A stretch of 64,000 bases of DNA from Echinometra lucunter (lineage: Eukaryota; Echinodermata; Echinoidea; Camarodonta; Echinometridae): assembly GCA_029962745.1 (NCBI GenBank), contig CM057155.1, positions 34,311,429 to 34,375,428 on the forward strand. Reading direction: 5' to 3'. Positions 1-64,000 of the stretch are shown piece after piece (position 1 is the first letter of the stretch; each line of letters begins with the position of its first letter). The notes under the pieces were generated by a model. The model saw only the letters and a program-made list of their open reading frames with translations, did no database searches and was not told the DNA's origin. A program made the position numbers and the translations under genes.

Positions 1-226
1 GATGCCATTTAGGGGTCATAAAAAGCTGATCAAATGAAATTTGCTATTGAAACTTTAAAAGTTTCATTTGTTACATTTTAAGTTCCATATATGGTAGATT
101 TATATATATATATCATACACAATACACCTAGGTTTTTATATAATGCTATATAGCCATTTCAGAATTTTTTTATGTTTTTGTTTTTCAGTAAATCATGCTT
201 GTGTCTGACTTTTTGTTTTAATCTAG

Positions 227-3200
227 GAGGCGTACTGCTACTGGCCTGGCCACAGGCAGTCCACTAAGGCAAAGGAACATGAGATCCCAGATAAGCAGAC
301 ATGGGGAAAGCATGAGATACGTTTACTCCGTGTAACAGGTTAGCATTTTGCACTTGTATACATGTACTCTAATGAATGTTACCCCACCTCTATGTGAATA
401 GGTTTATTTTAAGGGATTAAGTAACTTCATGGAGCTTGCGAAAATATGAGCTGAACCCTTCACAAATTATTATTTGTTTAACTCGAAGCTATTTGTGAAG
501 TCTCAATACTTTCAATTTGCAAGGTATTGTATTGTCCTCTACTGTTACTGCCATATGTCTCTGATGTAAAATGTTTAGATAAAAAATTGTACAATGTAAT
601 ATATAATTTTGAACTAAATTGCCTTTTTTGTCTTTTTTGCATGTTTGTTTGATTCTGGTTTACTCCCCAAAATAACCACAAAGCCTTTATTTAAAATGTA
701 TACCAGCTATTCAAAAAAAATTGACACCCTGTGCCAAAGTATATAATCTTTTAAAGTTTAAAATTCTTCTTCAAGTCGCATTTTGCACGATGACAACACT
801 ACACGCAGGCATGCACAAAATTGAATAGACATTGTACACAGACATTAAATGTCTGAGTAAATTTTACTCATCGCTGGTGCAGTTAATTCTTGTTCGGAAT
901 AGGCAAAATCAAGCATCTAACCCAAGAAAATGAGACAAATTTTCTGATTGGTGTATTTTATTTTCTGTTGTATTGGTTTTACAATGAAATGGCTGATATA
1001 CATTTGCACATGTATACCATCAAGAATTCATACCAAGATGAATTATGTTTACAGATAACTATGAGAAGGCAAGGAATATTGCAAAGAAGGCAGAGGAAAC
1101 GTCAAATGTAGAGTCTGATGGAGAAAGGCCCAGGAAGAGGCAACCTCCTTCTAGGTTCAGCTCCTCAGATGATGGTAAGTTAAACATCCTGTTCTTCAGA
1201 AGTATTTCTGTTGGCATCACTGCTGAAGGCTGAGTTGCATATGATACATGGCCAACATTTGGAAAGAGAGCATATAAGGCTAGGGTGCTCTCATGTGCTG
1301 GATGTGGACTGGCATACATATTATCTGTTTATTGTCCTGTTCTGAGCTTCGTTATTCATTTTGATTCCTGAACGTAAACACCACAATCATTCACGCCATG
1401 CATGTAGGCTTAGTGCTCACTGTTAAAATAATTTAGGTTTTCCGTTTGCGCTAGAAAATGGTGATTGGTACATTTATGGCAAAAGTAGAAGAGTTATTAT
1501 TTTGCAGCAGGTCCCTGTTACAGGCATATACTTCAGACAAGCTCATTCATGTAGCTTAATGATCAAGTCTTGTCTTGTTTGATATTATTCATGTTTTCTA
1601 GATATGGAATCAGATGCATCAGAACCTGTCAGGCGAAGCCCAAGAAAGGCCCAGGGGAAGCCAAAGGAGCTGGCTATGCCCCTATTAAAAAGACCAAATG
1701 GGCATGATGTTCCTGGACCATCCCTCCCCATCATCACCCCTCTGCAGTCGCAGTCTGCGAGTAGAACCCCGGTCACCACCCCAAAGTCCCGTCCAGAGAG
1801 TACATGTAAGTGTTTTCACAAAGCATTTTACAAATATGATCTTTGATTTTTTAATTTTTTTTCGATTAAAACAAAATTAGGGGCCTCCTCTATCTAAGAT
1901 GTTACAGGAGTTAGATGGGACATTTATGGGTAATTTTGTACAAATACAAAGTTTTTCAATTTTTTATTGTACGACCCATCACTTACATAATGTGATGGAT
2001 GTTAATAACCCCCCCCCCCCCCAAAAAAAAAAGGTATTTGAATTATTTTTCATATGAAGATCTTGAGTCATTAAAAGTAATGAGTATGAAAAGGAAAATA
2101 ACCATTAAAAAGTAAACTACCCTATACTAAAAAATTCTGCTACAGGAAAAAAGATCTTTATACCTCTGAGGTCCTAATGCTGTTAAATTAACTACAAAGG
2201 AGTGAACTAAATTAGATGGACTGTGTACAAATGGATTATTAATATGGAGGTAATACTATCAATAAAGCAGTGATATTTTTGCCTATTTCAGTGATTTTTA
2301 TTTCTTACGGTTGTTGGCATGTACTTGTCAGAGGTGTTAATGCACTCCTGAAATGATAACATTGAACAACTGTTATATTAGTATGGAATAGGCCATTGTT
2401 TGCACTTGAAGCCTTTTAGTTACCTAAATAGTTTACCCATTTGTTTGTGTTCATTTTTTTTTATTTATTTTTTTTTTCATTTTTGTTGTTGACCAGACTT
2501 CCAGACCCAAGTTCTGCTAAAGCTGCAGGCACTGGAGGAAGGACAAAAAAGGATCATGACGGCAATTAATGCTATGGGGGAGAAGCCCAAACCTTCCTCC
2601 TTGGAGTCTGCCGATTTGTGTGAGCCTTTTAGTGAGCCGTTGAATACTGTCGAAGACTTCAAGGTGCTAGAAGGTAAGTTTTACAAGATGAATAATCATG
2701 TGCATTTTCTCCAATTGGAATACACAAAAAAACCCAAGTTTCAAAGTGATGCATGCCCTGATTAATTTATAACCATGTTAAAAGATAAAAGTCACAATAG
2801 TTTCCAATTTCTTAATTTAAGACATTTTGGGAGGGGGTGGGAGGCCTGATCCAAGCGGTTTTTATCTTGATATTTCAAGATTCTGCATTTACTGCATAGT
2901 GCACTACATCCATCCCCTGAGGACCCTTGAGGAGGGCATTTTATCTTTACTTTTGACACACTTCAAGTTTCAGAATGAATACCCAATAGGATATAGAATT
3001 GTGATTAGCTGAATTGTGTGTGCTTAATAGGCAACCAGTTGAAATGGTCCTCAGGGGATGGATGTAGTGCACTATACAGTAAATGCAGAATCTTGAATTA
3101 ATGCAATGACCAGGGTACACTCTAAATCCTAGGTCCTTAACTGATATAGTGATGTTTTGGCGTGATATATATTTGTAGCGAATACAGGGCATATTAGATC

Positions 3201-3537
3201 TGATTTGGCCAAGGTCTGTGTGCATCTTTTAAATAGATCAGGTAATATTTACTGCATCAGTGTAAAGTTTTATCTTGAAAGACCCCCATTGTACTGTATA
3301 TGAAAGATAGGTGTAACTCATTTATTTGGAGGAAATTATGCAACATTGTAATTAACAAGGGTTCTTATATTTTTCAGATAACTTTCTTGAGTCTGGTTGG
3401 CGGCAGTAAACTATCACAGACTGGGAGAAGGGTCATGCAAAAGCTGGGGACCAATCATCTTTGGTCGGAGTTCAACATCCTGGGAAGGAAAGGAAAGAGG
3501 TCCCTCAAGGCAACCAAGTTTTTCCCTGTCATCGTCA
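227..3537 (+). CDS. DUF4806-type protein gene, five internal exons (partial)
   Basis: Five exons with clean splice signals encode one continuous protein type: 227-338, 1055-1174, 1602-1805, 2497-2673 and 3378-3537. The first four join in phase 1. Exon 1 gives the Trp-Pro segment AYCYWPGHRQSTKAK; exon 2 gives NYEKARNIAKKAEETS followed by a basic stretch; exon 3 is Ser/Pro/Arg-rich linker; exon 4 has a helix and ends TVEDFKVLEG; exon 5 gives ITFLSLVGGSKLSQTGRRVM then a basic end. This order fits invertebrate proteins with a C-terminal DUF4806 domain, whose function is unknown to me; some are transposon-associated. Exon 4 (phase 1) and exon 5 (phase 0) do not join in frame, and family proteins have some ten extra residues there, so a short exon in 2674-3377 is missing or unseen. 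No start or stop was identified. The last donor, GTGAGT at 3538, leads into repeats. Confidence 0.6.
339..1054. other. Intron 1 of the DUF4806-type gene
   Basis: AT-rich spacer between exons 1 and 2 (donor GT at 339, acceptor AG at 1053-1054). Nothing else recognised. The other introns (1175-1601, 1806-2496, 2674-3377) are similar; 2011-2023 is a C homopolymer. Confidence 0.5.
2875..3096. repeat. Foldback (MITE-like) element inside an intron
   Basis: The left arm (about 2875-2931, beginning TTCAAGATTCTGCATTTACT) and the right arm (about 3046-3096, ending GTAAATGCAGAATCTTGAA) are near-perfect reverse complements over about 50 bp, including GCACTACATCCATCCCC. Length about 220 bp with a non-coding loop. 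No clear target-site duplication was identified. It lies in the intron where an exon of the surrounding gene seems to be missing. Confidence 0.65.
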
Positions 3538-3772
3538 GTGAGTGTTTAGATTGAGTGATTAACCCTTTAGCACCTAGAGCCTGCGTGAAAAGTGTCGGTT
3601 TACTCACTTGCGGAAAGGGCTATGCTGTGTTTCAATCAGATTTTTTCAATTAGTATTGCTCTTAATACATATTTTTTGTGCAGAATTTGGACAGCACACA
3701 TCCAGTGGGTTATCCACAACAAGTATGGGCAGGTTTCATCACATATTTTTGATACTGTCTTGACTATAGCTG

Positions 3773-5351
3773 CATGATGATAGGCAGGCTAGCTGCTGGA
3801 AATAAGTTAGTAGAAATTCATGTTAGTAGAAATTGGCTTTTGAACACTGCAAGTCCGTTCCATAGTACTGTCACTAAAACTAAAGGAGTTCAACTCATAT
3901 CATTAGTAATATCCTTCTTTTGTTAAACATGGTAGTTTGACATTGTAGCTATGAACTTTAGCCAGACATGCCCGTACCAATCACGGAGGGCCCTGGGAGC
4001 GGGAAACTTCCAAGACCAAAGGGTCAAGTCAAGCTTGATGCAGCACTGCAAATATGTTTACAGTGCCACTGTACTGTAACGTTGGGACTAACTTTAACCA
4101 ATGGTATATGAATGGTAAATGGTGCTCATGAATATGGTAATAGTAATGTCCCAATTATTTAAGTTAGTTTGAATGGTGATTGAATGGTATACCATTGGGT
4201 GTATGGTGAGTGTTGTTCGAATGGTATTCCAGTGGTGTATCAATGGTGTATGGTGAACGGTATTTCAATGGTACATACCATTCAATTTTTTTTATAAGGG
4301 TGATGCTGTGCTGAGACAACTCTTGAGAACAAAAAAGCCAAGTAAAGAAAGAGGAAGAGGGACTGGACATGCAGTGAGTGCAGTACGTGGCCTGTGGTCA
4401 AAGAGTGTGACCCAACAGAAGTGGGTGAAGTGTACGCAGTGCCCTGTGTGGACTCACAAAACTTGCACAAATAACATTGATTTGTATCATTACATTTGCA
4501 GAAATTGTAAAAATTAAGCCAATCTTACCGCTTCATATAATGGGTCAGAATTTTGAACGATGTACAGTTAGTTCCTTCCCAGGCTTTATTTTGCTTGTAA
4601 CATTTCTGTTTCTTTCTGATCCTGTTTATTTTCATATATTCTGGTGTCATCTGAAAGAGTTATTCTAGGGCTTTCAGAAAATATGTAATTGTTGATAGTG
4701 GTAATGGTGGTACACACAGTTGAAATTAGAGAGGCAAAGACATCTAGTAAGAGGAGAGTGTCAATTCATGGAGTGGTGTTCTGCATAAGTTAAACATACC
4801 TCCCCTTTACATGTAGTCATAATTAGTCCCAGTTGGATGATATTGACATAATGCAGATAAGTAGTGATGCTTTAAGTAATAAAAATGTGATCAAACTGAA
4901 TGATAAATGGTGTATTACACATGGTAGAGAAGATGGCAAAATAAAATTGAAGAAGAACCACGCAAGATTACAGCTGTGCTTGAACATAAAATTCTGACGG
5001 CTAATTTGGACGCACATGTACGTTTCATAGCGAGACCCTCAGAAGTATCCTACAATTGGACTTACTATCATGGTAATCCCATGTCAGTGTATCAAATATT
5101 GCTATGAAAGCGCCAGAACAGTTTGTACCAAGCTTTCCAGCATTGGACTAAAAAAGAAATCTTGGTTTAAGCTCTGTTTATTCCTTGCCATTTTATTAAG
5201 TGATTTGCTCAACAACGGAATCTCCTTAATATCAAATTTCTGAAGAATATCCATGTTGTTTGTGATGGGTCATCAGTGACTTACTGTCTGGATGATTTCT
5301 CCAAAATCATTTGCTGTAAAGACACCATGACCTTTTACTGCTCTTCAAGTA
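3773..5351. repeat. Composite repeat, copy 1 (blocks X, minisatellite/PHD, Y)
   Basis: Three blocks recur at 13.2-16.6 kb. X (3773-4095) starts CATGATGATAGGCAGGC and contains ACCAATCACGGAGGGCCC. The middle block (about 4096-4690) is a GAATGGTA/CAATGGTG minisatellite followed by a PHD-finger coding remnant. Y (4694-5351) starts GATAGTGGTAATGG and ends GCTCTTCAAGTA. In copy 2 the order is middle-Y-X, so the copies are circularly permuted. Elements of this type are not known to me by name. Confidence 0.7.
4308..4517 (+). pseudogene. PHD-finger C-terminal fragment of a transposon protein (copy E)
   Basis: The frame ends with the pattern W-V-K-C-x2-C-x3-W-x-H-x2-C, then Y-I-C-x2-C-K-N and a stop, which is the second half of a C4HC3 PHD finger. 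The first Cys pair, seen as CSEC in the copy at 14989, is degraded here. PHD-like fingers of this form occur at the C-terminus of some Tigger/pogo-like DDE transposases in invertebrates. No catalytic domain precedes it; the upstream sequence is minisatellite. It is best read as the 3' end of a transposase gene captured by a non-autonomous repeat. Assignment to pogo is inference. Confidence 0.5.
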
Positions 5352-5616
5352 AACGACTTGTGCATATACATGAGCCAAGTTTGAAGTTGATCTGTCAAAT
5401 GGTCGAGTTATCACAAGACCAAACCATTTCTACGTACATAATCACCTTTGAACTTTGACCTTGAGACCCCCAAATCTACTCAGATCATTATCCCTCCCAT
5501 ATGCATACATGAGCCAAGTTTGAAGTTGATCCGTGGAATGGTTCTTAAGTAATTGTGAGAATGAAAACAGGACGACAACCTGAAAACACAATGCCTCCGG
5601 CACCCATCTTGCGTTA
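5352..5616. repeat. Dispersed repeat with duplicated GAGCCAAGTTTGAAGTTGAT
   Basis: The motif CATGAGCCAAGTTTGAAGTTGAT occurs near 5368 and again near 5508, and the stretch ends with TGCCTCCGGCACC. It resembles the GCCGGAGGC repeat at 30.7 kb. No coding sequence seen. Confidence 0.5.
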
Positions 5617-5940
5617 GTGGAGGCATAAAAACCTAAGGCATTCTTCGGAAGCGGCTCTTGCTACTGGCTCCGTCAGTAAACACAAGCACCAAGCCAAGCG
5701 CAAAACCGGAACCGAAACCGAAACCAGAACCGGAACCAGGTCGGGTAGGGTATCCAAGTCGAGTGTGGTGGAGGGTCCAGCCCTAGGGGCCACCCAACCA
5801 CTTTGCTCTAGGAGGGTCATGAGACAAGACTAGATCTCCTTAGAACCACTCGGCTCTGAAGAAACAGCAGCCCGTGAGGGGCCCCAATGTTTCTTCCTAG
5901 CTCCCCCCGAACCAGGCGGTATGGATACCGCCTAATCCCC
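5617..5940 (-). mobile_element. DIRS-like retrotransposon Gag fragment
   Basis: Nearly collinear with 18605-18895: the same stretch from the TTCTTCGGAAG.GGCTCTTGCTAC region through CCAAGTCGAGTGTGG to GGTATGGATACCGCCT. The - strand reads part of a Ser/Pro/Lys-rich protein (MTLLEQSGWVAPRAGPS). The extra copies of the Arg-Asn-Arg-type codons (ACCGGAACCGAAACC) are a small expansion not seen at 18.6 kb. No recombinase or reverse transcriptase is present, so this is a dead fragment. Confidence 0.55.
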
Positions 5941-6139
5941 CAAATACAAGTCTTCAATAATAGGAAGGCAGAAATGAAGTACAAATTTCCATCCAGATTC
6001 AAGCTACAGAAAGAAGAACTCCTCATTGGGGAGGACAAGCAACATATAAAGGGAAAAATATCAAACTTATCAACACTTCCGCCATAAACAATTTGCTCCT
6101 TTTTCTGACGAGGCATGTAGAGCATCATTCGACTTTATG

Positions 6140-6420
6140 CAACACAATCCTTTGAGGTAACAAAACAAGGAAGAAGATACAGTAACCGACTTATGTTCTG
6201 CAGGGAAATGGGATGAGGGGAGAGTCAATTGGCTCTTCCAGATTTGTAAGATTGAGATATTGGAACCAAAGGATAGATGCCTATGGAACAGACAACTATT
6301 TTGTTTCACACATGTCTGAAGAAGCGAGTTCATAAGTACTGACGGGGGCAGCCATTGGTTGTATGATGTTACAGGTCACCAAGTCATTGTGCCCAAAAGT
6401 TAGCTTGCCGTTCGAGCTTT
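6140..6420. repeat. Dispersed repeat, shared with 36740-37020
   Basis: About 280 bp is almost identical to 36740-37020, from GAAGAAGATACAG through GGGATGAGGGGAGAGTCAA and ACTGACGGGGGCAGCCATTG to CTTGCCGTTCGAGCTTTCAT. The short open frames across it on both strands are not convincing proteins. The element family was not recognised. Confidence 0.7.
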
Positions 6421-6590
6421 CATTTTTTTTTTTTTAGAAATATTATGTTATTTATTTTTTCACCTCATACCAGTTGTAAGTGATGACATGATGACTTTGG
6501 TCTTTTACTTTCTTTTTTCTTGTGTGTTTATAACAAGGTTTTCCTTTTTTCACTCTTTTTGATTTTGTTAATATCCTTTTGTGCATGTAG

Positions 6591-8964
6591 GTAGTCGAGC
6601 GATGGCCTTGAGCACATTCAAGACTGTTTGGAAGCAGTATGCGCCCCTGATAGTGACCGCCAAACCGATGACGGACCTTTGCTGGACTTGCCAGCAGAAC
6701 ACCCACAGGATGTTTGTAAGAGCAAATGCAACTGAAGAGGAGAAGCTAGAGCAGCTACAGTCCCACCAGCAGCACCTTGACAAGGTTCTCGTAGAAAGAA
6801 CAAAGTACAGGTACATTCAAGACCATGTTCTTCCTAGTCTTTCCTCATCGTTGCTTACACACTAAAGTCAGAATACATGTATTTCACTGGGAAACACAGT
6901 TTACACAGTTTATCTGCATCAAAATCATTGGTGTTGTCTGTCACAGTTCTAAATGACTGTTTATCCTGAAATAGAATTAATTAAAGACCCTGACTGGACC
7001 CAAAACTGAAATACTCAGCAGGATAGCGAAAAAATTTGCATTGTTTTGGTTTGTAATTCATATATTTTCCATTTGTTAATTTCACCTTCGGCTCCAGTCT
7101 GGGTTTTCTGAATAATTCATTTTAGTAAGTGTTTAGAAAATCTGATCTTATTCCTCATTCATGTGTGTTTTGATTTGTATACTGAAGATTTAATTTTTTT
7201 AATTAACTGACACTATTTTAAATTACCCATATTATTATTGATAATTCTTCTTATTAATATTTATTTATCTATATTTATTTTTTACAGGGAAGAAACTGCT
7301 GCTGCGAAAGCAAGCATTGCTGACGATGGTGGAGAACTGGGACGCCATCCACCAAACTCGAGGGATGGAAAGATGCACTACAGCTTCGACTATGCTCAGC
7401 AAGTGCATTATCCTGCGAATCCCCAGCAACCGGGTCCTACATACTTTTTGTCGACGAGGAAGTGTGGGATTTTTTGTGTAAACTGCGAAGGAATCCCAAA
7501 GCAGGTAAATGAATTGATTGTAATAAATTATAAAATAATTATAGTATCACAAATATGTTTTGAGTGAAAAGAAGAAGTCAACATAAAATAAGAAACAAAA
7601 TAGACATTGTTACTAAATATTAATTAGTACATTGGAAATCCTTTTAAAGTGAGAGCATTCATTATCAGTCTGTCATAGGTAGATAGTGTTAAAATATATC
7701 TTTCCTGATAACTACTTTGGTTAAATACAGTGAATAAGTTGAATAAAATGAAAATAGGTTTATGTGTATAGGGAAACAAATGTTTTTGGGGAAAGGTACC
7801 CACTTTTTTATACTTCTGAAAGTAAATTAAATTTAATGTTCTGTAATTATGTTTATTAAAGCTAATTAATCTTGTTATTTTCTTGTCTGCTTTATTTTTT
7901 TATCTCGCGTTAATTTCCTCATTGATGAAGGTATGTCTCTCTCCAAGGGATCCATCGCAGTTGTATCATACCTGCACTACTTTTTCAACAACTTCAGGCT
8001 TGGTGAGAGAAAAGCAAGTCTTCACTGCGACAATTGTTCTGGCCAAAACAAGAATAAATTCATGCTTTGGTATTTTGTCATGGCGCTGTCTCCACCACTT
8101 ACACAAAGACATCACTCTGAATTTCATGGTGGCAGGGCACACCAAGTTCGCACCGGACTTCTGTTTTTGGGCTACTAAAGCCTCCAAGGTATCAACTCTA
8201 CAAGACATCGCCAACGTAGTTCAACAGAGCTCTACTCAGGGGATCAACATTCCAGTGGTAGTGGGTGATGAAGCTGGTAATCAACGGGTGCCTACCTACC
8301 AGTGGCAAGATTTCTTATCCCCATACTTCAGGCCTGTACCAGAGATCAAGTCTTACCATCATTTCAGGTATGTTTATAATCCATAAAATTATTTGTTATG
8401 CACAGTCATCCTCGCCTCTGTGGAATCTGTTGGGACTGCTTTGACTTAGAAAGTAATTGATGTACAAATGATTAAAAACAATTGAACATTAGAGAAGTTG
8501 GCTTTCAAATACTTTCAACTTAGGCAATTTCAACAAAGACAAGTTTGATTGCAGTTTTGCATCATTTCTCATGTTGCACACACACCAAAAAATCAAAACA
8601 GACATTCAAGAAATTAATGTTATAATTTACAGACCTGTTATTATGATTGTGATTAATATTATTTGGTTGATTTGACTCTGATTCTTTAGTATCAAGGGTT
8701 CATTGTTTTATTTATTTTTATCACAGATTTTCATCCAGAGAACCAGGAGTGGTCTTCTGCCGTCGGTTTGCGGATACAGAGGAGAAAAGATTTGTCCTAT
8801 TGAAGCCTGGAGCCAACCCTCCCCGTCTTCTTCCTCCAAGTCTTGCACCACCTGGCCCGTCCTACGAGCGACAACTCTACCTGTTCCAGAAGATCCGACC
8901 CTTCTGCAGACCAGATGCCAGGGACACAACTTGTCCAGAGCCAGAGCAGGAAGGACTTCAATGA
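6591..8964 (+). pseudogene. DUF7869-like transposon-type gene, four exons, disrupted
   Basis: Exons are 6591-6810, 7288-7504, 7909-8367 and 8727-8964 (stop TGA at 8962-8964). Exon 1 carries STFKTVWKQYAPLIV and LCWTCQQNTH; exon 3 carries SLHCDNCSGQNKNKFM and GHTKFAPDFCF; exons 3 and 4 join as YHHFR-FSS. This order matches a large family of multi-copy invertebrate proteins with a DUF7869-like domain, probably transposon-derived; the Pfam name is from memory. Two lesions are visible. The reading frame through NFLIDEGMSL requires exon 3 to start at 7909, but the preceding dinucleotide is GC, not AG. One extra base near 8075-8082 shifts the frame between MLWYFV and WRCLHHLHKD. Upstream exons were not found; repeats occupy that side. 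It could be a recent pseudogene, or partly sequencing error. Confidence 0.6.
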
Positions 8965-9055
8965 GCCTGGAACTAACCCAACATGCTTTCTTCCTCCAAG
9001 CCTTTCACCGCCTGACAACTCTACCTGTACCAGAAGATTCAACATCTCTACAAGG
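8965..9055 (+). repeat. Duplicated piece of the preceding terminal exon
   Basis: Resembles 8802-8900 in order: GCCTGGA..AACCC, CTTCTTCCTCCAAG, then ACAACTCTACCTGT.CCAGAAGAT. It starts directly after the stop codon of the upstream gene and in another frame would encode LLPPSL/FLPPSL-type sequence. A local tandem duplication with a period of about 160 bp. Confidence 0.6.
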
Positions 9056-9077
9056 TGCAATGGACTCGACTTTCCCA

Positions 9078-9385
9078 CACTGCAAAAACGCCGGTGTTAA
9101 ATGTGCAGCACCAAGCTGGTGTTAAGCATATGGTGTTTCTCTCAGCGTTAGATTAACACCAGAGGGTGTTAAATGTTCAACACCGAGCTGGTGTTAAGCA
9201 TTGTGGTGTTATTTTTAATGTAAGATTAACACCAGTGGGTGTCACTATAGGGTGGAAGTCAACACCAAATTTGGTGTCGGGTATTTTTGTGTAAATTTGG
9301 TGTAAAATAACACCAAACGGGTGTCGTTTCCATAGAAGTTGTCAGACCAGTTATCGATTAACACCCAAACAGGTGTTAGAAAAGT
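9078..9385. mobile_element. TAACACC/GGTGTTA palindrome-rich element (MITE-like)
   Basis: It starts with CACTGCAAAAACGCCGGTGT and holds about a dozen GGTGTTA or TAACACC heptamers in both orientations, often paired as AACACC-N-GGTGTT. A matching GTTTTTGCAGTG end was not seen, so the right end appears lost before the LINE fragment at 9.6 kb. Non-coding. The family assignment is uncertain. Confidence 0.55.
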
Positions 9386-9591
9386 CAAAATTGGGCATGC
9401 GCAAAAAAATCCAGCTTCATGATTGGTTGAAAGTTGGAACAGCTATTTTTTTTTCCAGAGAGCCGGCCGCCGCAATCCGCCATTTTCCTGCCGTGCTTAA
9501 AATCTGCGATCATAACTGCTTGAGATAATGAATCTTCAGTAAATCCATCCAATCCAGAGAGATCATCAAGAAACTGCATATTTGTGTTGAA

Positions 9592-9884
9592 TTACATTCC
9601 ACTGTATGCTTTGGCAAAGAGGACCGTTTTCAGATTTGACTTAAAGGAATCAAAGGAATCAATTGAACGGATATCGGCTGGTAACTGGTTCCATAGAAAT
9701 GGAGCAGCCGCAGTAAAAGCACAATCGCCAAAGGATGACTTTGTTCTTCCAGCAACAAGAAGATTCTTACTAGAAAAACGCAAACAACGTGTTGGTACAT
9801 ATTTGGAAATGAGATCTACAAGATATGAAGTAAGGAGCAAAATTTTGTACTCAATACGATCCCTGACTGGCAGCCAATGGCCAG
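9592..9884 (-). mobile_element. 5'-truncated CR1/L2-like LINE, end of reverse transcriptase ORF
   Basis: The - strand encodes HWLPVRDRIEYKILLLTSYL, then RTKSSFGDCAFTAAAPFLWNQLP and SFDSFKSNLKTVLF. This is the usual extreme C-terminus of the reverse transcriptase of CR1/L2/Rex-type non-LTR retrotransposons. Only about 95 codons remain, as expected for 5' truncation at insertion. Its truncated end directly abuts the acceptor of the RAG1-like exon at 9892, so it inserted in, or was joined to, the intron just upstream of that exon. Confidence 0.75.
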
Positions 9885-9891
9885 ACTGCAG

Positions 9892-10604
9892 ACTGGGAGG
9901 TGACCACTGATCTTAAATCGCTCTTTCAAGATCATGAGAAGAGGCTTAGTGACCATCTTCAAGCCAGCCTTGGAATTGTACCAGCCTTAATGATGCCAGG
10001 AAATCAGGCCAGGCTTCTCTTTGCAGAAGAGAATGAACACATCATTTTGCAACTAATCGAGGATGATGACAGACGACGAGACCTCAGCAATATCCTGGCA
10101 TTTTTTCATCGGCTGCGATCCGTCTATCGACCAACACACGCAGAGAAGGAGGCAACTGATGCGTACAAGGCAGTTGCTGTGGAAATGGGGCAGCTTCTCC
10201 TGGACAAGTTTGCTTATGTAGCTTGGCCCAATTACCTACATAAGCTCATCGAACATGGCCAGGAGATTATCCAAGACCCTGAGGGACCAGGCAGTGTAGG
10301 TGCTCTGAGTGGGGAAGGGAGCGAGGCAGCCAACAAACTGTTCCGAGAACTGCGCAACGATTTTTCAAGGAAATACAATACGACTGATTCCTTACGTGAT
10401 GTACTATGGTTTCATTAGCTGTATACCAGTCCAAAGCTTTGCAAGATCGTAGAAGTTCGTCCTAGAAAATACGTCTGCTCGAGGTGTGGTCAACAGGGTC
10501 ACAGTTCACTCCATTGTATAAAAAAAATAAGGACTAAGGAAAATCTGGCATACAGTCTCAGTCTTCAACAAGTCAAAGTTCAGTTTAATCATGAGAAGAA
10601 ATAA
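9892..10604 (+). pseudogene. RAG1L: RAG1-like recombinase, C-terminal exon with one nonsense codon
   Basis: Counting from the GTG at 9900, the frame contains MMPGNQARLLF (31-41), the zinc-type pair H114 and H119 in NYLHKLIEH, and SGEGSEAANKLFRELR (137-152). Mouse RAG1 has zinc ligands H937 and H942 and catalytic E962; the spacing here, H114-H119-E139, is identical, so E139 (GAA, 10314-10316) should be the third acid of the DDE triad. The frame then reads VLWFH, a TAG at 10416-10418, and LYTS; RAG1 has Trp at that place, so one transition makes the stop. Beyond it the frame stays open to TAA at 10602-10604 and encodes CSRCGQQGHSSLHC (10476-10517), a CCHC knuckle such as the extended tail of ProtoRAG RAG1L carries. 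The acceptor CTGCAG precedes 9892. The core with the first two Asp residues is absent from the window. Confidence 0.85.
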
Positions 10605-11824
10605 CATTTTTTTCATATAACAAGTAAATATGCTGAGATAGGAATGCAGTAACAATTGCATCTCTTTTGTAATGCTTCTGTTATGTTCTTTATTTTTCAC
10701 ATCAGAAGGAAATAATTGTTTTCATGTGTCCATCATTAAAATGTGCCGATATCAACTTAAGGGCAACAAGATATACATAATTTTAAGAAAACTAGCAGTG
10801 CTCGCTCTTTTCAGGCCAAATTTCTGACATTGCCTTAAAATGTATAACGAAACTGACTGATAATGATTAAGGGGTCTTGGCAACTTTGTGGAACCTTCAA
10901 TTAATAAGATCAAGATAACTATGACTAAATAGTGCCATTCATGAAAATGTTCTGTGGTACCCTCATATAACACTGCATTCTCTGAGGCAAAAATCATCTG
11001 GCAATTCCGGTCACTTGCACATTTTTACATTGTTTGAAGCACGTAATGATTCTTTTGACATGAATTTTTCAGGGCTTCATCTTTACACTATATAACATGC
11101 TTTTATAGCATGTAGGGTCATGCAGCTCATATTTTACAAAGCTACCAAATCACTTTAATGCTTCCCTGTGAAAATCATCATATGTACAGATATTCACATA
11201 AATAGCAAAAGCTCATGCTTCAAAGGACATGTACAACTAAAATTTGCATGAAATTTCTTTCTTATTCCTTTCTGAGTTTACATGGAAAGTTGAGTTCTGA
11301 GAGATCAATAACTTAGGTCTGTAATGAAACCAATAATCACTCTGTGAAATGATAGATGTCATGGATGTAAAGGTAGAGTTCAACAATTCTTAATATTGCA
11401 TTTTTTCTTTAATTGTGCATACATCTATTATATGTTTTGAAAAGCAAATTGGAAATTTTAAGCAAAGTAACTTTCATCGAGTGTGGTAAATGAGAAAATT
11501 TCTCTTTTTTCTTGGTTTTCCTGGTGCATTTTGTAACCACATCTATTTTTCTAGGAAGTAGGAACAATTGATGTAATTGCCTACAAATCATATCTTTTTA
11601 TATATTGAACTTTAGGGTTGTTTTTCTATATTAGATTGCTTTCCATGACATTGGACAGATTTTTTATCATAGCCCCCCAAATGTTAAAACTATACCTTTA
11701 AATACCAACACCTTTTATTTGGCACAATATCAATGATAAAGTGAGATACATTTATTACCAATGGACGTGTACATGTTTTTCTGATAAACATTACTTGATT
11801 GGCATCAGTATAATCTTTGATCTA
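10605..11824. other. Spacer between the convergent RAG1-like and RAG2-like frames
   Basis: AT-rich, no convincing coding sequence on either strand; expected to hold the two 3' UTRs. ATTAAA at 10735-10740 is a possible poly(A) signal for the + gene. Confidence 0.5.
11751..11756 (-). promoter_or_regulatory. Possible poly(A) signal of the RAG2-like gene
   Basis: AATAAA on the - strand, about 70 bases past the RAG2-like stop codon at 11827-11825. A second AATAAA lies at 11719-11714. Position is suitable; use is inferred. Confidence 0.35.
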
Positions 11825-12675
11825 TCATCGACAATTTGGGCAAAAGTAATTTCCTGCTGGGATTGTCACAACTTTTACAGTGTGCGTGATACCATTTTTT
11901 GCATCGTGGATTGTCACACTGAATCCATGTTGGATCTTGATGTTCTTGTGAAGAGGAAATTATACAAGGTACACAGTCGCATGGTTCTGGCTCAAAGTTA
12001 CGATCAGTGAGAAGAGAAAGTTGCCTTGAAGTTCCACCTATCACTAGAATAGTATTGTCATTTGTAAGGTTGAGCAGAGAATGTCCAAATGTAGGAAATA
12101 CATCTGGTGCTTGGCATGTCTTTGGTAGAGTTTGAAAGTTCTTATTAGTCAAATCAAGAACGAATGCAGTACTTGAGGCTGCACATGGCTTATTGCATCA
12201 GTTATCTCTTTTGTATTGGACTGAATTCCACCTGAAACAATTATGTTATTGTTATTTGTTGTTGTGGCATGTGATGATAAGAATACACATGAAGTGTTTG
12301 GTGTCTTTGGATCAAGTTCAACTTCTTGCAGTGTAAATTGCAATGGGCTAATTGCTTGTCCATTGTCAGTACTATGACATTGCCAATTAGTTCACGATAA
12401 GCTGGTAGTGGTCCATCCAAAACAAGTCCCCCAATTAATAATAAAAGAGTATTCTGTGTCTTTCTCCAGTAAAGTTGCAGAGTGATACGCCTTTGCTTGT
12501 ATCAAAGGAACCCTTACATGTTTCCATGCAAATGTGTCCATATCCAGTAGGTAAAACCGCCCATCCTCGCAAGACTTACACTTTGTCTGAAATTGATTTT
12601 TTTCCAGTGACAAACCTCCAAACAGAAGAGCTCTATTTTCCCCAGGTATCTTGGTTAAGGTGTGGCCAGTTCTGC
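11825..12675 (-). pseudogene. RAG2L: RAG2-like protein, kelch repeats plus PHD finger, four frame breaks
   Basis: Reading leftward from an acceptor (CTACAG, exon start 12675): RTGHTLTKIPGENRALLFGG, a kelch motif; FYLLDMDTFAWKHV; HSATLLEKD; then in a shifted frame GGLVLDGPLPAYRELIGN; then SPLQFTLQEVELDPKTP and IIVSGGIQ; then FVLDLTNKNFQTLP, FGHSLLNL and ILVIGG. The C-terminus is a C4HC3 PHD finger: CVPC, WIQC-x4-C, WYHAHC and, in the last frame, NYFCPNCR with TGA at 11827-11825. Frame breaks fall near 12451, 12350-12385, 12165-12180 and 11868-11873, each one base. Vertebrate RAG2 is a six-blade kelch propeller with a C-terminal PHD finger that reads H3K4me3; amphioxus RAG2L lacks the PHD. The first propeller blades are not in the window. 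Four one-base shifts mean a pseudogene or a poorly polished assembly. Confidence 0.8.
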
Positions 12676-13218
12676 CTGTAGATAGAACAAGAATTTATTT
12701 ATAACACTCTGTAATTGCTTATTTTCTTATTTTGGTAGTTAAAGGGTTATTGCAGTTGGCACGCACTGCATCAATATCCTTTTTGTAGATGTTCTTTTTA
12801 ATTTGCAGATGCAGTGGTTATTTTTTCTTATTTTCACTTTGGAAATAGCAAATTGAGATTAAAGTGGATAGAAAGGTAACAGTGATTTTTTTTAAATTGC
12901 ATAACTTATCCTGCATAAATTGTATATATTGCTTGGTTTATAGAGGTTTTACAAATTTACAATTAATTCAATTTCATAATTTGTAATATATGTTCTGGCT
13001 CCAGTCACTGCCCAACACCAGCAATGTATTCAGTAGGTTGATAATTCTACAGAGGAGAAAGTTAGGAAGTCAAGTTCAAATGTGTCGCCCATTTATTTTC
13101 AAGTACATGAAGTATCAATGTTTGTATAGTTGAAATACATTACCATTGTTTTTAAAACTGCCATCTATAGTAAATCTCTTCACAGATAGTCTGGTGAAAT
13201 ATTAAATAATTTGTATGC
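12676..13218. other. Sequence upstream of the RAG2-like exon
   Basis: Presumed intron remnant 5' of the RAG2-like exon on the - strand. I looked for a preceding kelch exon and for a CAC-starting TIR and found neither. Confidence 0.4.
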
Positions 13219-15378
13219 ATGCTGTGCTGAGACAACTCTTGAGAACAAAAAAAAGCCAAGCAAAGAAAGAGAAAGAGGGACTGGACATGCAGTGAGCGCA
13301 GTGGCCTGTGGTCAGAGAGTGTGACCCAACAGAAGTGGGTCAAGTGTAGGCAGTGCCCTGTGTGGACTCACAAAACTTGCACAGATAACATTGATTTGTA
13401 TCATTACAATTGTAGAAATTGTAAAAATTAAGTCAATCTTTACAGTGAATGGTAGGCCAATGGTGTACAGTGAATGGTGTGTGTCGAATGGTAGGCCAGT
13501 GCTGAATGGTGGATCAATGGTGAATGGTAGGTCAATGGTGATCCTGTCTATAGTGGCCAGTATGTGAATGGTTGGCCATGAATGGTAGATCAATGGTGAA
13601 TGGTGTTTAACCAATGGTATATGAATGGTAAATGGTGCTCATGAATATGGTAACAGTAATGTCCCAATTATTCAAATTAGTTTGAATGGTGTTTGAATGG
13701 CATACCATTGGGTGTATGGTGAGTGTTGTTCGAATGGTATTCCAGTGGTGTATCAATGGTGTATGGTGAACAGTATTTCAATGGTATACCATTCAATTTT
13801 TTTATAAGGGTGATGCTGTGCTCAGACAACTCTTGAGAACAAAAAAAGCCAAGCAAAGAGGAAGAAGGACTGGACATGCAGAGAGAGCAGTGGCCTGTGG
13901 TCAGAGAGTGTGACCCAACAGAAGTGGGTCAAGTGTAGGCAGTGCCCTGTGTGGACTCACAAAACTTGCACAGATAACATTGATTTGTATCATTACAATT
14001 GTAGAAATTGTAAAAATTAAGTCAATCTTTACAGTGAATGGTAGGCCAATGGTGTACAGTGAATGGTGTGTGTCGAATGGTAGGCCAGTGCTGAATGGTG
14101 GATCAATGGTGAATGGTAGGTCAATGGTGATCCTGTCTATAGTGGCCAGTATGTGAATGGTTGGCCATGAATGGTAGATCAATGGTGAATGGTGTTTAAC
14201 CAATGGTATATGAATGGTAAATGGTGCTCATGAATATGGTAACAGTAATGTCCCAATTATTCAAATTAGTTTGAATGGTGTTTGAATGGCATACCATTGG
14301 GTGTATGGTGAGTGTTGTTCGAATGGTATTCCAGTGGTGTATCAATGGTGTATGGTGAACAGTATTTCAATGGTATACCATTCAATTTTTTTATAAGGGT
14401 GATGCTGTGCTCAGACAACTCTTGAGAACAAAAAAAGCCAAGCAAAGAGGAAGAAGGACTGGACATGCAGAGAGAGCAGTGGCCTGTGGTCAGAGAGTGT
14501 GACCCAACAGAAGTGGGTGAAGTGTACGCAGTGCCCTGTGTGGACTCACAAAACTTGCACAGATAACATTGATTTGTATCATTACATTTGTAGAAATTGT
14601 AAAAATTAAGTCAATCTTTACAGTGAATGGTAGGCCAATGGTGTACAGTGAATGGTATGTGTTGAATGGTAGGCCAGTGGTGAATGGTGGATCAATGGTG
14701 AATGGTAGGTCAATGGTGATCCTGTCTATAGTGGCCAGTATGTGAATGGTTGGCCATGAATGGTAGATCAATGGTGAATGGTGTTTAACCAGTGGTATAT
14801 GAAAGGTAAATGGTGCTCATGAATATGGTGATAGTAATGTCCCAATTATTTAAATTAGTTTGAATGGTGTTTGAATGGTTTACCATTGGGTGTATGGTGA
14901 GTGTTGTTCAAATGGTATTCCAGTGGTGTATCAATGGTGTATGGTGAACGGTATTTCAATGGTATACCATTCAATTTTTTTATTGATGATGCTGTGCTGA
15001 GACAACTCTTGAGAACAAAAATAGCCAAGCAAAGAAAGAGGAAGAGGGACTGGACATGCAGTGAGTGCAGTGGCCTGTGGTCAGAGAGTGTGATCCAACA
15101 GAAGTGGGTGAAGTGTACGCAGTGCCCTGTGTGGACTCATAAAACTTGCACAGATAACATTGATTTGTATCATTACATTTGTAGAAATTGTAAAAATTAA
15201 GTCAATCTTACCGCTTCATATATGGGTCAGAATTTTGAACGATGTACAGTTGGTTCCTTCCCAGGCTTTATTTTGCTTGTAACATTTCTGTTTCTTTCTG
15301 ATCCTGTTTATTTTCATATATTTTGGTGTCATCTGAAAGAGTGATTCCAGGGCTTTCAGAAAATATGTAATTGTTGAT
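13219..15378 (+). repeat. Tandem array of ~590-bp units, each PHD remnant plus GAATGGTA minisatellite
   Basis: The marker ATGCTGTGCTSAGACAACTC starts at 13219, 13813, 14402 and 14989, giving periods of 594, 589 and 587 bp. Each unit holds a PHD-finger coding remnant (about 210 bp) followed by a minisatellite built on GAATGGT, CAATGGTG and TAGGCCAGTG words. Units 1 and 2 are almost identical over the minisatellite, so duplication is recent. The fourth unit continues into the 3' flank also seen at 4518-4693. Confidence 0.9.
14989..15200 (+). pseudogene. PHD-finger fragment, best-preserved copy (D)
   Basis: Encodes VLRQLLRTKIAKQRKRKRDW, then CSEC, WVKCTQCPVWTHKTC and YICRNCKN with a stop at 15200. 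All eight zinc ligands of a C4HC3 PHD are present in order. The basic stretch before it could act as nuclear localisation. The frame opens upstream into minisatellite, so no native start exists. Copies A (13219), B (13813) and C (14402) carry point changes such as CSEC to CSER. Confidence 0.55.
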
Positions 15379-15654
15379 GTCTTTCACATTTAGTGGGTCA
15401 CAGTGTAAATAAGAACATTAAAAGCCAACAAAAGAGAACGTCTGTGAGCATAACATTAAGATTTCTGAAAAAAAAATTTACTCTGGGAAATACGTGACCA
15501 ATGGCAAATCAAAAATTTCAGTACAAAGAACACTTCTAGAAAAAATCAGGATATCATGCATTATTTAACGATGCATAACATTTCATGTTACACTGAGTTT
15601 CTCTCACGGAAGTTCTGTGTTCATTTTTGGATGAAAGAGCCTGTTAAAGTTTCA
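15379..15654. repeat. Extra segment inside composite repeat copy 2
   Basis: Copy 1 runs directly from AATTGTTGAT to AGTGGTAATGG near 4694. In copy 2 about 276 bp separate the same words, with GAT at both junctions. This is either an insertion with a 3-bp duplication in copy 2 or a deletion between short repeats in copy 1. Non-coding. Confidence 0.55.
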
Positions 15655-16631
15655 GATAGTGGTAATGGTGGTATACACAGTTGAAATTAGAGAGGCAAAG
15701 ACATCTAGTAAGAGGAGAGTGTCAATTCACAGAGTGGTGTTCTGCATAAGTTAAACATACCTCCCCTTGACATGTAGTCATAATTAGTCACAGTTGGATG
15801 ATATTGATATAATGCAGATAAGTAGTGATGCTTTAAGTCATAAAAATGTGATCAAATTGAATGATAAATGGTGTATTACACATGGTAGAGAAGATGGCAA
15901 AATAAAATTGAAGAAGAACCACGCAAGATTACAGCTGTGCTTGAACATAAAATTCTGACGGCTAATTTGGACGTACATGTACGTTTCATAGTGAGACCCT
16001 CAGAAGTATCCTACAATTGGAATTACTATCATGGTAATCCCATGTCAGTGTATCAAATATTGCTATGAAAGCGCCAGAACAGTTTGTACCAAGCTTTCCA
16101 GCATTGGACTAAAAAAGAAATCTTGGTTTAAGCTCTGTTTATTCCTTGCCATTTTATTAAGTGATTTGCTCAACAACGGAATCTCCTTAATATTAAATTT
16201 ATGAAGAATATCCATGTTGTTTGTGATGGGTCATCAGTGACTTACTGTCTGGATGATTTCTCCAATATCATTTGCTGTAAAGACACCATGACCTTTTACT
16301 GCTCTTCAAGTACATGATGATAGGCAGGCTAGTTGCTGGAAATAAGTTTAGACTTCATGTTAGTAGAAATTGGCTTTTGAACACTGCAAGTCTGTTCCAC
16401 ACTACTGTCACTAAACTATTGGAGTTCAACTCATATCATTAGTAATATCCTTCTTTTGTTAAACATGGTAGTTTGACATTGTAGCTATGAACTTTAGCCG
16501 GACATGCCCGTACCAATCACGGAGGGCCCTGGGAGCGTGAAACTTCCAAGATCAAAGGGTCAAATCAAGCTTGATTCAGCACTGCAAACATGTTTACAGT
16601 GCCACTGTTCTGTAACGTTGGGACTAACTTA
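15655..16631. repeat. Composite repeat copy 2: block Y followed by block X
   Basis: Y (15655-16312) matches 4694-5351 with few differences and X (16313-16631) matches 3773-4095. The junction reads CTTCAAGTA-CATGATGATAGG, joining the end of Y directly to the start of X. Confidence 0.8.
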
Positions 16632-17547
16632 GGGCCATAAAGAAGGAGACCTGTTAGATCTGAAATATTGTGGCAATATCATTGTGCAAAAGTTTAAGAC
16701 AAATTTAGCTCCACACACACACACACTTTTGGTGTTTTGGTGTTTTGAAGAAGGGGTGTACCTAGTTTATAGTTGAGCGTAGTTACTTTCTTGTGTTTTT
16801 ATGATCAAAAAATTTTTTTAAATTGTTTTGCCTAGGACAAAATTGGCAGGGCAGAGGTTATAAATCAAACCTTGTCTTCTTTAGATGTAGGACGGTTAAT
16901 TGTTCATACTTCATGTCAATTTGTTCATATATTGAGGGGGTAGATCAAGAAACATGTTGCCAAGAGAGCAGATTCTTACTGAACTATTAAGCAATACATA
17001 ATGAATTTCAGAAATCCCACATTTATTCATCTTGTTATTTAATATTGTTTTCACTTCTGCTGTAATTCTGCAGAGTTCTTGGTGGTGCGGGTGTGCGAAG
17101 TGAACAATGTAACAACTCACTTTCACAGCTTCATTTTCCAATACTTCATCTATCTTAAACTATGTACACTGTATCTTCTGGGTATTGTCATGAGAGTTAA
17201 GATTCGGTGTTACTTTACAATGTCTATGAATGAGCTGGAGCATCGCTGTATAATGTCTGTGAATAAGTTGGAGCATTATTATGACATCACATAAATTTAT
17301 TAAATTGTTGTAGATGCCCTGTACTAATAAATCAGTAGTGCATCAACTTGATTTGATATTATTTGCATCATGTTATGTTCATCCTCTTCATTTTGCATGA
17401 TAGGGAATTGGATGACCAGAAGCTTAACAAATATAACCGGAAAATTATAACTAATTTTGTTATTAAATAAATCTATGTATCTACCTAAACGTAAACTCAC
17501 CTACATGTAAACCCCTGAAAGAACGAAGATCGAAGGGGAGGGGGGGG
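16632..17547. other. Non-coding stretch
   Basis: AT-rich; contains a short CA run near 16713 and a G homopolymer at about 17538-17550. No supported gene. Confidence 0.4.
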
Positions 17548-17550
17548 GGG

Positions 17551-17690
17551 GGCGTTTCATTAACATTTGTCGTCTGACATCTTTTTTTGATTTTGATTGG
17601 CTGAGAAGCATCGCTACTATGGCAACTGTCGGATGAAAAAGACTTTGTTAGATAAAACATCCGACAAGTCCTTTCATGAAATGCTCCGCA
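17551..17690. mobile_element. Short MITE with internal hairpin
   Basis: CGTTTCATTAAC at the left and TTTCATGAAATGC at the right are roughly inverted, and TGTCGGATG (17627-17635) pairs with CATCCGACA (17658-17666). About 140 bp, non-coding. Confidence 0.5.
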
Positions 17691-17691
17691 G

Positions 17692-17860
17692 GTAGACAGT
17701 GATGACTCAAATGATGAGGTTGGAAACATTTAAGGAGAGACCCATGAACAGGAATGAAGGAAGACTTTGCATGGAACAAAAAACACAAGGGGAAAAGGAA
17801 AAGGCCAGCAGAAGATACAAACAATCCAGAAGAGCCAGGAAAATTATCACTAATTTTGTT
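17692..17860 (+). other. Possible small exons (acidic, then basic)
   Basis: After CTCCGCAG the sequence reads VDSDDSNDEVGN; further on KKHKGKRKRPAEDTNNPEEP is open around 17780-17840. Both are low-complexity and could be exons of the gene whose parts appear from 20 kb, or chance. No domain recognised. Confidence 0.2.
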
Positions 17861-18029
17861 ATTTACTAGATCAATCTATGTATCTACCTATTTGCTAGTC
17901 CCTCTGGGTCTAGCCGTCATTCGAGAAAAGTCACAACGCGCATGCCCCGCCCGAGTATCGTCCCTTCCCATCCACCAACAGCGCAGAGGCGCCATATTCT
18001 TCCTCTTCCGAATGTGCTAAAGACATTGT

Positions 18030-19454
18030 CTAGGACATGTTGCCAGGCAAGGAAAGGGGTAGGAGGGAGGGGTCGAGGCGGAGGACTTCTTGGGGGAGTG
18101 GTTCTACGTTTATGTAGAAGCCTCCTCGCACTATGAAGAGGCCGTAAGCATCTTTGGTAATTTCTTCCCAAGTGGGAAGAAAGTACTGAAGACAACCCCC
18201 GACTCTGTCCCCCAAAGCTCAGGGCGCACCTTCAAACGTGCCGTGCGGGCTGGGCCGTACCTCGGCCACGACCACGACCTTTGCTCTTCTTCTTACTCTT
18301 GGATGATGAGCTTGCCTTAGCTCCAAATGACTGTTGGGCATTGGGCACGACCTGCGGTGGGAAAGTCTGAGCCGCCCTGGGTCGAGGTGGCGGGACTGGC
18401 GCATGAGCCTTCGGCTTAGGAGCCGAGGCTTTAAGACATCTAGAAAGTTCCGCCGCTTGCTTGCGGGAGTCCACTTCTTGTTGGATCACCGCTGTCACCT
18501 TCCCTCCGAAGAGGAATTGGCCAGAATGGGGAAAATCCGCCAGAAGGGTAGGGGTGTCCCATTCTGCTATGCCCAGAGAGGAGAGCAAATTAAGTTTCTT
18601 GAAGGTAAACCAACCCTAAGACGTTCTTCGGAAGTGGCTCTTGCTACTGGCTCCATCAGAAAACACAAGCACCAAGCCAAGCGCGAAACCGGAACCAGGT
18701 CGGGTAGGGTATCCAAGTCGAGTGTGGTAGAGGGTCCAGCCCTGGGAGCCACCCAATAACTTTGCTCTAGGAGGGTCATGAGACAAGACGAGATCTCCTT
18801 AGAACCACTCGGCTCTGAAAAAACAGCGGCCCGCGAGGGGCCCCAATGTTTCTTCTTAGCTCCCCCTGACCCAGGCAGTATGGATACCGCCTGGCTCTGG
18901 GGAACTAGCTCCGCCTTGCTGGGAGGTGGGGCAGAGGCTTGGCGCTTGCGTTTACTGATGGAGCCAGTAGCACGAGCCAATTCCGAAGAACGCCTTAGGG
19001 TCGGTTTACCTTCAAGAAGTTTACGACTCTTTGATTTCTTTGTCGCCCCGCTTGAGAGCGCGGGGGACTCTGAAGCCAAAGAACCGACCCCAGAGTGGAT
19101 ACTACTGAAGCCGAGAGGCTAGAGCTACCACAGGGTAGGGATGAACTGGGGTCCGCGGTACGGCCCATGGTTATCATGGGATGCGTGGGTACAAACTCTG
19201 AGGCAGAGCTTTCTCCTATCCCATTGCCCATTATTGTGTTGGACAGCAAAGAGGGGGCTTATCCCTGAACAGACTCTAAACTCAACGCAGGTCGGGTACC
19301 ACCAGAGGTGAACGCTAACTTACTAATGCTCGATGCTCCAGGGAAGATAATGTTGGAGCGAGAGCCAGATCTCACCCCCAATTCCCTCAAGAGCTAGGCG
19401 CGTTCCCACAGGAGGGGAGGCGCATGTCGTAGAAGCCGTGGACTTCGTAGACAT
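18030..19454 (-). mobile_element. DIRS-like retrotransposon: Gag-like ORF and start of the RT ORF, degraded
   Basis: A probable ORF1 start (MSTKSTAST) lies at 19454 on the - strand. The frame breaks several times but stays Ser/Pro/Ala/Lys-rich through 18567, then reads WDTPTLLADFPHSGQFLFGG (18588-18232 frame) with PPPRPRAAQTFPPQ. The next frame, 18215-18030, gives VGGCLQYFLPTWEEITKDAY and RGGFYINVEPLPQEVLRLDP, which resembles the beginning of the RT ORF of DIRS-type tyrosine-recombinase retrotransposons (VGGRL..F...W..I). The palm domain, RNase H and recombinase are missing. Part of the Gag region, 18597-18690, is an inverted second copy of 18940-19020. Confidence 0.55.
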
Positions 19455-20041
19455 AATGAATCTGAAATGAGAAATGCGAGAGGGGTTAACAAGACGTAAG
19501 AATGCTCAACAGAAAGAGTCAACTCCAAAGGAGAACCGAATAATTAACAAGGGAGAAGTAGAAATTAACTAAGAACCACTCCATGCCTAAACTGTAAAAG
19601 GAATTAGACGTAAACAATGTCTGAAGACGGCAGCTACTATGGAACAAAAAAGAATAGGCCAGCACTCGAGAGAGAGGACAGCCAAATTCATAGTTGCCGA
19701 AGAATAAAAGCAAGTAAACAAAGAACAACCCCAGCGGAGAGGGAACTCAACAGACAGGGGAACCCAGGGAATGTGTGTGACCCAGACACCATTCGAACGA
19801 ACGTGCCGAAAGGGGAAGAAACGACGGCAAATAACTAATGAAAATACCGTCAAGAGCTGTGACAAATGAAAAATCCGTCAGACCAACATAAGAATTCAAA
19901 ATTGGTGGACAGAATAAGAATATTGAGCAAGTGAATAGACCTAGATGACATTGCATAGTTTTTTTGAGTAGACTTTCTTAGTAAAAATACTTTAAGAGTC
20001 TCTATTATGAGTATTGCATATTTTCTCATTCAATTTCCTAC
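19455..20041. other. Non-coding stretch, probably DIRS 5' region then intron
   Basis: 19455-19900 has the composition of the adjoining element; the long open frames on both strands look like shadows without a recognisable domain. 19900-20041 is AT-rich and ends in the acceptor TTTCCTACAG. Confidence 0.35.
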
Positions 20042-20890
20042 AGATCAAAAAAAAGAGTTACACGATAGAGCAGCTGCAGTGTATCTGCGGTTTTGTTAAA
20101 GAACATCACAGGAAGCTGTTTGAAAAGCCTGTTGTTCAGTAATGAATAAGGCATCATTAGACAGCATATTGGCAACTCTTTAATTGGTATATAATTTAAA
20201 GTCACACCAGCTATAACCTCTACATGGGTCCCTGCTTAAGTTGGGTATAATTTTTTTGGATATGCACTGTAAATGTATTGTTGACACTTGTGCCATATTT
20301 TTACATTTCTTTCTGTAACATGTTTAGATGGTTTAAAGACAAGGCGGATCTGTTTTGACTTGAATGCATCGAGGGAACAGTTTTACAACAAGTTGCGGGA
20401 GGAGTTCCCAGAGATGGCAAGTGTAACATTCAGACTGTGCAAGGTGGGGCCTAACAAGGAGGTTGTGAGGTTAAACCCAAAGGAGCTGCGGAATCACCAG
20501 CAGCATAGAAGATCGAATTGATATATTCTTCCATCAGAGGTGAGCAAGATTGTTTCCATTGTTTCTTTCTTTGTTTTTAATATGTCATGTTTTGATTATA
20601 CACAGATGTGCAAAGTTTTTGCAGTATTTTTAATTCCATTATTTCCCAGTCTTTAACAAAATTTAGCTTCTTGCATGGGAGCTGAAATTCCCCTTCAGAC
20701 CCCCTCCCCCCTCCCCCAATCAAATGACTGCATATATGTTTAGAAAGAAAACAATTCTGAGCTAGTGCTTATTTCACATTCATTTTTTGTATTGTATCTT
20801 CTTATCCAAAGAATGAATACTCTTTTATGTTTTTAATCATATTTTTTCGAGGAGCTGCCTAGGAATGAAACCAACCAGGAAACTGACGAG
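20042..20890 (+). pseudogene. Exons of an unrecognised protein, one in-frame stop
   Basis: Exon-like blocks: 20042-20140 (SYTIEQLQCICGFVKEHHRK, ends in TAA unless spliced), 20328-20539 (GLKTRRICFDLNASREQFYN, then EEFPEMASVTFRLCKVGPNK) and 20852-20890 (ELPRNETNQETDE). The last two join in phase 0 as YILPSE-ELPRNE, which is strong evidence of a real intron. A TGA sits just before YILPSE. The 20328 block looks like a small alpha/beta fold of the kind found in invertebrate orphan proteins, but I cannot name it. Downstream in-frame pieces at 21852-21934 (EMVVAVECDEEREVEQLQ), 22375-22440 (VVEQTGDEEQPRATRND) and 23580-23620 are acidic linkers that may continue the gene. Confidence 0.4.
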
Positions 20891-23877
20891 GTATATATAT
20901 TATTTTGGGAATTATTTCAAATATTTTTGAGGCCTAATAAATCTTCACAGACTACATCTTAAATATATATTTTTTTCGTATGTGAGAGTTATCTCCCAGC
21001 CCTCAGAATGTTGACTTACAAAAGGGATAAATTGCTTTTAAAATCAAGATCGCCAGCATATAAGGTGGAAGCTGACTGCATGCACTCAGATTGCTCTAGT
21101 TTTCCAATGATCAATATACTTTGGGCTAATAATGCTCAGAGAATTCTCACATTGATAATAGTCATAAGTTAAAAGTAGAAAGAATTTCCCAAAGTAATAA
21201 AATACACAAGAATTCTATGTCTTTTGAATGTTTAGTGCATGTTGCACAACCACAAATCGTACTATTTAAGAGAAAGCTATTTCTCTAATAGGCTGGTAGT
21301 TTTTGAACCCTAATTTAAAAAGAGTATTTTCAAACTCCATGAAACTTTATCATAAGGCTTATCAAGTATAAAAAATAATGCAACACAAATTCTAGGTCAC
21401 AAAGTCAAGGTCAAAGGTCATTTCAAGTCCTTAAACCTACATAAAACTTAACCTAAGGTTAACTTTTTAAAATTTTTACCCTAATTGGAAGCACCACCCA
21501 CAAGGGCCCAAGTGGCATGTACATGTACTCTGATACTTCTTGATTTAAAAAAAATATATATATATTGTTATCACCAACTCAGAATGGTGGATTGTGTAAT
21601 GCAGGTGAGATTGCCTAGGGCGTTTCACTTGTTCTACATGTAAGCATTTGCAATGGTGAATTTGTGGCAATCTGATTTCTGTGTTTCATGGGGGTGGGCT
21701 CCAGATATGTGTGACTGTTAATTAAAGATCATGAAATTTATTTTAGTTATATTTTCCTGAAGTCCTAGAATATTAACAAAAATATGATTCCTCATAAGTC
21801 TTCATTATAATGAACTGCTATTCTTAAATTTATCAATTATTGTTTTTTTAGGAGATGGTGGTTGCTGTCGAATGTGATGAGGAAAGAGAAGTGGAGCAAT
21901 TACAAGAGAAGAGACTTGTACATGTATTATGAAATGTAATTTGTTTGTTGAAAAAATAATTTGGATAATCTTTGTGTAACTTTGAAGATAATCTCTGTTG
22001 TAAACTATTGCTGATCCTTCATCAATGATTTTCGTGATGTGTAAATGGAAACAATTTTGCTATTTCCTTGTTTTCAAAGAATCTTGTTCCTAAATTCAAG
22101 CTCTAGCGAAACAGTACAGTCCAGCTTACTGAAAAAAATTTCACGTCAATTATTTTCGTCTGCGTGTTCCTTTTGGTAGATGCAGATGTAAATATTTGAC
22201 GTAAATATTTAAAGAACTTTTTTTTAAAGTTTATTTCTTTTCTTTTCTCTCTTTCTCTTCATCTCTCCATTAACACCATATACCCTTAAAAAAAGACAAA
22301 CCACCTCATTCGTCTTCATGTGACAAATTTATCTGGTTTCTATTTGTATATGCATTTATGTATGCAAGCAACAGGTAGTTGAGCAGACGGGCGATGAGGA
22401 ACAGCCTAGAGCAACAAGAAATGACCAGCCTGGCCCTGTGGTAAGAGATGACTAACTTGATTAACTTGATTTTCCTGAATATTTTCATTATGGTAGAAAC
22501 AAGTTTGTGTCTGTTTGAGTTTCTTTATCTCTTCAGTATAACCTTCCATACATGACAGATTCCTTCTGAGTCATACATCATTGTGATGATACTGTGCATA
22601 CTGCAATGATGTCCCACTTTGAGAAAATCCAGGTGTCTTGCTAATGAAATAAAAACATTACTAATTAATGTTAAATATGAATGGATGACAAAATTCAATG
22701 TGATAATCTGATTTTTGCATGTCAAAATGTTTAAGTTGTTAAATTATTTTGATCCAATGATGATAGTGTTTAAAAGTAATCCTGGAGTAATTGCAACTTG
22801 AAAACTCCTTTCCAATTTTGTATTGCAAGATGTGATATTGAGAAAGGCGTTGTTTCTACCTTTTATTGTCATAATGAATTGAATAGCTTTTCCACTATTT
22901 TTTTTTTTTTACTATGATAGTGAATTCACAAATAAATTGTGAATAGGTTCTGGAGATGTCTGATAACGTTCAGGCTAATTTGAACATTTACATGTATGAC
23001 ATTACTACCTTAAACGAGGTGATTATGTTAAGATGTAATAATTTTGAGCATTAATTACAAAAAACTGCAATACCAGATGTCAATAGTTGTAATGAAGTCA
23101 TACTGAATTATGACTGCAAGATTTTGAAAAAAAAAATCAAATATATTGTGGCAAAAATATGGCATCTCAAATACAAACAATGTAATTTCATGTTGTCATA
23201 TGATCAATACTCTGTTAAATCCATCATTCTTCATTCAACCATTTGAGATGCATTATACTTGTACCTATACCTATCATTGTCCTGCAGTATTCCCTAAATA
23301 TGATCTTCCTGTTTACTTAGATAATTTTTCTTTCATAGCCCTGTAAATCCTTAACCTGAAGTGATGGCAAAATATGTAGGAATAAAACACACCAAAATAG
23401 AGGGCACAAATGTCTGTCAAGGTGCAAATGCACAATACTCATCTCATAATAATGATAATAGTTTTAACAGTTGTCAGTGTTTATTTTCTTTAATGGTAAG
23501 AAGTGTTTGAATATTTGCTTTGATTATTTATTAAATGAACAGTTTGAATTGCAACATTTTCTCTTGTCTTTTTCTGTAGATGCTGAAGTTGAAGTTGGCA
23601 GCACATCCAAAGGAAAGGTACATTTGATTGTTCAGTAATGCCTAATGTAGGGCTGTGGATGGTATTTGGTGCATGAAAAGTGTAGTTTTATCAGAATAAA
23701 GGAATTAGTCGATTGTAAACTACATAGATGGCATTGCCTTCACAGTTGCATATGCTGAGTAGTATGTAATTGTTCAATAGGGAACACACATAGTAAATGA
23801 TAGTAATCCAGATAGATAGTTAGTGATGAAATTTAGTTTATTAATTTCATTTTTAAAATGTGGGTGTATTGCAGTAG
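20891..23877. other. AT-rich introns with possible tiny exons
   Basis: Long AT-rich stretches; besides the possible small exons at 21852, 22375 and 23580 (each with an acceptor and, for the latter two, a GT donor) nothing was recognised. A repeat word CAAGGTCAAAGGTCA near 21407 suggests an old dispersed repeat. Confidence 0.3.
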
Positions 23878-24487
23878 TAGGGACAGTGATTTTCCGCGAT
23901 CGCGGAAAACGGACGGAATTCGCGGAATTGGCCTTTTGAAACGGAAAGTGGCTTTTCAAACGGAAAATCGCGGAAAACGTAATTTTCCTTGAAATGCACA
24001 CTGCATCAAAATTCTAGCTGCGAAATTCACATTACTAACCTTAATTTTGACGAAATTTCCACGGCAGCGAAACTTAATTTGTCAGGAAACAAGACGCAGC
24101 AGCCAGCTGGCCACGCAATGCATCATGGTCATATTTATGATGGGTCCGATACGGACGTATCCACATGCAATACATGTATTGTGCACATATCTGTAAACAT
24201 TCGGATGGCCTATGGAGTCGAGTGCGTTGTCATGATTGCTGCTAAGTGAGACCGTGCTTCGTAGCCATTTGGATTTCTTATTTCGTTGAGTTTTTTGGAG
24301 TAATTTCATGTTGCAGTTCTGTGCTTTGTTGACTTTTCTACGGATTTCTTCCCCTTGTTCATGTCTCCTGTACTTTTTTTTAATTTTGTGACCGTTTTCT
24401 GTTCACTCGTGTGACGTGTATGTTCCTGCAGTGCTGTGTTGTTTTAGTATGTGCGGTAAGTGCATTTGACTTACTTGATTTCTATAC

Positions 24488-24596
24488 CTCGCTCGGCCTC
24501 GGGTGATGGTTCATGGAGGAGGCTCCATTACATAACGTGTGTGACTGCCGCTGTAGTGGAGCCCACACGCACGAACCATCACCTGAGCCGAGTTGA
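24488..24596. repeat. Imperfect inverted repeat inside the hAT 5' region
   Basis: CTCGGCCTCGGGTGATGGTTC on the left pairs with GAACCATCACCTGAGCCGAG on the right; GGCTCCA and TGGAGCC form a second inner pair. GC-rich compared with its surroundings. It could be a regulatory hairpin of the element or a nested small element. Confidence 0.55.
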
Positions 24597-25126
24597 TTTT
24601 TGATCATTCACTACAAATGAAAATAGACTTATTTTGGATTTAAAAAATCATCTAAAATGATTTACAATGCGGCATGCCCACAGTGTAAGATAGTACGTGG
24701 GATCATAGTCAGAGCTGTCTTATTATAGTTGTACTAACTAGAAAACAAAAATAATAAAGGGGGTTGGGTGGGTGGACGTGTCTGCGCATACATCTACGAT
24801 GGATTTTGGTCAGAACGACTGCATTTTCAGGCCGTGACGAGAAATGCCTGAATTAAATTTCATAATTTTGAGACAGACTTTGTCACTTTTTAATCAATGT
24901 TTTACGGGTAGTGAACTTTGTGACTATACTTGAATCATGCAGATCAGTGTGCACAGACAATGAGAAGGGGGCTGGGCACACTACGGAGACTTCAGGTGAA
25001 CTAGCCCGATTAGCCATACAAATTTCGTAAAGAAATGAGGCATACACGAAATGAGTTATGATTGATGCAATATATTTTATTATTTTCTCAAACAGCTGTG
25101 ATTGATAGTTGCATGATTTGAGACAA

Positions 25127-26928
25127 ATGATGGCCAGCAAACCAAAGAAGCAGAGACCACTGCCCATCATCTCTGCAGTAACTCGGGCTGCTCAGTTTCC
25201 AGACACTTTCTACACTGATGGTGGTGTGATGTTTTGCAGACATTGCAGCCATAGTGTTGATTACACAAGATCTGATACTGTTAAGGACCATCTTAAAAGT
25301 AAAAAACATTTGAAAAACAAAGAACTAAAATCAAATCCTCTGCTAACTGGATCAGAGCAAGGACCAACAATACCAGCAGCAGCTGCACGACGTCAGACTA
25401 CTTTGCATTCAACCGTGAAGTCCAAAGACCTGAGGGAAGAGTTCATATTAGACTTTGTGAAGTGCTGCACAATGGCTGATATCCCTCTTCATAAAGTGGA
25501 GAATATGAGACCTTTCATCTTGAAACATTGTAAGCAAGGTGGTGCACTCCCAAAAGCAACTTTGCGCCATCTGTATATTCCACGGCAGTTCCACGGCAGT
25601 TCAAGATTCACCTTGCAGCCCTGAAGGAAGTGGTGAAAGGAGCAAAGGTGTCTGTCATAGCTGATGAAACAACAGACATTCGTGACCACAGTATTCTGAA
25701 CGTAATCGTTGGGGTCCGTGGAAAGTACTACCTCATTGATGTGTGCACTATGGAGGCATGCAACCATGCAACACTCAGCCAAGCTGTTGTGAAGGTGTTG
25801 ACTAACATGGACATCAAGTTTGATGATGTGATAGCAATTGTCACCGACAGTGCTGCCTACTGCAAGAAAGCTGCTCGAGAAGTTCTCACGCCATTACTTC
25901 CAAACAGCAGGCATGTACCATGCCTAGACCATATCATAAATCTTGGGGCGGAGGCATTTCAGCACTATCCAGAATTTGGCAGGGTTGACACTTTCACCAA
26001 GATGATGAAATCGGCCTTCTTCAAAAAGCCAGCCCGCAAAACTAGGTACTTAAAATACCTAAAAGAGTATCTGCCCCCCGACCAGTGCAAATTGGCACCA
26101 GCCCCTGTTTCCACCCGGTGGAATTCCGGGTACAATGCAGTGAAGTATCACAAGGAGCATCTTCATGTGTATGAAGGTTTCTTCAAACTGGAAGACAGTA
26201 AAGGTGTGGCTGTGGAAACCATTCTGGAAATGTTGAGGAACAAGGAAATCTACAGCGAGCTTGAGCTGTACATGAGCTTCATAACAGAGTACAGTGCCAG
26301 ACTCACAACTGTCCTCACCAGCCTCGAAGCAACAAAGAAGCCCCTCGCCTGTACTGTGTACAATATCCTTGAGGACACCAAAACCTACCTCACTACAGAG
26401 CGAACATCGTTCGACCAGATCAACCCACTCATGGAGAAAAGACCAGCACCAGAGAGACAAAAACTTTGCAAAACATTCAACAAAGTGTTTAAAGCGGCAG
26501 CGGACAAGATCACTAAGCATCTAGACCAACATCCAGCCATGCCGTTCTACAAGGCTGCTCGAATCTTTGATCCCAGACAGCTGGTCTCCATTTCCTTGGA
26601 CATCGATGACTACCAGCACGCCATACCTGATCTGACAGCAGCTGCTATTCAAACTGAGGAGTGGCTGATGTACACACATCTGAACCCATCCCACATCCCA
26701 GAACCTCTGAATCTTACCGAATTCTGGAAGTCCATGTCAGTCAGATTCCCTGGTCTTGCCAGTATTGCTATGGATGCTATGTGGATGCCAGTGTCGAGTG
26801 TGGATGTTGAGTGAAGCTTTTCTCAGTACAAGCACATTCTTGACGACAAAAGAGAAAACCTAACACCGGAAAACACCAAAATGATGACCATGCTCTACTA
26901 TAATGCAGATGTAGAAAGGCAGTTCTAA
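25127..26928 (+). pseudogene. hAT transposase with N-terminal BED finger, two lesions
   Basis: The start MMASKPKK (25127) follows an AT-rich leader. A BED-type finger has C37-x2-C40-x14-H55-x5-H61 in VMFCRHCSHSVDY. The catalytic part has KVSVIADETTD (first Asp), AIVTDSAAYC (second Asp), PCLDHIINL and APVSTRWNSGY. The C-terminal dimerisation region has FWKSMSVRFPGLASIAMDA and SSVDVE-stop-SFSQYKH. It resembles CGGBP1-type/BED hAT proteins. Lesion 1: an 11-bp unit TTCCACGGCAG is tandemly doubled (25578-25588, 25589-25599), shifting the frame. Lesion 2: TGA at 26812-26814 where the family has Arg (VERSFS), a CGA to TGA transition. Beyond it the frame stays open to TAA at 26926-26928. About 600 residues, near full length, so inactivation is recent. 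Confidence 0.85.
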
Positions 26929-28267
26929 CTCAACTACCAGTCATGCTATGTTTAACTGTATTCCTACAAACTCTCAACTGAAAAAGAGAGCACCGTTCAA
27001 TTAAAAGAAAGTGTTGAAATTAAGTAAAGTTATCATGCTTCTACGAAGAGTGATAAACTGTGAACTTTGTTAACAGAAGAAAAAGCAACGTTCAGCTATT
27101 TTTAAGTCATCATCATTCATGTTGTTACATTGAACAGTTAACTCTGAACTGACAAAGAAAGCGTCATTTGTGATTTGATTAAAAGAAAATGTTAAAAAAA
27201 TAAAGTTCACGCTTTTATGAACATAGAACTCTGTGAACTGGAAAATAAAGCAATGTTAATCATTTTTTAGTCATGCTACCAACCATGAAAAATTTAACTC
27301 TGATTCTGCAGTAAGTTTGAAGTGAAATTGAAATCATTCTGATTCAATAAAAAAGTTATAAAATAAAGTCATGCTTTTATGAACAGTGAACTCTGGGAAC
27401 TAAACAAGAAAGGCATGTTCAGTATTTTTTTAGCCATGCCACAATGAAAACTTAACTCTGAAATAAAAAGAAACCATCATTTGAAAGAAAAAAAAAGTTA
27501 TGAAATAAAAGTTATCATGCTTCTATGAACATTGAGAACTCTGTGAACTGAACAAGAAAGTAAAGTTTAGCCCCCCCCCCCCACAAAAAAAAAATGCTAT
27601 GAAATTATGTCATCATGGTTGGTACTACAAACCGTGAATTCTGTGAACTGGAAAAGAAAGCAAAATAAAAAGACATGTTATTAAATACGACACTTACGAG
27701 TTCAAGATCATTGTGTTTTACAGTGCTTTATTTCATGGATAAATGTGCCCTCTACGATATTTATTAAACAGTGCTTATACTCAAATTCAAAATGGCGACT
27801 ACGGGAAGATCATCGATTGCACAAAACGATGTAAAAAAGTCCCCAAATTAGCGATGAAATCTAATTCGGTCCTAAAATAAAGCTTATTTATCGGAAGGTA
27901 AGGATGTATATTTGTTAAAGGTGTTTTTAAAAATAGCTTTTAAGCTCGTATCTCTTCGATTAAAGTGGATTCTAGAACAGTGATGGTACAGTAGCAGATA
28001 CGAAGTTTGCCCAGTATTGCAATGGTATACCGGTAATTTGCATTGACTTCTATGTAAACGGAATTGGCAATTTTTCTTGTACACAAAGTCTATGGGGAAA
28101 TGGAAATTTCGTTTTCTGACCTGCTGAAACGGAATTTAAGATTTTATGAAACGGAAAACGCATTTTTTTGAAACGGAAAATCACTGTCCCTACAGTAGCC
28201 TGCATGGTTACAGCTAGTTCTGTATAATTTGAGAATTGATGACACTGCAGTTTATGTTCATACTTAA

Positions 28268-28838
28268 AGGCCAAGTCCACACCAAAAAAAAGTTTATTTC
28301 AATACAAAGAGAAAAATCAAACAAGCATAGTGCTGAAAATTTGACCAAAATTGGATATAAAATAAGAAAGTTATGAAATTTTCAAATTTTGTTTTATTTC
28401 ACAAAACAGTTATATGCACATCCTGGTCATTATGCAAATGAGGGGACTGATGACATCGCCCGCTCACTATTTCTTTTGTATGTTATTACATGAAATATGA
28501 AATATCCTAATTTTTTCCACATTAAAATTTGAAAAAAGGTTGGATTCCTCCCTAAACATGTGGAAAATTCATATTTGCAACATATTGGGGTTCAAAATAC
28601 AAGCCTCCTGTTGTCAAAGCTGTAAGAATTGAAATATTTCATTTTTTGAATTTTGAGTGGGTGACATCATCGGTCCCCTCATTTACCTACTGACTGGGAT
28701 GTGCATATAACTGTTTTGTAAAATTAAGCAAAATTTCATAACTTTCTTATTTTACATCTGATTTTGATCACAATTTATGCATCATTTGATTTTCCTCTTT
28801 TTATTGAAATAGACTTTTTTCTGGTGTGAACTTGGCCT
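28268..28838. mobile_element. TTAA-flanked MITE with long terminal inverted repeats
   Basis: The left end AGGCCAAGTCCACACC and right end GGTGTGAACTTGGCCT are inverted, each bounded by TTAA (28264-28267, 28839-28842). Inverted similarity continues inward for some 200 bp: AGAAAGTTATGAAATTT with AAATTTCATAACTTTCT, and CAGTTATATGCACATCC with GGATGTGCATATAACTG. The TTAA duplication suggests mobilisation by a piggyBac- or Kolobok-type transposase. I recall similar elements from sea urchins. Confidence 0.8.
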
Positions 28839-29129
28839 TTAATGGGAGCCGATGTTGGATTGCTCAGTATTGATACCTTGTTGAAAACACATGACAGTTG
28901 CTGTGAGGTGGTTTTATTTTTATTTTTGTACATAGGACTACAAACTATAACCTGCCTTTAATATATACTTACAAGCTTTTGAAAATTCACAGCTGTTGAA
29001 ATGGACATTTTTAGTTCCAAATACATGCTTCTGTGTGATGTGTGAACCTGGTGAAAGTGCTATATTAATTTTTGTTCTTTTTAATCACCTATTTTACACA
29101 TATGTCTACATGGAAGAAATGGACTACAC

Positions 29130-29700
29130 ATGTTTAACACTAAAAAGACTGAGGGGGCATCATTGCCTCCCGTCGACATTTTTTATGATCATTCTGTCGT
29201 GCAAAATGTTAGGACGTGCCGCTCACTGAGTTTTTTCTTGGAAGTCTCGCGCAACTTTTGAGACAAATTTTGCGACGTTATGGTACATGGTTCTGAAGTT
29301 ACGTAACATTTTCTAAGTGCATGTCAGACCCGAAATTGCTCAACAACTCTTGTACAAAACCAATACAAATTCTGTTTCTAGGCAAAAATCATAAATGAAT
29401 CAGTATCTTTACTTTACTTTTAATGATTAAAATCAATAAATTTTGTGTTTTTAATGATCAAAATAGTGCTGCTGAAGATTTTCATTGAAAACAAAGAAAT
29501 ACATAAATTACAAAAACATTAAAATACATAAGAAAAACAATTTTGTTACTGCAAGTTTTTTGCGTACATTTGATAAGAATCATAAACAGAATGTCAGGAC
29601 AAAAAAATGAGTAATTTTTGAGCTAGCTGTATTTAAAGTTTTACAGGCGTCTTATTAATATCATGCATAATTTAGCATAATTAATTAAAAATAAATTTTA
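29130..29700. repeat. Dispersed repeat, diverged copy of 39340-39930
   Basis: Shared words in the same order: ...GGGGGC/GGCCCCC, ACATTTT/GATATGTCTGC, CAACTTTTGAGACAAATTTTG versus CATCTTTTGAGACCAAATTTG, GAAGTTA, GCACGTCAGACC, AATTGCTCAA, and an AT-rich tail with ATTATGCATAA. No coding sequence. Confidence 0.5.
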
Positions 29701-29990
29701 ATAATTTTGAACCACTTAACTATACGATTTTGTAGATTACTCATGGCTGATCTACATGGCATTATTTATTGCGATCGCGCTATCCATGGCCAAGACTTTA
29801 GGGGCGGCCCCAGTCCTCAAAACCTCCAAACTAGCCCAGTCTTTGTAGGGTTAAAAGAGGTATTAACAACTGTTAAAAATCTAAGTTTTCTTTTTGTTTC
29901 CCTGAGCTAAGTTATTTGTCTGTTCAAAGAGGATTGTTCTCATCAATTTCATGTATTATTCTATAGCCATTTTCCTATGAATCTTTACAG

Positions 29991-32900
29991 GCAAAGAGGA
30001 TAGCAAGAGACTGCCCGATTTGTGGCAAAGTTGAAACATACCTTTCAACACACTTGAAAAGAGTGCATAAACTCACAGACAAGGAGAAAAGAAATAAAGT
30101 ACTGTATGAAGCCAGACAAAAGTAAGTTCAGTTGCCCCTGCTAGGCTTCAGTCACAACTCAGATCGGCGACCGACCGATTTGTAGCCTGCTCAGAAACCG
30201 CTGAAATTTAGGCATCACCCAACAATTTTTGTAACAGTCAAACAGGCTGTAAAAAGTGTAAATGATGGTCTACTTCTGGGTCAATTCGGGTGTGTTTTTG
30301 TTTGTGTCGGCCGAAAAGTGACCAGCTGACGACCCACCGATTCTTGGGCAGTCTCCCACCAGTCAGCGACTATTCTTTTGAAATCGTTTGATGCCTGGCG
30401 GTTGATCAGTGGGACATCTGTAGGTCTCCTGCAGGCCTATGGACGGCAACCCACAGCACTCCACCCCAACTTTTATTCATCTCACGTTCATGATATATCA
30501 TTACTTTGACCCATGTTTACTGTAATACAAAAAAAACCCCAAAATAGTTAAATGTGCTACCTGTTATCCCCCCAAATAATTTGTTGTTCCTCTCACATTA
30601 CATAATTTTGCCCTTTGTTTACTTGGTAAATTAATGTTTAGGATGAAAGAATTCAAAATGTTGGAACTAAACTTTCCAAACTCTTATCTTTTAATGCATC
30701 TGCCTGCCATAGGTGCCGGAGGCACTATGTTTTGGGGTTGTCTGTCCGTTCGTCCGTCCGTCCATCCCATCTCGTTCTCGCAATAACAAACCAATTGATG
30801 GATCAACTTCGGAAGGACAAGCATGCATATGGGAGGGACAATGAACTGATTAGTTTTTGAGGTTATGCAATTAACTTTCAAGGTCACCGAGTTCAATAAA
30901 ATACTTTGAAATGACTCCTTCTCGCAACAACTTCAAAACCAATAGATGGATCAGCTTTAGAATTGGCGTGTGTGTGCGTATCAGAGGGACAAAGAACTGA
31001 TTTAATTTTTAGTTTATGAGGTTGACATTCAAGGTCACAGCTTTCAATAATGTATATAAACGGCCTGTATTTGCAATAACTTAAGAACCACTTGATGTAC
31101 CAACTTCATACTTGGTTCATGCATGCATGTGAGAGGGACAATGATGTGAGTAGATGCTGGAATAAGGTCTAAGGTCATGCAAGGTCAAATATATGGTACT
31201 TATTGAAATAGAAAGAATCAACAGGAATAAGCGATACATTTCTGATTTGGCGATGGTGGAGGCATACATTTTGGCTATGCATGGTTCATCTAGATTCGTC
31301 TAGTTATATATCTATTACAGAAACTTGACATTTGTATACTCGAAAAGTAATAAATGACGACAAATAAAGGCATCAAACTTGCAACCCATACTCCCATCTT
31401 ACACTTTTGGGGTAAATTTTGATTTATTCATGAAAAATTACACCTTCCATACAATATTATGGCCGTAGAGACACTGTGTGAAAACGAGAAGGCATCGCCC
31501 GGACCCTGACCGATCTTGAATTCACCACCCGGATGATTGACTGATTTCTGTGCAGCCAGTGGCTGGCAACCGCTCAGCAGCCTGTGACCCAATGAGTTCA
31601 ATTTTTCAAGCTAAATCTTTGGATGGCGGCTGCTCGATTAGGTCAGTGCCCGTACATGGGCACCAAGCTTTATTTTGGGCGGTGAGGAAAAAGTAAGCAG
31701 GCGCCGCCAGAATTTTGAGCGGCGACCGAATGATGCCCAAAACCCGACGACTGCTGCACGGTGTCCGGGCGAAATTGTCTAAAAACTCGCCGCAGGTGGC
31801 CGAGCAGGCTAATTTTTTAGTTGTGACCGTAGCCTTATCATATGAATTTCTGTTGTTGACTTGAGTTTCTTCAGGGATTTTCTACCTAGTTTTGTTAACC
31901 CATAGACGTACAGCGTCGCCTAAAGGCGACGTTTTGCGTGTTGTGAGAAAACTAGGCCTTCCCATGACCTGGGACCTGGACAGGGAGAAAGAGCAAAAAT
32001 TGGCCAATCAGGAGGTACCTCTCATACCTCATGAATAAATTTGCATGCTGAGCTATTTATTTTAGAAAGGCCCCAATTGGACATTTCATTCTGAGTCCGT
32101 ACGAGCCTGGAAAATGTTGACGTCGCTGCATAGAAACCGCGCGTATCCAGGAAAATCGCCTATTATCGATATATGCGATCGCAATATTGTCTGACTGGTA
32201 CTCAAACATGGCCACCAGTTTGGCTCTGCGATACGCAGGGGAGCTAGATTTCATCCTTTATTTGCATTGTCTAATCATTTTTTTTCATTCATTTACATGT
32301 ATTCAAACCTTTGTTCAGGATAATTCTTACTTTCTGTGGATATATTAGCGTTTGATTTTTTTATCTAGTGGAGTTTTGGTGAGTTGTGGTTGAGCATTGT
32401 GTTTCTTTGATGCGACGTTGATCTGTGCACTGTGACTAGCACAAGAGTTTTTAGTTTGACTACGTCAGTGCGTGATTTTGCCCCTGTCGTTTCTGCTTTT
32501 AGTTTTGCTTCTACACCCTTCTGTCGTCAATGTGAATAACTGTCATGTGATGTATCTTCATTTCTTTACGGAAAATTGTGTTCGTTTGTTGTGTATTTTC
32601 CATGGTTTAGCCTGAATTTCACCTAAACCAATAATCTGTTTTATTTGCGCAGCGCCATGCTGTGACCTGTGTGTGTTCATGGTGTTGGACGCACTACGTT
32701 ACGTGTCGTGTTGTATACGTTTGACTATGAAGTGTGAGTGTAAACAACCGAGCGATTTTGGTCTCAATCTCTGCAATCCTATTTGTAGTAGCCAAAATAT
32801 TGATACATCTGGGAAGTACAGGTCCCAAATATGTTGACTCTCTTTCCTGGTTGTGTTCCCATTGAGAATGAAAAATATGACATGAAAATTTGTTATGTCT

Positions 32901-35223
32901 CGTACATCATTTTTTCATCGACATCGTGAATCAGTGCCCTGCATGTCTGCACATGCACCAAGCTGGTGGCCATGCATTCCAACACCTAGACTATATGGCT
33001 TTGCCATTTATGAAAAATATAAATAACCACCCCAATCCTAATTAAGACAATCACAAAAACAATTCTACTTCTCTTCCAAAATTTTCCCCCTGAATTTCTC
33101 TTCCTCTTTGATCATAGAGACGGTGTATTGCTATCGGGGAAAAAATGGGGACAGGAAAACTTGATACAAGTCTGATTCATAATTCAGGCTTTGTTTCCCA
33201 TTCTCAACCTCTCTTATCATCTCAATTTCTTTTCTGGCTGGCCAAGACCGAATTTGTTTATAAACAGGAGATAACGTTTCGATAGACACCACCAAAAATC
33301 TGTAAACACAATGCAGCTGGCCTGGGAGCTTGATCTAGCTGGTGCCGCTAGTCTTTATTTCTAGTAATTATTCACTTACTATTTATCCTAATAAACTTCT
33401 TTATTACAGTTTTGATGTATTTTCATCCATATGAATGTCGAATTCAATTCAGACAACTGTGTCACTTGCTCAAATTTCTTATTACAATATTTTCCTTAAT
33501 AGCATGTCTCTAAAAATGCTTACATACATTTGAAAGGTTTAGAAGACAAGACTACACATTCACTTTTCGTTCAGATAACGATACACATTCACTGCACTGC
33601 ACAATGTCTGCTATCGGGCGGGAAAGTGATAAGCGTATGGCATTGTCCTAAAATTTGCATACGCAGTGTGGGTTGTTCTATTTCTTTCAGGGAGGTGAAA
33701 CTTTCGGAGTTCATTGATTTTGCATTATGTATAAATCAATACATGATTGCATGTACATAACTATTCATTTTTCACATAAATAAATTCGAATAATACAACA
33801 GTCCATTCTATAATTCTACATTTTTATGATCATACTTTTGACGTAATTGTCCGATCCCTTTGTGAGAAATAAACTCTGCCGTCTGGACTTTTTCGTGAAT
33901 TGGCGATTCCATGATCCTATCGGGGTGAAATATGCAATAGATTTGGAAAATGAATGGACAATAATGATATATTGCACTATATGAAGAACAGAGCAGAGTG
34001 GAAGATGTTTGAATTATTTCATTTTATTGACAAGACACAGAAAATGAAGAGATACATGATGGCATTGTTTTTCCCCAATGAATAAAATCGTTTTCTTGAG
34101 CACGGACCCTTCAACTAAAATGCAGATGCCAAGGGCTAAAAATAGGATGAGACAAGAGTTGCCGGCGGGAACGTGTGTACTTTTTGAGTGATCGATGGAA
34201 AACATAGTAAAGGCTTGTACGTCTATGGGTTAATTGAAATACTTGTTGGGAGAAGAATGTATATGTGATTTTGATCCAGTAAACTACGTACACAACTCTA
34301 AGCACCTTATTAAAATTAAAAAGCCAGATCTAAATTGGAATGGAATACTTAGCATGTCTAGCTTTTAGCATCTTTTCTCCTCAAATTCCATTTTTTTTAC
34401 ATTCAAAACAATCCACAAACTTACAGCATGATGTACATGTATATGTAATTTAATAATCATTATAACCGAGTGGCCTAGTTTCACTGAATTTGTGTTATTG
34501 TTTATTTTTCCTTACATGTAGTTCAATAGGTATGACATGAATTGCTCATTGCATCTAACCTTACATAAATACATTATAAGACCACAATAGATTGAAATAT
34601 TTTTTCTGTCATGTTGATCGAAATATTCCTCATCATGCATGTACAACAGGACCTCCTGCATCACTGGCATGCTCACAAATGGAATGACTCTCTCCCATTA
34701 ACGCTGCATGCTTTTGCCAAGGAGCACAAAATTATTGCGTGTTGTCAGGGTTTGTGCATTGATGAGATCACAGTTTTGAATTAATGAGTACATTCTATTT
34801 AAATCAAGTTACATAAACTGAGATTTCATCATGGCAACAAGCGTTGTTCAGCTTTGACACAAGTGCACATCTTAAATGGAACTATCTCAATTTACTCACA
34901 CTTTTAATGCATGATGCTGCGTAAATCATTTTTGTGATTTCGGGTCAATATGTCTCAGTTATTATTAACACTTTCATCGTTATTACAGGCATCAGCAGTA
35001 GAAGTACTACTACTTCTGGTGGTAGAAGCTGTAGCAGTAATAGTATCTTCATCATTGCTGTTAATATTTTCATTTTCAGGAAACCAATAACATGGAAGAA
35101 ACAAAGCAAAACAAGAAGAAAGGGGAAAGACTGTGCATTGTGCGGGGCCCGTAACCTTCAAAGATTAGATAAATTCATTTGCGGGTGGTGCATGATGTCG
35201 CGAAAGGGGCGGAAGTTCGGAAG
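29991..35223 (+). CDS. Zinc-finger gene, two phase-matched exons (partial)
   Basis: Exon 29991-30121 encodes ARDCPICGKVETYLSTHLKR-VHKL, a C2H2-type finger (C-x2-C-x12-H-x4-H) followed by a charged helix, and ends in phase 2. Exon 35080-35223 starts with the completing base and encodes KPITWKKQSKTRRKGKDC, with a second metal-type motif CALC-x12-CGWC. Both have good acceptors and GT donors, so a 5-kb intron is likely. That intron holds a TIR element (30142-31837) and a piggyBac-like element (31899-34229). A candidate preceding exon is 29736-29862. I do not recognise the family; fingers with LSTHLKRVHKL occur in many echinoderm orphan and transposon-derived proteins. Confidence 0.45.
30142..31837. 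mobile_element. TIR element with a nested repeat
   Basis: The left end TAGGCTTCAGTCACAACT and the right end AGTTGTGACCGTAGCCTTA are inverted and close to identical; TAGCCTGCTC near 30185 pairs with GAGCAGGCTA near 31803. Parts of the body are relatively GC-rich (CGGCGACCGACCG; GGCGCCGCC). A different repeat (30700-31315) sits in the middle. No transposase seen. Confidence 0.65.
30700..31315. repeat. GCCGGAGGC / (CCGT)n dispersed repeat, nested
   Basis: It begins TAGGTGCCGGAGGCACTATG, followed by GTCTGTCCGTTCGTCCGTCC, then three imperfect internal repeats of the form AACTTA/AACCA.TTGATGGATCAACTTC...GAGGGACAA, and ends GGTGGAGGCATAC. I recall this repeat type from sea urchins and molluscs. Non-coding. 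Confidence 0.6.
31899..34229. mobile_element. piggyBac-like non-autonomous element with TTAA duplications
   Basis: The left end CCCATAGACGTACA (31899) and right end TGTACGTCTATGGG (to 34229) are perfect 14-bp inverted repeats, flanked by TTAA (31895-31898 and 34230-34233). TIRs starting CCC with a TTAA target are the piggyBac hallmark. A hairpin CGTCGCC-TAAA-GGCGACG lies at about 31914. No transposase frame was found in the 2.3 kb, so it should depend on another copy. Confidence 0.8.
34234..35079. other. Intron sequence
   Basis: AT-rich; nothing recognised. Ends at the acceptor TTTTCAG at 35079. Confidence 0.35.
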
Positions 35224-36213
35224 GTGACTAGAGCCATGAAACAAAGAAAAGCAGCGGTGACAGGTTGGTTTGCTGAATTATTGTAATGCCTGTTAGTACA
35301 GATGTTTAATCAAGAAAATTGTTTTTCCAGTGGTTTGTTATACTGAAACACACAAATAGCACAAACCTGGATATTCATGCATCAGAATATGAAAAGGAAT
35401 TATTAATTTATAAGTTTGCTGAGTAATTCTTTAGGTTTCTTATTTCACAAACAAGATAGGTTTCTTATGTCACACATTAGTTCATCAAAATATGAAATGA
35501 TCATTTCTATTCTTTTGTCCAGTGTAGGGTGGAGATGGAACATTTGTTTAGAGAGGGACGTCTGTATACTATTTCATAGCACATATTCAATTTTTACTTA
35601 CAATGTTTTGTATAAACAGACTTCTTGACCCCACGCACATGAAATGTTGCACGAAACAGGCAAAGACACCATAAATTACAGTGAAAATGCAAATTTTAGG
35701 GAAATGACATTCATCATTAATATTTTCTGTGCACACTTTTTTCCTGATGCTTGTACAAAATTGTGCCTTTTTATGTTGAGTTAGGGAAGTGGAGGAATAA
35801 AAAAACAGCAAATGATACGTAAGGAAAATAATCCCCCAAAAGATTGGCCTATGTATTGCCTACTCCTTTTTTAAGGTTGTATTGTGTGCGCATTGAAGTG
35901 GATCAATTTTTATTTTTCTGTAGCTTTATGAGTTAGAACAGATTATATAGAAACAGGGAGATACTTAGCTCCTCTATAATTAAAACTTCTTGTCAAATAT
36001 CTTTAACTGAGCAGAGCATGGAGCATGTTTTCAGGAAGGAGTCACAGCAAAAGCACTGACCCAAAAGACAGAAAAGCGATAACAAGACAATGAAAGTTGT
36101 AAATAATAGGACAAAAGAGTGACAATTATACTGGCATACACATTAATTGAGGCTGAACCAGACATTTTAAATGGAATTACTGTGAAGAAACTTTATTTTT
36201 AAAAAATTTCAGG
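35224..36213. other. Intron or intergenic sequence
   Basis: Follows the donor at 35224. AT-rich; no supported coding region on either strand. Confidence 0.35.
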
Positions 36214-36411
36214 AGAGTGAAATTTCAGGAGAGTCAGCTTACAGAAGAGGAGACATTTACCATCGCTTCCAGCAGCACTTGCAGTGCCTTGGTAAAGCAT
36301 TAAAAACAGCAAAGGGGAATGCCGCCGTTATCCGACAAATTGGGGAGGAAAGAGACCTGACCAGATTTTTCACTGATGAAGATGCCCTTCCACGGTTATT
36401 TATTCTCTAAT
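36214..36411 (+). other. Possible terminal exon
   Basis: After duplicated ATTTCAGGAGAGT words the sequence stays open as SAYRRGDIYHRFQQHLQCLG, then VIRQIGEERDLTRFF and a stop at about 36411. It looks like protein, but its frame does not join the preceding donor at 35224 without a shift, and no family was recognised. The doubled acceptor (ATTTCAG twice, 16 bp apart) is unusual. Confidence 0.35.
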
Positions 36412-36739
36412 TGTGTAGAAAGGTAGAGGAAATTGAAACCACAGTCCGAATGTTTATTTGAAGATTACAGTGAAATCCTGCTGAATTGTATCCACTAAAA
36501 ACAAAACATCTATTGCAGGTATACAGTCGACTGGAGGGCCAATTTTGGGAGGGCTAGGGGTCATGCGCATGCGTGGTAAGGTAACCGCCAAAATTTAAGA
36601 GTGGCTACCTTCAGAGAGGCAGCTTTGCCACTGTCCATTCACCATGTTCACCATGAATACAGGCACTGGACGGAGAGCTCCTGCTGTAAAGTTTGAAAAG
36701 GCATCGACAGATGGAGAAAAGTAAGGCTGTTCTTCATTA
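36412..36739. other. Spacer
   Basis: No gene recognised. GGGTCATGCGCATGCGTGG near 36553 is a short GC-rich palindrome-like word. Confidence 0.3.
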
Positions 36740-37020
36740 TTTCCAAACATGGAAGAAGATACAGCAACCGACTTATGTTCGGCAGGGAAATGGGATGAGG
36801 GGAGAGTCAACTGGCTCTTCCAGTTTTGTAAGATTGAGATACTGGAACCAAAGGATAGATGCCTATGGAACAGACAACTATTTTGTTTCACACATGTCTG
36901 AAGAAGCCAGTTCATAAGTACTGACGGGGGCAGCCATTGGTTGTATGACCTTACAGGTCACCAAGTCATTGTGACCAAAAGTTAGCTTGCCGTTCGAGCT
37001 TTCATTCACGCGACAGCTCA
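36740..37020. repeat. Dispersed repeat, shared with 6140-6420
   Basis: Same order and orientation as the copy at 6140-6420, with few differences. Confidence 0.7.
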
Positions 37021-37960
37021 CATGCGCCACACACGTACCCATACTTTGAGCTTTATTTGTAACGGTCGGCACTCCATAGTTCTGTACGAAAGTCAACACG
37101 ATTAAAAGGGCATGCACATGAAATGAACTACAGCGAAAAACATTCGTGAAAGTATGGGGCTCTAAGTCAGATGAGGGGGGGAATTTAGAATTTAGAAGCC
37201 TCCTTCAGAGAGCGTCCAAGACAACACGTGTAAGTATGAATTCCAAAGATATCATGAGGGGGGGGGGGGAAGAAAAAGAGGGGGAGAGAAGCATAATCAT
37301 CAGGGTCATTAATCTCCCGTCACAATGATGTGAATTGTTATCATTGCTTGATGTTATTGCTATCGTCACTACTGTTATTACTAAACATCAACATTAATAG
37401 TGTCATAATTAATATACTTAGGATTATTATTTCGTTTATGCGGTTCTTAGTATATTATCATTGTAATCGAAGAATCTGCAAAGAAATAACCTACAACTAA
37501 CAAACAAGAAGTTACATGGTCCAGGTGATAAAGTTCTGACTGTGATCGGACAGATGACAACAACCCTCCAGCATAGAGATAAACAGATCAAGGAAACTCT
37601 ATGTGATTGAAATCAGAGCTGTTCAAGGTAATCGAATAATGAGAGAAACTGAATCCTTTGTGTTTGGTTCATGGGGTAGTCGCTGAAATAGATAAGTGGT
37701 GTAAAGATCACAAATACAGGGTAGATGTGATTCCCAATTTGCTGTCTCCTTATTCGATGTGGGAGAAGTGGAAACGGATAATTTAACAGTCAAACTAAGG
37801 AAAAAGAGAGCTGTTGACTCTGTTCGAAAAGCACGTACTTTAAAGGGGAAGTTGAGTGCTGAAAAGCTTCAAATCGTCGAAAGAACAATATTCACCTTGC
37901 CTCACAAGCTGCGCACAAAGGCAAATAGCAGAGAGGATATCAACTCATGCAGAGGCCGAA
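37021..37960. other. Non-coding stretch
   Basis: Contains a G run near 37258. 37759-37950 is open on the + strand (KLRKKRAVDSVRKARTLKGK...), a basic peptide without a recognised domain that runs into the PHD repeat. Confidence 0.3.
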
Positions 37961-38185
37961 GGGAGGTGTATGGTGAACGGTATTTCAATGGTATACCCAT
38001 TCAATTTTTTTTATAAGGGTGATGCTGGCTGAGACAACTCTTGAGAACAAAAAAAAGCCAAGCAAAGAAAGAGGAAGAGGGACTGGACATGCAGTGAGTG
38101 CAGTGGCCTGTGGTCAGAGAGTGTGACCCAACGGAAGTGGGTGAAGTGTACGCAGTGCCCTGTGTGGACTCTTCAACATGTCAGG
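37961..38185 (+). pseudogene. PHD-finger repeat fragment (copy F), truncated
   Basis: It starts in the minisatellite (GTATGGTGAACGGTATTTC) and continues through the GACAACTCTTGAGAACAAAA and AAGTGTACGCAGTGCCCTGT words of the 13-15 kb units, then stops after TGTGTGGACTC, losing the last His/Cys ligands. A single isolated copy, about 23 kb from the array. Confidence 0.6.
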
Positions 38186-38470
38186 AAAAGGAATAAGAAT
38201 CAAACATAATGTTACTTGAATCTTCTTTTTGAATTTTTTTTTTTGCCTTTACAGTTTGAGTAAAATCTTGAAAAATTACCTTCTACGGCTTTAAATGTGC
38301 ACATAACATAAGCAAAAGCGCAGGTGCTTCGCCACCAGACCCCCACCAGGGCTCTGCCCCTGGACCCCTGGCCTATGTAGATTTTTCTTTTTTTGGATAG
38401 CCCACTATCATGCCTGAATATCATTCAGAAGAAATATCATTTTTTTTTGTTCTTTCATATTCCTTTCAGA

Positions 38471-39031
38471 ATGAATCTTCGTGAAGGGAAGAAAATCCCT
38501 TCCAAGGGTGAAGAAACCACACCTGCAGCACTGGAGAAATGTACAAAGAAAAGGAAAACTCCTGCCGAACGCCAAAGAGAGTACAGGCAGAGGCTAAAAG
38601 AAGAAACACCAGAGAAATATAGAGCACAGCTGGAGAGATCACGCTTGTATTGCAAATTATGGAGAATTGACAAAAGTGATGCACAGAGAGAAAGAGATAG
38701 AGTTCTTGGAAGAGAGCGATCTCGGAGATACAGAGAAAGACTCAAAGAAAGAGGACTCGCAGTATCTAAACCGAGAACCAGACAAGAAAGATCAGCCCAA
38801 GCTGACAAGTGGAAACAGCAGAAGAGGGAACAGAGAGCCAGGATGACTGAACAGAAAAGACGATGTATTAATGAGAAGAGAAGACAGCTTTATGCTAGAA
38901 AAACTAACCGCATAAACAGTACAGCAGTAATACAAAATGGAAAGAAGTTGGGTGGAAGGAATCCGGTAAGGAGAAGTGCTACAAACAGGTACGAAGCCAG
39001 TCAGGGGGAGGGACCATATCAATCACCGTGA
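38471..39031 (+). CDS. Arg/Lys/Glu-rich N-terminal exon of a transposon-type protein
   Basis: ATG at 38471 directly follows an acceptor-like TTCCTTTCAG. The 186-codon frame is strongly charged, with two related blocks: KTPAERQREYRQRLKEETPE (about residues 33-52) and RERSRRYRERLKERGL. A-E-R-x-R-x-Y-R-x-R modules occur at the N-terminus of many multi-copy orphan proteins of marine invertebrates, including, as far as I recall, DUF7869-type ones, so this could be the missing first half of such a gene (see 6591-8964). A donor candidate, CCGGTAAGG, lies near 38964. The following + frame to 39213 (HQLPQSSGAVHRQILSARDI) may continue it. Confidence 0.5.
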   Translation: MNLREGKKIPSKGEETTPAALEKCTKKRKTPAERQREYRQRLKEETPEKYRAQLERSRLYCKLWRIDKSDAQRERDRVLGRERSRRYRERLKERGLAVSKPRTRQERSAQADKWKQQKREQRARMTEQKRRCINEKRRQLYARKTNRINSTAVIQNGKKLGGRNPVRRSATNRYEASQGEGPYQSP

Positions 39032-39339
39032 AAAGATGCATCAGCTACCCCAATCTTCTGGAGCTGTACATAGACAAATTCTTTCTGCACGGGATATCAG
39101 CTAATGGCATCAGTGCACAGACCAGAAATTTCTACCTCGGAAACAACCAAGGGTTGTCATTGCAAGACAACTTTATGCTCAATGAACTGTACAAGGAAAA
39201 CCCCAAAAATTAAGTTGTGCCTTCATTCCAAACAGGCAAGGTCCCTCTACTTTAGAATTTGTAGTGTTGAATTGTCATTTTCCTGTAATTTGCACTGCAT
39301 TGAAAGTGGGCTGGCTTGTAATTTTATCCAAACTTAACC

Positions 39340-39930
39340 CTTACTGTACTTGGGGGTTGGGGCACTAGGAGGCCCCCTTAACGTTTTGCGTGATATGTCT
39401 GCATCGCGAAAAGCTATCACCGCAATGTTTCGCAACTTTTTTCTTTCAATCTGACACATCTTTTGAGACCAAATTTGTGACATCCGGGCACTTAATACCG
39501 AAGTTAGGTATAATTTTATACATGCACGTCAGACCAAAAAATTGCTCAAAAATGTGACTTCATGGACAAATTCAATGCAAATTGTGTTTAAGCTAGAATC
39601 TATAATTATTTTTACTTTTACTTATTAGAATTGCTTGAATTATCCTATTTATGATCACAGAAGTGTCACCAAGAAATTTCATAAAAAATGAAAATAAAAA
39701 GGTTGAAAACATGAAGAAATACATAAGGAATTAAAAAAAAAACAATAAAATGCAAAAGGGAATTGATTTCAGTATCCTAATTTTAGAATAGTACATTTGT
39801 TAAGAACACTACGAAGACTATCTAGACCAAAGTTTAGCATATTTGGAGCTTTATTTAGTTTGAGCAAAAAGTCTGATGGATAAATTATGCATAAATTAGC
39901 ATAATCAATGAAATGACAAAAAATATTAGC
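39340..39930. repeat. Dispersed repeat, diverged copy of 29130-29700
   Basis: See the copy at 29130. The right end again has an AT-rich tail with AATTATGCATAAATTAGCAT. Confidence 0.5.
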
Positions 39931-40032
39931 AATACCCTTTGGATATTTATGAAAATAATAATGATGAATACTTAAGAGTTATATGTATGTTCATGTTAAC
40001 AAATTCCAGACATCATTTTTGGATTGTGTATT

Positions 40033-40079
40033 TTTGTATACATATATACATATATATATACACACGGAATTTATATATC

Positions 40080-40117
<38 letters not shown>

Positions 40118-40125
40118 CATCTAAA
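40033..40125. repeat. (TA)n/(ATAC)n microsatellite
   Basis: TATATATA and ACATATATAC runs, with a pure TA stretch at about 40084-40112. The open frames across it are not proteins. Confidence 0.9.
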
Positions 40126-40518
40126 CACAGTGCATTCCAGAAAAAAGGAAACTGGGATGAGAAATTATTTTTCTGGTCTGACAGGTCATTTCATGAAATA
40201 TTACGAACATCTTTATAAAGTTCAGTTTTTCCTCTTTCTTTTGCACCTTACAAGACATGAAAGGTTCATGCATCGATGAGCAGGAAGAGTTTACAATAGA
40301 AATGTCAAAGTCACTTTGCGCAGAATAGGCGGTCAAGATTTGAAAGAAAACAGTAACCTTGCCTTCAAAAAGGGATGAGTCATTAGCATTTCTTTTTATA
40401 TTCTTTGTTATGTTTCTTTCACCAAATTTCTCAATGAGAGTGAAAGCAGATGTAAAAATGTGGTTTTCACTTGCATGCCCGACCATGCAGCTGACAACGG
40501 AGCAAAGAGTTTTTCTCG

Positions 40519-40850
40519 TCATGGAATGAAACCGCAGTGGAAGCCTGCAGCAAGTTGCTCAAGCTTTCCATCTTCAATTTCCTGATAGAAATGTTTAAGA
40601 TGACACGTTTCCCGCCCTAACGCATCCAATGACGGCAGAAGAACGCCCTCCACCGGCCAACAGCAACCATCGCCGACGACGCCAAAACAGAGCTGTCGCC
40701 AACGTCCGCAATCCGACACACTCACCGACATACGGCAACCCCACGCGCTTTCGGCGGGATCCCTCCGACGTCCGCCAACCAAGTGTCATGACTCTCTTTA
40801 CAAGTTTCAACCGCTTCGCGAGACAACTGAGTATAGTTCAACTCTACATT
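40519..40850. other. GC-rich island of unknown origin
   Basis: A sharp rise in GC and CpG content (CCGACGACGCC, GGCGGGATCCC, GTCCGCAATCCGAC) in AT-rich surroundings. The - strand is open for 87 codons (MVGGRRRDPAESAWG...LEQLAAGFHCGF) and the + strand for 77. The codons are not repetitive. It may be a fragment of a transposon or retrogene; no family recognised. Confidence 0.35.
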
Positions 40851-41212
40851 ATTATCTTATGATGTGATAATTTGAAACTTCAAATAGTGTTGTATATTCT
40901 ATTGTATTACTGAAAATTGAAATACTGTCAATGAATCCTGAAAGACCTAAATTATTCCCAAATTTAAAAAAAATATTTTGGTACATGGTACTCCTTTAAT
41001 ACTCGTTTCTTCTGTGGACTTGTTACCTTCTTTATTTCATTATTGTTATAACTGGTGTGGTCTCTCCTTGAGGCTTATAGAAATAGGATTAGGAATCATG
41101 AGGTCAGTGTTACCACCTCATAATCTTTCAGATATGAAGATGTTTAAGTAGCCCACAACATTGAACAAAATGACATATTTCTCTTATCTGATTTTTGATC
41201 TTCATATTTCAG
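40851..41212. other. Spacer before the ZNF862-like exon
   Basis: AT-rich, nothing recognised; ends at the acceptor ATATTTCAG. Confidence 0.35.
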
Positions 41213-42328
41213 CATCAGTGATGTTGCAAATGCAACAGCAACTGGCATCATGATTTGCATTGAAGATGTTTGCACTACCCATGACATCATGGATTGGAAG
41301 ACAAAGCTGGTTGGATGTGGAGCAGACGGTGCAAGCACAAATTTCGGCATCAGGGGAGGAGTTATTGCGAAGCTTACCCAAGACATGCTGTGGCTCCTTG
41401 GTATCCACTGCGCTGCGCACCGATTAGTGTTAGCACCTAAAAATGCCTACAGGAACACTTAATTTAGCTCAGAGGTACATGTATATTGTTTTGTCATTGA
41501 AAACTTTGTCCAGTTGTAAGTTGTAAAAGTGCCAGTTGATCTTTGGTAGCCATTTGTTACTTGTTAATAAACTTATCATTTGATCAAAAGGAATGTGCAA
41601 TAAAATCCATACTATTCAAGTGAAATCAGTCATTTTCCCTTTGATGATTTGTTAAATAACTATCAGTGACACATGCTTTTTATGCCTCCATCATCCTTTA
41701 AGAAATTGAGAAATCCTGCACAGTAATCTTATTTCCATACTTTCATTCGGTTGATGTAAGGTTGGAAAGTTGATATAATGTGAAATTTTGAATATGAACA
41801 GGGAAATTCAGTTCCTGAACCAGTTTAGATTTTTCATTCATTTTTCATAGGTTCCTGATCAGAGCAATGCCATCGGGAACCAGTTTGCAAAAAAGAAGTG
41901 ATGGTACCCACCACTAGTTAACGCTATCTTAACAAAAGTGTATACTATCTTTGAATGTGAATTGTTTGAACTTATTTTTTTTTACCACACATATCGATTC
42001 AGTACTGACGTCATTTGCTTCTTTCTATCTCCGATCACCAAAATGCCTGAGAGAGCTTAGTGACATGGCTGATCTGCTGGAGGAGCAAATTCAGCGACCT
42101 ATACGGGTTGATGGCACACGCTGATTGGACCACAGACGAAGGGCACTTTCAGCTTTTGAGAAGAACTATCCCTCAGTTGTAGCTCATCTGAATGACGATG
42201 GTTCAGGGGAAAGATCAGATGTTAAAGGGGAGGATGTATCAAAAGCTAGAGGAATGGTGAAAAAGATGACATCTCTCAAATTCCTTCTTCACATGGCATT
42301 ATACATTGATACGAAATGAACTTGCCAG
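41213..42328 (+). pseudogene. ZNF862/KIAA1586-like (hAT-derived) gene fragment, two exons
   Basis: Exon 41213-41461 reads KLVGCGADGASTNFGIRGGV and HCAAHRLVLAPKNA, typical of the catalytic Asp region and the CxxHxxxL helix of ZNF862-like hAT-derived proteins. Exon 42003-42328 reads LTSFASFYLRSPKCLRELSD, then RVDGTR-stop-LDHRRRALSAFE; family proteins have Trp after GTR, so TGA at 42122-42124 is a TGG to TGA change. A second stop follows ALYIDTK. Neighbouring exons (N-terminal zinc finger, C-terminal hATC) were not found. Likely a decayed domesticated transposase or transposon copy. Confidence 0.55.
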
Positions 42329-42824
42329 GTACATGTATCTAATAGTTTTCAAAGAGATAATATCTCTGTCCCTAATGTGATTGACAAGGTATCAACAACA
42401 GAACATGTTTTAGTTGACATGATGAAAGGCTGTGAAGGTGCTAAAGTACAGGCAATGAAAAGAGACTGTGCTAGCGGTGCGTATCGTGGTGTATCGAGGT
42501 GTTCGATGCGCCTCCCAATCCCCCAGTAGGCCCTCCCCCCAAAAAGCTCTAGAACATCTGCCTACAACCCTGCAGATTTGGCAGGGACATACATTACGTA
42601 TTGCATAATTAACTGATTCATTTTGGGTGGATTTTTTGGTTTGTTCTGGTTTTTGTTTTTTACTGTCGATATTGGTAATAAGCTGACTAAGCACTATGTG
42701 TTTGATGTGTACATATGTAAATGTCAAAATCAGATTGAGGAGTATCAATTTTTGACATTATTTTACTTGTCTTGTCAAAATAGAACAACCAAACTCACTT
42801 ATATTACACACACATTCTTGTATA

Positions 42825-43373
42825 TACCGTGTGAGTCAAAAAATAAGTTTACACTTTTTTTATTCATTTTTTATTCATTTTAATAATAAGCTTTGATTGG
42901 AAAATCGTGATACATATTTTTAAAGAGTAATTTCTCCAGCCCAATTTGGTGTAATTTTTGTGTTGTATGTGATCATGATTGGATGAGCAGAGGGCATTGT
43001 TTGCGAGGGTGCAAAAATCCACTTGCGCCAAAGCAATGTTTTTTATTGCCTGCCAAGTAAGGCAAGCTACTGGTAGCATGAGCTCACATAAACTGACAAA
43101 TGGCTACCCGCAAAATTTAATTCAGTCATACAATGTCTCAATACATAGCTGTGAGTAGAAAAAAATATATTGTTCTCTTTTCTTTCCAAAGAATGGCATT
43201 TCCAATAAGCCTTTGTCCTCATCCAAGCATGATCACATACTACACAAAAATTATACCTAATTACGTGGGAGAAATTGCTCTTTCAAAATATGTATAAAGA
43301 TTTTCATATCATAGTTTATTTTGAAAGTGATTAACAATTTTCTAAGTGTAAACTTTTTTTGACTCACACGGTA
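42825..43373. mobile_element. Tc1/mariner-type MITE with TA duplications
   Basis: The left end TACCGTGTGAGTCAAAAAAT and right end TTTTTTTGACTCACACGGTA are inverted, with TA on both outer sides (42823-42824, 43374-43375). The inner arms stay inverted for about 150-200 bp: AAGTTTACACTT with AAGTGTAAACTT, GAGTAATTTCTCC with GGAGAAATTGCTC, TGTGATCATG with CATGATCACA. Length 549 bp, no ORF. TA target and size fit a mariner-type foldback MITE. Confidence 0.85.
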
Positions 43374-43702
43374 TAGCCTTTATTTTTCACTGAGGAAAGG
43401 TGGGGACATGTGCCATGTAGGACTGGAATTTTCTGAGACATATATGTTAATTTAATATCACAACAATTTCAGCCTTTAACATTAAATAAAGACCGATATT
43501 ACACTTTGTACTGCTTTACACAATTAGATATAAATGTTGAGTTAAATGACAAAAAAACACATTTAACATGTATTTCAAGTAGATTTTCTGTGATTTGTGA
43601 AATGTTACAAATTCTAAGTTTGAGTTTCTTGACAAAAATTAATTTCAGTGGGTAGGTATAAAAACTAAAAACACTTGCATTTCTTTTCTCATTTTACTTC
43701 AG

Positions 43703-44078
43703 CTACGCTGGAAAAACAGGATACTTTTATAAGTTTAGAAACCAGAAAACGGGACAACAGTAGAGTATCTGCAGTTCAAGAAAAAAGGTGCTAAAGACAT
43801 GTAGGGTCAAAGATTCACAGGATGATCAAGCTTCTACATCAAGTCTGCAATGGACGATGGCATCATGTTTGCCGCAACACCCAATCTCGGAGGACGACTC
43901 AAAAATCCAGAAGCACATTTCCATGCTTCAGTCTGAAAAGAAAAAAAGGCAACCAGATTATAACAAAGTGAAGACAGCAATGGACAAGACCCTAGCAGAC
44001 AGGAGGGCATGGCTGGTAGAGACCCATCCTCGACCAAAAATGGCAGAAGTCCAAGCCATGTACCCCTTGGTTATATGA
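43703..44078 (+). pseudogene. SAMD3-like orphan protein, terminal exon with one stop
   Basis: After the acceptor ACTTCAG, YAGKTGYFYKFRNQKTGQQ is followed by TAG. The same frame is open again from 43788 and reads SKIQKHISMLQSEKKKRQPD, KTAMDKTLADRRAWLVE and AEVQAMYPLVI before a stop at 44078. The last part (M-x2-T-x3-RR-x-W...YP) matches the end of SAMD3-like orphan proteins found in fish and invertebrates. In the other + frame TVEYLQFKKKGAKD is also protein-like, so one frameshift may explain the stop. The function of the family is not known to me. Confidence 0.45.
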
Positions 44079-44157
44079 CGAGGACTAGGTAATTATTTGC
44101 TCTCCTGAGCCTCATGCAGATGAGCTCATGCAATGGCTTTTCGTGCCGAAGTTTTTT

Positions 44158-44790
44158 ACATTTTCATCTTCTTCTCTGAAATTCATGATCACGGATTTCA
44201 ATCATACTTGATGGGAATCATCCTTGTGGGTAGGTGATTGGAAGTTGCAAAAATAGCACATGTGGCCTCATGCATGGGGGCCCAGAGGATTATAAGGATT
44301 ATGGAAATATCCAATCTCCTCCAGATCAAGAGTGCAACAGACCTAGTATTTTGTATGTAGATACCTCTTTAGATGAAGAATGGAAGTTGTTCATGGCATT
44401 TTTGGTCCCATGGGGGCCCTGTGTGTGGGGGGTAGGGGGATTAACATGATGGAAGGGGCACTTCCAGGGGAAATGTTTGCTTGGTCTTCTTCTTCTTCAA
44501 CAGAAATTATCAGATTTCAACTGAACCTGGTTGGAGTACCCTTGGGGATAGGGGATCCAAAGTTGCAAAAATTGCACGTCTCCCCCAGGGGCCTAGGGGG
44601 AGGGCCCCCAAGGATAAAAGCTAATTGCAAATTTCAAACATCTTATTCTCCAGGTCCAGAAGAATTACAAACCTGGTACTGTGTATATAGATACTTCAAT
44701 AGATGAAAAATTATTACTGTTTATGACATTTCTCAGGAATGTCCTAGAGAGGCCCTGTAGGGGCGCGTAATCTGCAGAAGGGGGGTACTG
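44158..44790. repeat. Two diverged ~310-bp direct repeats
   Basis: The words CTTCTTCT..GAAATT, ATCA.GGATTTCAA, GTTGCAAAAAT.GCAC, GGGGGCC.AG, ...AGATAC.TC.TTAGATGAA and GGGGCCCTGTGTGG recur in the same order around 44165-44450 and 44480-44785. Non-coding; probably an old dispersed element duplicated in tandem. Confidence 0.45.
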
Positions 44791-45364
44791 TCTGAGGATA
44801 TACAATTGTAATAGTGCATGATTTTTTGAAAGATACAACCAAATTGGTGAGAATTATCTTTAGGTGCAAGGGAAATTGCGTCTTTGTTGGTTTTTGTTTG
44901 TAGTTGTTGAGGGAAGAGAGAAATCAATAAAAAGAAAGGCTTCCCTGGGCAAAAAAAACCCCACAGAAACTGTACATATGATGAATGGAAATCAGTCTTG
45001 CTGACTGATGAATCCAAATAAGAAATATTTGGATTACACCACAGGGTCTATGTAAGATATGCACGGTGGGTAAATGCATGAGTGCTGCATGTATGGTTCC
45101 CACTGTGAAGCATGAAAGGGGTAGTGAAATGATCTTGTGGTATTCTGCTGGTGATGTTGGTGATCTCTTTAAAGTCTGCGGCACTCTCAACTAAAATTTT
45201 GTGTACTTTGGGTCTGTTTGGTCTCATATGTTAATTCACAATCTACATTTGCTATATGAATTGAATATTTATGTTGCATATGTTTTATTTCACTTCAGGA
45301 ATATATGGACTAAAATACTGGACATTAAAAGATGTAAAATGATATGAAACATGGCAGCACTTTT
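44791..45364. other. Non-coding stretch
   Basis: No gene recognised. The open - strand frames (45017-44733 and 45190-44924) lack a recognisable domain. Confidence 0.3.
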
Positions 45365-45850
45365 CTTTAAAACACATTTGCAGTTCACATGACAACAATG
45401 TGCAATAATTTAACAATGTGTTACATGTAGATATATATTTTCGAAAAAGAATTCCTTGACTTGAAAAATTAAGAGCTTTGAGGACATGAAGTTAACATCA
45501 TGAAATCAAAGACATTGTTAGGTTCATATTACATTTTCTATAAATATGTACCAAGAAGAGAAAAGTGACAAGCTGGGGAATGCGCTTACCAAAAGCTTTA
45601 AAACACATGTGCAGTTCACATGACAACAATGTGTAACATAATGTGTTACATGTATATATATATATATATATTTTCGAAAAAAGAATTCCCTGACTTGAAA
45701 AATTAAGAGCTTTGCAGACATGAAGTTAACAGAGGTAACCCATCCACATCATGAAATCCAAGACATTGTAAGGTTCATATTACATTTTCTATAGATGCGT
45801 ACCAAGAAGAGATTTTCTCAAAAAGTGACAAACTGGGGCATGCTATCACC
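45365..45850. repeat. Tandem duplication, unit about 230-250 bp
   Basis: 45365-45595 and 45597-45850 share TTTAAAACACAT.TGCAGTTC, TTTTCGAAAAA, AATTAAGAGCTTTG, CATCATGAAATC.AAGACATT, CATTTTCTATA.AT and GTGACAA.CTGGGG in order. Differences: a TA microsatellite expanded in unit 2 and about 20 extra bases (GAGGTAACCCATCC). Confidence 0.8.
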
Positions 45851-48555
45851 AAATAGTAACAAAGGTCATAAGCCTTACAGACTTTATGGAAAGAAGCAAA
45901 CTACCAAAGTTTACTTAAGCTATTGCAGTGTAGAATATAAGTGTATGTAAAGTATTTCGTTGGGCAGGGTCCACATAATCAAGGCAAAGCAAGAAAGTAT
46001 CAAACCAAGGAAATCACAGAAGATGCTTTTCAACATACAGAAGAGGGTTCCTTTCATGAGCTCACCATGGAGGATGGTGCATATGCAACATAATCCTCTT
46101 TGTTGACAATCCCTAAAAAGGTAGCAAGATCCAATGCACCTTTCATTCAAGAATAAATATATATGTACACCAGTAGTAAACCTGTTAGTATCAACCTGCA
46201 TCTAGACAGTTTGCACCAGACTTCATCCTGGAGTGCTATTTAGAAGTCTTCCCCATGATCTATCCATCTTACAATTTGCTCTGCCCAAGTTCAAAAGATG
46301 CCGAACATGTTTCTTCTTCTAATCTAACTGATTATTGATTAAAAGAAGATTATTTCAACTAGAAAGAAAAGGGTTGTCTAGGCAATTCATTAGGAAATTA
46401 TATTTTCCTTTTTGAAAAAGATCTGATAAGCAATTTTTATGAAAAATGGGGGAACTGCAAGACAAGAAAATTGCTGAAAACCTCTCACAAAGTTAAAATG
46501 TACTAGAACTAGTGCTCATCTACATGTATATGTGTGGTGAAGAAAAAAATTGATCTTGAAAAGTTGTATGCACAAATAAAGCAGCTCTTTCTACTTGCAG
46601 ACTTTTGTTTCACCTCAAAAGGATACAAGATGTAAATAAAAAACAAAGTCAGATATTGCAATTTTACCATGATTGTATCATAATGTTGGGGAACCTTCAT
46701 TCACAAGCAGTTAAGTTCTTCCTTTGGAATTGATTTCAAAATGTCAGAAATTTGCTTGTCCATTTATGTCTAATTTTCTAGGACTTGATGTAGTCAAAGT
46801 TAGGCAAAAGCCAAACAAAGGGGATAATATTATTTACACACACACACACACACACCACCCAACATCATAATCACACCAAAAAAAAAAAAAAAACAATTTT
46901 GTTGATGAAGCTCATGATAAATTAGATTTTTACAATTTGTAAAAGGAAATGGTCACTTATGTTCCCCCAATCATTTTAATTCATTTCATCATTCCTTTTC
47001 TAGAGTCCTCTACAGAGCATGCTTGGAAATGTCACTATTCCACACCTTATACACTACTGAGTCCAAATAAAATGAAATGAAAATGTAACTTGTGTGCAAA
47101 CTACTTAAATTCCCCCCCAAAATGAATGACATTTGACATCAGAGAATCAAATAACATACCATCTACAAACACTTTATGCAGAACAATTCATGAAATGGCC
47201 TCAATATATGGGAATGTAGCGAACACTCATCAAAATTTGCTAACCTTCATGGTCACACCACAAACATTGCCAAACCTCTCTGTGATCCTCTTTCTGTGCA
47301 ACGATGTGATGGGTGATGATGGATATTTTGACGAGCAGCCATTATACATCTGACCCCTTGTCTACTCAGGCATTCACGGTGGTATGGCTCAGACTGAACT
47401 TTGTGCTGCAGCTTTGCTGATGCTCTGCTTTGGAGAATGAAGATGTTCACAAAGAGGTTCTTCTATCGATTTCCTGCACCTTTTTCTACCAATGTGATGA
47501 GTGATGATGAATCTACATTGGCCAGGCTTCCACTGTTCATACTCCTTGCTGCATCTTAGCTTAAGCACAGTTCTGTTCTTGCAGAAAATGTTCGCAAAAA
47601 GGATCTTGCTCCTTCTTTAAACTTAGAAAGGAGAATCAATGGATCTGCTATGCTGCTAAAAAATATGGCTCCTGTATGGTTACTTTATCTTGGTCAGGCT
47701 ACAAATGTTCAGATTCATTGTCTGATTACAGCGTTGTTCTGGAGAATGGAAATATTCATGAAGTATCACAGGCTTATTGATTTGGCCACTTTGCAAGGGA
47801 GCTGTTATTTTAGCTCACAGATCTGTTCAGCTCTTCAAAGAAAAAAAAACTGGATGATTAAGTGTACTGCCAAATGTTGCTCCAATACAGGCAAACACTT
47901 GCGCTGGACTATGCTGCAATGACAGAATACACTTATCCCTTGCTATAACGAATTGAAGCACTTTGTTCTTGTTGCTGCATACAGCTCCCAGCTTCTTGGC
48001 AAAGACAAAAGCATAAACCACAGCTCATCATCCTACAAAGTCAGCAAATGCTCATTTTAGCCTTTTCAGAGTCCACTGATGATGTATGCATACATTCTTG
48101 CCAAAAGGAAAAGCATAAACCACAGTTAATCTTAATTACAGACAGATGGGTAATGTCTGTGAATCTGTTAATGATGGTACCAATATAAAGCCACTTCCCC
48201 AAGAAAAACTTTGAGAAAAGCAAAAAGTATGTCTTTAACATGGCCTCAGATCACAGTCAATGATGTTGCACCTGCAATATTGATATGGTATGGATTCTCT
48301 TGCGACATGAATGCTATAGTATCAGTCCAATCATTTGCTATTTGGAATGTTGTTCCCAAGATTGCTACATAAATCCCTCTCTTTGTTTTCTCAGGATGGC
48401 ATGGCAATGTCGATACTAAAAGGAAGCTTCCTGAAGGCCATCTCTGCAAAAGGCATAATGTTCCAAAACCTGCAATAATCAATCAAACAAATAAAACAAT
48501 GTTAAATAGCCACTGCGATTATCGGCATGTTCATTTGTAATCATTCTTGCAGGTA
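45851..48555. other. Non-coding stretch
   Basis: No supported gene. 46836-46855 is a CA microsatellite and 46879-46895 a poly(A) run. 47250-48200 has loosely repeated words (GATGATGAAT, GGAGAATGAA, AAAAGCATAAACCACAG), suggesting an old tandem repeat. Confidence 0.35.
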
Positions 48556-48711
48556 AGGCACCTTATCAAATGTTGGAGTCAATATGGAACACAGCCCTTA
48601 GCATCTTTCCAGCTCAGCATCTTGTCCTCCGATCCTTCCGTTTCTCCATAGATAAAACAAAAAAGCAGTGTAAGAGAACTGTCGGCGTGGGACAAGACCT
48701 TTGATAAGCGG
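48556..48711. mobile_element. Small MITE, family of 49825-49990
   Basis: The left end AGGCACCTTATCAAA and right end TTTGATAAGCGG are imperfect inverted repeats matching the ends of the element at 49825. About 156 bp. Confidence 0.55.
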
Positions 48712-48787
48712 ACAAAACTGTATTATTTGACCTTTTTACCTTCGTCTTATATGTCACCCGGCACCACAAAATCACCAAAAAGTCGCA

Positions 48788-49006
48788 CTATGTGAGTTTC
48801 AGTCGGAGCTCATCAACGGTGTTTTGGGTCAAATTTCATTTTTCTGTATTTTCTGAAGGAGTATATTTATTCCTATGTAAAGTACAAGTCTGGATGCATG
48901 TGAGTTTTAGTTGGAGCTCATCAACAGTGTTTTGGGTCAAATTTCATTTTTCTGTATTTTCTGAACAAGTATATTAATTCCTATGTAAAGTAAAAATCTG
49001 GATGCA
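48788..49006. repeat. Two ~110-bp tandem units
   Basis: GTGAGTTTCAGTCGGAGCTC (near 48791) recurs as GTGAGTTTTAGTTGGAGCTC (near 48900), followed by the shared TGTTTTGGGTCAAATTTCAT and CCTATGTAAAGTA. About 90% identical. Confidence 0.85.
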
Positions 49007-49824
49007 CAAGTCAATCCTAAAGTGCTATTTCTGACAGTCTTCATTGGACCTATTTTTTTGTATATTTTGGATTATGTTGTAATTAGTTATTCTCTTTAAA
49101 GACCCAAAATATTTCTCTCACTTTGAGCTCCAATAAATTCAAAACAGTGTGAGCTCTTGCACTGATACTTGTCCATAACAATGAACAGGACAGGCTTAAA
49201 TAGTATGCCAACATTGAGGGTAATTTGACGATTCCTTCTGTTGAGTTTTTATCTTCTTTTTGTCAAATTTGCACAGTAATGGGAGAGTCAGAATGCTTCA
49301 ATAGACTGGCATACTTTATTTCCTTATTTCTCACAAGTAACATTTAATGGAAGTGAAAATTCTTCTCTCTGTAAAGTAGGTTAGAATCATGTAATGGTAA
49401 TGAGTTATCATTTTAAAGCTGAGAATCTTTATTCAGCTAGAAATCCATTTCTGGTGACTTTTTTGTGGTTTTGTGATGCCTGGTCACCTATGGGACCTTT
49501 GTCCCCAAATAACACTGAGGTCCCTGCAAGCCATCTACCATCCAAGTTAAGGCTTATAGTTTGAAAGTTGTCAGTAAATTTTACCAGTTGACCCAGGACT
49601 ACATGTATATTCATGACCTTTTACCCCTCAATCTCCAATCTCCAAATCTTATTGTTCAAGAAAGGAAATTCTTTTTGCCCAATTGATCGTGGGCCCGGCA
49701 GCCACTGAGCAGCACCAGATCAATGTTGCTCTATCCTTTTCAATTCGAACGTCAAAGAAGGTAGCAGCAACTCCCATCTTTTAACGTCTTTTGGTATGAC
49801 ATAAATAACATTAAAGTCCCCATA
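49007..49824. other. Non-coding stretch
   Basis: AT-rich; nothing recognised on either strand. Confidence 0.3.
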
Positions 49825-49990
49825 AGGCGGCTTATCAAAAGTCCCACCCTGTGTCTTTGATCATCTTCTCTTCTCCGCAATCATTCTTTTACATCAGCTT
49901 TTTCCGATCTCCCATTAGCATCAGCAAGGAAACGACGCTGAGCAGGAAAGGCTGTATTCCAACTATGCTCTGACTTTTGATAAGGTGCCT
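49825..49990. mobile_element. Small MITE (166 bp)
   Basis: AGGCGGCTTATCAAAAG (49825-49841) and CTTTTGATAAGGTGCCT (49974-49990) are inverted ends with one mismatch cluster. Non-coding. Confidence 0.65.
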
Positions 49991-52079
49991 AAGGCATCTA
50001 CCATCCAAGTTAGGTTACAAACAGGCTAGTGGTTCAAAAACAAAAAATACTAACTCCAGTAGTTATTGCAGGTAAATTTCAATATTTGACATTTGACCTA
50101 CATGCATGAACTGTGACCCCCAAAATAACATTGAGGTACGTCCCCAAATAGCATCTACCATCCAATTTTGGCTATTAACAGGTAAATGTTGCAAAGTTAT
50201 AGAAGTTTCATAAGCGTGAGAGACGGACAACAATCCTTAGGAAGGACAGACACCACTAAGGATCACTTAGTCTTGCTCCAACTCGGTAGTTTGACGAAAA
50301 CTGTGTCAAATAAAGGATTTAACTCAATCAAAATCAACTATATCAAGTCAAGTAGAACTTCCGGACATCCACAGATAAGTTCATTTTAGCAGGCTTTGTC
50401 ATTCATGATCTCAGCAATGTCTCATGCTTTTAGGATATGCTCTAAGGTATCCAGAGGTCATGCTATGCTCAATGGTCCTGTGAAAACCCCTTCATGAATA
50501 TATGCAAGAGGAGGGAGAGATAAGAGATATGTCAATTCGTAAAGGATGGACACTGGTCTCCAGGAGTTGCAAGAAAGAAAATCAAACTGCTAAAAAAAAA
50601 ATATCAATTAACATTTTTTGACAATCATGTAATATCTAAAAAATTGAAGATATCTAGATGACCAACTAGAATTAAACATATCACTGGAAATAAATAGGGT
50701 CTTTGGTCATTTAATGGTACAGTCACAAAGTGGCATAGTGCCCTCTGAAGTTCTTCATGCTCTCGACATAGTAGTTTGATAGGACTTTAACTCTTGAATA
50801 ATAAAGATTTATCTCAAATTTGTGTTCCACTACAGTCACTGGATTGACAATCTGATAATGTCAATATGACATCATCAAAATTCATTGAAGAATTGTGGTT
50901 TAACTTAACTTTCGTTTTTTTATCTTATTTAATTGAAATTTTAAATCTTGTGATATGTCAGGTTTCAATCAGCACGATAAAGCAACCCTCTACTCGAGAA
51001 CAAGCTAAAATTATACATTCAAAATTTATTTACAATATCCATACCCAACTTGCTGAAGTTACATAACTTCAAAAGAAATGATAATTACTACCAAATGCAT
51101 TAACAAACAAATTTAATTTCATAACTACCATAGCAGAAGTGTATTGCTTAACTGCATTTCAAACAATCATACATAGTTGAGTTGCAGTGTTTCTGATCAA
51201 CTTACTATTAAAGGAGTAGTCTGAATCGCCATTTGACCAGATCTGATGCAACAAAGAGACTTGTAGATTCTGGACTCTTTGATGGAGTAGTCACTGTCAA
51301 GGACAGAGTGCACTATTTCTCTGGACTTCTTTTATAAGATCTGTGAGGGGAACAACAGAATTAGGACATTAAATGCAGCCCTGGGTTTTACCTCTCCCTC
51401 TCCCAAATTGAATTCATTTCTTTCATCTCCTACTTTCCTTGCAATTGTGTCATATGCTTGTAGAGCATATGCTTCAAGGAAAAATTTGAATACGACTGCC
51501 TCTACCTATATTCAGTTTAATTCACGGTTCAAACTCCTCATACCCATGCATACAAATAGCTAAAATATAAAACTAATGCATTGTAAATCTTTGATTTCAA
51601 GCATATTGACCACTTTGACCATGGACCTTTGACCTGCATACCCCCAATCTAATGAAATTGCCTTGATGCATACTCCCAATGAGTTTAAAGTTCATGCTTG
51701 AAATCGTTCTAAAGATATCAAGTTTACATGACTAACCTGAAATCTAGAAATTGACCTCTGTGAGCTTTGACCTTTCACCACCACACCCCAAAATCTTATT
51801 ACGGTAGATAGTATTTCTATTATGATACACTGTATATACATGAACAAAGTTTAAACTAAAATTCATACTTCAAACAGTTCTTGAGATATTAACAAATTAA
51901 CAACACTAAAACGAAAGTAACAGCTAAATCCACCGAGCTCCGCTGCTTCGGAGAGTTTTTGAGTACATATCAGTACATATTTTCAACTAATCTGTTATAA
52001 ATGAGCAAACCAAACTGATGGCTTTTGGTTGCTGTCTGCAGATTCAAGTGGAGCCCCGTGGACGATGGAGTTAAATTAA
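49991..52079. other. Non-coding stretch with old repeat traces
   Basis: No gene recognised. 51590-51960 has spaced TTTGACC words and ends with CCACCGAGCTCCGCTGC, a form I associate with old dispersed repeats. Confidence 0.35.
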
Positions 52080-52677
52080 AGCAGGGGGGCACTAATGCAC
52101 TTTCGTATCCATGCACATAGTTTCAGTTCTGATGAACGAATTTAATTCAAAATTTCACAAAATTATAACAAATATGTATGCAATCTGTCACCCAAATTTG
52201 AATGAAATCGGACAGAGGGAACCTTGATTACGGCTTCGTTGATGTCGAACACCGTGGTCCTCTCGATCTCCGCTACTGTAGTGCTAGCACGGTGTGCTTT
52301 CCGTTTGCCATGCATATAGACTCTATATGTAAACTGAAGCTAGAGAAGCTAGCAACCTAAGCTTTACACGTCTGGAGGATACCATACCAGAAATTTTTGC
52401 ATATATTGGTTGCTAGCATCACTTTACGTGTAGAGTCTATGTCCGTACGTCGAATCGCAGAAAGCACACAGCACTAACGCTAGCGGAGATCGAGGGAACA
52501 CGGCATTGGACATCGATGAAGCTGTAATTGAGGTTCCCTTTGTCCGATTTCATTCAAATTCAGGTGACAGATTGCATGCATATTGCTTATCATTTTGTGA
52601 AATTTTGAAGCAAATTTGTTCATTAAAAGTGAAGATATGCACATGGATACAAAAGTGCACTAGCACCAAGCAGGGGA
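52080..52677. mobile_element. Foldback MITE of about 600 bp
   Basis: Long imperfect inverted arms: AGCAGGGGGGCACTAATGCAC with GTGCACTAGCACCAAGCAGGGG, ATTTGAATGAAATCGGACA with TGTCCGATTTCATTCAAAT, GATCTCCGCTA with TAGCGGAGATC, and GACTCTA with TAGAGTC nearest the loop at about 52380. No ORF. Confidence 0.8.
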
Positions 52678-53439
52678 CAATTTTATGAAAGTTGTCAGAT
52701 CTGAGGCCCGTTGCATAAAACTGACTAGAATTTTTATTGACTGTTGAGTATGTTGCTTAACAGCCAATCAAAATCCAGTATTCCATGAAGAGTTACTGTA
52801 ATAGCCAAAGTTATTATTGTAGTATACACATATACTTTGCCTTGAGAGTTTCTGGTTAAAACTATGGGCAAGAGGTGACTCCGAAATAGTACTATTCACT
52901 GAGGGGCGCAGCCCCAGAGTAAATGGGTCTGTTGGAGGCACCGAGGCCCATAGTTTTAACCAGAAACTCAAAATTATAGCACAGTATATTTGTTTTATAT
53001 TTTGGATCAAGATTTATGTATGAATGTATTTTATTCTCTAATAGTTTGTGCATGTTATTGTTTGACAAGTATTCATATTTTCTTTTTAATTGATACACGG
53101 CCCTATTGTAAATCGGCCAAGTAGGTGAACTACACTTTTACCTCCTTTATTAAATCAGGCAAATCACATCAAATCAGTATTCTTTATTTTATAATAGTGT
53201 CTTATCGAATGCTTTATGACACTAAACGTAGTCAATACTATTTGGAAAATGTCGTCATAAAAGTGACATCATTTCCCAAATAGTAAATCTTTGTGCCAAC
53301 ATTCTGAAATAGCTGAAAATATGTGAAGGTCTTTAAGTCAATCACTAAAGGATTCCTTTGTGATCCAAAATATAATTAGTTTTATGCAACAGTCCCTGAC
53401 AAGTTGTCAGACTCTGACAGTCACTAGTCACCACTTACA
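52678..53439. other. Spacer with a short inverted pair
   Basis: GAGTTTCTGGTTAAAACTATGG at about 52846 pairs with CCATAGTTTTAACCAGAAACTC at about 52950, a 22-bp perfect inverted repeat around ~80 bases. Otherwise nothing recognised. Confidence 0.6.
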
Positions 53440-54231
53440 AATGTCTGGACTGCTGAGTAAGGTGAAGGCATGGAACTTGAAGTTGTCGGATGCCCCCGCG
53501 CCACCCGAGGGCGAGACCACGCACCAAGACAAGGCTAGCTGGGTATGAATTGATGTACAAAGGGCATTATCGTGAAATAGGTAACCACCGGTCACTTTGT
53601 ACAGCAGCGCTTTATTCAGTCACACGCATTGCCATTGGTTTCCTATTTCCACCTCCATTCTCTTTGTACACAAGCGAGTGATCAAATGAACAAGTGGTTT
53701 CCTAAACCACGATATGGCCGTACAAAGAATAGTATGTCACTATGCAGTGCTTCTTAACCAATCAAAACCGAGGACTTTACTGAACTTGTCAGAGTCCAAC
53801 AACTTGTCAGAACTGACAACTTTCATTAAACAGGGCCCTTTAGTTTTGAACTTTACCACTGTGACCACATGTACCCTAAAATCTGACCAAAATCACCTTC
53901 CAATAAATTGTGATGTTTATTTTTTCCACCTCTAGGAGCCTCTAGGCTTCGCACACCTGAACACTCGTTTCTCTCACACTTACAAATGTTTTGACTGCCG
54001 AGTAAGGCGAAGGCATGGAAGGCATGGAACTTGAAGTTGTCGGATGCCCCAGCACCCCCAGGGCCGAGGCCGCGCTCCAACTTCCAAGGCATGGCTGCTG
54101 GTTATGTCATGATGTACGAAGAAAAGTTGGACTCCAACTTGGAGCAGATACTGAAGTGGTATGAGTATATGACTGGGTATTCAATGACGTGCTTATCCGT
54201 CGGCGCTACAAAGTCCAAAGTGATCTTTTGA
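53440..54231 (+). other. Two copies of a coding-like module (NLKLSDAPAPP)
   Basis: CTTACAAATGT.T.GACTGC.GAGTAAGG.GAAGGCATGGAA precedes GGAACTTGAAGTTGTCGGAT in both copies (about 53437-53560 and 53979-54120). Both encode WNLKLSDAPAPP or ELKLSDAPAPP, then an Arg-Pro-Arg stretch and a GY-x2-MY motif. Copy 2 stays open to 54231 (YEEKLDSNLEQILKWYEYMT). This could be a duplicated exon or a repeat; no family recognised. GC content is above the surroundings. Confidence 0.35.
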
Positions 54232-54594
54232 AACGAGAATCTTTCGTACTATACTGTATCGAATCGTCGCGTGCACGTGGTCACACGCAATGGTCACACG
54301 TACACGTACGTGCGCTGGATCGCGCGGTGCGATGTTCAAAATAATACGTAGCCTTGATTCCAGGCGATTTAGACTTATAGAAATACACAAACAAGGAACT
54401 CCTTGGATAAAAGTCAGGATATGCTAGGGCAGAGGTGGCGCTCTCCTGGGGAGGGGGCGGGGGCACAGTGGCCCCCACTTTCCAAAGCACCCAAAAAGTG
54501 CCCCCTTTCAAACCTGCCCCTTTCATTTTAGAAGGGCCCATTTTCTTTGCCAACAAGCCTAAGTGCCCTTTTGCTTTCTTATAAGTGCCTTTTT

Positions 54595-56620
54595 TCGTTT
54601 CATTTCATTTATTTCCACCATACAGCAAATGAAATTTTACAACAGTGTAAAATTATACAAAATATTGATAGTAATACAGTTCATACAGTATATCAAATTA
54701 ATACTTGGCAAGTATAACTTATGAATAAACAAAACAAAGCTCGCTGTAATGTGGAGGAAACCTTTAGAAGCTTTGCTTGTTGAAAAGGTTCCCATATATA
54801 ATAACATAGTATCATTGATAGTACAAAGAAATAAAAAGGATACACAATGCACAATACACAATACACGAAACGATACCGGAACGGGACAATACCTTTACAA
54901 GCACACAAGGATGGGACATTATAGCCTGCTGTAGTTTAAGAAAACTATTTTTTTTTCTTTTTGTGTAAAGTCTAAGGTTACGTTTAAACGAAAATAAGCT
55001 TGGTGATTGTTTAAAAGACTCATTAAGAGAATTCTGGAAATGAGGGCCAGTGTATGTAAATAATAGTTTTTTGCTTATACAAGGTTCTCAACAATAGGAG
55101 GTGGAATGATGAAGATTGTCTTGTTAGGTAGCCTGTGAAAACTCGAATTTTTTTAAAACAATAAAGTTAAAAGAGCTGGCAATTCGTCTTGATCTAATTG
55201 AGAAGCATCCCAGACGAAGGTTGTAAGTCCTGTCTTTTTGATATAATTATTGATCGAAGTGGGCTAATCTATTTTTTAAAACAGATGATTCTCATTATCA
55301 TTGTTTTGATTTTGATGAATAAACCCCTCGTTTCATATGAGAGGAATAAAAGAAAAAAAATTCTCATTATCCTTTTTTGAAGTAGTAATAATTTATCGAA
55401 ATACGTTCCAGAAGAGTTGCCCCAAGCTAATATCCCGTAATTGAAATAAGGGAGTATAAGAGTATTATACAAAGTTAGTATCACATATAAAGGAGAACTG
55501 CTTTTTATTTATTTTTTTTAAATTTTTTTGATGATGGCAACATTTCTGGATAATAATTTGCATGAATACGTGATGTGTTGCTTCCATGAAATCTTGTTGT
55601 CGATAAATAAACAGAGGAATTTCGTTGAATCAACTATATCTATTAGAGAGAGGTTCCCAGGTAGAGCTGGAATTGAATTGCTAAAAAGCATGCAGTGTGC
55701 ATGTTTTCTGAATATTCAAAGAAATTTTGTTACGACAAATCCCATCATAAATACATCCACGTTCTGTTTTAACTGTGTTTATGAGAGTATCTGGATTTTT
55801 ATGAGAAAAGAAGACACTAGTATCGTCAGCAAATAATTCTGAAAATCTGAAAATTGTTAATGTGCACAATGAACAATAATGACCCAAGGAGCAAACCTAA
55901 TTGTGGAACTCCACATGTTATATGTCTTTGTAATCGGAACTTGAACCATTTATGTCAGGTAACTTTTGTACCACTCCAAGGCCTTCCCCCTTATTCCATA
56001 ATGTGATAATTTAGATCATAATATTTCATGGTCAATAGTGTCAAATGCCTTGGAGAGGTCCAGAAAGATCCCAATTGTATGAAGATGATGGTCAATAGCT
56101 ATTGCCATATGATTTATAAAATATAAGATTGCTTATGTTGTTGTTGAGTGTTTTTGCCGGAAGTCAAATTGTGAATTAGACAAAAGCTCAAAGCTCCTTA
56201 TAAATTTTATTGTACAATTGTAAATTATTTTTTCAAGAATTTTGGGAAGGATGATATGGGTCTATAGTTACTGATGTCAGATGGATCTCCTTTTTTATGT
56301 ATGGAGACCACTTTAGCCATTTTCATTTTGTCAGGAACAATGCCACTGGCAAGTGATTAATTCATGACACGTTCTAAGGGAATAACAATTTCATTAATGA
56401 AATCTTTTAATAAATCAATGGTTATGTCGTCATATCCGGGCTCTTTTTACTTTTAAGATCTTTTACAATATTTTTTATTTCATTGGCATCAGTTGGAATA
56501 AAGAATAAAGAATTTTGATTTTTATTCTTTAAAAAGCATTCAACAGTTTTGGGGTTCGGGGTATTGCATTGGCAAGATTTGGACCAATATTTGAGAAGTA
56601 GCTATAGGAGGATTATCGTC
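54595..56620 (-). mobile_element. Degenerate LINE (CR1/Jockey-like) reverse transcriptase
   Basis: On the - strand, in the correct order: MAKVVSIHKKGDPSDISNYR (near 56320-56260), IFLDLSKAFDTIDHEIL (near 56075-56025), FADDTSVFFSHKN (catalytic FADD, near 55836) and LYNTLILPYFNYGILAWGNS (near 55480-55420) with LLLLQKRIMR. These are the RT fingers, palm motifs A and C, and the post-RT region. Several stops and frameshifts interrupt it. Endonuclease and ORF1 were not seen. The 3' end is an AAATG-type tail at about 54600. Confidence 0.8.
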
Positions 56621-56911
56621 AACAACTGAATTGTTAACCTTCACATGTGTTATGTTATTACGGTATTTGTATTACAGTTTGTTTTTCCCCAGTACTAGTT
56701 TTTGGTTAATGGATCATAGAATTGATTTGCTAATCCAAGGATTTCGTGGCTTTCTTTTGTTATCTGGCTTACATTTTACTAAAGTAATACATTCAAAGGA
56801 ATTGGCCAAAATACTCATGAAACTATTGTATGAATCTCTTGACATCGTTGGAGACCAATACTTCAGCAGAGCTAAGATAACTCAGTTGATTATTTGGGGT
56901 CCGCCAAATTG

Positions 56912-57123
56912 ACCGAAGGCCCGCGAGACCGACTTTTCTCGTATCGTATTTTCCTTCATCACAAATAATGCGCTATCGGTATATGAAATAATAATGTCTC
57001 CTTTAGCATGTTTAGGCCTCGTTGCCCCTCAATTATTAAACTTCCTTCCGGCACAGGGATTGGTCAGAGCGGTGTGATATTATGCATTACAATTTGCTAT
57101 TTTCGGCCTCACGGGCCTTCGGT
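56912..57123. mobile_element. MITE with GC-rich ends
   Basis: The left end ACCGAAGGCCCGCGAGACCGA and right end TCGGCCTCACGGGCCTTCGGT are inverted with two mismatches. 212 bp, non-coding, AT-rich inside. Confidence 0.75.
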
Positions 57124-57484
57124 GAAGTGGGTTGTCACCGATTATTTTGTCTCAATATATTTAGGAGTAAATTTCCTCACCATGTAATAGGGGAAGGGTA
57201 TGGAATATTACTGAAAAAAACCCATAAAATTCTTGCAAATAATGGATGATGGTGAGATACATCAGACATGCAGGACGACGACAGAAACAGTTTCCCTCTC
57301 CATGCATGCATTCACATTAGAGAAAATATTATCAATTAAAGTGCATTAGTGAGGAGATAATCTAGTAGGTCTAGTAATCAGAGGGATAAATGAAAATGAT
57401 AAGAGTTTCAAAGAAATCTTGACATAAAAAGATTTTCTTTGTATTTTAAGAGATGGAGTAAGGGGTTTGAAAGCAGCATACGCG

Positions 57485-57696
57485 GATCCAGGGGGCCGAG
57501 GGGGCCTTGCCCCCCCCCCCCCCGCCAAAAAAAAAGAGGGAGAGAGAAGGAAAAGAAGGGAAAGGGAAAGAAAAAAAGGGGGAAGAAAAAAGGGGAAGAA
57601 GGAGGCCGAGGCCGAAAGGGCCTTGGATCTTCCCACTCCCTTCCGCCAAATAAAGGGGGAAGGGAGGGAATAGGGAAAGAGGAGAGGAAGGGAAAA

Positions 57697-57733
<37 letters not shown>

Positions 57734-57790
57734 AAGGGAAGAATAAAGAAAAGGGGATGCAAGGAGGATGGGGGGAGAGGCCGAAAGGGC
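57485..57790. other. Purine-rich low-complexity tract with a 36-G run
   Basis: C and A homopolymers are followed by GGGAAAGG/AGAAAAGG words and an uninterrupted G run at 57697-57732. GGCCGAAAGGGCCTTG occurs at about 57612 and again at 57780. The long frames with poly-Pro or poly-Gly are artefacts of composition. Confidence 0.85.
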
Positions 57791-57800
57791 CTTGTCTGAA

Positions 57801-58235
57801 TACGATTGTGCCCACCCCGACCTGCAAGAATAAAACTCAGTTTATGTACAAATTATCGTTAAAATAAAAGTTTTTTCTTTATTTTTTAGCGAGCTTGCTA
57901 TGCGAGCTTGCCAATATGGTCGCTTTAAACCAATGTGCCCGCTCCGAGCTGCAACAATAAAACCAAGTTTATTTACCAATTACCATTAAAAATGAACTGT
58001 ATTTTTTCCCCGTTTCCTCACTCGTTCGCCAAAATGTAATTAACATTGCTTTAAAACACGAATGTGCCCGCCCCGACCTGCATCATAATAAAACCCAGTT
58101 TTTGCACCAAACATTACTAAAAGACATTTTTTTTATGCTCGCTCGCCAAAATAGAAGTAATATTGCCCTAAAAACGATTGTGCACGCTCGAATCAGGTCC
58201 TGCAGCAACTTGATAAAACGAAGTTTATGTAGGCC
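57801..58235. repeat. Tandem repeat, period about 125 bp, four units
   Basis: Units begin near 57801, 57930, 58059 and 58175 with ACGATTGTGCCC-, AATGTGCCC-, ACGAATGTGCCC- and ACGATTGTGCACGCT, followed by CGACCTGCA..ATAAAAC and CAGTTTAT.TACAAAT. Moderate divergence; the last unit is partial. Confidence 0.75.
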
Positions 58236-58440
58236 TAGCAATTTGATTTGATTTGATTTGATTCATTTTCTTCTGCATACTTATTAACATTTTGATAACA
58301 GATACAAAAAATACTTTTTACAATAAATCACAAATAAACAAGTATTCATATACAAATCATTTTTCTAAAAAAATATAAATGAAAAATTGTCAAACTATTG
58401 TAATTATCTGGATTCATTTATTTTTTTCAATAGACTGAAT
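58236..58440 (-). mobile_element. Possible LINE 3' tail
   Basis: An ATTTG pentamer run at about 58237-58262, adjoining AT-rich sequence like the 3' end of the - strand LINE at 54.6 kb. No coding part. Confidence 0.3.
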
Positions 58441-58860
58441 GGATTTTGCAATTTCAAATTCAGGAGAGTTGATTTTTTTAAAAATTGTGCTCACCCAACA
58501 TAATAATCAGTGTCGGGATAGCTATAGGTTGGGGGGGGGGGGGGGGCGTTCAAGCGATGGATGATAAACAACATCAACGCATTAATATGCACCAGAAACC
58601 GAATTCGCTAAAATCTTGTTGCACAGAATCCCCCGGATAAACTTTGTGACTTATGAAAAGTGACATTTTTGCCTTGAGTGTCTGTTCACTCATGCATGAC
58701 TAGATGCGCATCAATTTCATTTTCACACAGAATTTAGTCAATAAGTGTAAGAACGGTCATGCTAAATTATTCTACTCCAAACTTCTTCATTCAAAAGTTG
58801 TTGTTTTTTTAAATGGGCGGGAGGGGGGGGGGGGGTACTTTTTTGTTGTGTTTAGTTAGA
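58441..58860. other. Spacer with G homopolymers
   Basis: G runs at about 58531-58547 and 58825-58836. No gene recognised. Confidence 0.4.
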
Positions 58861-60776
58861 GTTAGGGTGTGTTCAAGCGATTTTTAAAGCTAAAATCACA
58901 AACATTAATCAAATCAAACGGCTACTGCGAGAGAGCGTTCAAGCGATTTTTCATCAACGCCGATTCTTGCTCATTTCAAGCCCATCCACTGCGCATCGCA
59001 TACTGCGCAGTTTGATCCAGGAAGGTCAACTTTAGCCACATCATTTATTCGTCTCTATATCATTCTTATGCTATTTTTTGTTTTTCATTCTATCTTCTTC
59101 TCTTTTCATCTTTTGTTATTCTTTGTTTTTTTCCTACCTTCTGTTATATGTTTTCTTAGTTTTTCTTTTTCTTCTATCTTCTTCTCTTTCCGTATTTTCT
59201 TATGTTATTCTTCTTTTTTCTATTTTCTTTTCTCTTTCCTTAATTATTCTCTGTTTTTCCCTGTCTTCTTTTCTTTCCATCTTTCCTTATGTGATTCTTT
59301 GTTTTCTTATTCTATTTTCTTCCCTTTCCGTCTTTTCTTGTGTTATTCTTTGTTTTTCCTTCTATCCACTCCTCTTTCCACCGTTCCTTATGTAAATTGT
59401 TTCTTTGTTTTCTTCTATCTTCTTTTTTTCTGTCTTTTCTTGTTATTCTCTGTTATTCCTTCTATTTTCCTATCTTACTTTTAACTTTGTTTCTATCTTC
59501 TTTTCTATCTTTATGTTATTCGTTTTCTTCTTCTATCTTCTTCTCTTTCCATCTTTTCTTTTGTTGTTTGTTTTTCCTTCTATCCTCTCTTTCGTCTTTT
59601 CCTGTTATTCTATGCTATTCCTTCTATCTCCTTATCTTTCAGTCTCTTCTTATATTATTCTTTGTTTTTCCTTCTATCTTCTCTGTCCATCTTTCCTTAT
59701 GTTATTCTTTGTTTTCTCCTTCTATTCTTTTCTAGCTTTCTGTAGGTTGTTTGTTTTATCTTTCTTCAAACCTTGGTGTGAAAGCAACAGTAGAATTATG
59801 ATCGAGATCTCCGTTTGCGTTCATTTGATTTTCAGCGACCGTGGTTCTGCAGAATCACGATTCAAAACATACCCATTCAATACCATTTTTCACCCGAGAA
59901 TCATGGTTTTCAAAGGCGCTTAGTTTAAACCACGGTTGCGTTCAGTCGATTTTTCGCAGGTCGTAAAAATAAACGTCTTTCAAAACGCAAACATGAAACG
60001 CTGAAATAGGTACGTTTTGAATCATGATTCTGCAGAACCACGGTCGCTAAAAATCGATTGAATGCAACGGAGATCTCAATCATGATTCTACTGTTGCTTT
60101 CACATCAAGATGGAATGAATAACAAGGAATAACATAAGGAAAGACGGAAAGAGAAGATAGAAGAAAACAAAGAATAACAAAAGAGATTGAAAGATAAGAA
60201 GATAAAATGAATAACAAAGAATAACACAAGAAAAGACAGAAAAAAGAAGAAAACAAAGAATCACATAAGGAAAGATGGAAAGAGAAGAAGATAGAAGGAA
60301 AAACAAAGAATAACGTAAGGAAAGATAGAAAAGAAGAAAATAGAAAACGAAGAATAACATATTAAGAAAAGATGGAAAGAGAAGAAGATAGATGAAAAAC
60401 AAAGAATGGCATAAGAAAGATATAGAGACGAATAAATCATATGGCTATAAAGTTGACCTTCCTGGGTCTAACTGCGCAGTACGATGCGCAATGGATGGGC
60501 TTGAAATGAGCAAGAATCAGCGTTGATGAAAAATCGCTTCAATGCTCTCTCGCAGTAGCCGTGTTTTGTAACAGCGTTTTGATTTGTGATTCATGTTTGT
60601 GATTCTAGCTTCAAAAAGTCGCTTGAACGCACCCTTAGCGTTTCATGTTCGTGTTTTGAAAGACGTTTATTTCTATGACCTGCGAAAAATCGATTGAACG
60701 CAACCGTGGTTTAAACTAAACGTCTCTGAAAACCGTGATTCTAGGATGAAACGTGGTCGCTTGAACGCGGCCCTAG
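58861..60776. mobile_element. 1.9-kb foldback element (large palindrome)
   Basis: The outer ends TTAGGGTGTGTTCAAGCG and CGCTTGAACGCGGCCCTAG are inverted. The arms pair over long stretches: CTACTGCGAGAGAGCGTTCA with the 60540 region, ATTCTTGCTCATTTCAAGCCC with GGGCTTGAAATGAGCAAGAAT, GGAAGGTCAACTTTA with TAAAGTTGACCTTCC, and a long polypyrimidine tract (59075-59770) with a shorter polypurine tract (60115-60425). The centre is again inverted (ACCGTGGTTCTGCAGAATCA with TGATTCTGCAGAACCACGGT). The word GTTCAAGCGATTTTT/CGATTGAACGC recurs at least six times. No gene inside. Confidence 0.85.
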
Positions 60777-63661
60777 TCTCATATTGTCTGCCTTGCATCA
60801 AAGATATGTGTGAAATTATCTGGTAAACTTATCTCATAAATTTTAGCGTAGCCGAAAGGAACATAAGATAATAGCTATGCTCTGCTCTACACTAGACTTG
60901 AACATCCAAACAGGCCCCTAAACAGTATTCATACTGCTTCATTATGCTTGTCATATACTAGGTCCCCACATGGGTTTTATGTGTCCAGTGTGGGCACTGT
61001 GTGATGCATATCAACATTGCTACAAGTTTATGTCTCCAGCACAGGCATCTGATCTATTTCCTGTCCTGACTTTCATTTTTTTGTTTATTCACTTTCAGAA
61101 GGGAAGAGCTTTCCATATATTATTTAGCACCAATGTCAAAGAAGTTTAACAAGGAATTTCTGAGGACTTACCAAACTTTTACATAACCTTTACCGAGTCT
61201 TATCATACCTCATCCATTGCTATAAGCATGTACGCATAGAAACATGAAAGACAACATTGCACTCTGAAAATGTTGATCATTTGAAAATACAATTTATTCA
61301 AATTTATGACCTTGACAAGATTTGATTATCAATCAAATGGAGAAGAAGTTAATTACATAACATATTTAAAAGTATACACAGCATTTACACATGTATTTAT
61401 TACATACTTATACAGAAAATATACAGAGGAAAAGAATGTTACCTAACATAGGTAATAACTTGTAAAGCAAGTCTTTACAACAGCATAAAAGACTACTAGA
61501 ATGGAACTTTATTTTATCTTAAAGAAAGAAAATTCATGACAAAAGGATGATCAGGTATTACTCTCTTGGCAAAATTCATAACAAACTCGATTAAACAAGA
61601 AGAAGAATTGTACAGGTATAGAGGCATTACCTTTCAAGGAAAAGGCTTAATACCAGAAACTTATTTCAGCAAAAATAATTTTGGTACAGCTTGCATCTGT
61701 GAAATAACCCAAGCAGAACTTTACCTGGCATTCTAAGGCTTGATGGTTTAAAAGACTGTGAATATAAGACCACATATTAAGGGTGTTTACAGTGTCAAAT
61801 GGCTGTTCCATACAATAAAACCCCCCAATTTATACTTGCCTGTACATGTGATTGACTAGTCTATCTCACTGGTTGTTTTTATGTTAACTTAGAGTACACT
61901 GGAACACTGGATATCTCTTTACCAAAGTAATAGGCCTACAGCTCACATTTTCAATACAGTGTAGTGACATAGCATCCATCACATACACAGCATAATGTAT
62001 TTCAGGTGACTTACACTGTGATTAACTCAATCAAAAGGCTTCCTTTGAATTTTCAAGAGCTTCTCCATGAAAACCTTTGAATGGATACAAATTTAAAATG
62101 GATACATAACACAATATTTGTAAATTACAAAATAATCAGTACTACTGAACAAAATATCATGTAAAGAGTGAAAGAATGAGCAAAAAGCACCATAACATGA
62201 AATTTCCATTATAAGAAAGAGAAGATAAAATCAAAATGAGAATCTCACAGCAAAAATATATTTCATTGAATCACCTAAGACTTCACAATCTTATCATGGA
62301 AACATTAGTTTATTCTGAACAATTTTTCAGTCACAATATATATAACACAAAAACATGAGGACAAACTTCAAAGCATTATGGAATACTTTCCCCAGGGAAT
62401 GACTGAGACCATTTCATTTCATTCATAAGAAAATAAAAAATTAAAATGTCTGCACCTTATGAGTGATAAAAACAAAGATGGCCAAAATACCATTTCAATT
62501 TTAGTCTTCATTTAATGGTGGAAAGTCGAAACCAAATAACACTTCATGAAATTTGACATCAAAATGTATAAGAAAAGGAATCAGGCATTAATACCATAGC
62601 CTCAATTGTTAATAACTTGGCAAAAAATGAAGAGGTTCTATTACACATTACAAACTCAAACCAAAAATATTGAGCCAATGTTTTGATGATTAACAAAATA
62701 ACTTTGGAAGTGGATTACTTAAAATAATCTGGTGATCACATTAACGTCACATCTCGTTACATGACATAATGTAAACTATAGGCCCTAAGTTCCTGACAAA
62801 TGTGTATCAGGGTGTATGCATACATGAAATAAACCCTTCTTTCCTATGCAATTCCAAGTATTTGTAGATTTGCTGTAACTTTTTCAAAAGTAATGAGTAC
62901 ACTGAGACTAACATTTTGTAAATTTAGGGCCTACAATGAGTTGTGTAATAAGACACTTTGACATCAACGTGATTACCAAATGATCTTAAGTAAGCCTTGA
63001 ATTGTGTTGGCTATTAAAACATCGAACCAAGTAAAAAAAAAAAAAAAAATCAGCATAACAACTGACAATGTGGTAAAACTAGTCAGCAAACTCGGGCAGG
63101 GGTCAATAGAAAATGCGTATTATACAATAAATGACAGGGTGATTGGCAGGTATAATAATTAAAGCATTAGAATAAAGGCCCTTCTCTTTCTCAACAAATT
63201 GTGTCAATCTTTGTCTAATGTCCATATGTACTGGACAACTGCTGCATCAACAAAAAGATGTTGTGCTTACCAACATATAGACAACATAACAGTATGCTTT
63301 TGCCTGACATAGGTCTAATGGAATGAATGTATGGACTTGCATAAACAGCATAGTCCTTTACTGAAAGTGGTAATAAATTGTGAAAATTTAATACAAACGA
63401 AGAATTGCAAGTGATTCAAGGGGAACAAGAAAGGCATCCCATACACCCCACATATGCAAACATACACAAACACACCCTCCTAAAAACATCGATCTGGTTT
63501 GATACTCTCCCTAGTATAAAGTAAGTAGAAGACAAATGATAAGTGGGACTTTCTACACCGACATTTTGTAACCATGTACTTTCCTTAATATGAGACTATC
63601 ATTTGGCTTTGAGGTTCTAGTTATGCCTTCAAAGTTCTTTTCATATCACATTTCCCTACAG
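60777..63661. other. AT-rich non-coding stretch
   Basis: No repeat or gene recognised on either strand; poly(A) run near 63034. The length and composition would fit a long 3' UTR or an intron, without direct support. Confidence 0.35.
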
Positions 63662-63748
63662 AACCAGGAAGGAGAGAAAGAAAGAGAGGACAGAGAGGAA
63701 GAGGTGAAGGAAGTACAGGTGGACAATGAAGAGGTGAAAAATGGATGA
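63662..63748 (+). CDS. Possible terminal exon, acidic/charged C-terminus
   Basis: A pyrimidine-rich acceptor, TTTCCCTACAG, ends at 63661; the frame QEGEKEREDREEEVKEVQVD then runs to TGA at 63746-63748. Low-complexity coding-like sequence, no domain. 63780-63960 then carries repeated AAGATTTCCTGTA and CCATGCCCACRCCCC words. Confidence 0.25.
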   Translation, partial: NQEGEKEREDREEEVKEVQVDNEEVKNG

Positions 63749-64000
63749 AGAAAATGGTGGCCCAGTGGCATTCTCTTCTCCTCTAACAGATAGTGCAAGA
63801 TTTCCTGTACAGCAACAGCATCCATGCCCCTCCCCTTACAAGATCTTGAGACTCCTCTAGCACAGCAAGTCAACAACCATGCCCACACCCCCTTCCCCAT
63901 GCCCCCTTCCCTCTACAAGATTTCCTGTAGACAGCAAGTTCAGCAACCGTGCCCACGCCCCGTTCTAGGTGCTACGTCAAGCTCCATCACAGTAGCACAA

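Follow-up and report, generated by a model that had tools for sequence, protein, structure and literature searches.

A broken tail-to-tail RAG1-like/RAG2-like gene pair, very probably left by a ProtoRAG-type transposon, and an intact relative on C13

The stretch of DNA analysed here (the window; 64,000 nucleotides, C5:34311429-34375428 of a 743-Mb assembly with 2,266 contigs) carries what we regard with high confidence as the tail-to-tail remnant of a ProtoRAG-type RAG1-like/RAG2-like (RAGL) transposon, made up of the broken 3' portion of a RAG1L gene and the likewise broken last exon of a RAG2L gene. In vertebrates, the RAG genes cut and rejoin antibody genes, and a RAG transposon was the source of this V(D)J recombination. 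The main value of the relic is that it led to another element, on C13, in which the convergent pair is intact; fossil RAGL pairs are a kind known already, and the C13 element is the more interesting result.

The gene pair in the window

The RAG1L 3' remnant (9880..10604, + strand) was delimited with PDB and Pfam matches and with frameshift-tolerant alignment to relatives. In Pfam, the frame 9867-10418 (+) hits RAG1 (PF12940) with E 6e-18 and 64.7 bits, where 25 are required, and in a six-frame Pfam scan of window positions 1-15001 the RAG1 match is confined to this frame. Its best PDB match is the amphioxus RAG1L chain 6b40_A (E 1.2e-42); vertebrate RAG1 chains match at E 9e-17 to 3e-15, and the DNA transposase 6pqn, which we take to be a Transib transposase, at E 4.3e-5 only. 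The RAG1-like C-terminus that the sequence-only reading had proposed for the + strand is therefore real, and the profile search suggested with it gave a significant RAG1 match; its start had been put at 9892, which is inside RAG1L and 12 bases late, because the homology begins at 9880 (bases 9880-9891 read ARLQ in the frameshift-tolerant alignment). The remnant has one frameshift (at 9892) and one stop codon. The open frame 9894-10415 holds the catalytic Glu; the two catalytic Asp belong to the missing part, and the DDE triad is checkable for the Glu only. The TAG stop (10416-10418) stands in a column in which 63 of the 70 other rows having a residue there have Trp, and past it the frame continues into a C-terminal tail with a zinc knuckle (CSRCGQQGHSSLHC) and ends with TAA at 10602-10604. 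Note that the alignment to P0001 puts an extra shift at 10467; the tail of P0001 differs, and the Asterias row needs no such shift. For the N-terminal parts of RAG1L, the rest of the window had no match below E 0.13, and the 10 kb to its left had none at E 1e-3.

The two genes are in tail-to-tail order, RAG1L (+) running up to 10604 and RAG2L (-) lying from 11825 on, and 1,220 bp separate their stop codons (spacer at 10605..11824; 1,232 bp in C13, where the pair is intact). The last exon of RAG2L, with kelch repeats and a PHD finger, occupies 11825..12675 on the - strand, as defined by alignment to C13 RAG2L and relatives: minus-strand pieces from 12673 to 11828 align to C13 RAG2L with a joint E of 2e-59, and the identities are 162 of 280 residues with Asterias rubens P0086 and 159 of 278 with Diadema antillarum P0087. 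The earlier assignment of the kelch repeats and the PHD finger to a RAG2-like gene thus holds. Frameshifts lie near 12448, 12330, 12200 and 11876; the aligner puts five (against P0086) and six (against P0087), which we read as at least four events. The PHD finger (11825..11981, - strand, start approximate) was located by the spacing of its zinc ligands, of which the first six are in one frame (C-4-C-15-C-4-C-4-H-2-C) and the last two Cys in another (CxxC, FCPNCR), followed by the stop TGA; the spacing is in line with the invertebrate RAG2L pattern in the accessible text of PMC7204232. Because the frame is broken, the RAG2L piece alone matches weakly in PDB (6b40_M, E 0.04) and reaches 17.2 bits with the Pfam PHD family, under the cut-off of 24; C13 RAG2L matches the same amphioxus RAG2L chain, 6b40_M, at E 1.8e-19. 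The description of the pair as convergent, broken and about 1.2 kb apart was correct, given the spacer, the stop and the frameshifts.

The element has lost its outer part on either side, and what is left is a remnant rather than a whole element. On the left, the 5' side of RAG1L is cut off by a fragment of a dispersed repeat (9568..9879, - strand). Leaving aside the window and two very short hits, at least 38 places match inside this repeat (40 scored of 131 candidates), and 29 of the 38 reach exactly 9879, where RAG1L starts; no Pfam family was found for the repeat, which is presumably the end of a LINE. On the right, the RAG2L exon starts at 12675 after TCTTGTTCTATCTACAG, and the C13 counterpart has TTTTTCTTCCAG at equal position and phase; the acceptor being common to both, the edge at 12675 is a splice site and not a break. 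The sequence-only reading, which had the pair truncated on both outer sides, was thus right for RAG1L and right about the position 12675, but this is the first exon base after a splice acceptor. The acceptor (CTACAG) belongs to 12676..13218 (- strand), probably a residue of RAG2L intron 2; bases 12600-13218 occur only once in the genome. Beyond this single-copy part, tandem 589-bp units (13219..15209) form the right boundary of the relic and lie outside the RAGL element. With these units and the repeat at 9568-9879, the pair is embedded among other repeats, as had been noticed. The upstream RAG2L exons are lost further right of 12675: N-terminal queries from three relatives gave no match to exons 1-2 at E <=0.5 in the whole window, and in 12 kb to the right and 9.9 kb to the left the best was only E 0.18. 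A scan for CAC ends with a target duplication found none for the window copy; with its own ends gone, its being a transposon insertion is suggested by its kin.

Several other features were seen around the relic. The tandem 589-bp units carry a PHD-like reading (WVKCRQCPVWTHKTC), apparently not related to the PHD of RAG2L, and pieces of the unit sequence recur at 4093-4696, left of the relic, and near 38000. A 426-aa frame at 25534-26814 (+) has a DUF659 and a hAT dimerisation domain, that is, a hAT-type transposase. Short ACACC/GGTGT-rich direct and inverted repeats at 9069-9300 have, by eye only, the look of a small non-autonomous element.

Relatives in the tree and in the genome

Homologues were taken from a large protein set (22, 60 and 5). 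The RAG1L tree covers the window columns only, with 74 of the 87 rows (13 rows with under 120 letters in these columns were dropped); removal of two long branches gave the final tree of 72 rows, in which the C12 fragment described below was not included. The RAG1L copies of the window, C13 and C1 fall in a 17-row echinoderm clade (support 100/98), the 10 named rows of which are Patiria, Asterias, Acanthaster, Lytechinus pictus (four), Diadema setosum, Diadema antillarum and S. purpuratus; two named echinoderm rows, P0008 (Diadema setosum) and P0044 (Amphiura), are outside it. Within the clade, the window and C13 copies form a 10-row subclade (99/93) with sea stars. The C1 copy joins Diadema setosum (100/90) and S. 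purpuratus (100/96; row P0030), the latter being, unlike the window copy, in the other echinoderm subclade. The window RAG1L is about 53% identical to the C13 copy, which is thus a relative and not its source. The clade shared with S. purpuratus RAG1L was obtained in a tree without the RAGL_A, RAGL_C and RAGL_D references of PMC7204232 (two vertebrate RAG1 rows); the accessible part of that paper assigns S. purpuratus RAG1L to RAGL_B.

The phylogeny that had been proposed as a check accordingly grouped the window RAG1L with sea star and sea urchin copies, and it is because of this tree that the window copy is placed with echinoderms. The PHD finger had been taken to argue for an ambulacrarian rather than an amphioxus lineage; the lineage stands, but the PHD alone is no pointer to it. 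Protostome RAG2L is invariably followed by a PHD according to the text available from PMC7204232, so the PHD separates the window copy from amphioxus ProtoRAG only.

In the genome, PF12940 gave five matches at four loci (C13, C1, C12 and the window). C13 RAG2L as the query gave six (C13, the window (two), C5 at 18.91 Mb (two) and C12), the C12 match being PHD-only and set aside. RAGL genes or pieces are therefore present at four loci besides the window: C13, C1, C12 and C5 at 18.9 Mb. The last is a lone RAG2L relic (C5:18914381-18915173), and the C12 locus (C12:4831650-4832054) is a RAG1L fragment ending at a 500-N gap. On C1 (about 35764300-35768000), a RAG1L without its C-terminus faces RAG2L exons 1 and 2, in which there are stops; 58 bases lie between the end of the RAG1L homology and what looks like the splice donor of RAG2L exon 2. 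The C1 copy is the mirror image of the window copy, having kept the outer parts and lost the middle, which the window has kept; the two are decay products from different subclades. The scan for CAC ends and a target duplication gave nothing for C1 and C12, and one pair at the C5 18.9-Mb locus was taken as chance (0.12 expected). A contig of 29,103 bases in the assembly is mitochondrial, and the order and strands of its genes agree with those of echinoids; PMC7947835 states that this order is common to echinoids and holothuroids and that asteroids have another, so that the animal is an echinoderm from one of the first two classes.

The element on C13

The check for intact copies with CAC ends and a 5-bp duplication, which had also been suggested, was made at the RAGL loci of the genome and gave one, an 11.5-kb element (C13:12192858-12204348) with intact convergent RAG1L and RAG2L. 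In the predicted gene models, RAG1L has 817 aa in four exons, no stops, and both catalytic Asp and the Glu; RAG2L has 471 aa in three exons, PHD included, and no stops; all five introns of the two genes are GT-AG. The best protein matches are at 77% for RAG1L and at 85% over 79% of the query for RAG2L, and the exon-1 frame of RAG2L has no match in PDB.

The scan of the ends asked for CAC, agreement of the first 7 bases and a matching 5-bp flank on either side, with 200 shuffles for comparison. One pair was found at C13, with CACAACG at both ends and CTAAC on both sides (0.05 pairs expected per shuffle). Past 7 bp the ends agree weakly (11 of 16 over 16 bases). A second shared block inside the ends at ProtoRAG spacing, was looked for by eye, and a 5-base match was dropped because its spacings fell on the wrong ends. 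In the genome, a 149-base query places the RAG2L-side end once; the RAG1L-side end occurs twice, and its second copy (278 bp, 85.7%) stops one base short of the terminus and thus supports that terminus independently. This second copy (C5:7765051-7765252) is decayed and has no recognisable RAGL genes in the 3.2 kb around it.

An empty site adjoins the element: it reads CACTAACTGGATGC, against CACTAAC, the element and CTAACTGGATGC at the filled site. The two flank copies are 94.2% identical over 1,031 ungapped columns, and one of them is interrupted by an insert of about 700 bp. Between the empty and the filled copy is a 500-N gap, and the filled sequence begins 7 bases before the element. Of nine further stretches checked, two have 500-N gaps too and one a longer run of 2,119 N; the 500-N runs were taken for scaffold joins. 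We infer that a RAG transposon was inserted here after the split of the two flank copies; most simply, the insertion is heterozygous, and the element is a good candidate, by its sequence, for a recently mobile RAG transposon. The fuller picture, in which a living RAG transposon on C13, heterozygous in the sequenced animal, sits beside a graveyard of older copies including the window relic, is put forward tentatively, with a probability somewhat short of even.

It is also possible, if rather doubtful, that the empty site arose by tandem duplication of the flank and is not the other allele, in which case the insertion may be fixed and older. The adjoining of the flank copies on one scaffold, their difference of about 6% outside gaps together with the 700-bp insert, and the position of the insertion site within a dispersed repeat (40 scored of 2,495 candidates) are in its favour. 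However, the 500-N gap between the copies and a filled sequence starting 7 bases before the element are what is expected for two haplotypes placed end to end, and beyond the repeat, among the same 40 scored candidates, long flank matches occur at the two C13 copies only, with two matches of fewer than 90 bases elsewhere. On either reading, the flank copies had split before the insertion took place.

Origin of the window copy and its precedents

The spacer of nearly the same length in the C13 pair and the shared splice acceptor support the reading of the window copy as a relic of a RAGL transposon. The parent element would have moved by cut and paste, RAG1L cutting beside the CAC at each end and RAG2L helping DNA binding and, via its PHD finger, histone tail binding; the insertion would have left a 5-bp target duplication. 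The window copy may then have decayed through point changes and small indels, with the dispersed repeat replacing the RAG1L 5' side at 9879 and RAG2L exons 1-2 being lost, probably before 13219.

It is improbable that the window copy goes back instead to a RAG1L/RAG2L pair that was resident and domesticated and was pseudogenised afterwards. The window has neither TIRs nor a target duplication, and sea urchin RAGL pairs are described as domesticated in the accessible text of PMC9885083; yet RAGL genes or pieces occur at four further loci, a relative with ends, a target duplication and an empty site stands on C13, and in place of the intact coding frames expected of a domesticated pair the window genes have a stop and frameshifts. 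A Transib transposase remnant beside an unrelated kelch gene has a negligible probability: RAG1 and Transib transposases are related, but the window RAG1L is far closer to amphioxus RAG1L than to 6pqn, the kelch-PHD frames match RAG2L along their length, and the pair is intact on C13 in equal orientation. Transib as a transposase alone, without RAG2L, was likewise refuted by the presence of RAG2L and the poorer 6pqn match.

The RAGL remnant shares with amphioxus ProtoRAG (BbRAG1L/BbRAG2L, PDB 6b40) the convergent genes and the zinc-knuckle RAG1L tail, and 6b40 is the best PDB match for both proteins. It differs in having a PHD, since amphioxus RAG2L is without one in the available portion of PMC7204232, which also describes broken RAGL pairs and RAGL families A-D. 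The excerpt of PMC8289069 gives asymmetric amphioxus TIRs with the heptamer CACTATG and 45.5% identity between the two TIRs; the C13 ends begin with CACAACG, and those of the window copy are lost. Among echinoderms, the part of PMC4411706 at hand reports a fossil pair in green sea urchin, LVRAG1L/LVRAG2L, which like the window pair is broken by stops and frameshifts (LVRAG1L; LVRAG2L has three exons), and in bat star TransibSU-1_PM, with 13-bp TIRs and a 5-bp duplication, which resembles the C13 element in its short TIRs and 5-bp target duplication. These are at other loci and in other species; the window keeps the element middle only, and C13 also has an empty site. The relic is thus new, as had been claimed, but as an example of decay at one locus it has published forerunners. 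SpRAG1L/SpRAG2L and PlRAG1L/PlRAG2L are likewise echinoderm multi-exon pairs, SpRAG2L having a PHD; unlike the C13 element, they are described as without TIRs and immobile in the accessible text of PMC9885083. The part of a 2023 paper available states that TIRs around RAGL genes were identified in no echinoid genome. Our own search found no published echinoid RAGL element with ends; subscription papers were mostly outside this search, and absence is not proved by it.

The C1 and window copies illustrate two decay routes, the former having lost the middle and kept the outer gene parts and the latter the reverse. To our knowledge, there are few RAG elements that are intact, carry both genes, have defined ends and show signs of a recent move. 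The C13 pair makes the mobility of echinoderm RAGL elements and the contribution of the PHD finger directly testable. If the C13 element is indeed living and its host is an echinoid, echinoids would have their first RAGL element with ends, and RAG transposition would be ongoing outside amphioxus.
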